From Paracoccaceae bacterium (GTDB lineage Bacteria > Pseudomonadota > Alphaproteobacteria > Rhodobacterales > Rhodobacteraceae): DNA of 64,000 nucleotides. A program made the translations under genes and the position numbers. Positions 1 to 64,000 of the stretch are shown piece after piece; the stretch's first letter is position 1, and each line of letters opens with the position of its first letter. Below the pieces are notes generated by a model. The model was given only the letters and a program-made list of their open reading frames with translations. It did not search any database and had not been told where the DNA came from. The stretch covers positions 88,523 through 152,522 of the forward strand of contig NVUX02000076.1 in the NCBI GenBank assembly GCA_002402045.2. Direction: 5' to 3'.

Positions 1-1
1 C

Positions 2-382
2 GTTGGTGCTATCATCACACGGCTGGCCCCCAAGGGAGAGGCCATGGCCTTTTCAGCGGCAGCACTGCTGATGGGCTCGCTCATAGCACTCCCGATTGCA
101 CTGGCGGTTGAAGGCATACCCACAGCTCCCACCCTTCCCGCTTTAGCAGGGATGCTCTACCTCGGGATATTCCCAACGGCGCTGGCCACTATCATGCTGG
201 TTTTCGTCATAAACACCGCAGGCCCACCGTTTCTGGCACTGGTGAATTACCAAGTACCGATTTGGGCCGTGATCATTGGTATGGTGGTGCTAAAAGAGGA
301 CCTGCCAAACAGCTTTATCTGGGCGCTAGGCCTAATCTTGGTGGGCATGGCCGTAGCGCAGATTAAATTGCGAAAAAGATAG
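2..382 (+). CDS. EamA/DMT-family transporter, C-terminal part
   Basis: The frame is open from the window edge, so the gene begins upstream and only about 126 C-terminal residues are visible. They form closely spaced hydrophobic helices separated by short loops and end in a basic tail (LRKR), as in the second EamA repeat of drug/metabolite transporters of the inner membrane. The block reading NYQVPIWAVIIGMVVLKE matches the usual last-but-one helix region, where a Pro is followed by a conserved Glu. An internal ATG at 44 is not a credible start because reading continues upstream of it. The substrate cannot be inferred. The gene converges on murD with only 8 bases between the stop codons. Confidence 0.8.
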   Translation, partial: VGAIITRLAPKGEAMAFSAAALLMGSLIALPIALAVEGIPTAPTLPALAGMLYLGIFPTALATIMLVFVINTAGPPFLALVNYQVPIWAVIIGMVVLKEDLPNSFIWALGLILVGMAVAQIKLRKR

Positions 383-390
383 GCTGGGGT

Positions 391-1764
391 TTATTCCACC
401 AACGCCTCAAACACCTCGCCGCGCTCTTCAAAGCTTTCAAACTGGTCAAAGCTGGCACAGGCAGGGGCGAGAAGTATGGTATCACCTTGTTGAGCGTCGG
501 CTTTGGCGGCAGCAACGGCGGCCTCTAGCGTGCCGGAAATCTCGTGCGGCGTATCGCCAAGCTGCACAGCAAAGCCCTCAGCCGCTTCGCCGATCAGGTA
601 AGCCTTTTTCACAGACGTAAAATCCAGCCCCGAAATTCCGCCAGCTTTGGCTTGCCCCCCCGCAATCCAGAGGATGTTTTTGAAGGCCAGCAGAGATTTC
701 CCCGCAGAATCAGCATTGGTGGCTTTGGAATTGTTAATGAAGGTCACGCCCGCCAGCTCTGCCACTTGCTGGCAGCGGTGGCGCAGGCCGCTATAGCTGG
801 CCATGGCCGCGTCAATCACCTTCGGGGCCAACCCGAGGTGCCGACAGGCCGCATACGCCGCACATGCGTTTTGCTGGTTATGCGCGCCCGGAAGGCCCTG
901 CATTGCGCGCAAATCAATCGCCGCCATTTGCCGCCCTTTGCGCCACTCCACAAGGAAGCCCTTGCGCATAAACACGCTCCAGCCATTGCCCTTAAGCTGG
1001 CGGGTGGTGCTGATTTCAATAACGTTACCACCCTCGCGAATAACATTGCTGAGGAACCGCCCCTCAGGCTCATCCACGCCAATAATCGAACGCTCTGGCA
1101 GGCCTTGGGTAAACAGCCGTTTTTTAGCGGCAAAATAACCACCAATACCATTATGGCGGTCCAGATGGTCTGGCGAGAGATTAAGAAATATCGCAACATC
1201 GGGTTGCAGGGTGCGGGCAAGGTCTGTCTGGTAAGACGAAAGCTCGATCACCGCGACCTCGCCATCAACAGCTTCCTCAAGGCTTAAAACGGCTTTGCCA
1301 ATATTGCCCCCAAGCTGGCTGGGCCGCTTGGCCTGTTGCAAAATGTGGTGCAGCAGCGCCGAGGTCGTCGACTTTCCGTTAGAGCCAGTGATGCAAACAA
1401 TCTTTGGATGGCGATCAAACCCGCCCCATTCGTCAACGGCGAAGGATTGGAAGAATAGGCCAATGTCATTATCAACCGGCACGCCCGCATCCCATGCCGC
1501 CTGAATGGCCTTGTGGGCTTCGGGGTAAAGGTGTGGAATGCCCGGAGAGGTGACCAGAAGATCAAGCGCGGAGGCCTCGCGCGGGCGGGAGAGGTCTTCC
1601 ACCTCAAAGCCTTCAACCTCAGCAAAAGCGCGCGCGGCGGGGTTGTCGTCCCAGCACACGGGGGTAGCGCCACCAGCTTGCAGCGCGGCCGCCGTGGCTA
1701 AGCCAGTGCGCCCAAGGCCAAGCACGCCGACACGTTTGGATTTATAACCTTGAACAGGGATCAT
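391..1764 (-). CDS. murD: UDP-N-acetylmuramoylalanine--D-glutamate ligase MurD
   Basis: Cytoplasmic ATP-dependent Mur ligase that adds D-Glu to UDP-MurNAc-L-Ala. The N-terminal Rossmann-like domain begins [18 protein letters not shown], the usual MurD start, so I use the ATG at 1764 rather than the longer frame to 1806; GAGG lies about 9 bases upstream. The central ATPase shows the P-loop [12 protein letters not shown], and the later NNSKATN motif is typical of MurD. At 457 residues the length is normal. It is the last gene of the minus-strand dcw block, 47 bases after mraY. In many alphaproteobacteria ftsW and murG follow; here a convergent transporter follows instead. Confidence 0.96.
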
Positions 1765-1811
1765 TGATTCGCCTCGACTGTAGAGTGGGATTTGATGCTC
1801 CCACAACCCTA

Positions 1812-2894
1812 CTACCGCAGCTTAAGCGTTGCCAGCCCGATCAGCGCCAAAATAAGCGAGATAATCCAAAAGCGGATCACGATCTGGCTTTCGCCCCAGC
1901 CGAGCTTTTCAAAATGGTGGTGGATCGGCGCCATCAAAAATATCCGCTTGCCGGTTTTCTTGTAATAAAGCACCTGAATTACCACGCTGAGCAGCTCCAC
2001 CACAAACAGCCCACCAATGATCGAAAGCACAATCTCGTGCTTGGTCGCCACGGCAATCGCCCCCAGCGCCCCGCCTAAAGCCAAGGAACCGGTATCGCCC
2101 ATAAACACCGCAGCGGGCGGCGCATTATACCACAGAAAGCCCAATCCCCCACCTATGAGCGCCGCAACGAAAATTGTAAGTTCGCCAGTGCCCGCCACAT
2201 AATGCAGCCCGAGATATTCGGTAAAGTCTGTACGGCCCACAAGGTAGGCGATAATGCCAAATGAGGCAGCCGCGATCATAACCGGCATCACCGCTAGCCC
2301 ATCAAGCCCATCGGTAAAATTCACCGCGTTAGCAGAGCCAACGATCACGATCATCACAAACGGAATAAAGAAAAAGCTAAGGTTAATCAGTGTGTCTTTA
2401 AATATCGGAAGTGCCAGCTGGCCCGAAAGCTCTGGAGATTGCAGCCACATCACCCACACGCCCGCAATGGCCGCAATGATAAAGCCAAGCCCAAGCCGGA
2501 TTTTACCTGACACCCCTTTGTGGTTTTGCTTTGAAACCTTCAGGTAATCATCCCAAAAGCCAACCAGTCCAAAGCTATAGGTCACAAACAGCACCATCCA
2601 CACATAGCCATTATCAAGCCGCGCCCAAAGCAGCGTAGACACAAGAATCGCGCCGAGTATCAGCACGCCGCCCATGGTCGGCGTGCCTGCTTTTGCTAAA
2701 ATATGGCTCTCCGGCCCGTCTTCCCGAATAGGCTGGCCCTTGCCCTGCTTGCGTTTCAGCAGGTTTATCAGCGGCTGGCCAAACATGAATCCAAATATCA
2801 GCGCGGTAAAAAACGCGCCGCCCGAGCGGAAGGTGATATATTGGAACAGGTTGAAAAATCCGGCGTCAAACCATTCCGGCAACATATAAAACAT
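1812..2894 (-). CDS. mraY: Phospho-N-acetylmuramoyl-pentapeptide transferase MraY
   Basis: Polytopic inner-membrane enzyme that transfers phospho-MurNAc-pentapeptide to undecaprenyl phosphate to give lipid I. The 360-residue protein is almost entirely transmembrane helices. Visible family motifs are the Asp pair in [22 protein letters not shown], and the His-rich loop [15 protein letters not shown]. The start codon abuts the murF stop (TAG then ATG), so translation is probably coupled. Length and motif order are ordinary for the family. Confidence 0.97.
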
Positions 2895-4280
2895 CTAAAA
2901 CTTCCCTTCGGGTTTTTGCTGGCTCTCCGCATCGCTTAGATTCATCAGCGCGTCAATGATTTTCGCCATTTTCATGCCAAGTGAGCCTTTAACCATTACC
3001 ACATCACCCGCCTGAATTTGCCGCCCGATTTGCGCTGCAAGCTCGGATGAAGTTTCCGCCCTAAGGCCTCTGTTCCCGAAAGGTACAGCCGCCATAAGCG
3101 GGCCAACGGTGTGGGTGATATCAATGCCTTCAATCCCGGCCAGTGCAGCGTGGAGCGCAGGCGCGGTTCCACCCAGCTCCAGCATATCCCCCAAAATCGC
3201 AACCTTGCGGCCCGCTTGCTGGGCCAGCGTTTCGAGCGCGGCGCGGGTGCTGGCGGGGTTGGCGTTATAGCTTTCGTTAATCAGGGTGAAATGGCCATCC
3301 AAACCCTTTGGCCCCAGCGGTATTTGCTGGCGCGCCCCCCGCCCCTCAGGCGGATGCCAACTTGCGAGCGCCAGCGTAGCGCGACCCAAATCGGCCTTAA
3401 GCGCGTAAAGCCCCGCCAGCACGCCAACGGCGTTTTGAGCAAGGTGCGCACCTTCACCGCCAAGCTTAAACATAATCTCACCCATCGGGGTGTTGGCCCG
3501 CACCACGGTTGCGCCGTTGCCCACATCACAAGAAAGCAGCCGAAAATCGGCGGTTTTGGACTGGCCGAAAAGCAGGGTTTTGGCGGAGGCGTGTTTGGCG
3601 AGAATGGGTAGGGTTTCAATGTCAGCGTTTAGAATGGCAATGCCGCCAGGCTCCAAACCTTTGAAAATCTCTGCCTTCTCAGCCGCAATTTCTTCAATGT
3701 CGGAAAAAGCCGCAAGGTGGACAGGGGCCACGGTGGTGATAAAAGCCACATGCGGGCGGGCCATTTTCGCCAGCGGTGCAATTTCGCCGGGGTGGTTCAT
3801 GCCAATTTCAATCACAGCAATGTCGGTGTCCACGGGCATCCGCGCCAGTGTAAGCGGCACCCCCTCATGATTATTATAGCTTTTTTCGGCGACGTGAATA
3901 TTGCCCTGCCCTTCAAGCGCCACCCGCAACATCTCTTTGGAGCCGGTTTTACCGACCGAACCGGTAATGGCGATAACGCGGGCATTAGTGCGGGCGCGGG
4001 CAGCAATACCGAGGGCCTCTAGGCCTTTCAGTACGTCTGGCACCAGCAGCAAAGGTGCATTTTTAAGCCCCGCAGGAATGCGGGAAACCAGCGCCGCCAC
4101 TGCACCTTTTTCAAGCGCTTGCGCCACAAAGTCATGGCCGTCACGGCTGGCGGAAAGCGCCACGAAAAGGTCGCCCTTTTCAAGCGTGCGCGTGTCAATG
4201 GATACGCCATTTGCAGCCCAATCTACCGCACAAGTGCCGCCCGTAGCCGCTACGGCTTCGTCGCGGGTCCAGAGGCTCAT
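2895..4280 (-). CDS. murF: UDP-N-acetylmuramoyl-tripeptide--D-alanyl-D-alanine ligase MurF
   Basis: Adds D-Ala-D-Ala to the UDP-MurNAc-tripeptide in the cytoplasm. The P-loop is ITGSVGKTGSKEML (the family norm is GSxGKTTTKE), followed by the HPGEIAPLAKMARP region and NESYNANPAS, which is diagnostic of MurF. Length is 461 residues. Its ATG overlaps the murE stop as ATGA, and its own stop touches the mraY start, so it sits inside one translationally coupled unit. Confidence 0.96.
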   Translation of the reverse strand: MSLWTRDEAVAATGGTCAVDWAANGVSIDTRTLEKGDLFVALSASRDGHDFVAQALEKGAVAALVSRIPAGLKNAPLLLVPDVLKGLEALGIAARARTNARVIAITGSVGKTGSKEMLRVALEGQGNIHVAEKSYNNHEGVPLTLARMPVDTDIAVIEIGMNHPGEIAPLAKMARPHVAFITTVAPVHLAAFSDIEEIAAEKAEIFKGLEPGGIAILNADIETLPILAKHASAKTLLFGQSKTADFRLLSCDVGNGATVVRANTPMGEIMFKLGGEGAHLAQNAVGVLAGLYALKADLGRATLALASWHPPEGRGARQQIPLGPKGLDGHFTLINESYNANPASTRAALETLAQQAGRKVAILGDMLELGGTAPALHAALAGIEGIDITHTVGPLMAAVPFGNRGLRAETSSELAAQIGRQIQAGDVVMVKGSLGMKMAKIIDALMNLSDAESQQKPEGKF

Positions 4281-5764
4281 AGTATCCCCGCGAGCGCGGC
4301 AACCGCCACGCTGGCCTGCTCGGCATCATCAAACGGGAACACATCTGTGCCAATAATCTGGCCGCTTTCATGGCCTTTTCCGGCAATGAGCAGGGTATCA
4401 CCGGGTTGCAGGGCATCAACGGCGCGCAAAATGGCTTCGGCGCGGTCTCCCACTTCTGAGGCCTCCGGGCAGCCCGCCATCACCTCGGCGCGAATGGTCG
4501 CGGCGTTTTCTGTGCGGGGGTTATCGTCTGTCACAAACACCACATCGGCATTGGCGGCGGCGGCAGCGCCCATAAGGGGTCGCTTACCTTTATCACGGTC
4601 ACCACCCGCGCCAAAGGCAACGATAAGACGGCCAAGAACGTGTGGGCGCAAGGCTTGCAGGGCCGTTTCCAGCGCCTCGGGGGTGTGGGCGAAATCTACA
4701 AAAACCGTCGCGCCGCTTGAGCGGGTCGCGGCCAGCTCCATCCGGCCCCGCACGGTTTGCAGGCTCGGCAGTGTTTTGAACACCGCCTCCGGTTCTTCGC
4801 CAATCGCAATCGCCAGCGCGGCGGCCATTAGGGCATTGCTAGCCTGAAAGCCGCCAATGAGGCTGAGGCGGGTGGTGTAAACCGTGCCGCGCCAGCTAAA
4901 GCGCAGGTCTTGGCCGTCACTATCATAGCGGCGGTTTAGGATTTGCATGTCGTTCTCAGTGGCTTCTCCAAGGGTGATAACATGCTGGCCACGGCCCTCA
5001 GCCACCAGCCGCACGGGGGGGCCGAAACTATCATCCATATTAATAACGGCGGTAGCCCCCACGGGCAGAACCCGCGCAAACAGGCCCGCTTTAGCGGCGA
5101 AGTAATCTTCAAAGGTGTGGTGATAATCGAGATGGTCGCGGCTAAGATTGGTAAAGGCGGCGGCCTCCAACGAAACGCCATCAAGGCGGCGCTGCTCAAG
5201 CCCATGGCTTGAGGCCTCCATCGCGGCGTGGGTCACGCCTTGGTCGGCGAGGCTCTTGAGCAGCTTATGCAGCGTGATCGGCTCCGGCGTGGTGTGGCTG
5301 AGCTTGGCGCTCACCGCGCCCTCAACGCCCACCGTGCCAAAATTCACGGCGGCGCGGCCCAGATGCTCTAGGATTTGGCGGTGGAAATTAGCGACAGATG
5401 TTTTGCCATTAGTGCCGGTGATGGCGACCATATGGCGGGGCTGGCCGCTGTAAAAATGAGCAGCGGCAACGCTGAGGGCGGCGCGGGGATCGTCGGCCAG
5501 CAGCACGGGGTAATCAGGGTTATCGAGGATCTCGAGGATCTCGAAACCTTTTGCATCCGTCAGCACGCCGGTTGCGCCCATGCGGAGCGCAAATTTCGCG
5601 AACTCCGCCCCGTGGACATTTACCCCCGGCATGGCGCAAAACAAAAAGCCGTCTTTGGTATCGCGGCTATCTACGCAGAGGCCAGAAAACGCAGGCTCGC
5701 CCTGCCATTGGCCAGCCCTGCTCACCCGCCGCTCTAACCCTAGTTCAGAAAGCGTTTTGGCCAT
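4277..5764 (-). CDS. murE: UDP-MurNAc-L-Ala-D-Glu:meso-diaminopimelate ligase MurE
   Basis: Adds the third stem-peptide residue. The P-loop reads ITGTNGKTSVANF and is followed by the HTTPEP motif. The DDNPRTEN motif carries the DNPR signature of enzymes that use meso-diaminopimelate rather than lysine, as expected for a Gram-negative wall. The length of 495 residues is typical. It lies 7 bases after the ftsI stop and overlaps murF by 4 bases. Confidence 0.96.
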   Translation of the reverse strand: MAKTLSELGLERRVSRAGQWQGEPAFSGLCVDSRDTKDGFLFCAMPGVNVHGAEFAKFALRMGATGVLTDAKGFEILEILDNPDYPVLLADDPRAALSVAAAHFYSGQPRHMVAITGTNGKTSVANFHRQILEHLGRAAVNFGTVGVEGAVSAKLSHTTPEPITLHKLLKSLADQGVTHAAMEASSHGLEQRRLDGVSLEAAAFTNLSRDHLDYHHTFEDYFAAKAGLFARVLPVGATAVINMDDSFGPPVRLVAEGRGQHVITLGEATENDMQILNRRYDSDGQDLRFSWRGTVYTTRLSLIGGFQASNALMAAALAIAIGEEPEAVFKTLPSLQTVRGRMELAATRSSGATVFVDFAHTPEALETALQALRPHVLGRLIVAFGAGGDRDKGKRPLMGAAAAANADVVFVTDDNPRTENAATIRAEVMAGCPEASEVGDRAEAILRAVDALQPGDTLLIAGKGHESGQIIGTDVFPFDDAEQASVAVAALAGIL

Positions 5765-5771
5765 ATTACCC

Positions 5772-7562
5772 TCAGTTGCTGCTCAGAAGAATCGGTGTTT
5801 GAGGTGTTTCATTTCCGGCATTCGGGCGCAAGCCTAACAAGGGCGCGATGCGGCGGATAATTTCAGCGGAAACGGGAACTGCTGTCCAGCCAGCGGTGCG
5901 GCGCTCTTCGCCCAACACATCAATTTTCGGCTCGTCGAGGGAAACCACCAGCACGTATTCTGGGTTGCTCATCGGAAAAGCGGCGGCGAATGTGCCGATA
6001 ACTTTGTCCTCATAATAGGCCCCTTGCGGGTTGGGCTTATCAGCTGAGCCGGTTTTGCCGCCCACATCATAGCCCGCGACCTCACCGAGTGAAGCCGTGC
6101 CACGCACCACCACTTGCCGCAGCATATCGCGCAGCGCGTAGGATGTGCTTTCGGAAATCACGCGGTCATCTTCAGTTGGTAGTTCCACATCATTTAGCAG
6201 GGTTGGCTGCACCCGCAGCCCACCATTGACCATAGCCGCATAGGCAGCCGCAAGATGCACCGGCGTTACGGCAATGCCTTGGCCGTATGATATCGTCATC
6301 GTGCTAATTTCAGACCAGCGGCGGGGCAAAAGCGGGGCTGAGCGGCGGGTTTCGGGCAGCTCTAGCGGTAGCTTTGTGAGCAGGCCAAGCTGGCCAAGGA
6401 AGGCTTGCTGTGCCTCGGCCCCCATGCTGGCTGCCAGCCGTGCTGCGCCCACATTAGAGGAATGCACAATCACATCCCGCAGGCTAAGCCGCGCGCCATA
6501 ATTATGGAAATCGTTGATCTTAAAGCGGTGCCACACCAGCGGGCTACGGGTGTTGATCATGGTATCGGCGTTGGCCGCACCACTTTCTATCGCTTGCGCG
6601 GCCGTGAAAATTTTAAACGTGGAGCCAAGTTCATATGTGCCTTGGGCCGCGCGGTTAAACAGCGGGCTATCGGCAGGGTCGCCGCTTACAGGGGGGCGCG
6701 GGCGGTGGTTTGGGTCAAAATCCGGCAGGGACACCAGCGAGATAATGCGGCCAGTGTTTGCCTCCATCAGCACGCCGGTGGCGGCTTTGGCATTCATCAA
6801 CTGCATACCGCCCTCAAGCACCTGCCTCATGGCAGATTGCACCGTGAGATCAATGGAAAGCTGAAGCGGATTATCGTCATTGGCGGGGTCGCGAAGATAC
6901 TCGTCAAACTCAAGCTCCACACCCGCCGTGCCCACAAGCTCAGCCGAGCGCACGCCCTCAACGCCAAACCGTGTGCCGCCCAAAATATGCGCGGCAAAAG
7001 CACCATTTGGATAGAGCCGCAGCTCGCGTGGGCCTACTTTCAGGCCCGGCTCACCAAGATCAAGCACGGCTTGCTGCTGCTCGGGGGAAAGCTTGCGCTT
7101 AACCCATACAAACTTGCGGTTTCCGGTGAAATCCCGCAGCAGACGGTCGGCGTCCAGATCAGGGAAGATCGCCATGAGGCCGTCAACCGCATTCAGCGGA
7201 TCGGCCATATCTTGCGGCGTGGCATAAAGCGAAGCGGTGCGCAGGTTTGTGGCTAAAATCGCGCCGTTACGGTCTACGATATTGGCACGGGAATTGATGA
7301 TGGCGGCGGCATAACTGCGCGCGCGCGGCTCTTCTGGTTCGGCCATGGCGACCATGCCCATTTTTGCGCCGACCGCCACAAACGCGAGACCAAAGGCGGC
7401 GGCCATGAGGCCAAGGCGCAGTTCGGCACGGCGCTTTTCACGGGTGCGTTGCTTACGCAAGCGCGCGGCACGCTCTTCGGCTTCTACAAGGTTTGGGTCT
7501 TCGCCTTTGGCGCGCGCCTTCAAAATGCGCGGCAGAGGGCGCAGGGGGCGGCGGATATCCAT
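5772..7562 (-). CDS. ftsI: Septal peptidoglycan transpeptidase FtsI (PBP3)
   Basis: Class B penicillin-binding protein that crosslinks septal wall. A basic cytoplasmic tail of about 45 residues precedes one transmembrane helix (about 48-68). A pedestal domain follows, then the transpeptidase domain with all three active-site motifs: STFK in ELGSTFKIF, SSN in VHSSNVGAA, and KTG in GGKTGSADK. The 596 residues fit the family. The start codon overlaps the ftsL stop by one base (TAATG). Confidence 0.96.
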   Translation of the reverse strand: MDIRRPLRPLPRILKARAKGEDPNLVEAEERAARLRKQRTREKRRAELRLGLMAAAFGLAFVAVGAKMGMVAMAEPEEPRARSYAAAIINSRANIVDRNGAILATNLRTASLYATPQDMADPLNAVDGLMAIFPDLDADRLLRDFTGNRKFVWVKRKLSPEQQQAVLDLGEPGLKVGPRELRLYPNGAFAAHILGGTRFGVEGVRSAELVGTAGVELEFDEYLRDPANDDNPLQLSIDLTVQSAMRQVLEGGMQLMNAKAATGVLMEANTGRIISLVSLPDFDPNHRPRPPVSGDPADSPLFNRAAQGTYELGSTFKIFTAAQAIESGAANADTMINTRSPLVWHRFKINDFHNYGARLSLRDVIVHSSNVGAARLAASMGAEAQQAFLGQLGLLTKLPLELPETRRSAPLLPRRWSEISTMTISYGQGIAVTPVHLAAAYAAMVNGGLRVQPTLLNDVELPTEDDRVISESTSYALRDMLRQVVVRGTASLGEVAGYDVGGKTGSADKPNPQGAYYEDKVIGTFAAAFPMSNPEYVLVVSLDEPKIDVLGEERRTAGWTAVPVSAEIIRRIAPLLGLRPNAGNETPQTPILLSSN

Positions 7563-7894
7563 TAGTAGGTCCTCGCCACGATCTGCTGCACGGCCGCGCC
7601 GATTTCATCAAGCGGCATCGGCACTTCGGAGATTTCGGCAAAATGCGAGGCGTCAATCGGCATCAGGCGCAGCTCGGTATAATAGGCCTCAGACAAGGCA
7701 CGCAGGCGCTCGGGGCGATTAAGGTAGGCCCACTCAGCCCCCAAAACCGCAATTGCACTGCGCTCGCGGTTAATCTGGCGTTGCAGGCTCGAAACACGGT
7801 CTTCGGCCTCCTGCACTTGATAATTCACCTTATATGTCCAGCTCGCGACAAAAACGACAAGCACACCGGCGAGAAGATACATAAACGTTTTCAT
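7562..7894 (-). CDS. ftsL: FtsL-like cell division protein
   Basis: Small bitopic protein of 110 residues: a short N-terminus, one transmembrane helix (about residues 4-22), then a heptad-rich segment ([16 protein letters not shown] and onward) suited to coiled-coil pairing with FtsB, and a short C-terminal region with [13 protein letters not shown]. That LxxPxRL pattern is typical of FtsL proteins. Sequence conservation in FtsL is weak, so the call rests mainly on topology and on its place between rsmH and ftsI. It overlaps rsmH by ATGA and ftsI by TAATG. Confidence 0.88.
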
Positions 7895-8862
7895 AATATG
7901 CCGCCTTTGCTCAGGTCAAATTTCGGGATGCCGATATCGTCGGGGTCGGTGAAAGCCGCTGGGGCCTCGAGCCGCCGCGCAATGCGCAGTCGGGCCGAGC
8001 GGGCGCGCGGGTTGGCGGCGCATTCCTCGGGCGTGGCCTCTATCGCTTTGCGGGTAATCCTTTCAAAACGCGGAGTATCGGCCTCGGTTTCGGGCGCATA
8101 GCGGTTGGCGCGCGGCGCGTTGCCCGAGCGGATTTGCATGAAGCGTTTGACCATGCGGTCTTCCAGCGAGTGGAACGTAACGACCACCAGCAAGCCGCCC
8201 GGCTTAAGGGCTGCCTCTGCCGCCACCAGCCCGCGAGCCAGCTCTCCCAACTCGTCATTCACCGCAATGCGCAGGGCTTGAAAGCTGCGCGTTGCAGGGT
8301 GCGGCTGATTAGGCTTGGGGTATGGCAGGTTTTTCTTGATAATATCAGCAAGTTGCAAGGTGGTGGAAATGGGCGCATCTTTGCGTGCTGCCACAATCCC
8401 CCGCGCAATCCGGCGGGATCTCCGCTCTTCGCCGAAGCGAAAAAGGATGTCCGCAATCATGTCTTCAGAGGCACGGTTAACCACATCCGCCGCCGATGGC
8501 CCGCTTTGGGACATCCGCATATCCAGCGGCCCGTCGCGCATAAAGGAAAACCCCCGTGCGCCTTCGTCAATTTGCATTGAAGACACGCCGATATCGAGTA
8601 CTACGCCATCCAGCGGCACATCGGCCAGCTGGTCCAGCTCACCAAAGCGGCCCTGAATAAGCTCAATGCCCTCAGGCACGTCGGCGCGGGCAATCACGTC
8701 TGGGTCTTGGTCAATGCCAATCACACGCGCGGCCCCTGCCGCCATGAGCCCACGGCTGTAGCCGCCAAAGCCATAGGTGCCATCAAGCCACACGCCATTA
8801 ACCGGCGCACATTGGGCCAGAATTGGCTCTAATAGCACCGGAATATGGGGGGCTGCCAGCAT
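7891..8862 (-). CDS. rsmH: 16S rRNA (cytosine-N4)-methyltransferase RsmH (MraW)
   Basis: S-adenosylmethionine-dependent enzyme that methylates C1402 of 16S rRNA. The N-terminus [10 protein letters not shown] and the SAM loop [14 protein letters not shown] are the family hallmarks. [18 protein letters not shown] follows, and the C-terminal [12 protein letters not shown] motif is intact. At 323 residues it is full length. Its start lies 2 bases after the mraZ stop. Confidence 0.97.
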
Positions 8863-8864
8863 GT

Positions 8865-9341
8865 CTATGCCTCTTTGCGGGGGTTAAGAAGGATGAAGGG
8901 GTTCTTGCCTTCGCCATCATCATCTAAGCTATCGTAATAAATATCATGATCCCAAATTTGCAGATGGTCATCAGAGCCGACAAACACAGCATTGTCGCCG
9001 ATATTAAAGCGCTCACGAATATCCTTACGCAGGATCATCCGGCCATTATCATCCATCTGGATAAGCGTAGCGGCCTGAATAAGTGCCTTGGAGGCGTCGT
9101 CTTTATCGCTGCCGTACGGCATCTTGGAAATCTTCTTGCGCATTTTCTTATAGGCCTTCAGCGTAAAGCCCCGCGCGCAATGCTCGTGGGATTTGGAATG
9201 CACCAAAACCATGTGGGGGTTTTTGCCATCAATACAATCAGGGTCCTCCAAGGCAAGCACGGCACGATGAGCGGCGGGTAAGGAAACCCGCCCTTTCTTA
9301 TCGACCTTACTGGTCAGCTGGTCAAAGAAACCTAGCTCCAC
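8865..9341 (-). CDS. mraZ: Transcriptional regulator MraZ
   Basis: MraZ folds as two swapped-hairpin AbrB-like repeats, assembles into rings, and represses the promoter of its own cell-wall/division cluster. The start is the GTG at 9341 (then GAG CTA GGT), preceded at 6 bases by AGGAGT (9348-9353 on the complementary strand). The protein begins [20 protein letters not shown], and the second repeat carries [19 protein letters not shown]. It has 158 residues and is the first gene of the dcw operon. Confidence 0.95.
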
Positions 9342-9386
9342 CTGCCTACTCCTAATTTCTGCCCCTCAAAACGAGTTGCGGACCGT

Positions 9387-9432
9387 GTCTGCCCAACACG
9401 ATCCGCTTCTGTCCCGTTCGGGTATGCCCAAC
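9387..9432 (-). promoter_or_regulatory. Candidate MraZ-binding repeats upstream of mraZ
   Basis: On the mraZ coding strand, GTTGGGCATAC (9432-9422) and GTTGGGCAGAC (9397-9387) are direct repeats matching at 10 of 11 bases, spaced 35 bases start to start. MraZ proteins are known to bind TGGG-containing direct repeats in the leader of their own operon. Both repeats lie within 100 bases upstream of the mraZ GTG, so autoregulation is plausible. The spacing is longer than the roughly 10-base repeat period described for other MraZ boxes, so this remains tentative. Confidence 0.4.
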
Positions 9433-9775
9433 TGCGTAAATCTGTTTCTGCTCGTTTCGCGTCGGATCTTTTTTCTGTACGGGAGGAAAGCGGCTGCCTG
9501 TATGAACCTGCCTAAATTTTTTTAGTGCTTAATCATAAACCGCTGTTCTTCCGTGCAATCTGGATAGCACAACGACACATGCCTAGCAATACCCCAATTA
9601 GCCCGAAAAAGCCACCAAGGCTCATTATAGCTGCTCAGAAAGCTGGTAATAACTCCAAAAACCACACCTTGTTGCGAAAAAAGAAAGGAAGAGCACTACA
9701 TATAGTAAGTGGCTTTTTTAGGCATTTTTTCCCGGCTTTCTCACAATTCTTGCAATCACGAAGCTTTCGGCTCCT

Positions 9776-9787
9776 GAATCATGATTC
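9776..9787. promoter_or_regulatory. 12-base palindrome at the 5' end of the TruA-kinase gene
   Basis: GAATCATGATTC is a perfect palindrome. It covers an in-frame ATG at 9781 that could be an alternative start of the kinase. If translation begins at 9832 instead, the palindrome would sit in the leader as a possible operator. No regulator can be assigned. Confidence 0.25.
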
Positions 9788-9831
9788 GTTTTGGCCTTGA
9801 CCGCAAGGAAAATCAGCTTAGAACCCTAGAA

Positions 9832-11643
9832 ATGCCCCGCTTTACGTTCAAACTTGAATATGACGGCAGCCGTTTTGATGGCTGGCCCGAACTGCGTGCG
9901 GCCTTTGAATCCGCGTTTATTACAAACAACACCCCCGCCAGCAATCTTACGGTGGCCGAACCCACCGAGCCCGGCGTGCATGCCAGCAGCCAAATCGTGC
10001 ATCTGGACCTGCCAGAGGATCACAACCCGCTAACACTTAAGGCCAATCTTGGTAAGTTTTTGCGCGGCACAGCGCTGGCGATTGTGGGTGCCAGCACCGT
10101 GCCCGATGATTTTGACGCCAGTAAAGCCGTAGAGCGGCACTATACCTATCGGCTATTTTCCCGCCGCGCCACGCTGACCTTCAACAAAGGCACCATGTGG
10201 CGCATTGATCATCCACTAGATATCCGCGCCATGCGCGAGGCGGCGCACTACCTTATAGGCAAGCATGATTTCACCAGCTTTTGCGCTAGCGGCAGCCCCA
10301 CCCAGCTATCCGAGCTGCGCATTGAAAGCTCGGCCCATTCCAGCGGCACCGAGATCCGGCTGCACTTTCGCGCGCCCTCCTTTGGCCCCGAGCAAATCAG
10401 GCGCATTGTGGCCCTGCTGGAGCGCATTGGTGCCGGCGTGCACCCGCCCGAAATTATGCGAGAGGTGCTAGAGGCCCGCGCCCTTGGCCCAAATGCCCCC
10501 ATCGCCCCGCCGCGCGGGCTTTATCTTGATGATATCCGCTACTCAGATGCCATTATGCAATCGGCCCACCTGCCGCTGGAGCCAACGCCCCACCTTGCCA
10601 GTGGCATCGGCGCGGCCATGCTGGAGCAAATGCCGCTGCCGCTGTTGGTGATTACACGAAAGGGCCGCGTGGCCTATGCCAACCAGTTTGCCTATGATTT
10701 ACTGCCAAACCTCATTATCCGCCAGCATTTCTCCGAAACGCTAGACGCGCCAAAGTTTACCAAAGCCGTGCAGGCCGCGATTGAAAGCGGCAAAACTGGC
10801 AAGGTGCGGTTTAGCCTCACCGAAGGGCCGGAGCGGTTTTTTGTGGCGCATATCGGCTTGCTGCCGGCGGGGTCTGAATTTGGCAAATCTATCCGGGTGA
10901 TTGCCGCGATTGAGGAGCGCACGACGATGCTGAAATCCGAGCAAATGCGCTCTGATTTCATTGCCAATGTGAGCCACGAGTTGCGCACACCATTAGCTAC
11001 AATACTTGGCTATATCGAAACCCTGCAAGGCCATGCCAAAGATGACCCAGAAGCGCGGGAGCGGTTTTTGAAGATTATGGCCAAGCAGGCAGGCCGGATG
11101 CAAAACCTTGTTAATGACCTGATGTCGCTCAATAAAATTGAGATTGAAGAGCATAACAGGCCTCTCGCCCCTTGCGATTTAATTGCGCTGGCGTCTGAAG
11201 CGATTGCCGCCGTGCAGCCCTTGGGCGAGCGCCTCGGCGCGTCGGTTGTTTCTGAATTACCAGCCGAAATGCCCCGCATTCGCGGCGATCATGAACAGTT
11301 GCTGCAAGTGCTGGTAAACCTGCTGGAAAACGCATTTAAATACAGCGCTCAAAGCCAGCCCGTGCGCTTGTTTGCGGCCCCGCCTGACGCTGAGCACATT
11401 GGCCAAATCGGCCTATCAGTGCAAGATTTTGGCCCCGGTCTTGCCCCAGAGCACCTTAGCCGCCTAACCGAGCGGTTTTATCGCGTCAGCGTGGCCAAAA
11501 GCCGCGACCAAGGGGGCACGGGGCTGGGGCTGGCGATTGTGAAGCACATTCTAAATCGGCACGAGGGGGCGCTCGACATCCAATCAAAACTGGATGAAGG
11601 CAGCACCTTTACCGTTTGGCTACCGGGATTTGCGGAGGCCTGA
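9832..11643 (+). CDS. Degenerate TruA pseudouridine-synthase fold fused to a PhoR-type sensor histidine kinase
   Basis: One unbroken 603-residue frame. Residues 1-237 align along the whole of TruA (tRNA pseudouridine 38-40 synthase): FKLEYDGSRFDGW, PGVHASSQIVHLDL, PDDFDASKAVERHYTYRL, GKHDFTSF, EQIRRIVALLERIGAG and PPRGLYLDDIRY. The catalytic RTDAGVH motif is PTEPGVH here, so the essential Asp is Glu46 and the Arg is Pro. The Arg after DFTSF is Cys151, the HH pair before VRN is PE, and the GWQRQ loop is deleted. Residues about 258-365 form a PAS-like domain. HisKA has its phosphoacceptor at His382 (VSHELRTP), and the HATPase has N box (LLENAFKYS), G1 (DFGPGLAP) and G2 (GGTGLGLAI). There is no signal peptide or transmembrane helix, unlike ordinary PhoR. 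The start at 9832 is chosen because MPRFTFKLEYDG matches TruA N-termini; an in-frame ATG at 9781 is the alternative, and neither has a good ribosome-binding site. No response regulator is adjacent. Confidence 0.88.
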   Translation: MPRFTFKLEYDGSRFDGWPELRAAFESAFITNNTPASNLTVAEPTEPGVHASSQIVHLDLPEDHNPLTLKANLGKFLRGTALAIVGASTVPDDFDASKAVERHYTYRLFSRRATLTFNKGTMWRIDHPLDIRAMREAAHYLIGKHDFTSFCASGSPTQLSELRIESSAHSSGTEIRLHFRAPSFGPEQIRRIVALLERIGAGVHPPEIMREVLEARALGPNAPIAPPRGLYLDDIRYSDAIMQSAHLPLEPTPHLASGIGAAMLEQMPLPLLVITRKGRVAYANQFAYDLLPNLIIRQHFSETLDAPKFTKAVQAAIESGKTGKVRFSLTEGPERFFVAHIGLLPAGSEFGKSIRVIAAIEERTTMLKSEQMRSDFIANVSHELRTPLATILGYIETLQGHAKDDPEARERFLKIMAKQAGRMQNLVNDLMSLNKIEIEEHNRPLAPCDLIALASEAIAAVQPLGERLGASVVSELPAEMPRIRGDHEQLLQVLVNLLENAFKYSAQSQPVRLFAAPPDAEHIGQIGLSVQDFGPGLAPEHLSRLTERFYRVSVAKSRDQGGTGLGLAIVKHILNRHEGALDIQSKLDEGSTFTVWLPGFAEA

Positions 11644-11700
11644 GCGGCCAAAGTTTTCTTAAACTAGAGCGGCCCTCCTCCGAGCCGCCCAAGGCTGGTT

Positions 11701-12141
11701 TTACCCACCGATAAAGTTCTCGGCACTAAAATTGCCGATATTTCCGAGGAATTGCTCAAAGAAGGTGAGCTTGCGGCCATCGGTAACGGTTGTATTGTTG
11801 TTGAGATTGATCAAGCGGCCATCCTCAAGCCCATAACGCTCAATTTGCGCAACATGGCTGCCGCTAAAGGTAATGGCCACAATCTGGCGCTCAATTTCTT
11901 TCGGGGCAAAAAACGCCACCCGCCGGACTTTTGACGAAATGTAATACCACGCATTTGTGCCTTCCAGCCCGCGCGTTGTGGGCTGGCCGAGCCGCGCCAA
12001 AACGCTCTCCTGCGTATCCCCAACCGCAACACTGGCAACAACCGCCGCCACCGGCACATAGCCGTGAACATCCACCTTTGGCACGCAACCCGCAACCAAT
12101 AAACTCGCCCCGAAAAGCGTAACACCCAAAAACTTTTTCAT
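11701..12141 (-). CDS. bamE: Outer membrane assembly lipoprotein BamE (SmpA/OmlA)
   Basis: Small lipoprotein component of the beta-barrel assembly machine. A signal peptide MKKFLGVTLFGASLLVAGC ends in a lipobox with the lipidated Cys at residue 19. The SmpA/OmlA domain follows, with the expected VAVGDTQESVLARLGQPT and a tyrosine-rich strand (NAWYYISSK). I chose the ATG at 12141 because AAGGGTGAT lies just upstream and it gives a proper lipoprotein signal; the frame is open further to 12384 but would overlap the divergent yceD gene. Length is 146 residues. Confidence 0.9.
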   Translation of the reverse strand: MKKFLGVTLFGASLLVAGCVPKVDVHGYVPVAAVVASVAVGDTQESVLARLGQPTTRGLEGTNAWYYISSKVRRVAFFAPKEIERQIVAITFSGSHVAQIERYGLEDGRLINLNNNTTVTDGRKLTFFEQFLGNIGNFSAENFIGG

Positions 12142-12268
12142 ATCACCCTTGCTCATACGGTTTTCACGGCACATATACTCTCCCCTAATCGGGGAATTTC
12201 CCCTATGTTCCATATTCAAGAGGCTGACGCAAGCAATGCGCGCCGCAAACCAGAAAGATACGTGGTAA

Positions 12269-12832
12269 ATGGCCGATACGCTCCCACCCGCCCCCTTTGA
12301 GCGCCCTAGAGAAGTGGAGCGCCTGCGCGCCCATAAGGCGATCCCTTTTGATGAAGCGCCGACCGAATCCGAGGCCGAAGCCATTCGGGAATCACTCGGC
12401 CTGCGTGGCCTGCGAAAAATGCGCTTTCAGGGCGAGCTTTCCCCTATTGGCAAGCGCGGCTGGCTGGTGGAGGGCACATTAGGCGTGTCTATCACGCAAG
12501 AATGTGTGGTGACGCTTGAGCCTTTGAAGGCTCGCATTGATACCGAGGTAAGCCTGAGGTTTTTGCCCGAGGCCATGATAGAGGACGACACGCCCGAAGA
12601 CGCGATAGAAGATGATGTGGAGGCGCTTGGCCCGATCATTGACCTTGGGCATGTGGCGGTAGAGGCGCTGATGTTGGCTATGCCGGATTACCCACGTGCG
12701 GGAGCCACTGCGCCGCTACGGGTAACGGCTGAGCCGGAGGGTGCCGCACCGATCAAGGACGAAGAAACCAAGGCTTTCGCTGGCCTTGGGGCATTGCGCG
12801 ACAAAATGACGGGCAATGACGACGGCGTATAA
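12269..12832 (+). CDS. YceD family protein (DUF177)
   Basis: A 187-residue DUF177 protein, the family usually encoded just before rpmF. A strand-rich N-terminal half (GELSPIGKRGWLVEGTLGVSITQECVV, given here only as a region) precedes the conserved single Cys in TQECVVTLEP. An acidic stretch (DDTPEDAIEDD) and the DLGHVAVEALMLAMPDYP block follow, the latter resembling the family's LxxLxLPxxP motif. E. coli YceD and its plant homologue have been linked to 23S rRNA processing; the role here is by family only. It is divergent from bamE, with 127 bases between starts. Confidence 0.88.
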   Translation: MADTLPPAPFERPREVERLRAHKAIPFDEAPTESEAEAIRESLGLRGLRKMRFQGELSPIGKRGWLVEGTLGVSITQECVVTLEPLKARIDTEVSLRFLPEAMIEDDTPEDAIEDDVEALGPIIDLGHVAVEALMLAMPDYPRAGATAPLRVTAEPEGAAPIKDEETKAFAGLGALRDKMTGNDDGV

Positions 12833-13066
12833 AGCCCCGCTTGGTGTTTGGATACAGCCTTCATTGTGGACTGAGTTTTTCGGGTGAAACCAGAACTTTG
12901 CGTCTGCTGAGGCCCGCGCCAATTAGCCCTTGCGGTTTGGGTGGAAAAGGCTATGTATCGCGCTTCTATTCCCTTTTCGGGTTTGCATAGTCGGGTATTT
13001 CCTGCTACGTCCGCCCGAAGAGATTATCACGCGCGGTTTTCCGCATATTACAAAGGCTTGAAGCTT

Positions 13067-13273
13067 ATGGCTGTTCCAAAGAGTAAAATCACCCGCTCCA
13101 AGCGCGGCATGCGTCGCGCACACTTGGCTCTTAAGGGTGCAAATCCTAATGAGTGTTCAAACTGCGGCGAGCTTGTGCGCCCGCACCACGTTTGTGGCGC
13201 TTGCGGCCACTATTCTGACCGTGAAGTCATTGCAATGGTTGAGGAAATCGACCTGGACGAAGACGCGGCATAA
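13067..13273 (+). CDS. rpmF: 50S ribosomal protein L32
   Basis: A 68-residue protein starting [19 protein letters not shown], the canonical L32 N-terminus. The zinc-ribbon cysteines are all present: CSNCG and CGACG. It is followed 21 bases later by plsX, the standard yceD-rpmF-plsX-fabH order. The 230 bases before it hold no gene and probably carry its leader or promoter. Confidence 0.97.
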
Positions 13274-13294
13274 AAACTGCGGGGGTGCTTCGGC

Positions 13295-14395
13295 ATGACA
13301 GAAATAGATAACCGGATACCCCAAGGCAACGCCCCTACCATCATCTCAATAGATGCTATGGGGGGCGATAGCGGTGTGAAAGCCGTGGTTGGCGGGATGG
13401 AGAAATCTGCCCGCACTTACCCCAATATCAAATTCATTGTGCATGGTGATGAGGCGGAGCTTAAACGCTGCCTCAAGCGCAAGCCTGATTTGGCGGCAGT
13501 AACAGAGATTCGCGCTACCACAGACGTGATCTCGATGGATGATAAGCCCTCGGCGGCCTTACGGGGCGGGAAAAAATCCTCCATGTGGGCCGCAATTGCC
13601 ACCCTGAAAGAGGGCGCGGCGCAAGCCACGGTTTCCTGTGGCAACACCGGCGCGCTGATGGCGATGTCAACTATTCAACTCCGCAAAACCCCTGGCGTAA
13701 ACCGCCCTGCTATTGCGATTCTCTGGCCCTCGACCAATAAGCAGGGCTATAATATTTTGCTCGATGCTGGTGCCGATATTAAGGCCGACCCGCAAGACCT
13801 GCTGAAATATGCCATTATGGGGGCTTCATATGCCCGAAATGGTTTTGGCCTGCGCCAACCACGCGTGGGGTTGCTGAATGTGGGTACCGAAGAGTTTAAG
13901 GGCCGAGTAGAGTTGCAAGACGCCGCCAAGCTTATTGGCACAGTCGCCACCTCGTCTGATTTCCAGTTTGTCGGCTTCGTTGAAGGCTCTGATATCCCCT
14001 CGGACCGCGTCGATATTATCGTTACCGATGGCTTTACCGGAAATATCGCGCTTAAAACCGCAGAAGGCACGGCGCGGCAGGTGTCGGCTTTGCTAAAGGC
14101 GGCGTTTAGCCACTCGTTACTTTCACGGCTCGGGGCGCTATTTGCGCTCACGTCATTGAAGCGGCTCAAAAACCGGATAGACCCTCGCCGCGCTAATGGC
14201 GGGGTGTTTTTGGGGCTCAACGGCACGGTGGTCAAATCCCACGGTAGTGCTGATGCAACAGGCGTGGCGGCGGCTATTAAGCTGGCTTATGACCTCGCCC
14301 AAAATGATTTTTCCGAAAAGCTCTCGGCACGGGTTGCCTCTGGTTTGGCGGCCAGTAAAGATGTGCTTTCCAACATTGATGAGGCGCAAACATGA
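13295..14395 (+). CDS. plsX: Phosphate acyltransferase PlsX
   Basis: Peripheral enzyme converting acyl-ACP to acyl-phosphate for phospholipid synthesis. The protein has 366 residues. SIDAMGGDSG near the N-terminus, the ASVSCGNTGALMA-like block (here ATVSCGNTGALMA), LLDAGADIKADPQDL, and FVEGSDIP with VTDGFTGNIALKTAEG are family signatures. A short N-terminal extension precedes the domain. Its stop overlaps the fabH start as ATGA. Confidence 0.97.
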   Translation: MTEIDNRIPQGNAPTIISIDAMGGDSGVKAVVGGMEKSARTYPNIKFIVHGDEAELKRCLKRKPDLAAVTEIRATTDVISMDDKPSAALRGGKKSSMWAAIATLKEGAAQATVSCGNTGALMAMSTIQLRKTPGVNRPAIAILWPSTNKQGYNILLDAGADIKADPQDLLKYAIMGASYARNGFGLRQPRVGLLNVGTEEFKGRVELQDAAKLIGTVATSSDFQFVGFVEGSDIPSDRVDIIVTDGFTGNIALKTAEGTARQVSALLKAAFSHSLLSRLGALFALTSLKRLKNRIDPRRANGGVFLGLNGTVVKSHGSADATGVAAAIKLAYDLAQNDFSEKLSARVASGLAASKDVLSNIDEAQT

Positions 14396-15369
14396 GCGTA
14401 ACAAGAGCCGTAGCCATTGGCTGTGGGCATTACCTGCCCGAGCGTGTGGTTGAAAATTCCGAGTTTGAAAAAACCCTCGACACCACGGATGAGTGGATTC
14501 GCGCCCGCACCGGCATTGAGCGCCGACATTTTGCCGCCGAGGGCGAGCTAACCTCGCACCTTGCCATAAAAGCGGCGCGGAATGCGCTGACGAGCGCTGG
14601 GATTGAAGCCAGTGACCTAGACGCGATTGTGCTGGCCACGGCCACGCCCGACCAAACCTTCCCCTCTACCGCCACCAAGCTGCAACACGCGCTGCAAATG
14701 AATGGCGGCTTTGCTTTTGACATTCAGGCCGTATGTGCGGGCTTTATTTTCGCCCTTTCCACGGCCAATGCGATGATTTTGGCGGGACAAGCCAAGCGGG
14801 TTATGGTCGTTGGGGCCGAAACCTTTTCGCGCATTATGGATTGGACAGACCGCGGCACCTGCGTGCTGTTTGGCGATGGTGCAGGGGCGCTAATTTTGGA
14901 AGCGCAGCAAGGCGAAGGCACCTCGGATGATCGCGGCATTCTTTCGACTGACCTGCACTCTGACGGGGCCTATAATAACCTGCTTTATGTCGATGGCGGC
15001 GTTTCAAGCACCCAAACCACGGGCGTGCTACGCATGCAGGGGCAGGAAGTTTTTAAACACGCCGTTAAAAAGCTGGTGGCCACCGGGGAAGTGGCCATGG
15101 AGGCCGCAGGCGTAACGGCTGACGATATCGACTGGGTTGTGCCGCATCAGGCCAACCTCCGGATCATTGCGCGCTCAGCCAAAAAGATGGGCGTAAGCAT
15201 GGATAAAGTTGTGCAGACCGTGCAGGATCACGGCAACACCTCAGCGGCCTCTATTCCGATGGCATTGAGCGTGGCGGTGCAGCGCGGGCAGATAAAACCC
15301 GGGAATCTGCTGCTTATGGAGGCCATTGGCGGCGGTTTGGCCTGGGGCGCGGCAACTCTTCGCTGGTAA
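14392..15369 (+). CDS. fabH: 3-oxoacyl-ACP synthase III FabH
   Basis: Starts fatty-acid synthesis by condensing acetyl-CoA with malonyl-ACP. The thiolase-fold protein of 325 residues keeps the Cys-His-Asn triad: Cys115 in DIQAVCAGF, His in VPHQANLRI, and Asn in HGNTSAASIP. The GGGLAWGAATLRW C-terminus is typical. It is translationally coupled to plsX. Confidence 0.97.
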   Translation: MSVTRAVAIGCGHYLPERVVENSEFEKTLDTTDEWIRARTGIERRHFAAEGELTSHLAIKAARNALTSAGIEASDLDAIVLATATPDQTFPSTATKLQHALQMNGGFAFDIQAVCAGFIFALSTANAMILAGQAKRVMVVGAETFSRIMDWTDRGTCVLFGDGAGALILEAQQGEGTSDDRGILSTDLHSDGAYNNLLYVDGGVSSTQTTGVLRMQGQEVFKHAVKKLVATGEVAMEAAGVTADDIDWVVPHQANLRIIARSAKKMGVSMDKVVQTVQDHGNTSAASIPMALSVAVQRGQIKPGNLLLMEAIGGGLAWGAATLRW

Positions 15370-15402
15370 CCCACTATAATGTAGCGCGATAAGCCGTTGT
15401 TA

Positions 15403-15441
15403 TTGACTCGCTTTCCCTGTTTCCCGTAACGTGAACGGGAA
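15403..15441 (+). promoter_or_regulatory. Putative ihfA promoter with inverted repeat
   Basis: TTGACT at 15403-15408, a 17-18 base spacer and GTAACG/TAACGT near 15426-15432 could form a housekeeping promoter in the fabH-ihfA gap. An inverted repeat TTCCCGT-7-ACGGGAA covers 15421-15441, just ahead of the ribosome-binding site, and could be an operator or leader hairpin. Both are read by eye only. Confidence 0.4.
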
Positions 15442-15457
15442 CCTAGGAGGCGATTCT

Positions 15458-15760
15458 GTGAGCGTAGATACTTTAACAAGGATGGACTTGAGCGAAGCTG
15501 TATTTCGTGAGGTCGGATTATCGAGAAATGATTCTGCTGATTTGGTGGAATCGGTGTTGGGCCATATGGCCGACGCACTGGTGTCAGGTGAGCAAGTCAA
15601 AATCTCGTCTTTTGGCACATTTAGTACCCGCAATAAAAACGCCCGCATTGGCCGCAACCCAAAAACCGGCGAGGAAGTGCCCATTGCACCGCGCCGCGTG
15701 CTCACCTTCCGGCCTTCGCACCTTATGAAAGAGCGGGTTGATACCGGCAATAAGGCTTAA
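15458..15760 (+). CDS. ihfA: Integration host factor alpha subunit
   Basis: DNA-bending histone-like protein that pairs with IhfB. The start is the GTG at 15458 because a strong AGGAGG (15445-15450) lies 7 bases upstream. This gives a 100-residue protein beginning [16 protein letters not shown], the length and start usual in Rhodobacterales. Conserved features are [20 protein letters not shown] and the DNA-intercalating arm with [18 protein letters not shown]. It precedes a MerR gene by 3 bases. Confidence 0.95.
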
Positions 15761-15763
15761 GCT

Positions 15764-16138
15764 ATGGCGCTGGCAAAGCAAAAATCTGCGCAAGCGTTTC
15801 GGACGATTTCAGAGGTCGCTGACCTGTTGGATGTGCCCGCCCATGTGCTGCGGTTTTGGGAAACACGGTTTTCACAAATTCAACCGGTGAAGCGCGGTGG
15901 CGGGCGGCGGTATTATCGCCCCGAAGACATTTCGCTTCTGCGCGGCATTCAAGATCTGCTGCATGTGCAGGGCATGACCATTAAAGGCGTGCAAAAAGTG
16001 CTGAAAGATCGTGGGTTAAAACACGTGATGGGCATTGGTCAAGAGGTCCAGCTAACCGTGGTTTCGAGCAAGCCGAACCTGAAAGAGATCGTTAAGGGGC
16101 TGGAAAATCTACGTAGCTCAATCGCTTCTTCTGTTTGA
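15764..16138 (+). CDS. MerR-family transcriptional regulator
   Basis: A 124-residue protein with a winged-helix MerR head: [22 protein letters not shown], then [19 protein letters not shown], and a short dimerisation helix. It has no cysteine-rich effector domain, so it is not a metal sensor of the classic kind. The ihfA-merR pair just before tRNA-Pro is common in Rhodobacterales. Target genes are unknown; co-transcription with ihfA is likely from the 3-base spacing. Confidence 0.9.
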
Positions 16139-16188
16139 TGCGTTTCGCGCTTGCACCTGCTGAAATTGGCGATATAACAAGCCTCAGT

Positions 16189-16265
16189 CGGGCTATGGCG
16201 CAGCTTGGTAGCGCGTTCGTCTGGGGGACGAAAGGCCGTGAGTTCGAATCTCGCTAGCCCGACCA
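16189..16265 (+). tRNA. tRNA-Pro (anticodon GGG)
   Basis: A complete cloverleaf with encoded CCA. The acceptor stem CGGGCTA pairs perfectly with TAGCCCG. The D-arm is GCGC-AGCTTGGTA-GCGC. The anticodon stem is TTCGT/ACGAA with loop CTGGGGG, so the anticodon is GGG. The T-arm is GTGAG-TTCGAAT-CTCGC with one G-T pair. It reads proline codon CCC and probably CCU. Confidence 0.96.
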
Positions 16266-16321
16266 ATATTTTCAAAGCGCTGGCGCAAGCCGGCGTTTTT
16301 GACGTTTAGGGGGATGGAAAT

Positions 16322-17395
16322 ATGACAGCTGGCGTTTTGCCTTTTCAGGCGATCGAGAAGATGATTGCGGATGGAAAAATCACCGCAACACAGCCCATTC
16401 CCGAGGCCCAAATTCAACCGGCTAGTCTTGATTTACGCCTTGGTAATAAAGCGTGGCGGGTGCGGGCGTCTTTTTTGCCGAGCAAGGCCGGCATTGCAGC
16501 GCGAATCAAGGATTTCTCGACTCACGAGATTGACCTGACCGAGGGTGCCGTGCTGGAAAAGGGCTGTGTTTACTTGGTGCCGCTGATGGAATCGCTGGCG
16601 CTGCCCGCACATATTAATGCCGTAGCCAATGCCAAAAGCTCCACGGGGCGGCTGGATTTATTTACGCGCTTGATCACTGAAAATGCCACCGAGTTTGACC
16701 GGATTGATGCGGGCTACACCGGCCAGCTTTACGCTGAAATATCGCCGCGCTCTTTTTCGGTGCTAGCGCGCCCCGGCATGCGGCTGAACCAGATACGGTT
16801 TCGCAATGGGCAGGTGGTGCTGTCTGATGATGAGCTGCGCGCGCTTGATGCCGCGCAAGGGCTGGTGGACCAGCAGGCTCACATTTCCGACGGGCTTGGC
16901 TTTTCGGTAGATTTAACTCCACGAGAGGGCGGGGTTGTGGGCTATCGCGCCAAGCCGCACACCGGATTGATCGACCTTGATAAGCTGGCGCATTACCCTG
17001 TTGAGGAATTTTGGGAGCCGGTGACCGCGCCCAATGGCCGGATCATCCTTGACCCCGGCGCATTTTACATTTTGGTGAGTAACGAGGCGGTGCATATCCC
17101 GCCGGATTGCGCTGCTGAAATGGCGCCATACCTCGCCATGGTCGGCGAGTTTCGGGTGCATTATGCAGGGTTCTTTGACCCAGGGTTCGGCAATGAAAAT
17201 GCGGGTGGCAAAGGCTCTCGCGGGGTGCTGGAAGTGCGCTGCCACGAGGCGCCTTTTGTGCTGGAGCATGGGCAGACTGTAGGCCGACTGGTGTATGAGC
17301 GCATGCAGGCAGTGCCGCGGGTACTTTATGGTGCCGATTTGGGCTCCAATTATCAGGGGCAAGGGCTGAAGCTGAGTAAGCACTTCAAGTCCTAG
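16322..17395 (+). CDS. dcd: 2'-deoxycytidine 5'-triphosphate deaminase, long two-domain form
   Basis: A 357-residue member of the alphaproteobacterial long DCD family, made of two tandem dUTPase-like barrels; ordinary Dcd has about 190 residues. The N-terminal half has IQPASLDLRLGNKAWRVRAS and NAKSSTGRLDLFTRLI, where the SSTGR loop is the conserved dCTP-deaminase motif. The second half repeats the fold with APYLAMVGEFRVHYAGFFDP and a C-terminal GQGLKLSKHFKS tail. It supplies dUTP for dTMP synthesis. It stands alone after tRNA-Pro with a repeat element downstream. Confidence 0.88.
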   Translation: MTAGVLPFQAIEKMIADGKITATQPIPEAQIQPASLDLRLGNKAWRVRASFLPSKAGIAARIKDFSTHEIDLTEGAVLEKGCVYLVPLMESLALPAHINAVANAKSSTGRLDLFTRLITENATEFDRIDAGYTGQLYAEISPRSFSVLARPGMRLNQIRFRNGQVVLSDDELRALDAAQGLVDQQAHISDGLGFSVDLTPREGGVVGYRAKPHTGLIDLDKLAHYPVEEFWEPVTAPNGRIILDPGAFYILVSNEAVHIPPDCAAEMAPYLAMVGEFRVHYAGFFDPGFGNENAGGKGSRGVLEVRCHEAPFVLEHGQTVGRLVYERMQAVPRVLYGADLGSNYQGQGLKLSKHFKS

Positions 17396-17404
17396 GGGTG
17401 CACC

Positions 17405-17457
17405 TTCGCGGCGACCCTTCGGGCCACCTTGTCGGCGCATGTCGGGTCAAGCCCGAC
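17405..17457. repeat. Partial copy of dispersed hairpin repeat (copy A)
   Basis: The segment gcgacccttcgggccacc followed by tgtcggcgc matches the hairpin-1 portion of the full copy at 33763-33955 nearly base for base in the same strand orientation. Next to it a separate short hairpin GTCGGG-tcaag-CCCGAC covers 17441-17457. It lies between the convergent dcd and beta-barrel genes and may act as a bidirectional 3'-end structure. Confidence 0.65.
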
Positions 17458-17461
17458 GGTA

Positions 17462-18892
17462 TTAGTGCAACGTTGTAAATGGGAGCTTGAGGCCAATATT
17501 GGCGGTGAGTGGAGCCATGCCACCACCTTGCATGGTCATAATTTGCCCTGCGCCAAGGGTAACGAGTATGCGCTCAGTCAGCGCGTAGTCAAGATCAAGC
17601 CCATATGCCAGCAGCAGCCCGCCTTTGGTATCGATGCCCGCGCCGCCACCTGCGCCCACAAGAGCCTCGCCAGATAGAGACCAGCGCGGGGCGAGCTTAT
17701 GGCGATATCCAAGTCCGAAAAGACCTATTTGGTAGCCCCCGGCCCCGCCCGCAAGCGCGGTATAGGCTTGGCCAGAAAGATACAGGCTTGGGGTGAGAAA
17801 AAGGTCGATTTTTATATCAATCATCAGGGGCGATCCGGTGTTGGAAACACCGGCTTTACGAAAGTCCGCATTGGGCAATTGCTGGGTAAGGCCGGTGGAA
17901 ATTTGCCATTCAGTGCTTTGGGATTGGCCGCCGCCAAAGGCGAGGCCAATATTAAGCGTTGGAGAAACCACAAGAAAATCGCCGTTGATCGACGTAATGG
18001 CGCTAATACCCAGATCGAAGCCAAGCCTACCGGGCTGCCAGCGGAGCCCAGCCCCAATGCTGGCAATAAGCCCGCCGCCAGTTTCAACCGCGCCTCCCCC
18101 ACCAATGCCAATAGCAGCCTCGGCGTAGGGCCTGAAGGCCCCCTGCCCGAGCAGGAATCGCTGGCCGAGTTGCCAATCGGCATAGCCTTCGGCATCACCG
18201 GCAACAGCACCAACGGCAACAATGAAAGTCTCGCGCTGTTCGCTCTCGGCAAAGATCATCTCTCCACCGATCAAGTGCATCACCTGTAGCGGCTGGCCGT
18301 TTCTCTTGGTGCTGCCGAGCGGGATATAGGGCCGGTAGCGCACGCGCATTTGGGAAAACTCAGTGCGGCCACCAGTGCCGCCGCCGCTTACCAGTGCAAG
18401 GTCTAGCTGGCGGGAGAGCGTAACGCCAAAGCTGGGGCTGGAAATTTCGGAGCCGGAAACCCGTGTCCACGCCACACCTGCCCCGAGGCGCATACGGCCA
18501 AAGGTAACGCCGGCATGCACTTGTGGGCGCAGCATCAGACCGTCACCCGGCACTTGGGCTGCGCCACCGCCGCCGCCGATAAACAGGCTTGCATCCCAGA
18601 AAAACCGCTCGCCGATAGGGGTGGTTTTTCCAAATTCAGCGCCCCCAACAAAAAAACCACCACCCTGCCCGAGCGCAGCAGAATAGATGCTTTCGCCGAA
18701 ATAATAGCCGCGCGGGCTGACCACAAATAGCGACATGCCCGAAAGGCCTTCAATGGCGGATTGGTTATAGCTCAGGCTATCAACCCCCAGCCGAAACACG
18801 AGATTTGGGCGCTCGGCATGAGCGGGCGCGGCAAGGCAAAGCAGCAACAGCGCGGCGCGCAGGTTACTCAAACATATCGTCTTGATCTTCAT
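17462..18892 (-). CDS. Putative outer-membrane beta-barrel protein, function unknown
   Basis: A 476-residue protein with a clear signal peptide (hydrophobic LRAALLLLCLAAPAHA, cleavage after AHA). The mature part is rich in Gly and alternating hydrophobic/polar strands with no cytoplasmic enzyme motif. It ends in an amphipathic strand IGLKLPFTTLH, with an aromatic near the end as in barrel proteins. Pseudo-repeated GLG and GAGL segments suggest two barrel-like halves. I do not recognise a named family. The start overlaps the end of scpB by about 30 bases, so co-transcription is likely. In related genomes tatABC commonly follows scpB; that is not the case here. Confidence 0.75.
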   Translation of the reverse strand: MKIKTICLSNLRAALLLLCLAAPAHAERPNLVFRLGVDSLSYNQSAIEGLSGMSLFVVSPRGYYFGESIYSAALGQGGGFFVGGAEFGKTTPIGERFFWDASLFIGGGGGAAQVPGDGLMLRPQVHAGVTFGRMRLGAGVAWTRVSGSEISSPSFGVTLSRQLDLALVSGGGTGGRTEFSQMRVRYRPYIPLGSTKRNGQPLQVMHLIGGEMIFAESEQRETFIVAVGAVAGDAEGYADWQLGQRFLLGQGAFRPYAEAAIGIGGGGAVETGGGLIASIGAGLRWQPGRLGFDLGISAITSINGDFLVVSPTLNIGLAFGGGQSQSTEWQISTGLTQQLPNADFRKAGVSNTGSPLMIDIKIDLFLTPSLYLSGQAYTALAGGAGGYQIGLFGLGYRHKLAPRWSLSGEALVGAGGGAGIDTKGGLLLAYGLDLDYALTERILVTLGAGQIMTMQGGGMAPLTANIGLKLPFTTLH

Positions 18893-19490
18893 CAATGTCA
18901 GGCTCCAAAGCGGCCTCGGGGGGCGGGCGATTATCTAGCAGCCCGCTGGCGCGCAATTCGCGCACACCGGGGAGGTCACTCGGGGTTTCTAGCCCAAAAT
19001 GGTCAAGAAATACTTGCGTAACGACAAAAGTAACGGGGCGGCCCGGGGTCATTTTACGGCGGCCAAGCTTAACCCAGCTCAGTTCTATCAGCATATCGAG
19101 GGTGCCCCGAGAAACGGAAACACCACGAATTTCCTCGATTTCAGCGCGGGTGGCGGGCTGATGATAGGCGATAATCGCAAGGGTTTCGATAGCGGCACGT
19201 GAAAGTTTACGGTGCTCAATCTGTTCTTTTTGCATCAAAAAACCAAGGTCGGGCGCGGTGCGAAAGGCCCAAGCCTCGCCGATGCGGCGCAAAGCCACAC
19301 CGCGGCCCTCATAGCGCTTACCAAGGTGCACCAGCGCCTCTTTGGCATCACAGCCATGGGGCAAGCGGGAGGTGATTTCGGCCACACTCATCGGCTCGGC
19401 GCTGGCAAAAAACAGAGCTTCAATCATGCGCTCCTGCTCCCCCATCGGCGGGGCTTCAAACAGCGAGTCATTCACCTCATCTTCGATCAT
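18864..19490 (-). CDS. scpB: Segregation and condensation protein ScpB
   Basis: Winged-helix kleisin-associated subunit of the SMC-ScpAB condensin. It has 208 residues. IEALFFASAEPMSVAEI at the start and ALIIAYHQPATRAEIEEIRG-like text (here TLAIIAYHQPATRAEIEEIR) are the family signature, followed by GRPVTFVVT and FGLETPSDLP. The acidic C-terminal tail (DIDEDQDDMFE) overlaps the downstream barrel gene. Its ATG overlaps scpA as ATGA. Confidence 0.95.
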   Translation of the reverse strand: MIEDEVNDSLFEAPPMGEQERMIEALFFASAEPMSVAEITSRLPHGCDAKEALVHLGKRYEGRGVALRRIGEAWAFRTAPDLGFLMQKEQIEHRKLSRAAIETLAIIAYHQPATRAEIEEIRGVSVSRGTLDMLIELSWVKLGRRKMTPGRPVTFVVTQVFLDHFGLETPSDLPGVRELRASGLLDNRPPPEAALEPDIDEDQDDMFE

Positions 19491-20272
19491 AGGGGAGCCC
19501 TTTGGCGCAGTTGAATCGGTGCAAAACTATCATATTGTCGAATTTCGATGCGGCCTTCTTTGACCAGCTCAAGCACGGCGGCAAAGGTGGAAGCTGTAGC
19601 AGAGCGGCGCTTTTTAGGGTCATGCCGCCAGCTTTCCGGCAGAAATTGCGAAAGCTCGCCCCACTCCATCGCGGTGCCAATCAAGCGCTTCATCCGCTCC
19701 AGCGCCTGCTCCATAGTAAACACGGCCTCACGCTTATAGTGCAGCGGCTCAAAATCATCTTTGGTTTTTATGCGGGCATAGGCCTGCATCAGGTCCAGCA
19801 AATTGGCATCATACCGCACGGTGCGTTTGCGGCTGTAAATCTCGGTTTGGCCACGGGCGAAAAAATCCCGGCCCAGCAGGTCGCGCGCCATCAGGCGGGC
19901 AGCGGCTTTGCGCATAGCCTCCAAACGTTCAAGCTGAAAGGCGAGGTGCGCGGCCATTTCTTCACCACTCGGGCCTTCGTCTTTGGGGTCTGGCGGTAAA
20001 AGCAGCCGCGATTTCAGAAAAGCCAGCCATGCGGCCATAACAAGATAATCAGCCGCCAACTCAATGCGCAGCCGCTTGGCCTCTTCCACAAAAATCAGAT
20101 ATTGCTCGGCCAAAGCCAAAATAGACACCTGCCGAAGGTCAACCTTTTGGGTGCGGGAAAGCATGAGCAGCACATCGAGCGGGCCTTCAAAGCCCTCAAC
20201 ATCCACCACCAGCGCCTCAGCGGCAAGGCGGGCATTTACATCGTTGGTTTCTTGCATGAAATCGTCGGCCAT
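19487..20272 (-). CDS. scpA: Segregation and condensation protein ScpA
   Basis: Kleisin subunit linking SMC heads, 261 residues. The N-terminal VEGFEGPLDVLLMLSRTQKVDL is diagnostic, and KSRLLLPP and the C-terminal winged helix (ATASTFAAVLELVKEGRIE, in part) are present. The start at 20272 is chosen because GAGG lies 8 bases upstream; a longer frame runs to 20329 but overlaps the SPOR gene. Only 2 bases separate it from the SPOR stop, leaving no room for the nagZ gene often found between them in relatives. Confidence 0.95.
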   Translation of the reverse strand: MADDFMQETNDVNARLAAEALVVDVEGFEGPLDVLLMLSRTQKVDLRQVSILALAEQYLIFVEEAKRLRIELAADYLVMAAWLAFLKSRLLLPPDPKDEGPSGEEMAAHLAFQLERLEAMRKAAARLMARDLLGRDFFARGQTEIYSRKRTVRYDANLLDLMQAYARIKTKDDFEPLHYKREAVFTMEQALERMKRLIGTAMEWGELSQFLPESWRHDPKKRRSATASTFAAVLELVKEGRIEIRQYDSFAPIQLRQRAPL

Positions 20273-20274
20273 GC

Positions 20275-21243
20275 TCACCTCGCGGTTACGGCGATGCATT
20301 GCACCGAGCGGGCCAGAAGGGCAGAACACATATCGGCCGCCTCTTCCATGTTGGTAAAGCCCCGCGCCCGAAGGCGGTAAAAAACCCGCCCGCCAGCCTC
20401 GCGACGCTCCACAAAACGCACCAAACGGCCCATCAGGTCTTGGTTATCTTCCAGCAGCACATCGTAATCACGGTTGGCGCTTGCTTCGTCATCATACGCG
20501 CCGAGTTGGATCATCTTTTCGCCCACAAAACTAGCGGCAGGGAGCGGCGCACTGGGGGCCGCTTCTGGTGCGGTTGCAGGCGCAGGCGCCACGCCTGTGG
20601 TGGCCTCCAAAATCGCGTTGGCGATAGCTTCGCTCAAAATATCTGCATTTTCAGATAGCGGAGCCGCCTGTACGCGGCGTTCTGGCCGGGCCATTTCCGG
20701 GTCTGCTCCGGGGAGTGAGGGCGGCAGTTGCGAAGGCTGGGCGGTTTCGGCTGTCCCTTCGAGCGTGGAATTTCCCAGAGGTTCAACCGGCACCAATATG
20801 AGCGGCGTTGGGGTGGTTTCCACGGGGGGAGTAACATCTTCGGCCACAACACGCTGAGGCGGTGGCGCAAGGGTGGTTTCTGGCTCAACGGGGGCGGTGG
20901 TATCACTACCCAAAACCTCGTTCACTTGCAGGCCTTGGTTATCCACTTCTGGGCCACCGCTATTTTCGGGCAGCTCGCGCGCTTCACCAGCCATCGCCTG
21001 AATTACCGGCACTTCGGTGGCATCTCGGCGGCCAAGCTCAAAAACCCAATAAACCACAGCGACAACCAATGCCAAAGACAGCGCAGCCCCAACCCATTGC
21101 ATATAGTTATTTGTCTTCGCCGTGGGCTCTTCTATGTTTCTGGAATGCGCACGCCTTTCCAAGGGCCGGTCTTCTTCAGACCCGCGTTCGCCATACTCTT
21201 CCCACAGCTTCTTTTTTAAGGTCTCGCTTAACTTGTCACGCAT
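20275..21243 (-). CDS. SPOR-domain protein, membrane anchored
   Basis: A 322-residue bitopic envelope protein. A charged cytoplasmic segment precedes one transmembrane helix (about residues 48-68, WVGAALSLALVVAVVYWVF). A long Pro/Glu/Thr-rich periplasmic linker follows, and a C-terminal SPOR domain (from about 240) with MIQLGAYDDEASANRDYDVL and YRLRARGFTNMEEAADMC. SPOR domains bind denuded septal glycan, so a division or wall-remodelling role is expected. The ATG at 21243 is preferred to an upstream TTG. Confidence 0.88.
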   Translation of the reverse strand: MRDKLSETLKKKLWEEYGERGSEEDRPLERRAHSRNIEEPTAKTNNYMQWVGAALSLALVVAVVYWVFELGRRDATEVPVIQAMAGEARELPENSGGPEVDNQGLQVNEVLGSDTTAPVEPETTLAPPPQRVVAEDVTPPVETTPTPLILVPVEPLGNSTLEGTAETAQPSQLPPSLPGADPEMARPERRVQAAPLSENADILSEAIANAILEATTGVAPAPATAPEAAPSAPLPAASFVGEKMIQLGAYDDEASANRDYDVLLEDNQDLMGRLVRFVERREAGGRVFYRLRARGFTNMEEAADMCSALLARSVQCIAVTAR

Positions 21244-21325
21244 TGGTTTGCTGCCTCTCAAGACACACTATAAATAGTGTGCGCCTCTGCTCCAACCCCT
21301 AAATCTGCTCTAACAGCCCGCACGC

Positions 21326-23059
21326 TTAGCGCATCTCGTTTTTCGGGGTTACACCCAAGATACCAAGGCCAGCGGAAATAACAACCGCCACCGAGCGGAT
21401 CATTGCCAAGCGGGCTTGGCTAAGCGCGGGCTGGTCTGCCAGAAGGAAACGCAGGCTGCCATCCACCTTACCCAAATGCTGAAGCGCATGAAATTCAGAC
21501 GCCAATTCAAACAGATAGAAGGCAATCCGGTGCGGCTCATGGTGGGTCGCGGCCAGCTCGGACAAGCGTGGCCACTCGGCCAATTTTTTGAGCAGGGTCA
21601 TTTCCGCAGGGGCTGTCAGCAAGCTAAAATCAGCGCCCTGAAGCGACGAATCGCTTGGGCTACCGCCTTTGGTCAGCACCGAATACACCCGCGCATAGGC
21701 GTATTGCACATAAAATACCGGGTTATCCTTGCTTTGCTCCAGCGCTTTAGCGAAGTCAAAATCCAGCGGCGCGTCATTTTTGCGGGTGAGCATGACGAAT
21801 CGGGTTACATCGGCCCCGACCTGCTCCACCACATCCCGCATCAACACAAAGGTGCCCGCGCGCTTTGACATTTTAAACGGCTCGCCATCCTTAAACAGCC
21901 GCACCAGCTGGCAGAGTTTGATATCTAGCGGCACCTTGCCATCAGAAAGCGCAAAAACCACAGCTTTCAGGCGCTTTACATAGCCGCCGTGATCGGCGCC
22001 AAACACATTGATCAGCTCATCATACCCACGCAAAATTTTATCATGGTGATACGCGATATCAGGGGCAAAATAGGTCCAGCTTCCGTCTGATTTCCGCACG
22101 GGGCGGTCAGCGTCATCGCCAAATTCGGTAGACTTGAACAGCGTTTGCTCGCGCGCCTCCCAATCATCCGGCAGCTTGCCTTTGGGCGGGTCAAGTTTGC
22201 CCTGATAAATCAACCCTTTATCATCAAGCGCCTTCAGGCAGGCTTCAATTTTGCCCGTGCCGTAAAGTGACTTTTCCGAGAAGAATTTGTCAAACTTCAC
22301 ACCGATCAGCGCGAGGTCAGCGCGGATGATTTTCATCATCTCATCGGTGCCATAGTTCCGGATGTCCTCAAGCCAAACGCTCTCGGGCTGGTCAACATAA
22401 CGGTCACCAACCTTGTCTTTTAGCGCCTGTCCAATCGGGATAAGATAATCGCCCGGATAAACCCCCTCAGGAAAAGAAACCGCCTGCCCGTGGGCCTCAA
22501 GATACCGCAGGTAAATCGAGCGCGCCAAGGCGTCAATTTGGCTGCCACCATCATTGATCACATATTCGCGGGTGACATCAAAGCCGGAAAAATCCAACAA
22601 GCTAGCCAGCGCATCACCGAAAACCGCGCCGCGCGTGTGGCCCACATGCAAAGGGCCGGTAGGGTTGGTAGACACAAACTCCACGTTCACCTTGCGCCCA
22701 GCGCCAATATTTGAGCGACCAAAATTTTTGCCCTTGGCGAGAATCTCCCCAACAAGCCCCTGAAACACCGCCGGATCAATCCTTAGGTTTAAAAATCCCG
22801 GCCCAGCCACATCAGCGCTCACCACACGGGTATCTTCGGCCAACAGCACCGCAAGCGCCTCAGCAATATCGCGCGGCTTCATCTTTGCAGGCTTCGCCAA
22901 AACCATCGCCGCATTCGTCGCCAAATCCCCGTGCAGTGCATCGCGCGGCGGCTCAACAGTTACATTGGCAAAGCTCAGGCCTTCAGGCAAAGTGCCAGCG
23001 ACCACCAGCGCCTCCAGCTTCTCGATCACAACGGTTTTTATCTCGGCAAACAGGTTCAT
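21326..23059 (-). CDS. argS: Arginyl-tRNA synthetase
   Basis: Class I synthetase of 577 residues charging tRNA-Arg. The HIGH motif appears as TNPTGPLHVGHTRGAVFGDA, and the KMSKS loop as FKMSKRAGTFVLMRDV. The N-terminal tRNA-binding domain starts MNLFAEIKTVVIEKLEAL, which sets the start at 23059. The C-terminal anticodon-binding region includes NPVFYVQYAYARVYSVL. It lies between dgt and the SPOR gene, the usual order. Confidence 0.96.
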   Translation of the reverse strand: MNLFAEIKTVVIEKLEALVVAGTLPEGLSFANVTVEPPRDALHGDLATNAAMVLAKPAKMKPRDIAEALAVLLAEDTRVVSADVAGPGFLNLRIDPAVFQGLVGEILAKGKNFGRSNIGAGRKVNVEFVSTNPTGPLHVGHTRGAVFGDALASLLDFSGFDVTREYVINDGGSQIDALARSIYLRYLEAHGQAVSFPEGVYPGDYLIPIGQALKDKVGDRYVDQPESVWLEDIRNYGTDEMMKIIRADLALIGVKFDKFFSEKSLYGTGKIEACLKALDDKGLIYQGKLDPPKGKLPDDWEAREQTLFKSTEFGDDADRPVRKSDGSWTYFAPDIAYHHDKILRGYDELINVFGADHGGYVKRLKAVVFALSDGKVPLDIKLCQLVRLFKDGEPFKMSKRAGTFVLMRDVVEQVGADVTRFVMLTRKNDAPLDFDFAKALEQSKDNPVFYVQYAYARVYSVLTKGGSPSDSSLQGADFSLLTAPAEMTLLKKLAEWPRLSELAATHHEPHRIAFYLFELASEFHALQHLGKVDGSLRFLLADQPALSQARLAMIRSVAVVISAGLGILGVTPKNEMR

Positions 23060-23199
23060 TTCATCAATTCCACATCTGGTTCGGCGCGCAATACCATATG
23101 GCATTGCCAAGGGCCAGCGCGCAAGGCCGCAAAAAGCACCAATGTATCAGCGCGGCGTGAGTGTAGCCTCGCCAAGCAGGGCAGCCTCGCCACGCCGCA

Positions 23200-24315
23200 T
23201 TAGAACTTTTTATGCAATTGTAGCGCATAGCGGTCGGTCATGCCCGCAATATAATCCGATATTTTGCGCGCCTGCGCCAGCTCGCCCTCAGCGCGCCAAT
23301 CATCAGGCAGCCGCGCCGGATCCGCCATAAAGGCGGCAAACAATTCCCGCACCACTTGCGCCGTTTCCACCCTCATAACTTTTACGGTTTCATGCCGATA
23401 CATGTGATCAAACAGGAACGCCCTGATTTCATTCAGCTTTTCCCAAAGCCCGACTGAAAACTGCACCACAGGCCGCCCGAGCATCCGGATATCTTGCGCG
23501 GTGTCAGCGCCCGAAGCCGCCAGCCTAGCCTTGCTTTCCACCAACACGTCCTCGACCATCACACCAAACACCCGCCGCAAGGCCTCGTGCCGCCGCCGGC
23601 CAGCGGCGAGCCCAGGATACTTGGCATCCACCTCCGCAAAACAACGGCCAACAATGGGCAGGTGCAAAATGTCTTCGGCGCTAAAAAGTCCAGCGCGTAG
23701 GCCGTCATCAAGGTCGTGGTTATTGTAGGCAATATCATCCGCCAGCGCAGCCACCTGCGCCTCAGCACTGGCAAAAGTGCCAAGCTCAAGGTCAAACGCC
23801 GCATTTGCCTCCGACAGCGCATAGGGGATATCCCCGACAACGGGGCCGTTATGCTTGGCAAGGCCTTCCAGTGTTTCCCACGTCAAATTCAAGCCATCAA
23901 ATTCAGCGTAATGCTGTTCCAAATTAGTCACAATCCGGATCGCCTGCGCATTATGGTCAAAGCCCCCAAAAGGCTGCATACATTCATCAAGCGCATCTTC
24001 GCCGGTATGGCCAAAGGGCGTGTGCCCAAGGTCATGCGCCAGCGCCACGGCCTCCGTTAGCTCTTCGTTTAGCCCCAGCGTGCGCGCAATGGTGCGCGCC
24101 ACCTGCGCCACCTCTATCGAGTGCGTAAGCCGTGTGCGAAAATGATCGCCCTCATGCTCCACAAACACCTGCGTTTTATGCTTGAGTCGCCGAAAAGCGG
24201 TGGAATGAATAATCCGGTCACGGTCTCGCTGAAAGCAAGACCGATGGGCGCTATGGCCCTCGTCGAGTTGCCGCCCACGGCTTTCCGAGGGCTTCGAGGC
24301 GTATTTCGCCAACAT
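23200..24315 (-). CDS. dgt: Deoxyguanosinetriphosphate triphosphohydrolase-like protein
   Basis: HD-domain dNTP triphosphohydrolase, 371 residues. The segment DRDRIIHSTAFRRLKHKTQV and the metal-binding His-Asp of LAHDLGHTPFGHTGE identify the Dgt family. RLTHSIEVAQVARTIAR supplies a further metal ligand, and the later DDIAYNNHDLDDG completes the set. It hydrolyses dNTPs to nucleoside and triphosphate. It begins an argS-SPOR-scpAB direction block and is divergent from erpA. Confidence 0.94.
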   Translation of the reverse strand: MLAKYASKPSESRGRQLDEGHSAHRSCFQRDRDRIIHSTAFRRLKHKTQVFVEHEGDHFRTRLTHSIEVAQVARTIARTLGLNEELTEAVALAHDLGHTPFGHTGEDALDECMQPFGGFDHNAQAIRIVTNLEQHYAEFDGLNLTWETLEGLAKHNGPVVGDIPYALSEANAAFDLELGTFASAEAQVAALADDIAYNNHDLDDGLRAGLFSAEDILHLPIVGRCFAEVDAKYPGLAAGRRRHEALRRVFGVMVEDVLVESKARLAASGADTAQDIRMLGRPVVQFSVGLWEKLNEIRAFLFDHMYRHETVKVMRVETAQVVRELFAAFMADPARLPDDWRAEGELAQARKISDYIAGMTDRYALQLHKKF

Positions 24316-24395
24316 GTGTTAATACTCCGCACTTGTAACAGGTCTGCTACCCGCTTACATTGCTGGTGTTACAGCAGTTTAAACAGGTTGAACAG

Positions 24396-24728
24396 ATGCA
24401 GCTCACGATCCCACCTAAAGTGACCCCGCGCGCCTTTGAGCGCTTGGCCGAAATTAATGACGGTGCCGAGGCCCCGCAGGCCCTGCGCATTGCGGTAGAG
24501 GGTGGCGGTTGCTCGGGCTTTCAGTATGAAATTGAACTTGGCGCACCACGCGAAGACGACCTTGTGCTAGAAGGCAGCGGCCAAAAAGTGGTGATAGACC
24601 CTATTTCGCTGCCATTCCTCGCTGATGCCACCATTGATTTCAGCGCCGAGCTGATCGGCGCGCGTTTCGTGATCGAAAACCCCAACGCCACCTCAAGCTG
24701 TGGCTGCGGTACCAGCTTTTCAATGTAG
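24396..24728 (+). CDS. erpA: Iron-sulfur cluster insertion protein ErpA (A-type carrier)
   Basis: A 110-residue A-type carrier with the three conserved cysteines: GGGCSGFQYEIEL and SSCGCGTSFSM. The sequence ENPNATSSCGCGTSF is closer to ErpA than to IscA. The start MQLTIPPKVTPRAFERL at 24396 is preferred over the open frame from 24360 because it matches family N-termini. Divergence from dgt is a common arrangement in Rhodobacterales. Confidence 0.9.
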   Translation: MQLTIPPKVTPRAFERLAEINDGAEAPQALRIAVEGGGCSGFQYEIELGAPREDDLVLEGSGQKVVIDPISLPFLADATIDFSAELIGARFVIENPNATSSCGCGTSFSM

Positions 24729-24730
24729 GC

Positions 24731-25798
24731 TCAACCACCCTGCCCGGCATTAAACAAAACTTTCAAGTTGCTCAGGGCCGTCTCGTTACCCTGCGCGGCA
24801 GCAAGCTGGTAATAGTCAATTGCCGTATCAATATTTTTCAGCACGCCCAGCCCATTTTCATACATGTAGCCAAGATTGGTCTGGCCGTTGGCATTGCCGT
24901 TTTCGGCGGCCAGCATAAACCACCTAAGCGCCTCGGCGTAGTTTTCCAAAACCCCGTTTCCATCAAGATACATTAGCCCAATATTAGATTGCGCCAAAGC
25001 AAACCCCTGCTCGGCGGACGCAAGATAAAGCCGCGCGGCTTCAGCCGGGTTTGCCTCAACCCCGCCGCGCCCGACCTCATAAAAATACCCAAGGTTATTC
25101 TGCCCCTGCCGGTTGCCTTGCGCGGCAGCCTGCTGGTCCCAATAAAGCGCTTGCGTATAATCTATTGGCACCCCAATTCCGCGCTCATACATGTAGCCCA
25201 GCTCAGCTTGAGCCTGCGCATTGCCCTGATCAGCCGCCAGCCTAAAATACCGCACCGCTTCTTCAAGGTTTTGCGAAACGTCATCCTCATAGGCCAGCAA
25301 ATACCCGAGGTTATATTGCGACAAAGCATAGCCCGCATCGGCAGCCTCGCGGTAAAGCCGCTGCGCCTCATTTACGTTTCGGAGTGTCCCGCGCCCTTTC
25401 TCATAATACAACGCCAGATTATTTTGGCTCACAACCGAACCACTTGCCGCGCCTCTTTGGTACCAAGCAAACGCCTGAGCATCATCCTGTGGCACGCCGT
25501 AGCCATTTTCATACATATAGCCAATATTTGTTTGGCTATATGTATCCCCAAGCTCGGCGGCCCTACGATACCAATCCGCGGCCAAAGCATGGTTTTGCGC
25601 AATTTTTTCCCCGTCATAATACGCATCCGCGAGGTAAGACATTGCCTCAATATTACCTGATTTAGACGCTTGCTGAAGCTGGGCAAAACTATAGTCGGCG
25701 GCGGCCGTTTGCGCGCCTGATGGCCCCGGGGCCATCAGCGCCGCCAAAACAATAAAAGCCGCCGCCACCGCCCGTTTGAGCTTAGCTATCGCCATCAT
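24731..25798 (-). CDS. Sel1-repeat protein, exported
   Basis: A 355-residue protein with a signal peptide (MMAIAKLKRAVAAAFIV and onward to SGAQ) followed by eight consecutive Sel1-like repeats of about 36 residues. Each has the pattern AQxxLGxMYExGxGVxxxxxxAxxWYxxAAxxG. Such solenoids scaffold protein-protein contacts in the periplasm. The start at 25798 has GGAGG six bases upstream. Two bases separate its stop from the convergent erpA stop. The partner is unknown. Confidence 0.9.
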   Translation of the reverse strand: MMAIAKLKRAVAAAFIVLAALMAPGPSGAQTAAADYSFAQLQQASKSGNIEAMSYLADAYYDGEKIAQNHALAADWYRRAAELGDTYSQTNIGYMYENGYGVPQDDAQAFAWYQRGAASGSVVSQNNLALYYEKGRGTLRNVNEAQRLYREAADAGYALSQYNLGYLLAYEDDVSQNLEEAVRYFRLAADQGNAQAQAELGYMYERGIGVPIDYTQALYWDQQAAAQGNRQGQNNLGYFYEVGRGGVEANPAEAARLYLASAEQGFALAQSNIGLMYLDGNGVLENYAEALRWFMLAAENGNANGQTNLGYMYENGLGVLKNIDTAIDYYQLAAAQGNETALSNLKVLFNAGQGG

Positions 25799-25865
25799 TA
25801 CCCACCTCCGTTTGCGGAATACTGCCATATTTCAGGCAAAACTCAAAGGTTTCGTAAGGAAGGCA

Positions 25866-26696
25866 CTATTTGTCAGCTGAAAATTCGGCGGGATCACGGC
25901 GGAGATATCCAAAATGGGCGGCCACATCCCAGTCAGCATATGTGTTGATCAGGGCCGCCGTTTGGGGAGAAATCTCCTGCTCCCAAGCTTTGGCTTTATA
26001 ATAGTGCATGCGTGCGTCCCGCGCTATACCCTGCTTTTTAGTCGGCTCCGCCGCCTCTTCCAGCCCTTTTGCGGAAATTCCAAAGCCCGTAAGGGCCGCG
26101 CCCAAAGCCTCTACCGGATTAAGCACAAACTCTTCAAAACAAAGCACCGAGGACGGCACGGGGGCCGCCGCCGCAAACGCGTGATAGGCGCGGAGTTTAG
26201 CGTTCCATAGCTCCATCGGAGACATCAGGATCGGTGCTATATTCTCGCGCCGCACCGTAAGCCACGGCTGCTCCAAAAACGCTTCTAGGCTATCAGGCAG
26301 GGGCGCGCGGGCGTGGTATGGGTTGCGATAAAGCGCCGCGATCCAGCTATAAGGGTCTCGCACCAAAAAAAGAACCGAAGCCTTTTTGGCGGCATAACTT
26401 TCATCCACAATGGGCGCGGCGTGCTTCCACGCGCTATGCCCGCCTAAGCGGCTACGGCGGATATCGTCCAGCGCATCACTAAAAAGCTCGTGGTGAAAGC
26501 CTTCCAGCTTTTCGTTAATGCGGTTTTCAAGCGCGTCTAGGTCGTGTTTTTTATAGCCCGGCGCACCGGGAGAGACACCCTTTTGCGCCCGCAGCATGCG
26601 CACAACAGCGCGGGTGCCGGTATTGCGCTCACCAAAAATCTTGACTTTACGGTCACGTAATCTGGCAAGCTGTCTGGAGATTTTACCTAGCGCCAT
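25866..26696 (-). CDS. Sulfotransferase-like P-loop protein
   Basis: A 276-residue cytosolic protein. KIFGERNTGTRAVVRML near the N-terminus resembles the PAPS 5'-phosphosulfate loop. LFLVRDPYSWIAALYRNPYH resembles the 3'-phosphate motif of sulfotransferases (RxP followed by a Ser-containing helix). FEEFVLNP fits the later part of the fold. The acceptor is not predictable. The start at 26696 has AGGAG six bases upstream. It is divergent from xth with 59 bases between. The family call is by motif only. Confidence 0.65.
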   Translation of the reverse strand: MALGKISRQLARLRDRKVKIFGERNTGTRAVVRMLRAQKGVSPGAPGYKKHDLDALENRINEKLEGFHHELFSDALDDIRRSRLGGHSAWKHAAPIVDESYAAKKASVLFLVRDPYSWIAALYRNPYHARAPLPDSLEAFLEQPWLTVRRENIAPILMSPMELWNAKLRAYHAFAAAAPVPSSVLCFEEFVLNPVEALGAALTGFGISAKGLEEAAEPTKKQGIARDARMHYYKAKAWEQEISPQTAALINTYADWDVAAHFGYLRRDPAEFSADK

Positions 26697-26755
26697 CGGC
26701 TCCTTGCCTATTTCTGCGCGGCCCCATAGCATGAGCCGAAAAACCGGAGCCCAGC

Positions 26756-27526
26756 ATGAAAATCGCCTCATATAACATTAACGGGATCAAGGCCCGCTTG
26801 CCACGATTAACCGAATGGTTGCAGGAGAGCAATGTTGACGTGGCCCTGCTACAGGAAATAAAGTCGGTAGACGAAAACTTCCCGCGCGAGGCGATTGAGG
26901 ATCTGGGGTACAATATTGTTACCCACGGCCAAAAAGGCTTTAACGGGGTCGCAATCCTGTCAAAATTTCCAATAGAGGACGTGGTGCGGGGCTTGCCCGG
27001 CGATGATACAGATGACCAGGCGCGATGGATTGAAGCCACGATTGAAACCGTGCGGATATGTTGCCTTTACCTGCCCAACGGCAACCCGCTTCCCGGGCCG
27101 AAATTTGACTATAAGCTGGCATGGATGGAGCGACTGTATGCTCGCGCCAAAGCCCTGCTCACCAGTGAGGAAATGGTGGTTATGGCCGGAGATTATAACA
27201 TTATCCAGCAGCCGGAAGATGCCCATAATATTGACAGCTGGGAGGAGGATGCCCTTTACCACCCCGAGAGCTTATCTGCTTTTCGCAAGGTGCTAAACCT
27301 TGGCTTCACCGATGCCCTACGCGCCCTCAACCCAGCCCCCCTCACCTACACGTTCTGGGATTTTCAAGCGGGCGCATGGAACCGCAATAACGGCATCAGA
27401 ATCGACCACCACCTACTCTCCCCCCAAGCCGCCGACCGCCTAAAGGCCTGCGAAATAGACCGCCACATGCGCGGACGCGAAAAACCTTCTGACCATGTAC
27501 CAATATGGATCGACCTCGACGTCTAG
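26756..27526 (+). CDS. xth: Exodeoxyribonuclease III (AP endonuclease)
   Basis: EEP-fold nuclease of base excision repair, 256 residues. MKIASYNINGIKARLP and LLQEIKSVDENFP carry the metal-binding Asn and Glu. AGDYNIIQQPEDAHN is the catalytic Asp/Asn loop, GFTDALRALNP follows, and RIDHHLLSP with SDHVPIWIDL completes the active site. It resembles XthA rather than Nape-type enzymes by length and motifs. A hairpin repeat lies directly after its stop. Confidence 0.94.
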   Translation: MKIASYNINGIKARLPRLTEWLQESNVDVALLQEIKSVDENFPREAIEDLGYNIVTHGQKGFNGVAILSKFPIEDVVRGLPGDDTDDQARWIEATIETVRICCLYLPNGNPLPGPKFDYKLAWMERLYARAKALLTSEEMVVMAGDYNIIQQPEDAHNIDSWEEDALYHPESLSAFRKVLNLGFTDALRALNPAPLTYTFWDFQAGAWNRNNGIRIDHHLLSPQAADRLKACEIDRHMRGREKPSDHVPIWIDLDV

Positions 27527-27533
27527 CGCCCAT

Positions 27534-27640
27534 CGCGCCGACGAGGGGGGCTTTAGCTCCCCGAGGCGGCGCGACACCGGAACTGTTCGGCAGTTCCGAG
27601 CTTGCTGTAAGGTGTCCTTTTGGGGGCAAAAGGCAAAAGC
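27534..27640 (+). repeat. Partial copy of dispersed hairpin repeat (copy B)
   Basis: The segment from cgcgccgacgagggggg onward is nearly identical to the first third of the copy at 42736-42932, same orientation. Hairpin 1 (27545-27562) is GGGG.GGCTTTAGCT.CCCC. Hairpin 2 (27579-27597) is a perfect 7-bp stem GGAACTG-ttcgg-CAGTTCC. A third hairpin CCTTTTG-gggg-CAAAAGG (27616-27633) replaces the later hairpins of the full copies. It starts 7 bases after the xth stop and could terminate xth transcription. Confidence 0.75.
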
Positions 27641-27782
27641 AAACCCCCAACTAATATTGTCACATGACCACTTTGCGTTCATTGTGGCTACAATCAATAC
27701 CCAGAAATCTCAATTTGGGCGGCTTGTTTTGTCCATTGTGTTTCGGGCATAATAAAGAAATCATCATGCAACAAGGTTTGAA

Positions 27783-28073
27783 ATGCCAATTCGCGTTTAC
27801 CCCAACTTAGAAGAGTCCACACCTAGTCGGACAAAAAACAAACCGGTGGTTTGGCTCTGCAATGATTCTTGGGAATTACCCGTATTACTATTTGAATTTG
27901 AACGCTGGCTTGAGAAAAATGGAAAGAAGCTTCCGAAGGGGAACTACATCGCCGATATCGGCTTCAAACCAAGATCAGACGCGTGTGGCGGTGGTGGTAT
28001 CCTATCCGTATCGGCGATGCGAACCCTTGCTATGGTCAATATAGAAGTATGGTTTTCTGAATACTCAGGCTGA
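27783..28073 (+). CDS. Hypothetical protein, unknown
   Basis: A 96-residue soluble-looking frame with mixed, protein-like composition (VVWLCNDSWELPVLLFEFE, NYIADIGFKPR). It has no signal peptide or transmembrane helix, and I recognise no family. The start at 27783 follows a weak CAAGG. The surrounding 27640-27900 stretch is visibly more AT-rich than its neighbours, which could mean recent acquisition. It is convergent with the DUF4453 gene, the stop codons abutting. Confidence 0.55.
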   Translation: MPIRVYPNLEESTPSRTKNKPVVWLCNDSWELPVLLFEFERWLEKNGKKLPKGNYIADIGFKPRSDACGGGGILSVSAMRTLAMVNIEVWFSEYSG

Positions 28074-28709
28074 CTAAGGCTGGCACCAGCGCACATGAAA
28101 CCAGCCAATGCGATGCTCGGTGCGGTTTCCATTTTGCACAGATCCGGAAAAGCACCAGCGGCCCATGCAGACAGATGACGAAGTCACCCGCTCACCATTT
28201 AGCAGCTGCCCAATTTGCGGATAGCGCACATCGGGGCCGCTCCGCAGCGCCAAAAAATTATCTCCATTGGCGGAAAGCCCAGACACGGTGCAGCTACGCA
28301 CCCGCCCGGTGTTTTGCGGAAACACATCCAGTGTTTGCAGCGCGTCCTGCCAGATGCCAAGGGTCAGTCCACCTTTGCCAAATCGCAAAGGGCCATAGCG
28401 GCCATTCACGGTAATTTGGCCGGTGCCGGTGTTTATTTCGCAGCCAAGCCGCGCCTCAGCTTGCTGGAGCTGCGATATCCGGTTGAGCGCGGCATCTGGC
28501 AGCGCGGGCGTGCCGGGGATGCAGTCGGTGTTATCAAACACAGCTTGCCCAAGCGCGGTATCAAAGCAATATCCGGCCACGTTCAGGGCCTGATTCCGCT
28601 CAACCCAAAGCGATTCGCAGCTGGGGCGGCTGGCTCCAAGGGAAGGGAAGGCTTGGGAAGCGGCCATTGCAGGCAGTAAACCTATGGCAAATAACAGATA
28701 TTTTAGCAT
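28074..28709 (-). CDS. DUF4453/YARHG-like and SH3-like exported protein
   Basis: A 211-residue secreted protein. A signal peptide (MLKYLLFAIGLLPAMAASQA) is followed by a YARHG/DUF4453-type block: CESLWVERNQALNVAGYCF and LGQAVFDNTDC. The C-terminal part from about residue 135 resembles a bacterial SH3 domain (LALRSGPDVRYPQIGQLLNG) ending in GWFHVRWCQP. Several cysteines suggest disulfides. The family occurs widely in Rhodobacterales; no function is established to my knowledge. Confidence 0.75.
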   Translation of the reverse strand: MLKYLLFAIGLLPAMAASQAFPSLGASRPSCESLWVERNQALNVAGYCFDTALGQAVFDNTDCIPGTPALPDAALNRISQLQQAEARLGCEINTGTGQITVNGRYGPLRFGKGGLTLGIWQDALQTLDVFPQNTGRVRSCTVSGLSANGDNFLALRSGPDVRYPQIGQLLNGERVTSSSVCMGRWCFSGSVQNGNRTEHRIGWFHVRWCQP

Positions 28710-28717
28710 GCAGCCTC

Positions 28718-29902
28718 TTAGCTTTTTGCGGTCACATCATGACCATACAGGTAATCAAACTGCCCCAGCAAGGTGTTCTGTGGTGCCATCCCTAACAGCT
28801 TATGTGCAACACCGCGAAAAATAGGGTTGCGCAGGTGGTAAGACCACGCATTGCGCGCCGCCCCTTTTTGCACACGCGTTGCGCGGGGTTTGCGCTTAGC
28901 CTCAAACGAGTGAAAGCCCTTCTCGATACCTTTGGCCTCGAAGCATTCAGCCAAAACAAAAGCATCTTCCAGCCCCATCACCGCCCCTTGCGCAAGGAAT
29001 GGCAGCATCGGATGGCAAGCATCTCCCAGCAGGCCAATGCGGCCATTGGACCAGCGCGGCAGCACAGGATGGTTAAACAAGCCCCAAAGAAAGGTCTCGT
29101 CTACTTGCGCCAAGAGTGTCTGCACAGGAGCAGCAAAGCCTTGAAACGCGGCACGCAGGTTTTCGGGCGAATCCGGTAGGCTCCAACCTTCGTCAGCCCA
29201 GCTTGCGCGCTCCTCTACCGCCACAAAATTGATCAGCGTGCCACCGCGCAAAGGATAGGCCACAAGGTGCCGCCCTTTGCCCATAAACACCTGTGCTGCA
29301 TTTTCAAACAAGCCCTTTGGCAGGCGGCTTGCAGGCACAAGCCCACGCCACGCCACTTGGCCGGTAAATTCGGCTGGCTGGCCATGCAGCGCCATCCCTC
29401 GCACCACCGAGCGCACGCCGTCGGCCCCGATCAAGCAATCCGCTTGCACAGACTTGCCATTGCTAAACACCGCCTCAACCCGCTCTTTTGATTGAGAAAC
29501 CTCGGTAAGCCGGTGATCAAATATCATCTCAACCCCCACATCCCGCGCGCCCTGCGCCAGCACCCCGAGCAAATCTGCACGATGAAACTGCCAATAGGGG
29601 CGGCCATAGCGCGCCACCGCACTTGCCCCCAGAGGCAGGCGCACCACCTCGCCTCCGCGATAATCGCGCAGCACAACGGCCTCAGGCGTGTTGGCGAGCT
29701 TGGCAGCGGCATCCCGCAGGCCAAGCGCCTCAAGCACGGCCACACCGTTAGCGCTTATCTGTAAGCCCGCACCAACCTCTCCCAAACCATCAGCTTGCTC
29801 AAATACCTTCACCCGTGCGCCTTTTTGCGCCAACGCCATAGCCGCCGCCAGCCCGCCAATGCCCGCACCAATAATGCTGATCTCTTTGCCCTTGAGTGCC
29901 AT
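28718..29902 (-). CDS. FAD-dependent monooxygenase (salicylate-hydroxylase-like)
   Basis: Group A flavin hydroxylase, 394 residues. The N-terminal dinucleotide fold is IIGAGIGGLAAAMALAQKG with the acidic end VKVFEQA. The mid-protein DG motif is CLIGADGVRSVVRG, and the second FAD motif is GLLGDACHPMLPFLAQGA. The latter matches salicylate and 3-hydroxybenzoate hydroxylases, but the substrate is not determined by these motifs. It directly abuts the upstream CoA-transferase gene, suggesting a two-gene catabolic operon. Confidence 0.85.
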   Translation of the reverse strand: MALKGKEISIIGAGIGGLAAAMALAQKGARVKVFEQADGLGEVGAGLQISANGVAVLEALGLRDAAAKLANTPEAVVLRDYRGGEVVRLPLGASAVARYGRPYWQFHRADLLGVLAQGARDVGVEMIFDHRLTEVSQSKERVEAVFSNGKSVQADCLIGADGVRSVVRGMALHGQPAEFTGQVAWRGLVPASRLPKGLFENAAQVFMGKGRHLVAYPLRGGTLINFVAVEERASWADEGWSLPDSPENLRAAFQGFAAPVQTLLAQVDETFLWGLFNHPVLPRWSNGRIGLLGDACHPMLPFLAQGAVMGLEDAFVLAECFEAKGIEKGFHSFEAKRKPRATRVQKGAARNAWSYHLRNPIFRGVAHKLLGMAPQNTLLGQFDYLYGHDVTAKS

Positions 29903-31033
29903 TTAAGCCTGCCTAACTATGCCCGAAGCGAGCAGCGCTTCCACGCCCGCCACCCCAAGCTCATTCAAAATTGCAACCGAATCCGCCCCGTCAAGTGGCG
30001 GCGTGCCAAGCTGCGTGGCCCCCATGCGCGGTGCCACCGCTGGATGCTTAATCCCCTGCACGTCTGTCAGGGCCGCGCGCGCGGCCATGTGGGGGTCACT
30101 TGCCACCTCTTCATAGGTTAGGACAGGGGTAACGCAGGCATCGCTGCCAGCAAAAACATCGGCCCAATCTGCCATGGATTTTTTGGCAAACACCGATTCC
30201 AGCCGCGCCATTTGCCCTTTGTGAAGGCTTGTGCTGTGTTGAGCGCCAAAATCATCGGCAGAAATTTCGAGCAGAGCCAGCATTTCGGCAAAAAACTTCG
30301 CTTCAATCGCGCCGACCGCCATAAAGCGCCCGTCGGCACAGCGGTAGCAGCGATAGTAGGGTACGCCACCATCAAGCCAGTTGCTCTGCCGCTCTGGCCC
30401 CCAATTATCCGCGGCATGCAGCCCATGAAACATACCCATCATTGAGTTAACGCCATCAACAATTGCGGCGTCAACCACCTGGCCTTTGCCGGTGCTGCGA
30501 GCCACATAAAGCGCAGACAGTATCCCCATAATCAAAAACATCGAACCGCCGCCAAAATCACCAACAAGATTGAGCGGCGGCGGGGGCGGCCGGTCCGCAT
30601 CACCCATCGCATGCAAAGCCCCTGTGAGCGACAGGTAATTTATATCATGCCCCGCCTGCTGTGCCCGCGGGCCACCCTGCCCCCAGCCTGTCATGCGGGC
30701 ATAAATCAGCGCCGGGTTTTTCGCCATCAGCGGCTCTGGCCCTAGCCCCAGCCGCTCCATAACCCCGGGGCGATTGCCCTCAATCAACACATCGGCCCAG
30801 CAGGCCAGTTGCCCGGCTATCGCCTTGCCCTCGGGCGCTTTCAGGTTAATCACAATTGAGCGCTTCCCCCGCCGGTCAACGCTATGTGCCACGCCAATCT
30901 CTCCGCGCGTGGGCCGGTCTATCACCCGCACATCGGCCCCAAGATCAGCCAATAATTGGCCAGCATATGGCGCAGGACCAATGCCCGCAAATTCAACAAT
31001 TTTTAACCCCAAAAGCGGGCGGGCATCAGCCAT
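29903..31033 (-). CDS. CoA-transferase family III protein, alpha-methylacyl-CoA racemase-like
   Basis: A 376-residue member of the CaiB/BaiF fold. GLKIVEFAGIGPAPYAGQLLADLGADV, cited here only as the N-terminal block, is typical of racemases (Amacr/Mcr) rather than formyl-CoA transferases. The likely catalytic pair includes Asp in GHDINYLSLTGALH. The segment LIEGNRPGVMERLGLGP and the GDFGGGSMFLIMGIL block follow. It probably epimerises 2-methylacyl-CoA esters. Its stop touches the start of the monooxygenase gene. It is divergent from clpA across 407 bases. Confidence 0.85.
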   Translation of the reverse strand: MADARPLLGLKIVEFAGIGPAPYAGQLLADLGADVRVIDRPTRGEIGVAHSVDRRGKRSIVINLKAPEGKAIAGQLACWADVLIEGNRPGVMERLGLGPEPLMAKNPALIYARMTGWGQGGPRAQQAGHDINYLSLTGALHAMGDADRPPPPPLNLVGDFGGGSMFLIMGILSALYVARSTGKGQVVDAAIVDGVNSMMGMFHGLHAADNWGPERQSNWLDGGVPYYRCYRCADGRFMAVGAIEAKFFAEMLALLEISADDFGAQHSTSLHKGQMARLESVFAKKSMADWADVFAGSDACVTPVLTYEEVASDPHMAARAALTDVQGIKHPAVAPRMGATQLGTPPLDGADSVAILNELGVAGVEALLASGIVRQA

Positions 31034-31440
31034 GGGCGGCTCCTTATTTTAGCAAGTCAGAGATACACGAACCCAGCGCGAACCCAAAGCGAAAAGCGGC
31101 CAGTTTACCAAATTGACCGACAAGCTTTATACCATCACCGCGTCATGTAAAATGCGCTACGTCAATATTTGAGGCCTCCCTTGTTAACAATCATGTCGTC
31201 ACTGCAATTTCCGCGGCCTTTGGTGGCAAAATTGAAAAGATGACATCTTACTCGGCGAGCAAATGAGCATTCAAGCAACTAAAGGATGATTTTTCGTGTT
31301 CAAAGCGCCCAATCACAGATTATTTAACCGATTTGAGCGGTTTTCCCTTGAAGCTCGGGAAATAAACCCGAAATTAAAGGATGAGCATTAGGCTGCGGTA
31401 CGCGCAGTTGCATTTTTATTATTCGGGTTAGGAGGGCAGT
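31034..31440. other. Divergent intergenic region upstream of clpA
   Basis: 407 bases with no convincing gene on either strand. In particular there is no clpS, which often precedes clpA in alphaproteobacteria. The clpA-proximal 100 bases hold a heat-shock-like promoter, a small inverted repeat (TCGGG-7-CCCGA, 31355-31371) and the ribosome-binding site AGGAGG just ahead of the ATG. The rest is AT-rich leader for the two divergent units. Confidence 0.5.
31345..31376 (+). promoter_or_regulatory. Candidate RpoH (sigma-32-like) promoter of clpA
   Basis: TTTTCCCTTGAA ends at 31352 and contains a full match to the heat-shock -35 element CCCTTGAA (31345-31352). After a 14-base spacer comes CCCGAAATTA (31367-31376), an imperfect match to the heat-shock -10 (CCCCAT-like). 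The spacing is right for sigma-32. A small inverted repeat overlaps the spacer. Location 65-95 bases before clpA fits. Confidence 0.45.
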
Positions 31441-33759
31441 ATGCCATCATTTTCCACCACCCTTGAAGAGGCCATCCACAAAGCGCTGAGCCTTGCCAAT
31501 GAACGCCGCCATGAATTGGCTACGCTAGAGCATTTGCTTTTAGCGCTGGTTGATGAGCCGGAGGCGCGCAAGGTTATGGTTGCTTGCGCCGTTGATATGG
31601 ACAAACTCAAACGGCGGCTCACGCGGTTTATTGATAACGAACTGGATTCTCTGGTTTCCGAAGTGGACGGCACCGAAGCCGCGCCCACCACCGGCTTTCA
31701 GCGGGTTATTCAGCGCGCCGCCATTCATGTGCAAAGCTCGGGCCATGCCGAGGTAACCGGCGCCAATGTGCTTGTCGCCATCTTTACCGAGCGCGAAAGC
31801 CACGCGGCCTATTACTTGCAACAGCAAGATATGACCCGCTATGACGCGGTGAATTTCATCAGCCACGGGGTGGCAAAAGACCCGGCCTATAGCGAGCAAG
31901 TGCCACTGCAAGGCGCGGGCGATTTGGCGGATGACGCAGCCCCCGAAGAAGAGAAAAAAGAAAGCGCGCTGGAGAAATACTGCGAGGACCTGAACGCCAA
32001 GGCGCGGGCGGGGAATGTGGACCCTCTGATTGGCCGTCAACACGAGGTGGATCGCTGCATTCAAATTCTATGCCGCCGCCGGAAAAACAACCCAATTCTG
32101 GTTGGAGACCCGGGCGTGGGCAAAACCGCGATTGCTGAAGGGCTGGCCCGCAAGATTGTGGATGAGGACGTGCCAAAGGTGCTGGCCAACACCACGATAT
32201 ATTCGCTCGACATGGGCGCGCTACTGGCGGGCACCCGCTACAGGGGCGATTTTGAGGAACGGCTTAAAGCGGTGATGACCGAGATGGAAGCGCATGATAA
32301 TGCCGTGCTGTTTATCGACGAAATCCATACAATTATTGGCGCAGGGGCCACCTCTGGCGGCGCGATGGACGCGTCTAATTTGCTAAAACCCGCCTTGCAA
32401 GGCGGCAAGCTGCGCTGCATGGGTTCAACCACCTACAAAGAATTCCGCCTGCATTTCGAGAAAGACCATGCACTCGCACGGCGCTTCCAGAAAATTGACG
32501 TGAAAGAGCCGAGCATTCCGGATGCTATCAAGATTTTGATGGGGCTGAAGCCGTATTTCGAAAAGCATCATGATATTCGCTATACCAATGACGGCATCAA
32601 AACCGCCGTTGATATGGCCGCGCGTTATATTAATGATCGCAAGCTGCCCGACAGCGCCATTGACGTGATTGACGAAGCGGGGGCCGCGCAAATGCTGGTG
32701 CCGGAAAACAAACGTCGCAAAACCATTGGCGCCAAAGATATCGAAGCCGTTGTTGCGCAAATCGCGCGCATCCCGCCAAAGAGCGTTTCTAAGGACGATA
32801 GCGAAGTGCTGCGTGACTTGGAAAAAAGCCTCAAGCGGGTGGTGTTTGGGCAAGACGACGCGATTTCGGCGCTGGCCAGCTCTATCAAGCTAGCGCGCGC
32901 GGGGCTGCGCGAGCCAGAAAAGCCGATTGGCAGCTACTTGTTTGCCGGGCCTACGGGCGTGGGCAAAACCGAGGTGGCCAAGCAACTGGCTGATACTTTG
33001 GGCGTAGAATTGCTGCGGTTTGATATGTCGGAATACATGGAAAAACACGCGGTTAGCCGGCTGATCGGCGCACCTCCGGGCTATGTCGGCTTTGACCAAG
33101 GTGGTTTGCTCACCGATGGCGTAGACCAAAACCCGCACTGCGTGCTGCTGCTCGACGAAATGGAAAAGGCACATCCCGATGTGTTTAACATTTTGCTGCA
33201 AGTCATGGACCACGGCAAGCTGACCGACCATAACGGCAAAGCCATTGATTTCCGCAATGTGGTGCTGATTATGACCAGCAATGCCGGGGCCGCCGAACAG
33301 GCAAAAGCCGCCATCGGTTTTGGTGATACCAAGCGCGTGGGCGAAGATACCGCTGCAATTGAGCGCACATTCAGCCCCGAGTTCCGCAACCGGCTGGATG
33401 CGGTGATCAGCTTCAGCACACTGCCGCGAGACGTAATTCTGAAGGTCGTCGAGAAATTTGTGCTTCAGCTTGAAGCGCAATTAATGGACCGTAATGTGAC
33501 CATTGAGCTGAGTGAACCGGCGGCCAATTGGCTGGCCAAAAAGGGCTATTCTGAAAATATGGGCGCGCGGCCTTTGGGGCGCACCATTCAGGAATACATC
33601 AAAAAGCCACTGGCAGAGGAGCTGCTGTTTGGCAAGCTCACCAAGGGCGGATCGGTGCGGGTAGAGGTGAAGGATGGTGAAATCCATCTGGAAATTTTGC
33701 AGCCCGAAAAGCTGCGGATATCCACGCCGAAGAAGCCGCCAATGCTAACGACCGAGTAA
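31441..33759 (+). CDS. clpA: ATP-dependent Clp protease ATP-binding subunit ClpA
   Basis: Double-AAA+ unfoldase that feeds substrates to ClpP; 772 residues. An N-domain (about 1-150) that receives ClpS is followed by D1 with [15 protein letters not shown] and [14 protein letters not shown], then D2 with [15 protein letters not shown] and [14 protein letters not shown]. There is no ClpB-type middle coiled coil. The loop AAIGFGDT supplies the IGF/IGL tripeptide that docks on ClpP. AGGAGG precedes the ATG. The hairpin repeat begins 4 bases after the stop. Confidence 0.96.
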
Positions 33760-33762
33760 GCA

Positions 33763-33955
33763 CCGCCGAGCGCAGCGAGGCTAGGGCCAGCGGCAGGCGT
33801 TTTTCAGTTTACTGAAAAATGTGCTTTGGCTGAGGGGTGGGTTTACCCGCCCCGAAGTCAAAGCAAGCGCGGGGCTGCCGGACAGCTCCGGCGTCGCGCC
33901 TCCTCGGCGACCCTTCGGGCCACCTCGTCGGCGCGGGTTGCACAAGCGCAACCGT
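33763..33955 (-). repeat. Full copy of dispersed multi-hairpin repeat (copy C)
   Basis: Inverted relative to 42736-42932 and alignable along its whole length. It exactly fills the gap between the convergent clpA and OmpA-family genes. Hairpins on the plus strand: TTTTTCAGT-tt-ACTGAAAAA (33800-33819), GGGGTGGGT-tt-ACCCGCCCC (33834-33853), GGGGCTG-ccgga-CAGCTCC (33871-33889), the GGCGACCC/GGGCCACC stem (33906-33924, fully paired only on the minus strand through G-T pairs), and a terminal GGTTGCGC-tt-GTGCAACC stem read on the minus strand. The sequences differ from copy D, but the stems are kept. Confidence 0.85.
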
Positions 33956-33958
33956 TCG

Positions 33959-35998
33959 TTACCGCTCAGTCAGTTTCAGTTCAATACGTCGATTGGCGGC
34001 TAAAGCCTCAGGGCTATCACCTGCCGCGATGGGTTGAAATTCGCCAAAGCCAGCGGCCGACAGGTGTGCGGGTGTGAGGCGCTCGGCATCTATCAAATAG
34101 GTCACCACAGACAGAGCCCGTGCTTGGGAAAGCGCCCAGTTACTGGCAGCGCTACCGGTGGAATCCGTGTGGCCTTCCACCTGCAAAATCCAATTGATTT
34201 CGGGCGGTATTTCCCCTTCCAACTCGCGGATTACGCCTGCCAAATCGGAAAGCTGCTGTCGGCCTTCAAGGCCGAGTGTCGCCGACCCAGGCTCAAATAG
34301 AACTTCGGAAGAAAACACAAATCGGTCACCCACAACCTGTAACTCATCGCGCCCGCCCAGCACCTCACGCATACGCCCGAAAAACTCGGAGCGGAAAGAC
34401 CGCAGGTCGTTGGCTTCGGCTTCAAGCCGCACGGCCTCCGCCGCCAACAGATCGTTCTCACGGCTTTCGGCGTCCGCACGGGCGGCCTCGGCAGCCGCGC
34501 GCGCGCGGGCTTCAGCAGCGGCGCGGGCCAACGCAGTATTTAGGTCCGAACCAAGGCTCTCGATGCGAATTTGCGCCTCGGTATCAGCGGCTGCAGATGT
34601 ATCAATCAACCCTTGAAGCTGGTTGAGCTCTTGGCGCAAGGCCGCAGTTTGCTGGTTTAGCAACGCGACCTGACGCTGAGCGTCAAGCGAGCGTTCTGCC
34701 TCGTCAGATAACAGGCGTTCGGCCTCTCGCAGGGCGGCTTGTTGGCTAGAAATCACTTCCAGATTTTGCGCATCCTGCCCCGAAAGCTCTTGCTGCGCCG
34801 CGCGCAGGGCTGCCAGTTGGGTAAGGGTATCTTGGGCGCGTTGGCGCTCGGCTTCCAGCTGGAGAGTCATCGCGGTTAGCTCAGCATCAGCATTGGCCAT
34901 GCGCGCCCGCAAGGCTTCAGCAGCGGCGGCCTCGGCAAGCTGGCCTTTTTCCGCCTCGGAAAGCGCGGCAGCGTGCTCGGCCAATGCCAGCTCAGCCGCG
35001 GTGATCCGGTTTTCGTTTCCTGCCAAAAGCGTTTCAAGCCGCGCCCGCTCAGTGTCGGTTTGTACAGCGTTTTCAGTACCAATATTCAGCGCACTCTGGG
35101 CATCAGCTAGCTGCTTAAGTACCGCAATGCGCGCCATTTGCTCTGAATTCAGATCTTCGCTGAGGGTGCGACGGGCCTCGGAAAGCGCGGCAATTTGGGC
35201 ACGTAGCGCAGCCGCCTCTTGCAGGGCCACATCGCGGTTATCACCAAGTGCGATTGTAGCTGTATCTAGCTCTCCTCGAACGCTCGCGAGCTCGGCCTGT
35301 GCCGCATCGCGCGCTTGTTGCAATCGGGCTATTTCATCGGATCTACCAGATGCCGACAGCTGGGCCTCGCGCTTGGCAACCTCGGCCAAAAACAGGGCTT
35401 GGGTGGCGCTTTCAATTTGCGCCTGCATTTGAGAAACCTGCGCGGCGGCATTTGATTGTGAGGATTCCATATCCGCAATCATGGCCCGCAGCGCTTCAGT
35501 GCGAGCAGTGGCCAGCCTCGCGGCTTCCGCTTCAGCGTCTACTTCGGCCGCGGCGGTGGCGAGCGTGCCTTCAAGAGATCGGTTTTGCAAAAGTAACGCC
35601 GCGATTTGCGCTTCAAAATCAGTGATCCGGCCAGCGATCTGGTCGGCTTGGCCCTGCAAATGATCACGCTGCTGGGTGAGCGTCGCAATCAGGGCCGCTT
35701 GCGTGCTTTTCTGGCTTTCCGCATCGTTCAACGCGCTGTTTAGCTCTCCAAGCTCTGAATTAAGCACCCGGCCGCGCGACTGCTCCAGCCCCAAGGCATC
35801 AGCCAATCCGGCCACCTGTTCTGATAATGTGCTAAGCTCTTGATTTTGCTTTTCAACCGTGTCTGAAAGCACAAACTGCACGATCATAAAGATCGAGATC
35901 ACGAAAAACAGCACCAGCAATAGCGCTGTCATGGCGTCCACAAATCCGGGCCAAATATTGGGGGCTTCTCGCCCGCTACCGCGCCGACCAAGGGCCAT
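33959..35998 (-). CDS. MotB/OmpA-like protein with very long coiled coil
   Basis: A 679-residue inner-membrane-anchored protein. Residues about 18-45 form one transmembrane helix with an Asp at its start (GFVDAMTALLLVLFF, Asp21), the position of the proton-carrying Asp in MotB, TolR and ExbD. About 500 residues of Ala/Glu/Gln/Arg-rich heptads follow. The C-terminal OmpA domain (from about 560) has VLFEPGSATLG, VEGHTDSTGS, NWALSQARAL and NRRIELKL, the peptidoglycan-binding signature. Its start abuts the stop of the MotA/TolQ-like gene, so the two make an ion-driven pair that spans to the wall. Confidence 0.85.
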   Translation of the reverse strand: MALGRRGSGREAPNIWPGFVDAMTALLLVLFFVISIFMIVQFVLSDTVEKQNQELSTLSEQVAGLADALGLEQSRGRVLNSELGELNSALNDAESQKSTQAALIATLTQQRDHLQGQADQIAGRITDFEAQIAALLLQNRSLEGTLATAAAEVDAEAEAARLATARTEALRAMIADMESSQSNAAAQVSQMQAQIESATQALFLAEVAKREAQLSASGRSDEIARLQQARDAAQAELASVRGELDTATIALGDNRDVALQEAAALRAQIAALSEARRTLSEDLNSEQMARIAVLKQLADAQSALNIGTENAVQTDTERARLETLLAGNENRITAAELALAEHAAALSEAEKGQLAEAAAAEALRARMANADAELTAMTLQLEAERQRAQDTLTQLAALRAAQQELSGQDAQNLEVISSQQAALREAERLLSDEAERSLDAQRQVALLNQQTAALRQELNQLQGLIDTSAAADTEAQIRIESLGSDLNTALARAAAEARARAAAEAARADAESRENDLLAAEAVRLEAEANDLRSFRSEFFGRMREVLGGRDELQVVGDRFVFSSEVLFEPGSATLGLEGRQQLSDLAGVIRELEGEIPPEINWILQVEGHTDSTGSAASNWALSQARALSVVTYLIDAERLTPAHLSAAGFGEFQPIAAGDSPEALAANRRIELKLTER

Positions 35999-37180
35999 TT
36001 AGCTGCCCCGCGTGTTGGCCAGCGCCAAAATGCTTTGCGCCAGTTGCGCGAGGTCTCCGCGAATATCCGCAATGCTTTCTTGCCGGCCGGATGACATTTC
36101 CTCAAGCACGCGAAGCAGTTGCACATCAATATTGCGCAAGCGCGAGCGAGCCTCGCTATCCAGCAGCCCGGCGCTTTCTTCGCGGTCGCGCAAAATGCGG
36201 GTCATTTCTAATTGTGAGGCCGCAATGCGCTCAAATACGTCTTCGTCAATCCCGGCCCCGCCCGTTTTGTCAGCCATGGCGGTTATCGCCACCGTAAGCT
36301 GTCCCAGTGAAGCATCTGTTTTCTGGCGGGATTCCTCACCACGCAAACTCACATCCTTGAGCGTTTCAATCTGCATCGCGGTTTGCTCCATGAAGCCATA
36401 AAGCGCCGAAAGATCACTGCCTCCGGCCCCGCCCTCGCCGTCTCCCACCAAGCTCAGCGTGGTGATGGAGGACAGCCATTCCTCAAGCTCCATATAAAAC
36501 CGGTTTTGCCCGTGCGAAGCAAAAAGCTCCAACAAGCCCACCACCAGCGAGCCGGCAAGGCCCAAGAGGGACGACGCAAAGGCCGTGCCCATACCGCCGA
36601 GCTGGTTTTCTAGCCCATTCATCAGGTTTTTAAACGTTTCCGCCGCCGATTGCCCCTCTTGTGGCGCAAGGCTTTTGATGGTGTCGACCACGGCTGGCAC
36701 GGTGGTGGCCAAACCATAAAACGTGCCGAGAAGGCCAAGGAAAATCAGCAGGCTAGCGATATAGCGCGTGATATCACGCAGCTCATCAAGCCGCGTGCCC
36801 ACCGAATCAAGAATAGAACGGCTAGAGGTCGAGGTCAGTGATTTGCGGGCGCGGCTATCACGCAACAGCGCTTCAAGCGTGGCCAAAATGCGGGGCGCGC
36901 GCACAAACTCGTGGCCCGGGCGATCCATCACAAAGCCTTTTATCCAACGCACAGCGCCCAAAAGTGTGAATATCTGATAGAAACAGGCCATAACGCCAAT
37001 TACGAAAACCGCGATGATCACGCCGTTTAGCCACGGCGACACCAAAAATATTTCCGACATAGACGGGAATATTGCGACCCCGCCAACGGCCACCAAAACC
37101 AGTATAATCAGCATGATCACAGCTTGCCGCGTTGGCCTCGTAAACGAAGGTTCGTGCTTAAAGTCGATCTCAAGTTTCAT
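35999..37180 (-). CDS. MotA/TolQ/ExbB-like proton channel protein
   Basis: A 393-residue protein. Hydrophobic helices lie at about 20-38 and 53-75, then a cytoplasmic stretch with RPGHEFVRAPRILATLEALL, then the MotA/TolQ/ExbB core: SLLIFLGLLGTFYGLATTVP and LGGMGTAFASSLLGLAGSLVVGLLE. The C-terminal third is cytoplasmic and helical. It should form the stator partner of the adjacent OmpA-domain protein. The pair resembles the ZorA/ZorB architecture, but no nuclease or helicase effector gene is nearby, and similar pairs occur in many Rhodobacterales as chromosomal genes. Confidence 0.82.
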   Translation of the reverse strand: MKLEIDFKHEPSFTRPTRQAVIMLIILVLVAVGGVAIFPSMSEIFLVSPWLNGVIIAVFVIGVMACFYQIFTLLGAVRWIKGFVMDRPGHEFVRAPRILATLEALLRDSRARKSLTSTSSRSILDSVGTRLDELRDITRYIASLLIFLGLLGTFYGLATTVPAVVDTIKSLAPQEGQSAAETFKNLMNGLENQLGGMGTAFASSLLGLAGSLVVGLLELFASHGQNRFYMELEEWLSSITTLSLVGDGEGGAGGSDLSALYGFMEQTAMQIETLKDVSLRGEESRQKTDASLGQLTVAITAMADKTGGAGIDEDVFERIAASQLEMTRILRDREESAGLLDSEARSRLRNIDVQLLRVLEEMSSGRQESIADIRGDLAQLAQSILALANTRGS

Positions 37181-37348
37181 AAGGCACTTATACTCCTGAA
37201 CACGCGTAACAATGGGGCATTACAGCACTCAAATTGGCATTTGGCCAGTGAATAACACAACATGCAGGGGAATAACCCTTCATATTGAGCATGAAAATAC
37301 CTATATGTAGGGCATACGCGATGATAAATTTCAATTTTTGGAGAGATT

Positions 37349-38290
37349 ATGAACGAGCTTATTGAGTTACTCACCACGACCGGCGCGCCTGCCATTGCCC
37401 TTTTGGTATTTGCCATCATCCTTATATGGATGACGGTTAAAACCGTTCCGCAAGGGGAAGAATGGACAGTGGAGCGCTTTGGCCGCTATACGCGCACGCT
37501 GATGCCGGGCCTGCGGTTTTTGGTGCCGATGGTTGATAAGGTGGGCGCCAAGGTGAACATGATGGAAACCGTGCTGGATATCCACTCACAAGAGGTGATT
37601 ACCAAAGACAACGTGATGGTTGTGGCCGACGCGATTGCCTTTTACCAAGTGGTAGATGCTGCGCAGGCCTCTTATGAGGTGCGCGACCTTGAGCGGGCTT
37701 TGCGGAACCTTTCGATGACCAATATTCGGGCCGTGCTCGGCTCAATGGACCTTGATGAAAGCCTCTCCAATCGGGATACCATTAACACCCGCCTGCTGGG
37801 CGTGATTGACGACGCTTCCCATAGCTGGGGCGTAAAAGTAACGCGCGTAGAGATCAAAGACCTCGCGCCGCCGCCAGACATTAACGAAGCGATGGCGCGG
37901 CAAATGAAAGCCGAGCGGACCAAGCGGGCTGATATTTTGCAGGCCGAGGGCAGCAAGCAATCTGCTATTCTGATGGCTGAGGGCGAGCGGGAATCGCAAA
38001 TTCTGGAGGCTGAGGGCCGTAAGGAAGCTGCGTTTCGGGATGCGGAAGCGCGCGAGCGTTCAGCTGAAGCCGAGGCGCGGGCCACCGAGATGGTATCTAA
38101 AGCTATTGCCGAGGGCGATATTCAGGCGATCAACTACTTTGTGGCCACTAAATACACCGAAGCCCTGCGCGATATTGCCGCCTCCCCCAACAGCAAAACC
38201 GTGATGATCCCGCTGGAGGCCTCGGCCTTGCTTGGCTCAATTGCCGGCATTGCCGACATTGCGAAAGCCGTTACCGGAAAGGACAAATAA
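37349..38290 (+). CDS. SPFH/Band 7 membrane protein (QmcA/stomatin-like)
   Basis: A 313-residue protein: one N-terminal membrane helix (about 12-30), then the Band 7 domain with VPQGEEWTVERFGRYTRTL and GLRFLVPMVDKVGAKVNMME, and an Ala/Glu-rich C-terminal coiled coil (AEGERESQILEAEGRKEAA). It scaffolds membrane microdomains and modulates FtsH-type proteolysis in relatives. GGAGAG precedes the start. The stop codon touches the NfeD start; SPFH-NfeD pairing is the classic operon. Confidence 0.92.
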   Translation: MNELIELLTTTGAPAIALLVFAIILIWMTVKTVPQGEEWTVERFGRYTRTLMPGLRFLVPMVDKVGAKVNMMETVLDIHSQEVITKDNVMVVADAIAFYQVVDAAQASYEVRDLERALRNLSMTNIRAVLGSMDLDESLSNRDTINTRLLGVIDDASHSWGVKVTRVEIKDLAPPPDINEAMARQMKAERTKRADILQAEGSKQSAILMAEGERESQILEAEGRKEAAFRDAEARERSAEAEARATEMVSKAIAEGDIQAINYFVATKYTEALRDIAASPNSKTVMIPLEASALLGSIAGIADIAKAVTGKDK

Positions 38291-38755
38291 ATGGCCGAGT
38301 TTTTTGATTGGGTCGCCAATGCCAGCCCTTGGTTGTGGCTGGCACTTGGAATACTGTTGATCGCGGTCGAAATTCTGGCACCTAGTTTTGTGGTTATCTG
38401 GCCCGGGCTGGCTGCCTTTTGCATGGCGCTGCTCACATGGCTAATTCCTAGCCTTTCAGGGCAATCTCTGATCGCAATCTTTGCCGGGCTTGCAATAGTG
38501 CTGCTTTTTGGTGGTCGCGCGCTTATGGCGCGGGTTGAGCAAGATGAGCCACAAACGATGCTTAATGCACGCGGGAAAAGCCTGATAGGGCGGGACGCCA
38601 AAGTGCTGAGCGTAAACGGTGCGCAAGGTAAGGTGCAGATTGACGGCGTGCAATGGCCGGCAACCTGGGAGGATGTTGCACCGGAAGTTGACCAATGGGT
38701 CCAGATTACTGAAGCCAATGGTGTGAACTTGCGCGGTAAGGTTAACAAAACATAA
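38291..38755 (+). CDS. NfeD-family membrane protein
   Basis: A 154-residue short NfeD: two or three transmembrane helices (residues about 12-75, WLWLALGILLIAVEILAPSF) followed by a C-terminal OB-like beta domain containing LIGRDAKVLSVNGAQGKVQI and WPATWEDV. It lacks the ClpP-like protease domain of long NfeD forms. It partners the preceding Band 7 protein. Confidence 0.9.
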   Translation: MAEFFDWVANASPWLWLALGILLIAVEILAPSFVVIWPGLAAFCMALLTWLIPSLSGQSLIAIFAGLAIVLLFGGRALMARVEQDEPQTMLNARGKSLIGRDAKVLSVNGAQGKVQIDGVQWPATWEDVAPEVDQWVQITEANGVNLRGKVNKT

Positions 38756-38818
38756 ATTGAATATCTTTTTAAAATATGATACAAAACAGCAGTAAAGTAA
38801 CTGTTATTGTGGTGTATC

Positions 38819-39853
38819 ATGTTAAAAAGTTTGGTTTATCTAGGGCTTAGCGCCCTATCGTTTACGGGTGGGCTTGCCCATGCTGCTGAAAATTGCGGGA
38901 CATATACCGTCATCCCGGGAGACACCCTAAGGTTGATTTCTGAGCGGTATTATGGTCAGCGCGAATTCTCGCCTACTATTTATGAAGCAAATGCAGCGGA
39001 AATTGGTGAAAATCCAAATGCGATTGAAATCGGCATGGAGCTGGCAATCCCTTGTCGAGAAAACATGCAAACACCCGATCCTATAGCTCTTTTGGCGCTG
39101 ATTGGCCCGGAAAAAACCACCGTTGAAAATACGGCTTTACGGTTTCTGGCGAAAGCCGGAGATACGCCATTTGTAAAGCAGGACAGTTCGGGCGTTATCC
39201 CAGATATTCTCTCGGCAGCACTGCGATCTGGCGGATATATTGGGGCACTAGATATCACGCGGCCAAGTGGGATATCGGATGTATTGCAGGTCTCGACCGA
39301 ACCTGGCGCACTGCTTTCTTTTCCGTGGACAATGCCAACCTGTTCCGACCCCACCGCGCTCTCGCCACAGTCGGTTTATCTATGCAATACCTATTCATTC
39401 TCCGAGCCACTTTATGAAATAACGCTCGGGATGTTTACCACGCGCGATCATCCGCTGGCGGCGGCAGACACGGCCAGCAGTTTCGAAGGCAAATCAATTT
39501 GCGTGTCGCAGTTTCATACACCAGATTTGCTTTATCAAAACGGAATAGCCGCCACCAGCGCGACCATTGTGCTGTCAGCGGATTTTGAGAGCTGTTTAGC
39601 CGGCTTGAAAGCCGGTGAATTTGACGCGATTGTGGCCGATTACCAAAGCTTTGGCGCGCTCATGCCAAACGATAACGGGCTCGTGGACATTCCGGCTTTT
39701 GCCCAAAAATCGACCTTGCATGCTATCGCTTATAGCCACAATCCAGCCGCACTTGAGGTGTTGGCCATGGCAAATTCAGGCTTAAAACAAATTTTGATGT
39801 CTGGCGAGTGGTTTGGGATTGTTAATCAACATTTAGCCAAGGTGAGCAACTAA
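38819..39853 (+). CDS. LysM domain fused to a family-3 solute-binding domain, exported
   Basis: A 344-residue protein. The signal peptide ends LSFTGGLAHA. A LysM module (about 25-75) follows: CGTYTVIPGDTLRLISERYYG and NPNAIEIGMELAIPC. The rest (about 90-344) looks like a periplasmic amino-acid-type binding protein: DTPFVKQDSSGVIPDILSAAL and FEGKSICVSQFHTPDLL, with AGEFDAIVADYQSFG in the second lobe. LysM would hold it on peptidoglycan. No ABC transporter genes flank it, so it may be a sensor or scaffold rather than a transport component. The ATG at 38819 is chosen over 38807 for the better signal peptide. Confidence 0.78.
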   Translation: MLKSLVYLGLSALSFTGGLAHAAENCGTYTVIPGDTLRLISERYYGQREFSPTIYEANAAEIGENPNAIEIGMELAIPCRENMQTPDPIALLALIGPEKTTVENTALRFLAKAGDTPFVKQDSSGVIPDILSAALRSGGYIGALDITRPSGISDVLQVSTEPGALLSFPWTMPTCSDPTALSPQSVYLCNTYSFSEPLYEITLGMFTTRDHPLAAADTASSFEGKSICVSQFHTPDLLYQNGIAATSATIVLSADFESCLAGLKAGEFDAIVADYQSFGALMPNDNGLVDIPAFAQKSTLHAIAYSHNPAALEVLAMANSGLKQILMSGEWFGIVNQHLAKVSN

Positions 39854-40386
39854 CGGGGCTTTGCCATCTCTACGAGGCGGCTCATTTCTGGGTCATCTAT
39901 ACCCAGCGCGGCCAAATGCGTGGCCGTATTCTGCAAATATTCCAGGTTTGGCCCCGCTGAGCCAGAGGCAGAGCTGATCACTTTGGCTTGCTCATCCAGG
40001 CTAAGCCTGCCCGCATATTGGCTATGGGCCGGGTCCACAATATAGCAAATCGCCTGCACTTGTTGGCCATCTTCTAGCCTAAGCGTTTCAACCCGCTCAT
40101 GATACGCATACGAAATCAATTCGCGCTCACGTAGATATAAATGAACCTTTTCCGCGGTTTGCGCCGCAACGAAATAGGCCACACCCTCGCAATTCACGCC
40201 CTGCGCCGGGTCTAGCCCCAGCACCAGCCCCGGCTTTTGCTTATTACCCCGATAATGAATAGACCACATGCAAAACGCGCGTTTAAACCCCGTAAGCCGC
40301 GCGCGCTGCTTGGTTTCGTAATCAAACCCCGGATTCCAGATCAGCGAACCGTACCCAAATATCCAAATGCCGTTTTTGTAAAGCAT
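39850..40386 (-). CDS. ChaC-like gamma-glutamylcyclotransferase
   Basis: A cytosolic 178-residue protein with the ChaC signature near the start (WIFGYGSLIWNPGFDY), the glycine-rich loop PGLVLGLDPAQGVNCEGVAYFV, and the catalytic Glu in LRERELISYAY. It cleaves glutathione to 5-oxoproline and Cys-Gly in characterised relatives. The start is MLYKNGIW at 40386, with a GGGGGG run just upstream; an ATG 4 codons earlier is possible. Its end overlaps the convergent LysM gene by 4 bases. Confidence 0.88.
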   Translation of the reverse strand: MLYKNGIWIFGYGSLIWNPGFDYETKQRARLTGFKRAFCMWSIHYRGNKQKPGLVLGLDPAQGVNCEGVAYFVAAQTAEKVHLYLRERELISYAYHERVETLRLEDGQQVQAICYIVDPAHSQYAGRLSLDEQAKVISSASGSAGPNLEYLQNTATHLAALGIDDPEMSRLVEMAKPR

Positions 40387-40443
40387 AGCGCCCCCCATTT
40401 TTTTGTGTTATACGCTCGTATTCTTTTTGGTGGGAGCCCTAAA

Positions 40444-41433
40444 ATGAAATGGATGTTCAAATTCGTATTCATCGCCGCTGCGCTCTGGAGCGGATATTGG
40501 TATTTTGGCGCACAGGCGCAGGAAAAAATATATGCCGAGCTCCTCATAGAGAGCCGCAACCAAGGCTGGACTGCCGAAAGCCGAAACCTTGGCGTATCCG
40601 GCTTTCCTAACCGCTTTGACACCACCCTTACAGGCCTGAATTTTCGCGACCCAAGCGGCCGTTGGAGCTGGCGCGGGGAAGAATTCCAGATCAAGGCGCT
40701 GTCTTACAAGCTTAACCATATCATCATGGCTTGGCCGGGTGAGCAGACCGTAAGCACCCCCGAAGGCAACGCAACCATTAACGCTGAGTTACTCCGCGCA
40801 TCGCTTGTCGTATCGCCCCGCACAAACCTGCCGCTCTCTCGTTTTCAAATCGAGGGCGAGGCGATTGAGCTCGACATCGACCAGCTTGGAAAAGCCGCAA
40901 TTGGCATGCTGAATGGCGCGTTTCATCAAGAAGAAGACAACGCCACAAAGTATCTGCTCGGGATCAACCTACAAGACATCACCCCGCCCCAAAGCCTGAC
41001 CTCAAGCCTTGGGGGTGGCCGCATATTTAGCGGTAATATTGAGGGCCTTGTATTCTCGGCTGAGATTGAATTTGACCGTGAGATAGACCGCTTAGCCCTC
41101 CAAAGTGGCCAGCCACCAAGGCCTATAAACATGGAAATAAAACCAAGCCTGCTCATTTGGGGCGATTCCGAGCTTGCTGTTTCAGGCGACCTTTCAAAGG
41201 GAGACAATGGTTTTGTTGAAGGACGACTCGAATTTGATGTGAAAAACTGGCAACCAATGTATCAATTATTTGATCAGGCATCCCACCTGACAACCACCGA
41301 GCGTATCATCCTAAAGCGCGCCCTCGACGGCGCTTCGGGCGGCGGCAACCTTGTATTCACCCTTGTTTTTGAAAACGGCAACAGCCGCATCGGCCCTATA
41401 ACCATTGGCCCGGCGCCGGTCTATCCATTTTAG
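40444..41433 (+). CDS. DUF2125 domain protein, membrane anchored
   Basis: A 329-residue protein: one N-terminal membrane helix (MKWMFKFVFIAAALWSGYWYF), then a beta-rich periplasmic region with GVSGFPNRFDTTLTGL, which matches DUF2125 proteins of alphaproteobacteria. Function unknown; such proteins resemble intermembrane lipid-handling beta-structures, but I see no proof here. The start is the ATG at 40444; the open frame continues upstream into chaC antisense sequence. Its stop overlaps the convergent MFS gene by 3 bases. Confidence 0.8.
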   Translation: MKWMFKFVFIAAALWSGYWYFGAQAQEKIYAELLIESRNQGWTAESRNLGVSGFPNRFDTTLTGLNFRDPSGRWSWRGEEFQIKALSYKLNHIIMAWPGEQTVSTPEGNATINAELLRASLVVSPRTNLPLSRFQIEGEAIELDIDQLGKAAIGMLNGAFHQEEDNATKYLLGINLQDITPPQSLTSSLGGGRIFSGNIEGLVFSAEIEFDREIDRLALQSGQPPRPINMEIKPSLLIWGDSELAVSGDLSKGDNGFVEGRLEFDVKNWQPMYQLFDQASHLTTTERIILKRALDGASGGGNLVFTLVFENGNSRIGPITIGPAPVYPF

Positions 41434-42647
41434 CGCTTGTTACGCCGGATCAACTTTCCGATGGTGAAGGATGTTCGCGGCACATAGGTGTATCGAGTTT
41501 TGTGCAAGCGTGGCTCGCGCACAAGCATGCGATACAGGCCAAAAGCTACGAGAAATACATGCGCCACGGCGATAAAAACAAACAAGGCAGATGGGCCAAA
41601 ATGCTCTATCAGGATAGAAGCGGTGAGCGGGCTGAATATCGCGCCAATGCCATATAAAAACATCAAAGACGCATTGAGTTCCACCATGTTTTCCGGGCTC
41701 GCAAAATCATTTGCATGTGCGGTAGAGATTGAAAAAATCGGATAGGTGAACGCGCCAAAAAGCGCTGCCAACAGGGCTATTTCAACAAAGTTAGACGGGT
41801 TGACGCTGGCAAAAAGAAAGCTGGCGCCAATGCCGAACGCAGAAACACCGATCAATACTTTGCGGCGATCAAATTTATCGGCCAGAAAACCAACGGGAAA
41901 CTGGGCAAGCGCCCCACCAACCAACACCGACGCTAGAAAATAGCCGATTTGCTGGGCGGTAAGGCCGATTTCGCCACCGTAAATTGGCCCAACCATACGA
42001 AAAGATGCGCCAGAAATACCGGCAACAATAACCCCGGCTGCGCCAAGCGGAGACGTCATCATGGTTTTTATCGGCCGCAAACGTGGAGCCTTGGGCATGG
42101 CGGGCTGTTTTAACTTGGTCAGTGTAAGCGGAAAAAGGCACGCACAGCATAAAATGGCAAGCAAGTTATAGGATATATAACTCGCAGGGGTTAACGCCCC
42201 GATCATCAGTTGCGCCACGGCTGAAGCCACGGTGTCTACCACACGATAGGAGGCCATTACACGCCCTCGGTTTTGATTTGTAAGCTTAGCCTGCATCCAC
42301 GCCTCGATCACCGTATAGCAACCGGCCACACAAAGCCCCGTCATCAAGCGGAGCGCCGCCCAAGCAAGTGGCTGCACCAAAAGCGGATGCGCAATCGCCC
42401 CGATGGCCCCGGCAGCCGCGAAGGCCGCAAATGCTCGGGAATGGCCAACCTCGCCCATGAGGCGCGGTGCCCACCAACAACCAATGAAGAATCCGGTAAA
42501 ATGTGCCGAGCCGAGCAGGCCAATTTCGGCCGTGCTAAACCCTTCTTGCATGCCAGAAAGCACATCAAGCGGGCCAATTGCCCCCGAGCTTAGCTGAAGC
42601 AGCGAAATTGAAGCAAACAGGGCAGAGAACGATATAATCAGTCGCAT
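41430..42647 (-). CDS. Major facilitator superfamily transporter (YcaD-like)
   Basis: A 405-residue, 12-helix transporter. The loop between helices 2 and 3 has the MFS-like GCWWAPRLMGEVGHSRAF, and helix 4-5 carries GLCVAGCYTVIEAWMQAKLTNQNRGRV (cited as a region), typical of the YcaD/CmlA-like group. A second-half motif LADKFDRRKVLIG is clear. The start at 42647 has AGGGAG six bases upstream; the longer frame to 42869 translates the hairpin repeat and is not credible. The substrate is unknown. Confidence 0.85.
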   Translation of the reverse strand: MRLIISFSALFASISLLQLSSGAIGPLDVLSGMQEGFSTAEIGLLGSAHFTGFFIGCWWAPRLMGEVGHSRAFAAFAAAGAIGAIAHPLLVQPLAWAALRLMTGLCVAGCYTVIEAWMQAKLTNQNRGRVMASYRVVDTVASAVAQLMIGALTPASYISYNLLAILCCACLFPLTLTKLKQPAMPKAPRLRPIKTMMTSPLGAAGVIVAGISGASFRMVGPIYGGEIGLTAQQIGYFLASVLVGGALAQFPVGFLADKFDRRKVLIGVSAFGIGASFLFASVNPSNFVEIALLAALFGAFTYPIFSISTAHANDFASPENMVELNASLMFLYGIGAIFSPLTASILIEHFGPSALFVFIAVAHVFLVAFGLYRMLVREPRLHKTRYTYVPRTSFTIGKLIRRNKR

Positions 42648-42735
42648 ATTACTCCCTCGGGTTTGGTCCATCATGGCGGGAAATAACTGAGTTGATTTGA
42701 TATATCCGACAAATATTCGTCGGTTATGGCTCTTT

Positions 42736-42932
42736 CGCGGTTGTGCTTGCACAACCCGCGCCGACGAGGGGGGCTTTAGCTCCCCGAGGAGGTGCGCGCT
42801 CGGGGCTGTCCGGCAGCTCCGGCGTTGCTTTGGCCTCTGCGGGGGTAAACCCCCACTCGGCCAAAGCACATTTTTCAGTAAACTGAAAAACGCCTGCCGC
42901 TGGCCGTGGCCTCGCTATGCTCGGCGGCGCGT
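42736..42932 (+). repeat. Full copy of dispersed multi-hairpin repeat (copy D)
   Basis: Five consecutive stem-loops: GGTTGTGC-tt-GCACAACC (42739-42756), the GGGGGGCTTTAGCTCCCC stem (42768-42785), GGGGCTG-tccgg-CAGCTCC (42802-42820), GGGGGT-aa-ACCCCC (42841-42854) and TTTTTCAGT-aa-ACTGAAAAA (42871-42890). A GC-rich tail with cgcctgccgctggcc follows. It is an inverted homologue of 33763-33955 and lies in the 3' region of ogt, ahead of the MFS gene. No frame inside it looks like protein. Confidence 0.85.
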
Positions 42933-42942
42933 GTTGCTAGGC

Positions 42943-43395
42943 TCATAGTAAAAACGGGAAGCCATTTTCATGTTTTAACAGGACGATTTTACCCTCGACA
43001 CCACCTGCCCCCGAAAACCCGCCAATGCCGTTTTTGGAAAGCACCCGATGACAGGGGATGATAACGGGAATCGGGTTGGCGCCGCAGGCCTGCCCGATCG
43101 GCTGCGCGGGGCAACCAAGCGCTTTGGCAATTTCACCATAGGTCAGGGTTTCGCCATATGGAATCGCCAGCATCGCCTTATAAACCTGCTGCTGGAAATC
43201 CGAGCCCTTTGGGGCGAGTGGCAGGTCAAACTTGGTGAGTGTGCCCGCATCATAGGCCTCTAGCTGCGCAACCGCCTCCGCCAACAGCGCCGAGCCTTTT
43301 CCGCGCGGGACGGCATCCCAATGCAGCGCCACGATATGCGTGCCATCGCTTTCAACACCAAGCTTCCCAAAGCGGGTTTGGGCTACGGCAATCAT
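42943..43395 (-). CDS. ogt: Methylated-DNA--protein-cysteine methyltransferase
   Basis: Suicide repair enzyme taking alkyl groups from O6-alkylguanine; 150 residues. The active-site motif is VIIPCHRVLSKNG with the acceptor Cys in PCHR, preceded by the helix-turn-helix YGEIAKALGCPAQPIGQACGANP (cited as a region). The start at 43395 overlaps the upstream membrane-protein stop as ATGA, so this repair gene is translationally coupled to the MoxR operon. The hairpin repeat follows its stop. Confidence 0.95.
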   Translation of the reverse strand: MIAVAQTRFGKLGVESDGTHIVALHWDAVPRGKGSALLAEAVAQLEAYDAGTLTKFDLPLAPKGSDFQQQVYKAMLAIPYGETLTYGEIAKALGCPAQPIGQACGANPIPVIIPCHRVLSKNGIGGFSGAGGVEGKIVLLKHENGFPFLL

Positions 43396-45449
43396 CGGCC
43401 CTCGACCCGCCATGCCAGCAGGCTAAAAAATGCAGCGGCCAGCAAATAGACCCAGCCTTTGGCAAGGGGAGAAAGGCGCACATCCTGAACCACATAGGCC
43501 CCACGAGACACAACCCCCGCCCAGCCACGCCCGACGGCCACACGGCCTTCGCGCACCATGCGGATATCAGGCACGCCATTTTCAAGCGCAAACACTCCCC
43601 CGCCCGAGCCATTTACCAACGGCGCCAACAAGGTTTTGGTCGCAATCGGATCGGCAAATTCGATAGGGGTGGCGGGGCCAGTGGCCACAACAGTTTGCGC
43701 ATCACCTTCCGAAAGCTGGTAAACCCCGCTTTCAGTGGCAACAAAACCCAACTGCCAGCGGCCCTCAGAAAGCTGGGTAAAGCCCAAAACCTGCTCTTCA
43801 CCACTCGGCGAAATCACCGTCAGTTCTCCCACGTCTCCGCTCAGCATTTGCCGCTCAACCAACACATCCATACCCAGCGCCGAGGCACGCAGCACGTTTT
43901 CTTCCAGCTCTGGCTCTTTCATCAGCCAATGCGCCAGCCGGCGCAGCAGCTCGCGCTGCGGGCCACCGCCCTCAAAACCCCGGCTCCAAAGCCACGCCTG
44001 ATCTGAAGTCAGCAAGGCCAGCCGCCCTTTCACCACACGTGAAAGCTGAAGCAAGGGCCGCCCGTCAATGCCCTCCATCACCATATCTCCCGCCGTTGGC
44101 GTCACCTCGATTTGCCGCATCCAGCGCCCCCAGCTTGGATCATTGCCATCAAGGCCCTGCCCGGCCAGCCCTTCCGTAACCGGATGCCTGCGGCCAATTT
44201 CAGAAACCCGCGGCAAAAAGCCTTCTTCAAGCACCCGGCCCGTGGGGGCGGCGGGCAAAATATCGCGCAGTGGTGAGCGAAAAAGGCTATCGGCAGAGGC
44301 AAAAGACGGCCCCGAGGCGATAAGAACCGCCCCGCCACCACGCACATAATTCGCCACGTTTTCTATATAAACTTGGGGAAGCACTCCTTGGCGGCGAAAT
44401 CTGTCAAAGATTATCAAATCAAAATCGCTGATTTTTTCGGTAAATAATTCTTGTGTCGGAAACGCAATCAAAGACATTTCTTCATAAGGCACACCGTCTT
44501 GCTTTTCCGGCGAACGCAGGATGGTAAAGTGGACAAGATCAACCGCCGCATCGGCTTTGAGCAAGTTGCGCCATGTGCGCTCTCCGGGGTATGGCTCGCC
44601 CGAAATCAGCAAAACGCGAAGGCGGTCACGCACACCGTTTACAACCAAGATTGCGCGATTATTAAGGCCGGTTAGCTCGCCCGCCATCTCAGGCGTGCGC
44701 ACTTCCAGCAGGTTTACCCCCGCATGCTCAATGCTCAAATTGAGCGACACATCGCGGTTCAGCGGCAAGTCAATAACCTGCTCCGCACTACCATCAATGG
44801 TGGCAATCACGCGGACAATGCCATCATCATCAGGGGCCGCGCCTTTGTCCTCGATCCGCAACACAAGCTGCACTTCTTCACCAACAATCCCGAAAGCCGG
44901 CGCGGAGGTAACGGTGATAGAACGATCCCAATCGCGGCTTTCGCCCGTCATCAACAGATGCACAGGGGCGGCGGGTAAAAATGGTGTATCCGCATCATTG
45001 ACCACACCATCGGTGATCAAAAATACGCCTGAAAGCCGATCTGCTGAAATGGCCCCCGCCGCCTCGCGTAGCGCCTCTATCAGCAACGTGCCATCACGGC
45101 CTGCGTCTTCTACGTGGCGCACCAGCACTTCAGGCGGATTGGCCAAAGCGGCCAGCTCGTTTTGCACATCGCTCAAAGCCTTGGCCGTTTGCTCAGGGCG
45201 CACGGTCAGGGATTGGGACGAGCTATCATCAACAATAATAACCACGGCATCGCGCTCTGGCAGGCGGTTTTCCTCGCGAAAAAGCGGGTTGGCAAGCGCC
45301 AGGCCCAAGGCCGCCAGCGCCAGCGCCCGCAGCGGCCAGCCCTTCAGCCCCCGCCACGCTGAAAACGCCAGCAAAGCCACCGCCACCGCGCCTATCAGCG
45401 CCAGCATCCAAAGCGCAAACACCGGATCAAATGTAATGCTGCTGGTCAT
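43392..45449 (-). CDS. Membrane protein of the MoxR operon, VWA-like and glutamine-amidotransferase-like
   Basis: A 685-residue protein. Two N-terminal helices (about 10-55) precede a VWA-like segment starting RDAVVIIVDDSSSQSL (a MIDAS-like DxSxS as DDSSS) and VFLITDGVVND. A middle region contains a GATase1-like fold: VRVLLISGEPYPGERTWRNL-like text (here LRVLLISGEPYPG), DFDLIIFDRFRRQ and VRGGGAVLIASGP. A single C-terminal helix (WVYLLAAAFFSLLAW) closes it. The family sits with moxR and DUF58 in alphaproteobacteria; function is uncharacterised. Both ends overlap neighbours by 4 bases. Confidence 0.82.
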   Translation of the reverse strand: MTSSITFDPVFALWMLALIGAVAVALLAFSAWRGLKGWPLRALALAALGLALANPLFREENRLPERDAVVIIVDDSSSQSLTVRPEQTAKALSDVQNELAALANPPEVLVRHVEDAGRDGTLLIEALREAAGAISADRLSGVFLITDGVVNDADTPFLPAAPVHLLMTGESRDWDRSITVTSAPAFGIVGEEVQLVLRIEDKGAAPDDDGIVRVIATIDGSAEQVIDLPLNRDVSLNLSIEHAGVNLLEVRTPEMAGELTGLNNRAILVVNGVRDRLRVLLISGEPYPGERTWRNLLKADAAVDLVHFTILRSPEKQDGVPYEEMSLIAFPTQELFTEKISDFDLIIFDRFRRQGVLPQVYIENVANYVRGGGAVLIASGPSFASADSLFRSPLRDILPAAPTGRVLEEGFLPRVSEIGRRHPVTEGLAGQGLDGNDPSWGRWMRQIEVTPTAGDMVMEGIDGRPLLQLSRVVKGRLALLTSDQAWLWSRGFEGGGPQRELLRRLAHWLMKEPELEENVLRASALGMDVLVERQMLSGDVGELTVISPSGEEQVLGFTQLSEGRWQLGFVATESGVYQLSEGDAQTVVATGPATPIEFADPIATKTLLAPLVNGSGGGVFALENGVPDIRMVREGRVAVGRGWAGVVSRGAYVVQDVRLSPLAKGWVYLLAAAFFSLLAWRVEGR

Positions 45450-48163
45450 TGGCCCAGCCTTTCCAGCAAAGCGGGCACATGCACTTGATCTGATTTATAG
45501 TTCCCCGTCATCACATACATTATCAGGTTTACCCCAAAGCGTTTGGCCAGCTCGCGTTGCCGCTCACCGCGTGCGCCCGAGCCCACCGGATACATCGGGC
45601 GGCCCTGCGGGTTTATCGCCCAAGCAGACGCAAAATCGTTGCTACCTATCACCACCGGCGTAACCCCGTCATTAAGGTTGCGAAACGGCGCGCCTTCAAT
45701 GGTGGTCAGGCTGCTTGGCGCCTCCACCCAAAGCTGGCCTTTGGCCCAGCGACCGGGGAAAACCTCTAGTAAATAAAAGCTGCGGGTGAGCACATGATCA
45801 GGCTCAATCGGCGCCAGCGGCGGGATTTCGAGCTGAGCCGTAAGGCGCTGAAGCGCTGCGCCGTGAATAGACCCCGCCCCGAGATGGGCATCTTTTGTAT
45901 CAAACATAATCATGCCACCATTGCGCAGATAGCGATTTATTTTTGAAACGGCCAGCGGGCTGAGTGGGGCTTGCTGGTCTGATATTGGCCAATAAAGAAA
46001 CGGGATCAGGGAGATGTCATCGCGCTCAATATCAATCGAAATCGGGTCCACCGGCTCTATTGAGGTACGCTCAAACAGCGTGCGGGAAAGGCCATAAAGC
46101 CCCGCGCGGGAGATTTCATCGGTGCGGGTATCGCCGGTAAGCACATAGGCAAGCACGGTGTTATCAGCGGCCAGCAAAGCGCGCTCATCTTGAGCTTTGG
46201 CTTGGGGCGATGGCACAAGCAACAGCAGCACCAGTGCGGCTTGCGCCCCGCCAGTAAGCCGCCCCGAAATGAACAGCGAGGCAAAAATATCGACCGTGAG
46301 GAGCATAAACGCGGCTAGCAAGAAAAACGGCTTTAGCGGGGTTTCTGGCTGGGCCGCAAAACCTTCATGCGCAATGCCCAAGGGCAAACCTTTAAGCGCA
46401 TATGGCAAAGCGTCTTCATGAATTAGGTTGATCGCAACTTCGCGCTCATTGCTCTGGTAATAGCCCGGAGGAGAGGCGGCATCACGCGGGCCACTCGTGA
46501 GGGTATCGCCCGAAATAGCGGTGCTTGGAGACGCGTCCACAAGGTTACCAAAGCCATCAAGCGCGCGGGTTAGCAGCCAATTTTGCCCCACCAGTTCATC
46601 GGCCGAGGCCGCGCCATTACGCGCCGAAACAGAGAGCCGTGTGAGCATATCTACAAACAAGCCCGAAAGCGGCAGATTAGACCATTCGGCATTGGCCGTA
46701 ATGTGAAAAAGTACAATCCGCCCCTGCCCCATGCGCGCCGACGTAACCAAGGGCGTGCCATCTTCCAATGACGCCATAACTTTGCCCACAAGGTCTGGCC
46801 CCGGCTGGGCCAGCACTTGGGCCGAAATCTCGACCTCTTCAGGGGCTTGCAGCCCGGCAAAAGGGCTTTCATCGGTGAAGGGGCGCAGGCGCTTGGGGGT
46901 GTCCCATGTCATAGCACCACCAAGCTGGCGGCCACCGGCGCGTAGGCGCACAGGCAAAAGCGGGTCGGTAATGCCAAGATCTCGTGAGGCCGCCGCAAGG
47001 CGCGGGCCCGCAAACCGCAACAGCGTGCCGCCCTCTTCCACCCAAGCCAGCACCCGCTTGGTTTCCTCTTCCGAGAGCGTGGCAACATCGGCAAGCACCA
47101 GCACATCTGGCACGGCCAGCAAAAGCTCGTCCAACGTGCCCCTGATCACTTGCGACGATGGCTCTAGCGCTTTTTTGAGGTAAAAAAGCGGGTCCACCAA
47201 TTGTGGGCCTTCTTGGCTATCGCTCGCGGTATAAAGCGCCACTTTTCGGCGGATCAGGCCGCTATCAGCCAGCACGACCCCGCCAGCAGACCCCCCCTCA
47301 GCGAGGGCAATGCGCCTTATGCGATTGCGTAGCTCAAAGGGCATATCAAACGGGGCGTTGGCATCGGATTCTCCGACTTCAAAGCTGGCCTCGGTGCGCC
47401 ACAGCACCTGCTCTATGCCATCGGGCGCGGGGCCAATGGCAATAAGCGGAATAGTTTGGGCCGCGCGCGTATCCACCCGATGCACTGGCGTAATCAGCAT
47501 CTCGGCCTCAATGCGGGCCGGCAAAAGAGAAACCGCAGGGGAAAGGCCGGTGATAAGGGTCACTTTGCCGTGCGCTTTTAGGGCGCTGGCGAGCGAGGCT
47601 GCATCGCCTATACCGTCTGAAAGCCAAAGGGTTTCAAATGGCTCTTGCGGGTTTTCGGATAGCCAAGCCGCAAAGGCATCGCGATCTGGCGCATAGGGCG
47701 CGGGGCTAAGAGATTGGATAATCGGGGCAAGGTCTTGCGCCGCGGTAAAGCCAAGGTCTCCCTCGGCGGGCAGCGGGGCGGTGAGCAGGCGCAGGGCCAC
47801 GGGGCGGTTGGCGCTGGCGATAATGCCCTCAACCCGGCTTAGGCGCAGGCGCCAATCTGGCGCTGAGGCCCAGCCGCCATCAAGCAGCACCAGCAAGCGG
47901 CCCGAGCCAGCAACCTGAGCGCGCGGATTAAGCACCGGCTGGGCAAAGGCGACAATAGCAGCAGCCAGCGCGGTGAGGCGCAAAAGCAGGAGCCACCACG
48001 GGGTGTGATCAGGGATGCTTTCGGGATCTTTTAGCCCCAAGAGCAGCCGCACGCCGGGAAAGCGGCGGCGCGAGGGTGCGGGCGGCACGGCGCGCAACAT
48101 CCACCAAAGCAGCGGCAAGGCAAGCAGGCCAAGCAGGATAAAGGGGCTCAGAAATCCGATCAT
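45446..48163 (-). CDS. DUF4159/BatA-type membrane protein
   Basis: A 905-residue protein. It starts with the BatA N-terminal pattern (FLSPFILLGLLALPLLWWML, then RRRFPGVRLL). A large extracytoplasmic region follows with VWA-like and amidotransferase-like segments (VLVLADVATLSEEET). Further helices lie near residues 615-660. The C-terminal DUF4159 domain has ISLIPFLYWPISDQQ and the motif GGMIMFDTKDAH. It is probably part of a complex with the DUF58, MoxR and VWA-like partners. It is linked by ATGA at both ends. Confidence 0.82.
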   Translation of the reverse strand: MIGFLSPFILLGLLALPLLWWMLRAVPPAPSRRRFPGVRLLLGLKDPESIPDHTPWWLLLLRLTALAAAIVAFAQPVLNPRAQVAGSGRLLVLLDGGWASAPDWRLRLSRVEGIIASANRPVALRLLTAPLPAEGDLGFTAAQDLAPIIQSLSPAPYAPDRDAFAAWLSENPQEPFETLWLSDGIGDAASLASALKAHGKVTLITGLSPAVSLLPARIEAEMLITPVHRVDTRAAQTIPLIAIGPAPDGIEQVLWRTEASFEVGESDANAPFDMPFELRNRIRRIALAEGGSAGGVVLADSGLIRRKVALYTASDSQEGPQLVDPLFYLKKALEPSSQVIRGTLDELLLAVPDVLVLADVATLSEEETKRVLAWVEEGGTLLRFAGPRLAAASRDLGITDPLLPVRLRAGGRQLGGAMTWDTPKRLRPFTDESPFAGLQAPEEVEISAQVLAQPGPDLVGKVMASLEDGTPLVTSARMGQGRIVLFHITANAEWSNLPLSGLFVDMLTRLSVSARNGAASADELVGQNWLLTRALDGFGNLVDASPSTAISGDTLTSGPRDAASPPGYYQSNEREVAINLIHEDALPYALKGLPLGIAHEGFAAQPETPLKPFFLLAAFMLLTVDIFASLFISGRLTGGAQAALVLLLLVPSPQAKAQDERALLAADNTVLAYVLTGDTRTDEISRAGLYGLSRTLFERTSIEPVDPISIDIERDDISLIPFLYWPISDQQAPLSPLAVSKINRYLRNGGMIMFDTKDAHLGAGSIHGAALQRLTAQLEIPPLAPIEPDHVLTRSFYLLEVFPGRWAKGQLWVEAPSSLTTIEGAPFRNLNDGVTPVVIGSNDFASAWAINPQGRPMYPVGSGARGERQRELAKRFGVNLIMYVMTGNYKSDQVHVPALLERLGQ

Positions 48164-49038
48164 CTTTTGACCCCCAAAGCGCTAAAAAGCCATAGCAGGG
48201 CCGCTTGCGGGTTTTCTTGGGTTGTGTGGCGCAGATAATGCCATCCGGCGCGATGCGCCCAGTCTTTCAGCATGACAGAACGCTCATCCAGCCGCTCTTG
48301 ATAGGCCTCGCGCAGCGCCTTGGCTCGCCGGGTTTCAAAATCTATCGCACCGCCCATGCTTTCAAAAATGATGCGGCCATCATAAGGGAAGGTTTCCTCG
48401 GACGGGTCCAGAATATGGATCAGCGCGCCATCATTTCCGGCCTCGGCATGGGCGTGCAGGGCCGGAAAAATATCGCTTTCTGCCCCCATAAAATCAGAGA
48501 AAAACAGGCGGTGGCCGCCGCGCGCACCGTGCGGCAGCGGCAATATTCCATAGTCCTCGCTGCGGCTAAGCCCCGCGAGCGCTATGGCCATTTGGTGCAG
48601 CTTTGCTTGCCCAAATCCGGGCCGCACGGCCGCTGTATCAAGCAGGCTAACCCTTTCACCTGCGCGGCTCAAAAGGCTCGCACAGGCCAAAGCCAGCACC
48701 TTGGCACGGGTGGATTTTGGCACGAATTTGGCGCTTTGGTAGTCCATCGCTTTGGAGGGATCGACCCAAAACCCCACGGTTTGGCTGGCCTCCCATTCCC
48801 GCTCGCGAATAAAAAGCGCATCTCCCTGTGCCGAGCGTCGCCAGTCAATGCTCGCGAGGTTATCGCCCGGCATGGCGTGCCGATACTGCCAAAAGCTTTC
48901 GCCACTGCCCGCCCGCCTGCGGCCATGCGCGCCCATGGCCACATTAGACGCCAGCCGTTCGGCATCAGCCAAAAGCGGGGGCAGCGCGCCAGAAAGCGCT
49001 TGGGCTTCGGCGCGAAGAGATTGCGCGGTTTGGCTCAC
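48160..49038 (-). CDS. DUF58 domain protein
   Basis: A 292-residue soluble protein with the DUF58 core FWQYRHAMPGDNLASIDWRR and ALFIREREWEAS. The C-terminal half folds like a VWA domain, with GFWVDPSKAM in the first strand. The start is a GTG at 49038 that overlaps the moxR stop (GTGA). DUF58 proteins are constant partners of MoxR ATPases and are thought to be their clients or adaptors. Confidence 0.9.
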   Translation of the reverse strand: MSQTAQSLRAEAQALSGALPPLLADAERLASNVAMGAHGRRRAGSGESFWQYRHAMPGDNLASIDWRRSAQGDALFIREREWEASQTVGFWVDPSKAMDYQSAKFVPKSTRAKVLALACASLLSRAGERVSLLDTAAVRPGFGQAKLHQMAIALAGLSRSEDYGILPLPHGARGGHRLFFSDFMGAESDIFPALHAHAEAGNDGALIHILDPSEETFPYDGRIIFESMGGAIDFETRRAKALREAYQERLDERSVMLKDWAHRAGWHYLRHTTQENPQAALLWLFSALGVKR

Positions 49039-50036
49039 GCGGCGGCGCTCCGGCTAGCGGCCTTGGCCACTAAATCAGTTATCACAGTCTCCAGCGTAAT
49101 CCCCTCAGCCCGCGCCGCAAACCCGAGCGCCATACGGTGGATAAGCACGGGGCGCGCCAGCGCTTCCACATCAATAATCGTCGGAGCCATACGGCCTGCA
49201 AGCAACGCCCGCGCCCGCACCAAAAGCATAAGCGCCTGCGCCGCGCGTGGCCCCGGCCCCCAAACCACGGCTTTGTTTACCAGCTCGCTTGCGCCCTCCC
49301 CCGGACGGGCGGCGCGCACAAGGTCGAGGATCATATCCACCACCTGCTCACCCACTGGCATGCGGCGGATAAGCAGCTGCGCCTCAATCAGGGTTTCAGC
49401 GTTAAACACCGGTTCAATCTCGGAATCCTGCGTTCCTGTAGTGGCCAAAATGATGGCGCGCTCATTGTCATACGTCGGGTAATCAATGTCTATCTGCATC
49501 AGGAATCGGTCCAGCTGGGCTTCGGGCAGCGGATATGTCCCCTCCTGCTCCACGGGGTTTTGCGTGGCAAGCACATGAAATGGCTCCGGCAAATCAAATC
49601 GTTGGCCGGCCACTGTCACGTGATGCTCCTGCATCGCCTGCAATAGCGCAGATTGGGTGCGAGGTGACGCTCGGTTGATCTCGTCACCCATCATCAGCTG
49701 GCAAAACACCGGCCCTTTGATGAAGCGAAAAGCACGGGAGCCATCATCCGCGGTTTCCAGCACTTCCGAGCCGATAATGTCTGACGGCATCAAGTCGGGC
49801 GTAAATTGCACACGGTTAGATTGCAGACCAAGCACCGTGCTGAGCGTATCTACCAGTAGCGTTTTGGCCAACCCCGGCACACCCACAAGCAAGCCATGGC
49901 CGCCGCATAAAACCGTCATCAAGGTTTGGTCCACCACCTCGTGCTGGCCAATGACTTTGCGCGCAATCATAGATTTTGCGGCCTTTAACTGGCGGCTCAA
50001 GTCTTTAATCTGCTCAACGGCGGCGGTATCTGACAT
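49035..50036 (-). CDS. MoxR-family AAA+ ATPase
   Basis: A 333-residue AAA+ chaperone-like ATPase. Walker A is LLVGVPGLAKTLLVDTL, Walker B is MMGDEINRASPRTQSALLQAM, and the sensor 1 region is VLATQNPVEQEGTYPLPEAQ. RFLMQIDIDYP follows. The start at 50036 has AAGGA eight bases upstream; the frame is open further but overlaps the divergent DUF1285 gene. It heads the five-gene operon down to ogt. Confidence 0.94.
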   Translation of the reverse strand: MSDTAAVEQIKDLSRQLKAAKSMIARKVIGQHEVVDQTLMTVLCGGHGLLVGVPGLAKTLLVDTLSTVLGLQSNRVQFTPDLMPSDIIGSEVLETADDGSRAFRFIKGPVFCQLMMGDEINRASPRTQSALLQAMQEHHVTVAGQRFDLPEPFHVLATQNPVEQEGTYPLPEAQLDRFLMQIDIDYPTYDNERAIILATTGTQDSEIEPVFNAETLIEAQLLIRRMPVGEQVVDMILDLVRAARPGEGASELVNKAVVWGPGPRAAQALMLLVRARALLAGRMAPTIIDVEALARPVLIHRMALGFAARAEGITLETVITDLVAKAASRSAAA

Positions 50037-50138
50037 AATAAAATCCTTATTAATTTCAGCTAGTTTAACAACCACAGTGGATTCGTCTAGCAAAGCTGCT
50101 ATTCTTTCGGCTGAAAACTTCCGATTCTGGGTGAAAAA

Positions 50139-50714
50139 ATGAGCAATTCTGATCAGAATGCCGTGAAGCCGTCTGCTGACAGCCTCGCCAGCGCCGCCCA
50201 AGGCTTTGCCAAGCGCGGCCCGGCGCCTGTTCATTTATGGAACCCCGAGTTTTGCGGAGATCTCGATATGCGCATCGCACGGGATGGAACCTGGCATTAC
50301 TTAGGCAGTCCGATTGGACGAATGCCGCTGGTAAAACTGTTTTCGTCAATTCTGAAGCGCGAGGGGCAAGACTATTTCCTCGTGACCCCGGTAGAAAAGG
50401 TCGGCATCAAGGTTGATGATGTGCCTTTTATTGCAGTTGATTTCAGTGTGACCGATGGCGATTTCACTTTCGAAACCAACGTAGGGGACCTCATTCCCCT
50501 TGGCCCTGAGCACCCGATGCGCATTGAGACAAATGAAAAAGGCGAGCCTGCCCCCTATGTGCTGGTGCGCAGTAATTTAGAAGCGCGGATTGACCGCAAA
50601 AGCTTTTATCGGCTGGTAGATTTGGCACAACCACACCCTCACCAAGGCCAGATCTGGCTTGGGATTTGGTCGCTCGGTCAGTTCTTCCCGTTTATCCCGG
50701 AAGCCGAGATCTAG
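50139..50714 (+). CDS. DUF1285 domain protein
   Basis: A 191-residue protein matching DUF1285 by ARDGTWHYLGSPIGRMPLVK and LVRSNLEARIDRKSFYRLV, with the FLVTPVEKVGIKVDDVPF strand pair between. Families of this type form two-barrel folds with unknown ligand. The gene lies divergently next to moxR, the usual alphaproteobacterial neighbour. Confidence 0.85.
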   Translation: MSNSDQNAVKPSADSLASAAQGFAKRGPAPVHLWNPEFCGDLDMRIARDGTWHYLGSPIGRMPLVKLFSSILKREGQDYFLVTPVEKVGIKVDDVPFIAVDFSVTDGDFTFETNVGDLIPLGPEHPMRIETNEKGEPAPYVLVRSNLEARIDRKSFYRLVDLAQPHPHQGQIWLGIWSLGQFFPFIPEAEI

Positions 50715-50869
50715 TCAGGGTTGTAACTTTCATTACACCAAAATTTGAGCAGTTAGATATATTTCACTTCAATTCTGCGCTCACATGTGTTGGATTGCAC
50801 AAATTCTATCAACTTATTGGCGACAAATTGCAGAATCCCTTACGAAAATTTCAGGTAAGCGCAAAGAGA

Positions 50870-51736
50870 GTGAACGAATGGCGTGAAGCCGGATTCGCCC
50901 GCGCTTTGGTGCAGATCGAACATACTTTTTCAAGTATTCAGAATAATGGAAAAGCGACATGGCAACACAGCCGTGATGCCACACGGGATATGGTGAGGAT
51001 TATTCTGTTCCACACCGACTATTATTTTCTGGTTGGTGGTATGGCGCTGTTGGTTTTTGCAACCCGGTCTTTCACTGAGCCGGGCATAGATTATGGTCCG
51101 TGGAGGCCCGTTGTCATTAGCCTCGCCGCCCTGCTGGCAGGTTTTACCCCTTTGGTTTTGCTGGTGATTATCTACCCAATTCATATTTTTGCAAAAGCAA
51201 ACACATGGGCATTAACCGCCTTGAATGTCGTACTTTCAGCAAATATTTTTGCGCTTATAGAGCCCGAAATCCCATACTATTTCTATGATGACGGGGTGCT
51301 TGTTTATCAGGATCTGATCTATGGCATGTTGGTTTTTTATGCTTTGGCACTGGGATACTTGCAGCTCCGGCTAAACAAGTATTATTGCTTTAACCGCTAC
51401 CAAAAACGCCATTTGGTAAAAGACTTAAACTCCATTATTCCGGCAGATAAACGCGGGATTATTGTCGCAATTTCAGCCCAGGATCACTATGTTGAAATAA
51501 CAACCGAAAACGGGCAGCATATGGCCAGAATGTCGATGACGGAGGCCGTTGCGATGCTTGCGGAAGATTTGGGCGTTCAGGTGCACCGCTCTCATTGGGT
51601 CTCATTCAAGGCCATGTTGGCTTTGGAGAGAACCACTGGCCGGCGGTTTTTAACGCTCCGCAATGGTGCTAAAATTCCTGTTTCCAAAGCCAAAACTCAA
51701 GAGGTTATCTCAGCCTTGAACGACCGCTCGTCTTAG
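50870..51736 (+). CDS. Membrane-anchored LytTR transcriptional regulator, copy 1
   Basis: About 289 residues from a GTG at 50870; the frame is open back to 50666, overlapping DUF1285, so the start is uncertain. Four transmembrane helices (from ILFHTDYYFLVGGMALLVF onward) end in a cytoplasmic linker, then a LytTR DNA-binding domain: [36 protein letters not shown] and FLTLRNGAKIPVSKA. It has no receiver or kinase. The next gene is a close homologue with the same layout, including the lumenal loop SFTEPGIDYGPWRPV. Confidence 0.82.
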   Translation: MNEWREAGFARALVQIEHTFSSIQNNGKATWQHSRDATRDMVRIILFHTDYYFLVGGMALLVFATRSFTEPGIDYGPWRPVVISLAALLAGFTPLVLLVIIYPIHIFAKANTWALTALNVVLSANIFALIEPEIPYYFYDDGVLVYQDLIYGMLVFYALALGYLQLRLNKYYCFNRYQKRHLVKDLNSIIPADKRGIIVAISAQDHYVEITTENGQHMARMSMTEAVAMLAEDLGVQVHRSHWVSFKAMLALERTTGRRFLTLRNGAKIPVSKAKTQEVISALNDRSS

Positions 51737-51858
51737 GCTCATGATTCCGTTCACCCTATCGTCCAGCCACAATAAAATTGCGAGCATAGCCTTTTGGCTT
51801 TTGTTTTTTGCCAAATTATGGTTGAGTTAGTGTGAATTATTGAACTTACAGGGCCATT

Positions 51859-52761
51859 TTGCCATTATTTTTCTCCAACATTCTAATACGGTTCAAATCA
51901 TTTGAGCAAACGCGTGCGGCGCGTTATGACGATACTATCCACGCGCTGGAACTGATATATTTGCGGGCAATGAATCGCCAAAAGCCGACATTGTCAGACA
52001 CCTTTGCCGCCACCACCAAAATCACATTTTCATTTGTCTTTCTGCCGGAGTTTTACTTGCTGATCGCGGGTATTGTAATACTCATATTTACCGGTGGCTC
52101 ATTTAGCGAGCCGGGCGTGGATTATGGACCGCTGCGCCCTGTCCTCTTCGCCGTTGTCGGGCTGGTTGCCGGCCTTATTCCACTTGCACTCGCGTTTGTA
52201 ATAATACCTTTTCACCTATTGGCCGGCGCAAACATCTGGCTGTTAACCGGCGTTAATTCTGTCGCCTCTGCACTGGTTTTTAGTGCAATCGAACCGCTTA
52301 TCGCCAAACTGTTCCTAGACAGCGGCATCGTCGGATTTTCAACTTTGGCCCCGCCTATGCTGATTTTTTATGGCATGGTAGAGTTCTATCTACTCTCCCG
52401 CATGAACAACCATATAAACTATCAGCGTTATAAGGCGCGGCACAGACAGCCCTCAATTGAAGGCCTTATTCCAGCCAAAAAACTTGGCGCCCTAATTTCG
52501 ATGTCGTCGCAGGATCACTATGTCGAGATTGTCACCGATATTGGCAGGCACCTTGAGCGCCTGACAATGAAAATGGCTGTAGAGCTTGCGCCAAAAGCCG
52601 TGGGGCTTCAGGTGCACCGCTCCCATTGGGTGGCCTATAACGCCATTCTAGACTTAGAGAAAACGGGCGGGCGCTATGCTGTATTGCTGCAAAACGGCAC
52701 CAAAATTCCGGTCGGGAAATCACGCGTCGCCGAGGTGCGGGCCTATTTGGACAGTCGCTAA
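51859..52761 (+). CDS. Membrane-anchored LytTR transcriptional regulator, copy 2
   Basis: A 300-residue paralogue of the preceding gene: four helices starting [19 protein letters not shown], the loop [15 protein letters not shown], then a LytTR domain with [18 protein letters not shown] and [18 protein letters not shown]. The start is a TTG at 51859 after AGGG; an ATG at 51970 ([10 protein letters not shown]) is the alternative. Such proteins act as membrane-bound transcription factors in some Rhodobacterales; their signal is unknown. It overlaps the convergent rppH end by 4 bases. Confidence 0.82.
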
Positions 52762-53255
52762 AGGAAGCCCTGAAACTCCGCCAAAACCTGCTCATAAATC
52801 TTGCGCTTAAAGGGCACAATATGGGCGGGCAAGTCCGCTGGGGCCATCCATTTCCACGCAGAAAACTCGGGGTGCGAAGTGGCTATATTCACGTCAGCGT
52901 CCTGCCCATTAAACCGCATCAAAAACCAACGCTGCTTTTGCCCTCGAAAGCGCGGCTCGCCAGAGCGACGCACCCAAAGCTTGGCAGCCAACTCACGCGG
53001 AAAATCATACTTTATCCAGCTTTGCGAAACGGCCAAAATATCAACCAACGCCGCAGGAACACCGGTTTCCTCTTCCAGCTCCCGCAGGGCGGCTGCCTCA
53101 GCCTCTTCGCCTTTATCAATGCCACCTTGCGGCATTTGCCACGCTTCACCATCCGTATCTATCCGCTTGCCAACAAACACTTTTCCAGCATTGTTCAGCA
53201 GCATCACCCCCGCATTAGGCCGGTAGGGCAGCGCCAAAAATTCGTCGTCAGTCAT
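52758..53255 (-). CDS. rppH: RNA pyrophosphohydrolase RppH
   Basis: Nudix enzyme that removes pyrophosphate from 5' ends of mRNA. It has 165 residues. It starts [19 protein letters not shown], and [12 protein letters not shown] leads into the Nudix box ending RELEEETG, all as in RppH. The [11 protein letters not shown] block is also family-typical. It follows ctpA after a 45-base gap containing a GC hairpin. Confidence 0.93.
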
Positions 53256-53274
53256 AAAAACACCCTTCGAGTTC

Positions 53275-53294
53275 GGGGGGCCATAAAGCCCCCC
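53275..53294. terminator. GC hairpin between rppH and ctpA
   Basis: GGGGGGC-cataaa-GCCCCCC forms a 7-bp all-GC stem. No U-tract follows on the minus strand, so it is not a textbook intrinsic terminator for ctpA. It may attenuate read-through into the ctpA-rppH junction or protect the 3' end of the message. Confidence 0.35.
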
Positions 53295-53300
53295 AAAGCC

Positions 53301-54629
53301 TTATTGTCCGCTAAGCACCGTAATGCCTTTTATCAGGTCAATAGCATAAGCGAGCTGGTTATCTTGCCCCTTAAGCTTGGCTGCGGCTTCCTGCTCCGCG
53401 CGCTCTTCCTCGATCTGCTGGCGCTCGTCTTCCGTCAGGCTATCGTTGGTAATCGCGCCCCGCAGGTCCGCTTCAGAGCGGCGTTGAGGCTGGTCTTCTG
53501 CGTCCGGGTCTATCGGCGTTGGTGGCACAAATTCCACGATGATATCGGGCTCTACCCCAAGCGCCTGAATCGACCGGCCCGAGGGGGTATAGTAGCGCGC
53601 GGTGGTTAGGCGCATCGCACCGTTTCCTTGCATCGGCATAATGGTTTGCACCGAGCCTTTACCAAAGCTTTTTGTGCCCACAACCACAGCGCGGTGGTGG
53701 TCTTGCAACGCCCCCGCCACAATTTCAGAAGCCGAAGCCGAGCCGCCATTTATGAGCACAACCAAAGGCTTACCTTCTGTCAGGTCGCCCTCGGTGGCGC
53801 TAAAGCGATTAGAGTCGCGGTCATTGCGGCCCCGTGTGGAAACAATCTCGCCCTCGTTCAAAAACGCATCCGAAATGCTGATAGCTTCGCTAAGCAGTCC
53901 ACCAGGATTATTGCGCAAATCAAGCACAAACCCATCGATATTTTCAATGCCGCCAGCAGCCTCGATTTCGCGCGCTATGCCATCGGCCATATTGGGGTAG
54001 CTCTGCTCGTTAAATGTGCTCACCCGCATTATAATGGTGCGGCCCTCGGTGCGCACACGGGCTGCCGTCAGCTTGATGATGGCTCGTGTCAGAGTCACAT
54101 CAAATGGCTCAGCCGTTATGTCCCGCACAATTGTCAGCGTAATATCAGAGCCAACCGGCCCGCGCATCAGGTCTACGGCCTCATTCAGGGTCAGCCCGAG
54201 CGTTGGCTCGCCATTCACCGCCGAAATAAAATCACCAGAAAGCAAACCGGCCTCGTCAGCGGGCGTGTCATCCATAGGGGAAACGATTTTCACCCAACCC
54301 TCTTCCTGCGTCACCTCAATGCCCAGCCCGCCAAATTCGCCGCGGGTGTCAAATTGCATTTCTTCGTAATTCTGCGGTGGCAGGTAAGATGAATGCGGAT
54401 CAAGCGAAATCAGCATACCATTTATCGCTGCACGGATCAGCTCTTGGTCGTCCACTTCGTCCACATAGGCCGAGCGAATGCGCTCAAAAATATCGCCAAA
54501 CAGGTCTAGCTGCTCATAGGTTGTCGGGGTCCGCTCCGGCTCTTGCGCAAAGCTCGGCAGCGCCAGCTGGGTGCTGATAATAAGCCCCGCTGAAATCCCG
54601 CCCACGGCTGCCATCCAGTATTTCTTCAT
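53301..54629 (-). CDS. C-terminal processing protease CtpA (S41 family)
   Basis: A 442-residue exported protease. A signal-anchor (MKKYWMAAVGGISAGLIIS) precedes an N-terminal helical region and a PDZ domain (FGGLGIEVTQEEGWVKIVSP and DEAGLLSGDFISAV). The S41 catalytic core has the Ser in GGSASASEIVAGAL and the Lys in GTKSFGKGSVQT. The start at 54629 is chosen by the signal sequence. It clusters with the EnvC-like gene and gpmI upstream in the same direction, the usual wall-remodelling group. Confidence 0.94.
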   Translation of the reverse strand: MKKYWMAAVGGISAGLIISTQLALPSFAQEPERTPTTYEQLDLFGDIFERIRSAYVDEVDDQELIRAAINGMLISLDPHSSYLPPQNYEEMQFDTRGEFGGLGIEVTQEEGWVKIVSPMDDTPADEAGLLSGDFISAVNGEPTLGLTLNEAVDLMRGPVGSDITLTIVRDITAEPFDVTLTRAIIKLTAARVRTEGRTIIMRVSTFNEQSYPNMADGIAREIEAAGGIENIDGFVLDLRNNPGGLLSEAISISDAFLNEGEIVSTRGRNDRDSNRFSATEGDLTEGKPLVVLINGGSASASEIVAGALQDHHRAVVVGTKSFGKGSVQTIMPMQGNGAMRLTTARYYTPSGRSIQALGVEPDIIVEFVPPTPIDPDAEDQPQRRSEADLRGAITNDSLTEDERQQIEEERAEQEAAAKLKGQDNQLAYAIDLIKGITVLSGQ

Positions 54630-54643
54630 TAAATCAGTCCTGT

Positions 54644-55750
54644 CTAATTGGTGGCGAACCACGTTTCGGGGTCCACCGGCATTCCATCTACCCGAATCTC
54701 TATATAGAGGCTTTCGGTGCCCTTGTCATTTTCGCTGCCACTTTCGGCAAGAAACTCGGCGGAATCCGGCATCTCCCCACCAAGAAGCCCCATTGCAGCG
54801 CCAGATTCAAGCACTTCTCCCGATCTCACGTAAACTTGTCCGAATCCGGCAAAGATTTGCAGCTGGTTTGGCGCGGGTTCAAGGATGACAACCTTGCCAT
54901 ATTCAAGAAAATCACCCGAAAACCGGACAATCCCGGCTTGTGGGGCCGAGACAAGCGAAAGCGCCGGGGCGGTAACCACAATGCCCGGTTGGCGAATCCC
55001 CGCCCCATTTGGCTGGTTAAACCGCCGCGTGAGGGTGCCAGAAAGCGGCATTGGCACACGCCCTTGCGGATTTATGGCTGCGGCCAAAGGCGCCCCCGCC
55101 GGAAATCGCTCTTTTAGGGCCAAGGCGAGCGCATTCAAATCCTGGCTCGCCGTTGCCAGTTGCGCCAAGCCCTCTTGCGACACCGGGTTTCCCTCAACCG
55201 CCTGCTCTTCTCTAATAGCAACCGCAAGCGCATTTCGGGCGTCTTGCAGCGTGCCAAGTGCGGTTTGCATATTAGCCAGCGCCGTAGCATGCAGCGCGTT
55301 AAGCGCCGAAATCGTGGCAAGCTCACCCCGAATCCGATCGGTTTCAGCACGAAGCGCAGGGGTTATGGCTGTGAGCATTGCCCCTGTTCTTGCCGAAGCC
55401 GTGGCCCCTTCTGGGTGCAATATCAAAAGCGCGGCTGGTGTTCTCTGCAACGAGATGAGCACGGCCAGCAACCGGCCCAGTTCCTCGCGGTTGCCCAGCA
55501 TTTCAGCCTGCTTAGCGGCTTCCTCAGATCTGGACGCCTGTAGGGCAAGCCGCAATGAGGCCAGCCCGCCCTCCAAACTGCGAATAGCATGTGAGAGCGC
55601 GCCGGCTTTATCTTCGGCCTCCTGCGCCGCACCAATAGCTGCACTGGCCGCATTTATCTGATTGGAAGCATCTCGCAGCGCCAATACCGGATCTTGCTGC
55701 GCTGCCGCCAAGCTCGCCACAAACAATAGGAGGAGGGTAAGTTTTTTCAA
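54644..55750 (-). CDS. EnvC-like murein hydrolase activator
   Basis: A 368-residue exported protein: signal peptide (MKKLTLLLLFVASLAAAQQ), a long coiled coil (about 30-210), and a C-terminal LytM-like domain. In active LytM enzymes HxxxD and HxH bind zinc. Here the equivalent places read GIRQPGIVV and SLYIEIRVDG, so the domain is degenerate, as in EnvC, which activates amidases rather than cutting wall itself. The start is a TTG at 55750 overlapping the gpmI stop as TTGA. Confidence 0.88.
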   Translation of the reverse strand: MKKLTLLLLFVASLAAAQQDPVLALRDASNQINAASAAIGAAQEAEDKAGALSHAIRSLEGGLASLRLALQASRSEEAAKQAEMLGNREELGRLLAVLISLQRTPAALLILHPEGATASARTGAMLTAITPALRAETDRIRGELATISALNALHATALANMQTALGTLQDARNALAVAIREEQAVEGNPVSQEGLAQLATASQDLNALALALKERFPAGAPLAAAINPQGRVPMPLSGTLTRRFNQPNGAGIRQPGIVVTAPALSLVSAPQAGIVRFSGDFLEYGKVVILEPAPNQLQIFAGFGQVYVRSGEVLESGAAMGLLGGEMPDSAEFLAESGSENDKGTESLYIEIRVDGMPVDPETWFATN

Positions 55751-57282
55751 TGCGTTATCAATGACACACCTGTCATTTCCTTTGGTTGATTAAGCTGCAT
55801 TAGCTCCAGCAGGCTTGGGGCAAGGTCGGCCAGCCGCCCTGCCCGCATCCCTGCACCCTTTGGGCCATTAAAAAGCACCACCGGCACTGGATTGAGCGTA
55901 TGCGCTGTGTGCGGCTCGCCGGTAATAGGGTCCACCATCACCTCGCAATTGCCGTGATCAGCCGTAACGATCATCACCCCACCAACACTTTCCAGCGCGT
56001 CAAGCACGAGCGCCAATCCTTTATCCACCGCTTCACAAGCCTTAGCGGCGGCCGCAAGGTCTCCCGTATGTCCCACCATATCTGGGTTGGCATAGTTCAC
56101 CACGATCAAGTCATAGGCTTGCGAAGTAACGGCCTCCACAAAATGCTCTGTCACCTCCGCAGCCGACATTTCCGGCTGCATATCATAGGTTCTCACCTTC
56201 GGACTGGGGGCAACATAACGGTCTTCATGCGGCTCTGGCGCTTCTTCACCACCGTTTAAAAAAAACGTAACATGCGGATATTTCTCGGTTTCGGCAAGGC
56301 GAAACTGGCTGAGCCCATGGGTGGCAACCCAATGACCCAGCGTATTTACGATCGGCTCGGAGGGATACATCACCTCCATATATTCGTTATGCAACGTCGA
56401 GTATTCGGCGATGCCGGTAAGGATAGAAAATTTCGGGCGTGGCCCTGTTTCAAAAGCGCTAAAATCTGGCTCTGCTAAAGCGCGCAAAATCTCGCGGGCG
56501 CGGTCAGCGCGAAAATTAAGGAAAAGCAGCCCGTCGCCGTCTTTCATGCCCGCGTAATCACCTATGACAGCAGGGCTGATAAACTCATCGGTTTCTTTTG
56601 CATCATAAGCGGCCTGAATGGCAGCGCTCGCGCTTTTAGCCGCCGCGCCTTTGGCATTGGCCATCAATTCATAAGCCTTTTGCACCCGCTCCCAGCGGTT
56701 ATCTCGATCCATCGCATAAAAACGGCCAATCACCGTGGCGATTTTTGCGCCAGCTGGCAGCGCCGCTTCCAGCGTCTCTATCTGCCCCAGCGCCGATTTT
56801 GGTGGCACATCGCGGCCATCAAGAAACGCATGCAACCGCACCGGCACCCCTGCCGCCGCAATCACCTGCGCGGCTTTGGCAATATGGGTTTGATGCGCAT
56901 GCACCCCGCCCGGAGAGGCCAGCCCCGCCAAATGCGCAGTGCCGCCGTTGGCTTTAAGCGTCGCTATAAAGCGAAGCAACGCATGGTTTTTCTCAAAGCT
57001 ACCATCTTTGATCTCATTATTTATTTTGGGAAGGTCCATCCACACCACGCGCCCAGCGCCAATATTGGTGTGGCCGACCTCTGAATTGCCCATCTGCCCC
57101 TCAGGCAGGCCAACATCTTCGCCACAGGCGATCAGTGTTGCATTTGGGTAATCCCACATCAGCCGATCAAATGTCGGAGTTTTTGCGTGCGCTACCGCAT
57201 TAAATTCGGTGTCGTCCGACAGGCCCCAGCCATCAAGAATGCAGAGCACAACGGGCTTGGGCGGCAGTGAATTGGTGGTCAT
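55747..57282 (-). CDS. gpmI: 2,3-bisphosphoglycerate-independent phosphoglycerate mutase
   Basis: Glycolytic mutase of 511 residues using two Mn ions. LCILDGWGLSDDTEFNAVA starts the phosphatase fold, and the catalytic Ser lies in MGNSEVGHTNIGAGR. NYANPDMVGHTGDLAAAAKACEAVD (cited as a region) and TADHGNCEVM hold the metal ligands. It is joined to the EnvC-like gene by a 4-base overlap; gpmI-envC-ctpA is a common alphaproteobacterial run. Confidence 0.96.
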   Translation of the reverse strand: MTTNSLPPKPVVLCILDGWGLSDDTEFNAVAHAKTPTFDRLMWDYPNATLIACGEDVGLPEGQMGNSEVGHTNIGAGRVVWMDLPKINNEIKDGSFEKNHALLRFIATLKANGGTAHLAGLASPGGVHAHQTHIAKAAQVIAAAGVPVRLHAFLDGRDVPPKSALGQIETLEAALPAGAKIATVIGRFYAMDRDNRWERVQKAYELMANAKGAAAKSASAAIQAAYDAKETDEFISPAVIGDYAGMKDGDGLLFLNFRADRAREILRALAEPDFSAFETGPRPKFSILTGIAEYSTLHNEYMEVMYPSEPIVNTLGHWVATHGLSQFRLAETEKYPHVTFFLNGGEEAPEPHEDRYVAPSPKVRTYDMQPEMSAAEVTEHFVEAVTSQAYDLIVVNYANPDMVGHTGDLAAAAKACEAVDKGLALVLDALESVGGVMIVTADHGNCEVMVDPITGEPHTAHTLNPVPVVLFNGPKGAGMRAGRLADLAPSLLELMQLNQPKEMTGVSLITH

Positions 57283-57381
57283 TCAGACAGTCTCTTTGCA
57301 TATGCCATGGGTAGACTACACATAGCGCTCCTACCCTAAATGGGCAAGCGTTCGGCAGATAATTGTCCAAAACCAGCTTGT

Positions 57382-58763
57382 TTAGGCAGCTTCGTGAAAG
57401 GAAACCAGATTTCGGCCGTTGTTTTTGGCGGCATAAAGCGCGGTATCGGCCTGCTTTATCAGCAGGTTCGGGTCATCATCACTTGATTGCCCGATCGCCA
57501 CACCAATGCTCACCGTAATCCTAAGCTCAACACCAGACGATGTCACAAACGGCTCGCTTTCAATCGCCCGCCGCAAACGCTCAGACACATGCTTGGCAAC
57601 CATATCGGTCGCATCAGGCATAACAACAAGAAACTCTTCCCCCCCATACGTGCCACAAGGTCAACGCCGCGCACATTTTCCTGAATGCGGCGGGAGAACT
57701 CCTTAAGCACCATGTCTCCAGCGTCATGGCCTTCGGTGTCATTGATACGCTTAAACTTGTCGAGATCCATCATCATCACCGCAAAGCTATTGCCAGACTC
57801 GTGCGAGCGATCAACGATCTTTTGCATATGCTGCGTAGCATAGCGCCGGTTATATAGCCCCGTAAGCGGGTCGATCACGGCCATTCTCAGCCCGTCTCGA
57901 ACGTTGGAGCGTAGCTGATCAGAATAGCGCTTTCGCCGGAGCTGAGTGCGCAGACGCAAGGTCAGCTCCTCGGGCTCAAACGGCTCCAGAATATAATCGC
58001 TAGTTCCAAGGTCCAGCGCCTTGGCCGCCGTTTCAATCGCGCCATCAGAAACCACATAAATCATCACCGCTTGTCGCGTTTCAGGCCGTGCACGCAAAGC
58101 AGAAATTAGCCGCAAGCTGTCTCCATCCTCCATCAAGCGCTGGTGAACAATGACCGCGTCCGGCTGCTCAAACCGAGCCATATTTAGCGCTTCCCGCTCC
58201 GAACAGGTGCCAATGACCTCGACATTTGGCATTTTGGAAATTTCTCGTTTCCAAGCCTCTCCCTGAGCCATTGCCGCCGGAGCCAACATGACCGTATGCA
58301 TGGTTTGATCGTCATCATCTTTCGTTTCAATAAAATCAGACAAACCAAGCTCGCGTGAGGTTGAATCTCGAAGCTTTAGCTCATCAAACATCATTTTAAC
58401 CCGCAGCAGGTTTCGCACCCGTGCAAACAACGCCATATCATTGATCGGCTTGACCAAAAAATCATCTGCCCCTACAGCCAGACCGCGAATGCGCTCTTTA
58501 GGGGCACTGCTGGCAGTCACCATCACCACGGGGATATGCGAGGTCTCGGAACAGGCCTTCAGCATCTCGCAAACTTGATAACCATCCATGTCTGGCATCT
58601 TGATATCCAGCAAGATCACATCGGGCTGCTCGGCCTTGGCCACATCAAAGGCAGCCTGTCCGCAATCCGCCTCCAGAACGTCATAATAGGCCGCCGCCAA
58701 TTTCGCTTTCAAAATCAGCCGATTTGTGGCTACATCATCAACAACTAAAATACGCCCTGGCAT
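57382..58763 (-). pseudogene. PleD-like response regulator/diguanylate cyclase, frameshifted at GGEEF
   Basis: REC1 (residues 1-125) is intact with Asp53 in ILLDIKMPD and Lys105. REC2 (about 155-275) lacks the Asp (VIVHQRLMEDG), as in PleD. The GGDEF domain begins near 295 with DPLTGLYNRRYATQ and has the inhibitory I-site RGVD. It should continue RMGGEEFLVVMPDAT, but the frame breaks at a run of seven G (plus-strand C-run 57638-57646 region): eight G are needed to read GGEEF. The remaining C-terminal part is open in the other frame from 57621 to 57382 (VSERLRRAIE, ITVSIGVAIG, ALYAAKNNGRNLV). It would be about 457 residues if restored. It could be a sequencing error or a true slippage mutation. 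Confidence 0.85.
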
Positions 58764-58865
58764 AAAAAAACCTCACAAAAATCCCAATAAATTCCCCAGA
58801 TTGTCACTTTAAAACCTTAACGAAACCTTCATGAATTATAAATTCAAGCAGATGGAGCACCAAGA

Positions 58866-59141
58866 ATGAATCCAGAACAAGCCGAAACACTGGCAATTCA
58901 GGCACTTAGCTGGCTAGCTTCAGACGAAGAAATTTTGAGCCAATTTCTAAATGTAACAGGTGCGGCGCCCGGAGACCTGCGTGCAAGGGCCAAAGAGCCC
59001 GAATTCCTTGGGTTTGTGCTTGATTTCATCATGCGGGACGACGAAACGATTCTTGGATTTTGCAGCGCAGCGGGGGCCACACCAGCGGCTGTTCAGCGCG
59101 CTGGGGTAGCCCTCGGAGGCGGCCTGCCGAACTGGACATGA
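58866..59141 (+). CDS. DUF3572 domain protein
   Basis: A 91-residue helical protein. QAETLAIQALSWLASDEEIL and FLNVTGAAPGDLRA match the alphaproteobacterial DUF3572 family, as does the RDDETILGFCSAAGATP ending. Function unknown. The family is often encoded divergently from PleD-type regulators, as here. Its stop overlaps the HAD gene start (ATGA). Confidence 0.85.
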   Translation: MNPEQAETLAIQALSWLASDEEILSQFLNVTGAAPGDLRARAKEPEFLGFVLDFIMRDDETILGFCSAAGATPAAVQRAGVALGGGLPNWT

Positions 59142-59821
59142 GGCTGCGTGGATTGCTGTTTGACAAAGATGGATGTTTATTCGATTTCCACCGCTCTTGG
59201 GGGCCGTGGCTAACAGGGTTTCTGGACGAGGTTTCCTCCGATGAAACCCACAAAAAGCAACTCGCAAACGCCCTCGGGTTTGACCTACCAAAGCAGATTT
59301 TCATGCCCGGAAGCGTGTTTGTCCATGACACGCTAGAGGAGATCATGGACGCCGTGTTGCCGCACCTACCCAACTGGGACCGCAGCACGCTAGCGGCCTA
59401 TGCAATTGAGGAAACCGCCAAGGTGCCGCAAGTGCCCACCGTGCCCCTCGCCCCGCTTTTGGACGGCTTAAAGGCGCGCGGTCTGGTGCTGGGCGTGGCC
59501 ACAAATGATAACGAGCATCCCGCCCGCACCCAGCTGGAAGCCGCCGGCGTGCTCGGGCATTTTGATTTTATCGCGGGCTATGATAGCGGCTTTGGGGGCA
59601 AACCCGCCACCGGTATGCAGCACGCCTTTTGCAAAGCCCAAGGGCTGGCCCCCGCCGAGGTCGCCATGATCGGCGACAGCCTGCACGACATAACCGCGGG
59701 GCGCAATGCGGGGATGGTAACTGTGGGGGTTCTTACGGGCACAACTTCACGGGCCGAGTTGGAGGCCGTGGCGGATGTGGTGCTGGCAGATATCGGGGAG
59801 ATTGAAGGGTGGTTGGACTAA
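59138..59821 (+). CDS. HAD-superfamily phosphatase, phosphoglycolate-phosphatase-like
   Basis: A 227-residue HAD hydrolase. Motif I is LLFDKDGCLFDFH (nucleophile Asp and acid Asp two residues later). Motif II lies near VLGVATNDNE, the Lys in GFGGKPATG, and motif III/IV in VAMIGDSLHDI. The helical cap follows motif I. Substrate specificity is not readable; Gph-like phosphatases are the closest type. The ATG at 59138 is coupled to DUF3572. Confidence 0.87.
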   Translation: MRLRGLLFDKDGCLFDFHRSWGPWLTGFLDEVSSDETHKKQLANALGFDLPKQIFMPGSVFVHDTLEEIMDAVLPHLPNWDRSTLAAYAIEETAKVPQVPTVPLAPLLDGLKARGLVLGVATNDNEHPARTQLEAAGVLGHFDFIAGYDSGFGGKPATGMQHAFCKAQGLAPAEVAMIGDSLHDITAGRNAGMVTVGVLTGTTSRAELEAVADVVLADIGEIEGWLD

Positions 59822-59844
59822 GTTCAGACCACGGCCTCTCCTAA

Positions 59845-60360
59845 CTATTCTTTTTGAACGTATGCAGTAATGGAGGTCATCGCGACAGCACCCTCTATCT
59901 CATAACGGCCTAGAGTAACACCCCAGCGACGCGGGTCGCCACCTCGATACTGCATCCACATTTCGTGCAAATCCCACGACTCTGACAATATCGACTCCTC
60001 GGCCTGTAGCATTGGGAACTTTTCTTTCACAAAATCTCTGAATTTATTGGAGAATTCGGCCTGTTCAGAGGCGCTAAAGCTTTCAAGGGTATCCGAAACT
60101 ACACAGCTATGTGTATTGAGCTCTAGCATTAAATTGCTTTGGGGGCTGCCCCATGTTTGCAATACGCCTATATTAGCGAGGCGCACCATATCCTCGCTGA
60201 TCGTTACGCCGGTGTTGCTTGAGAAAGGCACACAATAGAGTTCAAATAATTCAATTGCAGAAGCAACACGATCCATAGGCGGTCGCAATGCTTGACGCCC
60301 CAAGAACCCGATGGGCAAGCCGATTAGAGCCACAATAATAAATTTATAACGTAGTTTCAT
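59845..60360 (-). CDS. Hypothetical membrane-anchored protein
   Basis: A 171-residue protein with one N-terminal hydrophobic helix (KFIIVALIGLPIGFLG) after a basic start, so it is probably anchored in the inner membrane or secreted. Two cysteines (ELYCVPFS and THSCVVSD) might form a disulfide. The remainder is mixed alpha/beta with no motif I recognise. It is convergent with the HAD gene and lies just beyond the pnt terminator. Confidence 0.65.
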   Translation of the reverse strand: MKLRYKFIIVALIGLPIGFLGRQALRPPMDRVASAIELFELYCVPFSSNTGVTISEDMVRLANIGVLQTWGSPQSNLMLELNTHSCVVSDTLESFSASEQAEFSNKFRDFVKEKFPMLQAEESILSESWDLHEMWMQYRGGDPRRWGVTLGRYEIEGAVAMTSITAYVQKE

Positions 60361-60390
60361 TTCGGCCCAGGCATCTTAGTTTGCAACAAA

Positions 60391-60414
60391 AAAGGCCCGC
60401 AATTGCGGGCCTTT
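60391..60414. terminator. Intrinsic terminator of the pntAB operon
   Basis: AAAGGCCCGCAATTGCGGGCCTTT is a 24-base perfect palindrome. Read on the minus strand it is a GC-rich stem followed by a run of six T, four bases after the pntB stop. It also has T-rich sequence on the plus-strand side, so it could act in both directions. Confidence 0.9.
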
Positions 60415-60418
60415 CCTT

Positions 60419-61894
60419 TTACTTTATCCGCTGCAATAGCGCATCCACACTCACTTTGGCATCGCCATAAAACATCCGCGTGTTTTCCTTGAAAAACAGC
60501 GGGTTCTCAATACCCGAGTATCCGGTGCCTTGCCCTCGTTTGCTCACAAACACCTGCTTGGCCTTCCACACTTCCAGCACCGGCATACCGGCGATGGGGC
60601 TGTTTGGGTCTTCTAGCGCGGCGGGGTTTACGATGTCGTTTGAGCCGATCACAATCACCACGTCGGTTTTGGCGAAATCATCGTTGATCTCGTCCATTTC
60701 CAGCACGTAATCATAGGGCACTTTGGCCTCGGCCAGCAGCACATTCATGTGGCCCGGCAAGCGACCCGCCACAGGGTGAATGCCAAAGCGGACAGTTTTA
60801 CCCGCGGCCCGCAGGCGGCGGGTAAGTTCGGAAACGCTTTGCTGCGCCTGCGCCACGGCCATGCCGTAACCCGGCACAATAATCACGCTATCCGCCTCTT
60901 CCAAGGCCGCCGCCACGCCGTCGGCATCAATGGCAATTTGCTCGCCTTCGATCTCCATAGCGGGGCCAGTTGGGCCGCCGAAGCCGCCCAGAATAACCGC
61001 CAAAAACTGCCGGTTCATGGCTTGGCACATGATGTAACTCAAAATCGCGCCCGAGGAGCCAACCAGCGCGCCGACAACAATGAGGAGGTCATTGCCGAGC
61101 ATAAAGCCGGTAGCCGCTGCGGCCCAGCCGGAATAGCTGTTGAGCATCGACACAACAACCGGCATATCGGCCCCGCCGATGGCCAGCACAAGGTGCGCAC
61201 CAATGGCAAACGCAATCAGCAGCATCGGGATAAGCGCCCACATGCCCGCGCCGTTCATATAGAGAACGAGCAGGATAAACGTGGCCACCAGCCCCGCGAT
61301 ATTCAGCCCGTGCCGCATGGGCAGAATCATCGCTTTGCCGTCTATTTTGCCGGAAAGCTTGAGGAACGCCACGATGGAGCCGGTAAAGGTAATGGCACCA
61401 ATGAACACCCCAAGGAAAACCTCAACATGGTGAATGCCGATCAGCGCGCCAAACTCGCCAAATTGCTGCATCATTTCAGCACCAAGCATCGAGGCAACCG
61501 CGCCCGCGCTCCCTGCATTACTTTCCAGCATTTCAACTGCTTGCATCATGGCCAGCATTTCGCCAGACGGGCTAAGCTCGGAGTTGATGCCGATAAACAC
61601 CGCAGCCAAGCCTACAAAGCTGTGCAGCGCCGCCACGAGCTGTGGCATGCCGGTCATCTCTACCTTGGTGGCGACAAAGTAGCCGCCAACCGAGCCGAGG
61701 CCGACCATAATGATCAAGAACCAGTAGCTTTGCACCTGCGGGCCGATAACGGTGGCAAACACCGCAACCGCCATGCCGATAATGCCATACCAAACTGCGC
61801 GTTTGGCTTTTTCTTGGTTGGACAATCCGCCGAGGGCCAGAATGAACAAAACCGAGGCGGCTACATATGCCGCTTGAACGAGACCGAAACTCAT
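60419..61894 (-). CDS. pntB: NAD(P) transhydrogenase subunit beta
   Basis: Inner-membrane beta subunit of the proton-translocating transhydrogenase, 491 residues. The N-terminal two thirds are membrane helices with the proton-channel region ([17 protein letters not shown]). The C-terminal NADP-binding domain III has [34 protein letters not shown] and [14 protein letters not shown]. It lies 15 bases after pntA and ends at a strong terminator. Confidence 0.96.
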
Positions 61895-61909
61895 ATCATC
61901 AGCCCTCCC

Positions 61910-63469
61910 TTAGCTTTTTTGGAACATGGCGAGCATACGCCGTGTTACCATAAATCCGCCAACGATATTCACCGTGGCGATCAAAATTGAAATACCCGCG
62001 AGCAGTGACACAAACCAGCCGCCCCCCGAGACCTGAAGCAGCGCGCCGATGATGATGATCCCCGAAATCGCGTTGGTGATCGCCATAAGCGGCGTGTGCA
62101 GCGCGTGCGACACCTTCCAGATAACCTGAAAGCCAATAAACACCGCCAGCACAAACACAATGAAGTGCTGCATAAAGCTGGCGGGGGCATACATGCCGAG
62201 CACAGCCATAAATATGCCGCCCGCGATTAGCAGTTGGGTTTGCTTGGTGCCTGCGGCCCGCATCTCCTGAATTTCAATCGCCTTCAGCTCTGCCGGCGTT
62301 TTCTCCACCGTTTTCACCGGCGGCTTGGCCTGCGCGGCCACCTTTAGCGGTGGCGGCGGAAAGGTAATTTCGCCAGCATTCGTAACCATAGAGCCACGGA
62401 TCACGTCATCTGCCATGTTAAACACGGCAATACCGTCTTTTTCAGGGGTAAGGTCGTCCATCATATGGCGGATGTTGTTGGAATAAAGCGTAGACGCCTG
62501 TGTAGACATCCGCGACGGGAAATCTGTGTAGCCAATAATGGTCACGCCATTTTTGCTGATGATCTTCTCGTCCATCACTGTCAGATCACAGTTGCCACCT
62601 CTTTCGGCGGCAAGGTCTATGATCACAGAGCCGGGCTTCATGGCCAAAACCATATCCTCTAGCCAAAGCTTGGGCGCATCGCGGCCCGGAATAAGCGCGG
62701 TGGTGATAACGATATCAACGTCGGGAGCCTGCGCCCGAAACAGCTCCAGCTGCTTTTCACGAAACTCAGGGCTGGAAACAGCGGCATAGCCTCCATCGCC
62801 AGAACCATCTTCGGTGAAATCAAGGAACAGGAACTCAGCGCCCATGCTCTCAATCTGCTCGGCCACTTCGGGGCGCACATCAAAGGCGCGTACAATCGCG
62901 CCCATGCTTTGGGCGGCGCCAATGGCCGCTAGGCCAGCCACACCCGCGCCGATCACCAGAATTTTGGCCGGAGGCACTTTGCCCGCAGCGGTAATTTGGC
63001 CAGTAAAGAAACGGCCAAAGTTATTCGCAGCTTCAATAACCGCGCGATACCCGCCGATATTGGCCATGGAGGAAAGCGCATCCATCTTTTGCGCTCGCGA
63101 AATACGCGGCACCATATCAATGGCGAGCGTGGTCACGCCCTTCTCTTTCAGGCTCTCCAACAAAGCTTCAGATTGCGCAGGCCAAATAAACGAAATAAGC
63201 GCCTGCCCCTTGGTGAAGCGCTTAACTTCAACCGCCTCAGGCGCGCGCACCTTGATAATAATATCAACGGCCTTCCACAGGGCCGCACCGGTTTTCACCA
63301 CTTCAACACCGGCTTCTTTATAGTCAGCATCCGAGAAATTGGCCGCGGCCCCTGCCCCGGTTTCCACCACACATTCATAGCCGAGCTTTTGCAATGCAAG
63401 CGCAGATTGCGGCGTCATTGCCACTCGGGCTTCCCCTGCAAAAATCTCTTTTGGCGCACCTATTTTCAT
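61910..63469 (-). CDS. pntA: NAD(P) transhydrogenase subunit alpha
   Basis: A 519-residue full-length alpha subunit (not split into PntAA/AB). The N-terminal alanine-dehydrogenase-like NAD domain carries [20 protein letters not shown], the glycine-rich loop [17 protein letters not shown] and [16 protein letters not shown]. Four C-terminal membrane helices start near residue 420 ([15 protein letters not shown]). The start at 63469 has GGAG upstream. It supplies NADPH using the proton gradient. Confidence 0.96.
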
Positions 63470-63805
63470 TTCAGTCTCCACAAAACTCTATTTGTCGGGA
63501 TTAGCTGTAGCGCAATAACAGGGCTTTGCAAAGTTTCCAATGGGGAACGAGGCTAAAATCAGGGGAGATGCGGCAATTTGAGCTAGCTCTTCAGCCCGCC
63601 TAGGCCGAATTCTCCAGCATATCTGCCAAATATGTTTTGCTTTATGAGCCGGGCCATCCATTTGTCGAAGCGTCTAGTAACCAGCGAAATTGGAATACAA
63701 AGCGCGTATAGGGCGCGTTGCCGCCACCAAATGCGGATGAAAGCTCAAATGATAAACATTGGCAATTATCATCCATAGTAAAACACGGTGGTTTGTTTTT
63801 AGATT
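63470..63805. other. Region between pntA and the IS remnants
   Basis: About 335 bases. The first 100 contain the pntA leader and probably its promoter. The rest holds a possible decayed coding stretch on the minus strand, described separately. Nothing else is recognised. Confidence 0.4.
63583..63744 (-). pseudogene. Possible truncated coding remnant
   Basis: On the minus strand this frame is open for 53 residues without a credible start (RRFDKWMARLIKQNIFGRY, then GEFGLGGLKS and a stop). Upstream another frame continues with plausible residues (VLLWMIIANVYHLSFHPH). The pattern suggests the end of a gene decayed by a frameshift and cut off by the insertion element. No family is recognised, and chance cannot be excluded. 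Confidence 0.25.
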
Positions 63806-63896
63806 CTGAATAGCCCCTAGTTTCCTAGACGCCTTGTTGCTTCCACTTTTGCTGTCTTTCGAACTCGACAGGGGTAATCCCCCCTAAAACTATTGG
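63806..63896 (-). mobile_element. Terminal remnant of an IS3-family element
   Basis: TGAATAGCCCCTAGTTTCCT at 63806 onward looks like the terminal repeat of an IS3-family element. Just inside it, on the minus strand, lies the last 24 codons of an orfB transposase. The remainder of this element is absent on the right, where a second IS3-type element begins. The left end at 63806 is inferred from the sequence pattern. Confidence 0.6.
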
Positions 63897-63899
63897 TGT
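63825..63899 (-). pseudogene. IS3-family transposase OrfB, C-terminal fragment
   Basis: Reads LGGITPVEFERQQKWKQQGV and a stop, matching the typical end of IS3-family OrfB integrase proteins (LGxxSPVEFE). A stop codon lies directly upstream in frame (63900-63902), so only about 24 residues survive. The catalytic DDE domain is gone. Confidence 0.75.
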
Positions 63900-64000
63900 T
63901 CACAAGTAGAATTTTCTCGGCATAATAATCTGAGGAGATTTTGATGAAGAAGGCAGGATACAGCGACGCACAGATCATGGGTATTTTGAAGCAGGCCGAA
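63897..64000 (+). mobile_element. IS3-family insertion sequence, left end, runs off window
   Basis: Sequence from about TGTTCACAAGTAGAATTTTC (63897) to the window edge looks like the left end and leader of a second IS3-family element, which appears to interrupt the older remnant. The exact terminus is uncertain by a few bases because the right end and target duplication lie outside the window. Confidence 0.6.
63944..64000 (+). CDS. IS3-family transposase OrfA, N-terminal part
   Basis: The ATG at 63944 follows GAGGAG (63932-63937). The 19 visible residues, MKKAGYSDAQIMGILKQAE, match the helix-turn-helix start of IS3-family OrfA proteins (MKKxRFSxEQIxxILKxAE). The gene continues beyond the window. 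Confidence 0.85.
   Translation, partial: MKKAGYSDAQIMGILKQAE

What the first reader, a model, noticed from the sequence alone, without database searches (positions are those of the whole stretch)
9832..11643. A TruA pseudouridine-synthase fold is fused to a histidine kinase, and its catalytic residues are gone
Seen: one frame carries a complete TruA-like domain (1-237) joined to PAS, HisKA (His382) and HATPase. Known: TruA requires the Asp of RTDAGVH. Here it is Glu46, the neighbouring Arg is Pro, the DFTSF-R is Cys, the HH before VRN is PE, and the GWQRQ loop is deleted. The kinase motifs are intact. Inference: the TruA fold was kept as an RNA- or ligand-binding sensor domain while losing catalysis, giving a kinase that might respond to tRNA or another RNA. 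I know of no described TruA-kinase fusion.
Basis: partly seen in the sequence, partly recalled or inferred. Interest (0 to 1): 0.93.

Follow-up and report, generated by a model that had tools for sequence, protein, structure and literature searches.

The report
Dead tRNA enzyme replaces PhoR anchor
In this bacterium the only PhoR-type (phosphate-response) sensor kinase found in the genome carries, where related kinases have a membrane anchor, a copy of the tRNA-modifying enzyme TruA with its active-site residues lost, which is likely to serve as a cytoplasmic input domain; a sister lineage has the same fusion with those residues intact, and in two of its genomes it is the only TruA that was found.

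The parts
9832..11643 (+). TruA-like/PAS/HisKA/HATPase fusion gene (603 aa plus stop), the only PhoR-type kinase found in the genome
9832..10566 (+). pseudo-TruA half, residues 1-245: TruA fold without catalytic residues
9883..9885 (+). place (Trp18) after which the loop matching the tRNA-contacting GWQRQ loop is deleted
   Evidence: E. coli loop role from PMC10631681
9955..9981 (+). former catalytic motif, AEPTEPGVH (residues 42-50) where the intact relatives have AGRTDTGVH
10312..10374 (+). beta-hairpin, residues 161-181; A168, H169, S170 and T173 are invariant in all 27 fused proteins aligned and variable in 12 stand-alone TruA: candidate interdomain contact (inference)
   Evidence: secondary structure
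10387..10392 (+). Pro186-Glu187 where the active sequences have His-Asn (HNQVR)
10567..10929 (+). junction (HLPLEP..HLASGIGAAMLEQMPLPLLVI) and PAS domain, residues 246-366; unfused PhoR has its membrane segment before the matching GFGRAMLEQ(M/L)PLPLLVI
10945..11142 (+). HisKA/DHp, residues 372-437, phospho-acceptor His382 (10975-10977); the stretch 368-440 is 68.5-83.1% identical to 79 unfused PhoR-like hits
11284..11625 (+). HATPase_c, residues 485-598
9797..9824 (+). promoter-like TTGACC-16 bp-TAGAAC ending 7 nt before ATG 9832 (predicted leaderless start); TTGAC(C/G) is present in 7 of 7 relatives' upstream DNA, also in the 4 where the 17-codon upstream frame is broken
   Evidence: the -35/-10 reading is inference

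Best explanation
The gene is a PhoR-type histidine kinase that carries, where its relatives carry the membrane anchor, a TruA fold without catalytic residues, which would act as a cytoplasmic dimerising input domain and is predicted to signal through the PAS domain and His382 to the response regulator PhoB. Shown here: the predicted fold, the loss of the catalytic and loop residues, absence of a hydrophobic membrane segment, one branch for the fused kinases sampled, purifying selection on the dead half, a fused-only conserved hairpin, a sister lineage with the active-site residues intact, and an orphan phoB elsewhere in the genome. Inferred: TruA (a homodimer) was fused once to PhoR at the native truA locus beside ycjX; while it was the cell's working TruA, its dimer already did the structural work of the lost membrane helices; in the window's lineage, which has a separate truA in most genomes seen, catalysis was dispensable and decayed, whereas fold and kinase contact stayed under selection. 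Untested: the signal. Absence of Pst and PhoU in some members suggests that input no longer comes only from PhoU on the PAS domain.
For: Fold. Kinase is PhoR-like: TIGR02966 1.3e-80 over 263-595; 20 fused v 39 unfused split 100/100; DHp identity to 79 unfused hits mean 76.6% v CA 51.6%, PAS 42.5%, as expected if the PhoB partner is kept. Anchor: no 19-residue Kyte-Doolittle window of 1.6 or more in the window protein (2 of 40 relatives have a marginal one), against 76 of 79 unfused hits with one in the first 80 residues. Only PhoR-type kinase: other kinases at most 32% identical in G000 and, at E <= 1e-18, in 7 further fusion genomes, apart from a contig-end fragment in G398. Intact sister: 6 of 40 fused clusters; in NORP251 and SZUA-151 the fusion is the only PF01416 gene found and is followed by pstS-C-A-B-phoU-phoB. 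Selection: TruA-half dN/dS 0.099 (window-G206), 0.134 (window-GLR160), 0.09-0.29 over the 21 pairs within the dead lineage; kinase core 0.06-0.25, one pair undefined. Of 122 columns conserved in 18 active sequences, 67 are kept in 21 dead ones and 13 fixed (95% or more) in one other state, 5 of these being deletions. Hairpin: highest fused-minus-stand-alone conservation, reached by 0 of 2000 shuffles. PhoB over cut-off in G000, 75.5% and 70.3% identical to those of the two intact-lineage loci; Pho-box-like site before phoB in 4 of 6 dead-lineage genomes.
Against: No experiment. Dimerisation is assumed from TruA homodimers (8q70 title); only a monomer was modelled. The linker 243-269 and the PAS are predicted poorly (mean pLDDT 71.5, pTM 0.45), so no interdomain contact was seen. 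The kinase misses the curated cut-offs of the PhoR models (270.9 v 334.2). The hairpin may be kept partly by common descent. dS is near saturation in most pairs. In the TruA tree the two fused groups join with 92/79 only, and a tree holding dead halves with the lineage's separate truA scored 4.1 log units better than the free one (p-AU 0.567), so the order of fusion and duplication is open. One dead-lineage member (P0029) still has the Asp, though not the loop. Two dead-lineage MAGs (G399, G402) show no second truA: incompleteness, or 'catalysis dispensable' fails there. PhoB was not found in G402.
Confidence: 0.55

Rival explanations
1. RNA sensor: the dead TruA half still binds tRNA or another RNA and gates the kinase.
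For: TruA fold kept; fixed new residues near the former active site (P182, R191) could make another RNA site; the intact-site sister fusion would meet tRNA in the cell. Some active stand-alones are themselves net negative (to -7), so charge alone does not exclude it.
Against: Loop matching an RNA-contact loop deleted, conserved Arg/His/Asn lost, mean net charge negative in the dead lineage. E. coli contacts from PMC10631681 passages.
Confidence: 0.15
2. Small-molecule sensor: the emptied active-site cleft binds a nucleotide or another phosphate-containing metabolite, a cytosolic readout of phosphate status that makes Pst-PhoU dispensable.
For: 3 of 7 dead-lineage genomes, one of them 99% complete, lack a stand-alone PhoU and PstB over cut-off while the fused kinase and, in two of the three, PhoB stay; H50, Y104 and much of the core remain invariant; 13 columns are switched to one other state.
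Against: No pocket or ligand was tested; the same data fit a protein-contact role.
Confidence: 0.2
3. Passive relic: the TruA half is a solubilising or dimerising remnant without signalling role.
For: It changes faster than the kinase half: 94 of 245 invariant columns against 195 of 355 in 21 dead-lineage proteins.
Against: dN/dS well under 1, fused-only hairpin, 13 columns switched to one other state in at least 95% of 21.
Confidence: 0.1
4. Assembly or prediction artefact joining truA and phoR.
For: None beyond rarity: among 394 genomes sampled in the family only the two of the window's genus gave a full-length match.
Against: 40 clusters from several databases, 19 of them aligned with the same junction or its close variant; nine loci in MAGs.
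Confidence: 0.01

Closest known systems
TruA, tRNA pseudouridine(38-40) synthase (PF01416; E. coli 1dj0/2nqp)
   Same: Fold over 239 residues at 1.9 A; 67 of 122 columns conserved in active relatives
   Different: No catalytic Asp, no GWQRQ loop, no HN pair, four-residue deletion after F150; fused to a kinase; separate intact-looking truA in the genome
PhoR, phosphate regulon sensor histidine kinase (TIGR02966), as in unfused relatives of the family
   Same: PAS-HisKA-HATPase, DHp 68.5-83.1% identical; PhoB in the genome
   Different: TruA fold instead of membrane segment; gene away from pst and phoB in the window's lineage; below curated score
Intact-site TruA-PhoR fusions (P0035-P0040; NORP251, SZUA-151)
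   Same: Same domain order and junction, same kinase branch
   Different: Active-site residues complete; no other TruA found in two MAGs; in front of pst-phoU-phoB
TruA-like chains of trypanosomatid mitoribosome assembly intermediates (6sga, called mt-SAF11; 9hny)
   Different: Ribosome assembly by title, no kinase; whether it is catalytically dead was not checked here

Membership tests
TruA (tRNA pseudouridine synthase I) | TruA fold | tested here: met
TruA (tRNA pseudouridine synthase I) | catalytic Asp in RTDxGVH | tested here: not met
   Glu46 in PTEPGVH
TruA (tRNA pseudouridine synthase I) | tRNA-contacting GWQRQ loop, and the HN pair of active relatives | tested here: not met
   loop deleted, PE at 186-187
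TruA (tRNA pseudouridine synthase I) | pseudouridine formation at tRNA 38-40 | not testable with these tools
   needs an assay
PhoR histidine kinase | curated PhoR model score | tested here: not met
   TIGR02966 270.9 v 334.2 bits
PhoR histidine kinase | phylogenetic place among PhoR of the family | tested here: met
   fused branch beside unfused relatives, 39 rows, tree rooted at the midpoint for drawing only; three unfused relatives sit in pst operons
PhoR histidine kinase | N-terminal membrane segment | tested here: not met
   none in the window protein; 76 of 79 unfused have one
PhoR histidine kinase | linkage to pst/phoU/phoB | tested here: not met
   gene lies between mraZ and a lipoprotein/yceD/rpmF/plsX cluster (gene names by my reading); pst on C63 and phoB on C43. 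Met in the intact-site sister
PhoR histidine kinase | PhoB phosphotransfer | not testable with these tools
   needs purified proteins

The most novel reading that the evidence does not exclude
A tRNA-modifying enzyme became the sensor half of the cell's master phosphate kinase. In the intact lineage one protein is both the cell's only TruA and its PhoR, so tRNA binding or translation load sets the Pho response; in the window's lineage the enzyme then died and turned into a dedicated pseudoenzyme sensor that freed PhoR from membrane, Pst and PhoU.
Probability: 0.25. Interest if true: 0.92.

Novelty: new variant of a known kind. Interest (0 to 1): 0.8.

Why it matters
Sensor domains of histidine kinases come from many folds, but my searches found no report of an RNA-modifying enzyme as one. 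Here both stages sit in sequenced lineages: an intact-site TruA-PhoR that seems to be the cell's only TruA, and a dead one kept by selection. That makes a direct test possible of how an enzyme becomes a sensor, and of whether tRNA modification and phosphate signalling are coupled. It also shows a PhoR-type kinase without membrane anchor, and in some members without Pst or PhoU, which bears on what signal PhoR really needs.

Tried and rejected
Assembly error: rejected by 40 recurrent clusters. Longer start at 9781 (620 aa): not favoured, because the 17-codon extension is broken in 4 of 7 loci (L067, L069, L072, L073) while the DNA stays similar. PhoU-kinase fusion P0117: looks to me like a frame-crossing prediction artefact, left out of counts. 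TruA tree as proof of one fusion event: inconclusive (92/79; holding dead halves with the separate truA gave a better likelihood by 4.1, p-AU 0.567; separate truA with intact fusions p-AU 0.462). Pho-box scan: 7 exact sites in 4 genomes against 2 for the reversed control. The box is recalled, not from a call, and was loosened once after a first look, so its exactness is partly fitted; under the first form (up to 3 mismatches) L059 had one site and the window three, none near the fusion. One G000 site lies inside a long frame and is taken as chance. Literature on tRNA modification with PhoB (0 papers), pseudoenzyme sensors (2 listed, neither on point by title and abstract), NORP251 (0 papers) and TruA as chaperone (listing only) led nowhere; two searches gave the two papers searched for passages. 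Residue roles not quoted from PMC10631681 are recalled and not relied on.

Full report

Not chance, not an artefact. The protein search listed 40 fused clusters, P0001-P0040 (only the 7995 candidates sharing most words were scored, best 120 listed). A second search limited to the TruA half of P0036, among proteins of fusion length, gave 90 hits: 38 carry HisKA and all 38 are from the same 40; other partners included a formyltransferase domain, a DegP-like protease and one receiver domain. Among 394 genomes of the family, a full-length match was found only in the two of the window's own genus, and among 390 genomes of the order only in the window's genome (E under 1e-200). A pattern scan of the species genome collection gave nine loci, all titled Rhodobacteraceae or Rhodobacterales MAGs.

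Two lineages. Of the 40, six (P0035-P0040) keep AGRTD(T/A)GVHA, GWQRQ, FRS and H-N-Q-V-R; of the other 34, 31 have Glu or Gly at the Asp position, one (P0029) has Asp but not the loop, and in two 523-residue entries my pattern did not find the motif. In the intact lineage, NORP251 (L065) and SZUA-151 (L066) have the fusion directly before genes that read as pstS, pstC, pstA, pstB, phoU and phoB; a third MAG (L068, G397) shows the same gene order behind a kinase half whose TruA part is cut off by the contig end. PF01416 searches found only the fusion in the first two and nothing at all in the third. In L065 the gene two upstream is ycjX-like, which also lies beside truA in 22 of 27 stand-alone family loci and in 4 of 4 separate truA genes of the window's lineage. 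So in L065 the fusion sits at the native truA place; L066 has transposase-like genes there instead.

The window's lineage. Seven genomes were reached (G000, G206 = OB9 = G400, G396, G398, G399, G401, G402). In G000, G206, G396, G398 and G401 the fusion lies beside the mraZ/rsmH cell-division cluster; short contigs leave G399 and G402 open. A separate truA was found in G000, G206, G396 and G401, a fragment in G398, none in G399 and G402. phoB scores over cut-off in 6 of the 7 (not G402) and is not on the contig of a PhoU gene. In G000 the pst genes and phoU are on another contig, without phoR or phoB beside them. G206 (99% complete), G399 and G402 have neither PstB over cut-off nor a stand-alone PhoU, only a roughly 550-residue PhoU-domain protein. 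The fused kinase is the only PhoR-type kinase found: the next best is at most 32% identical in G000 and, at E <= 1e-18, in seven other fusion genomes, apart from a contig-end fragment of 72% identity in G398 (G399 and G402 not searched).

Kinase half. In a tree of 20 fused and 39 unfused kinases the fused ones are one side of a branch with 100/100. The junction is sharp: unfused PhoR reads a hydrophobic N-terminus, then GFGRAMLEQ(M/L)PLPLLVI; the fusion reads TruA, then HLPLEP..GIGAAMLEQMPLPLLVI. No hydrophobic segment remains in the window protein (2 of 40 fused show a marginal one), against 76 of 79 unfused, 65 of which have two. The DHp, which sets partner choice (established knowledge), is far more conserved to unfused PhoR (mean 76.6%) than CA (51.6%) or PAS (42.5%), so PhoB is the expected partner. 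In E. coli and Salmonella PhoU acts on the PhoR PAS domain (PMC9239213, passages).

TruA half under selection. Nei-Gojobori dN/dS (my script) in the TruA half is 0.099 (window-G206, dS 0.83) and 0.134 (window-GLR160, dS 0.54), and 0.09-0.29 over the 21 pairs of seven dead-lineage genes, many with dS near saturation; the kinase core gives 0.06-0.25, one pair undefined. In the one intact pair the TruA half is 0.059. Of 122 columns conserved in 18 active sequences, 67 are kept in 21 dead ones, 13 are fixed in another state (5 of them deletions), 42 relaxed. Mean net charge goes from +5.0 (6 intact fusions) to -2.1 (21 dead); the 12 stand-alones average +1.7 but range from -7 to +8, so charge alone is weak evidence. 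The strongest fused-only signal is the hairpin 161-181: A168, H169, S170 and T173 invariant in 27 of 27 fused and variable in 12 stand-alones; the 10-residue window from 164 has the highest contrast, reached by 0 of 2000 column shuffles. Common descent adds to this, since the fused proteins are one branch.

Pho circuit. A recalled Pho-box form, loosened after a first look, has an exact site before phoB in G000, G206, G398 and G401, not in G396 or G399, and in NORP251 between fusion and pstS. None lies before the fusion gene in the window.

Mechanism. I think a homodimeric TruA took the place of the membrane helices in one event and gave a soluble PhoR. As long as it was the cell's TruA, both activities stayed. 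In the lineage with another truA the catalytic and RNA-contacting parts decayed, while fold and a probable contact hairpin were kept as input and dimer module of a cytosolic PhoR-PhoB pair. Shown: predicted structure, losses, context, selection. Inferred: dimer role, order of events (the TruA tree does not decide it, and its best constrained form even joins dead halves with the separate truA), contact hairpin. Untested: signal, enzyme activity of either lineage, partner.

Novelty. No paper was found on a TruA or pseudouridine-synthase kinase fusion (open-licence library only, listings seen). I file it as a new variant of a known kind, histidine kinases with a sensor taken from another protein family; the presence of both stages makes it unusually testable.

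Noticed in passing
window 9781-9831: TTGACC...TAGAAC element 7 nt before the ATG, similar as DNA in relatives even where the upstream frame is broken: a predicted leaderless promoter
   Followed up: partly
L018 6611-8795 (G000 C63): Frames read as pstC (314 aa) and pstA (415 aa) are shorter than in L062, which has an unfused PhoR (458 and 594 aa)
   Followed up: no
P0155: Receiver domain in front of an intact-looking TruA in one 440-aa protein: a second TruA/two-component link
   Followed up: no
P0156, P0158, P0159, P0160: TruA fused to a DegP-like protease with PDZ domains; the one read, P0156, has an intact-looking RTDTGVH motif
   Followed up: no
L140 1501-2039 (G206 C44): Exact Pho-box-like site before a gene that reads as an ArsC-like low-molecular-weight phosphatase, in a genome without PstB over cut-off or stand-alone PhoU
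   Followed up: no
G398:C204:1-522: A second 72%-identical piece of the fused kinase overlapping the first in query range: contamination or a second copy
   Followed up: no
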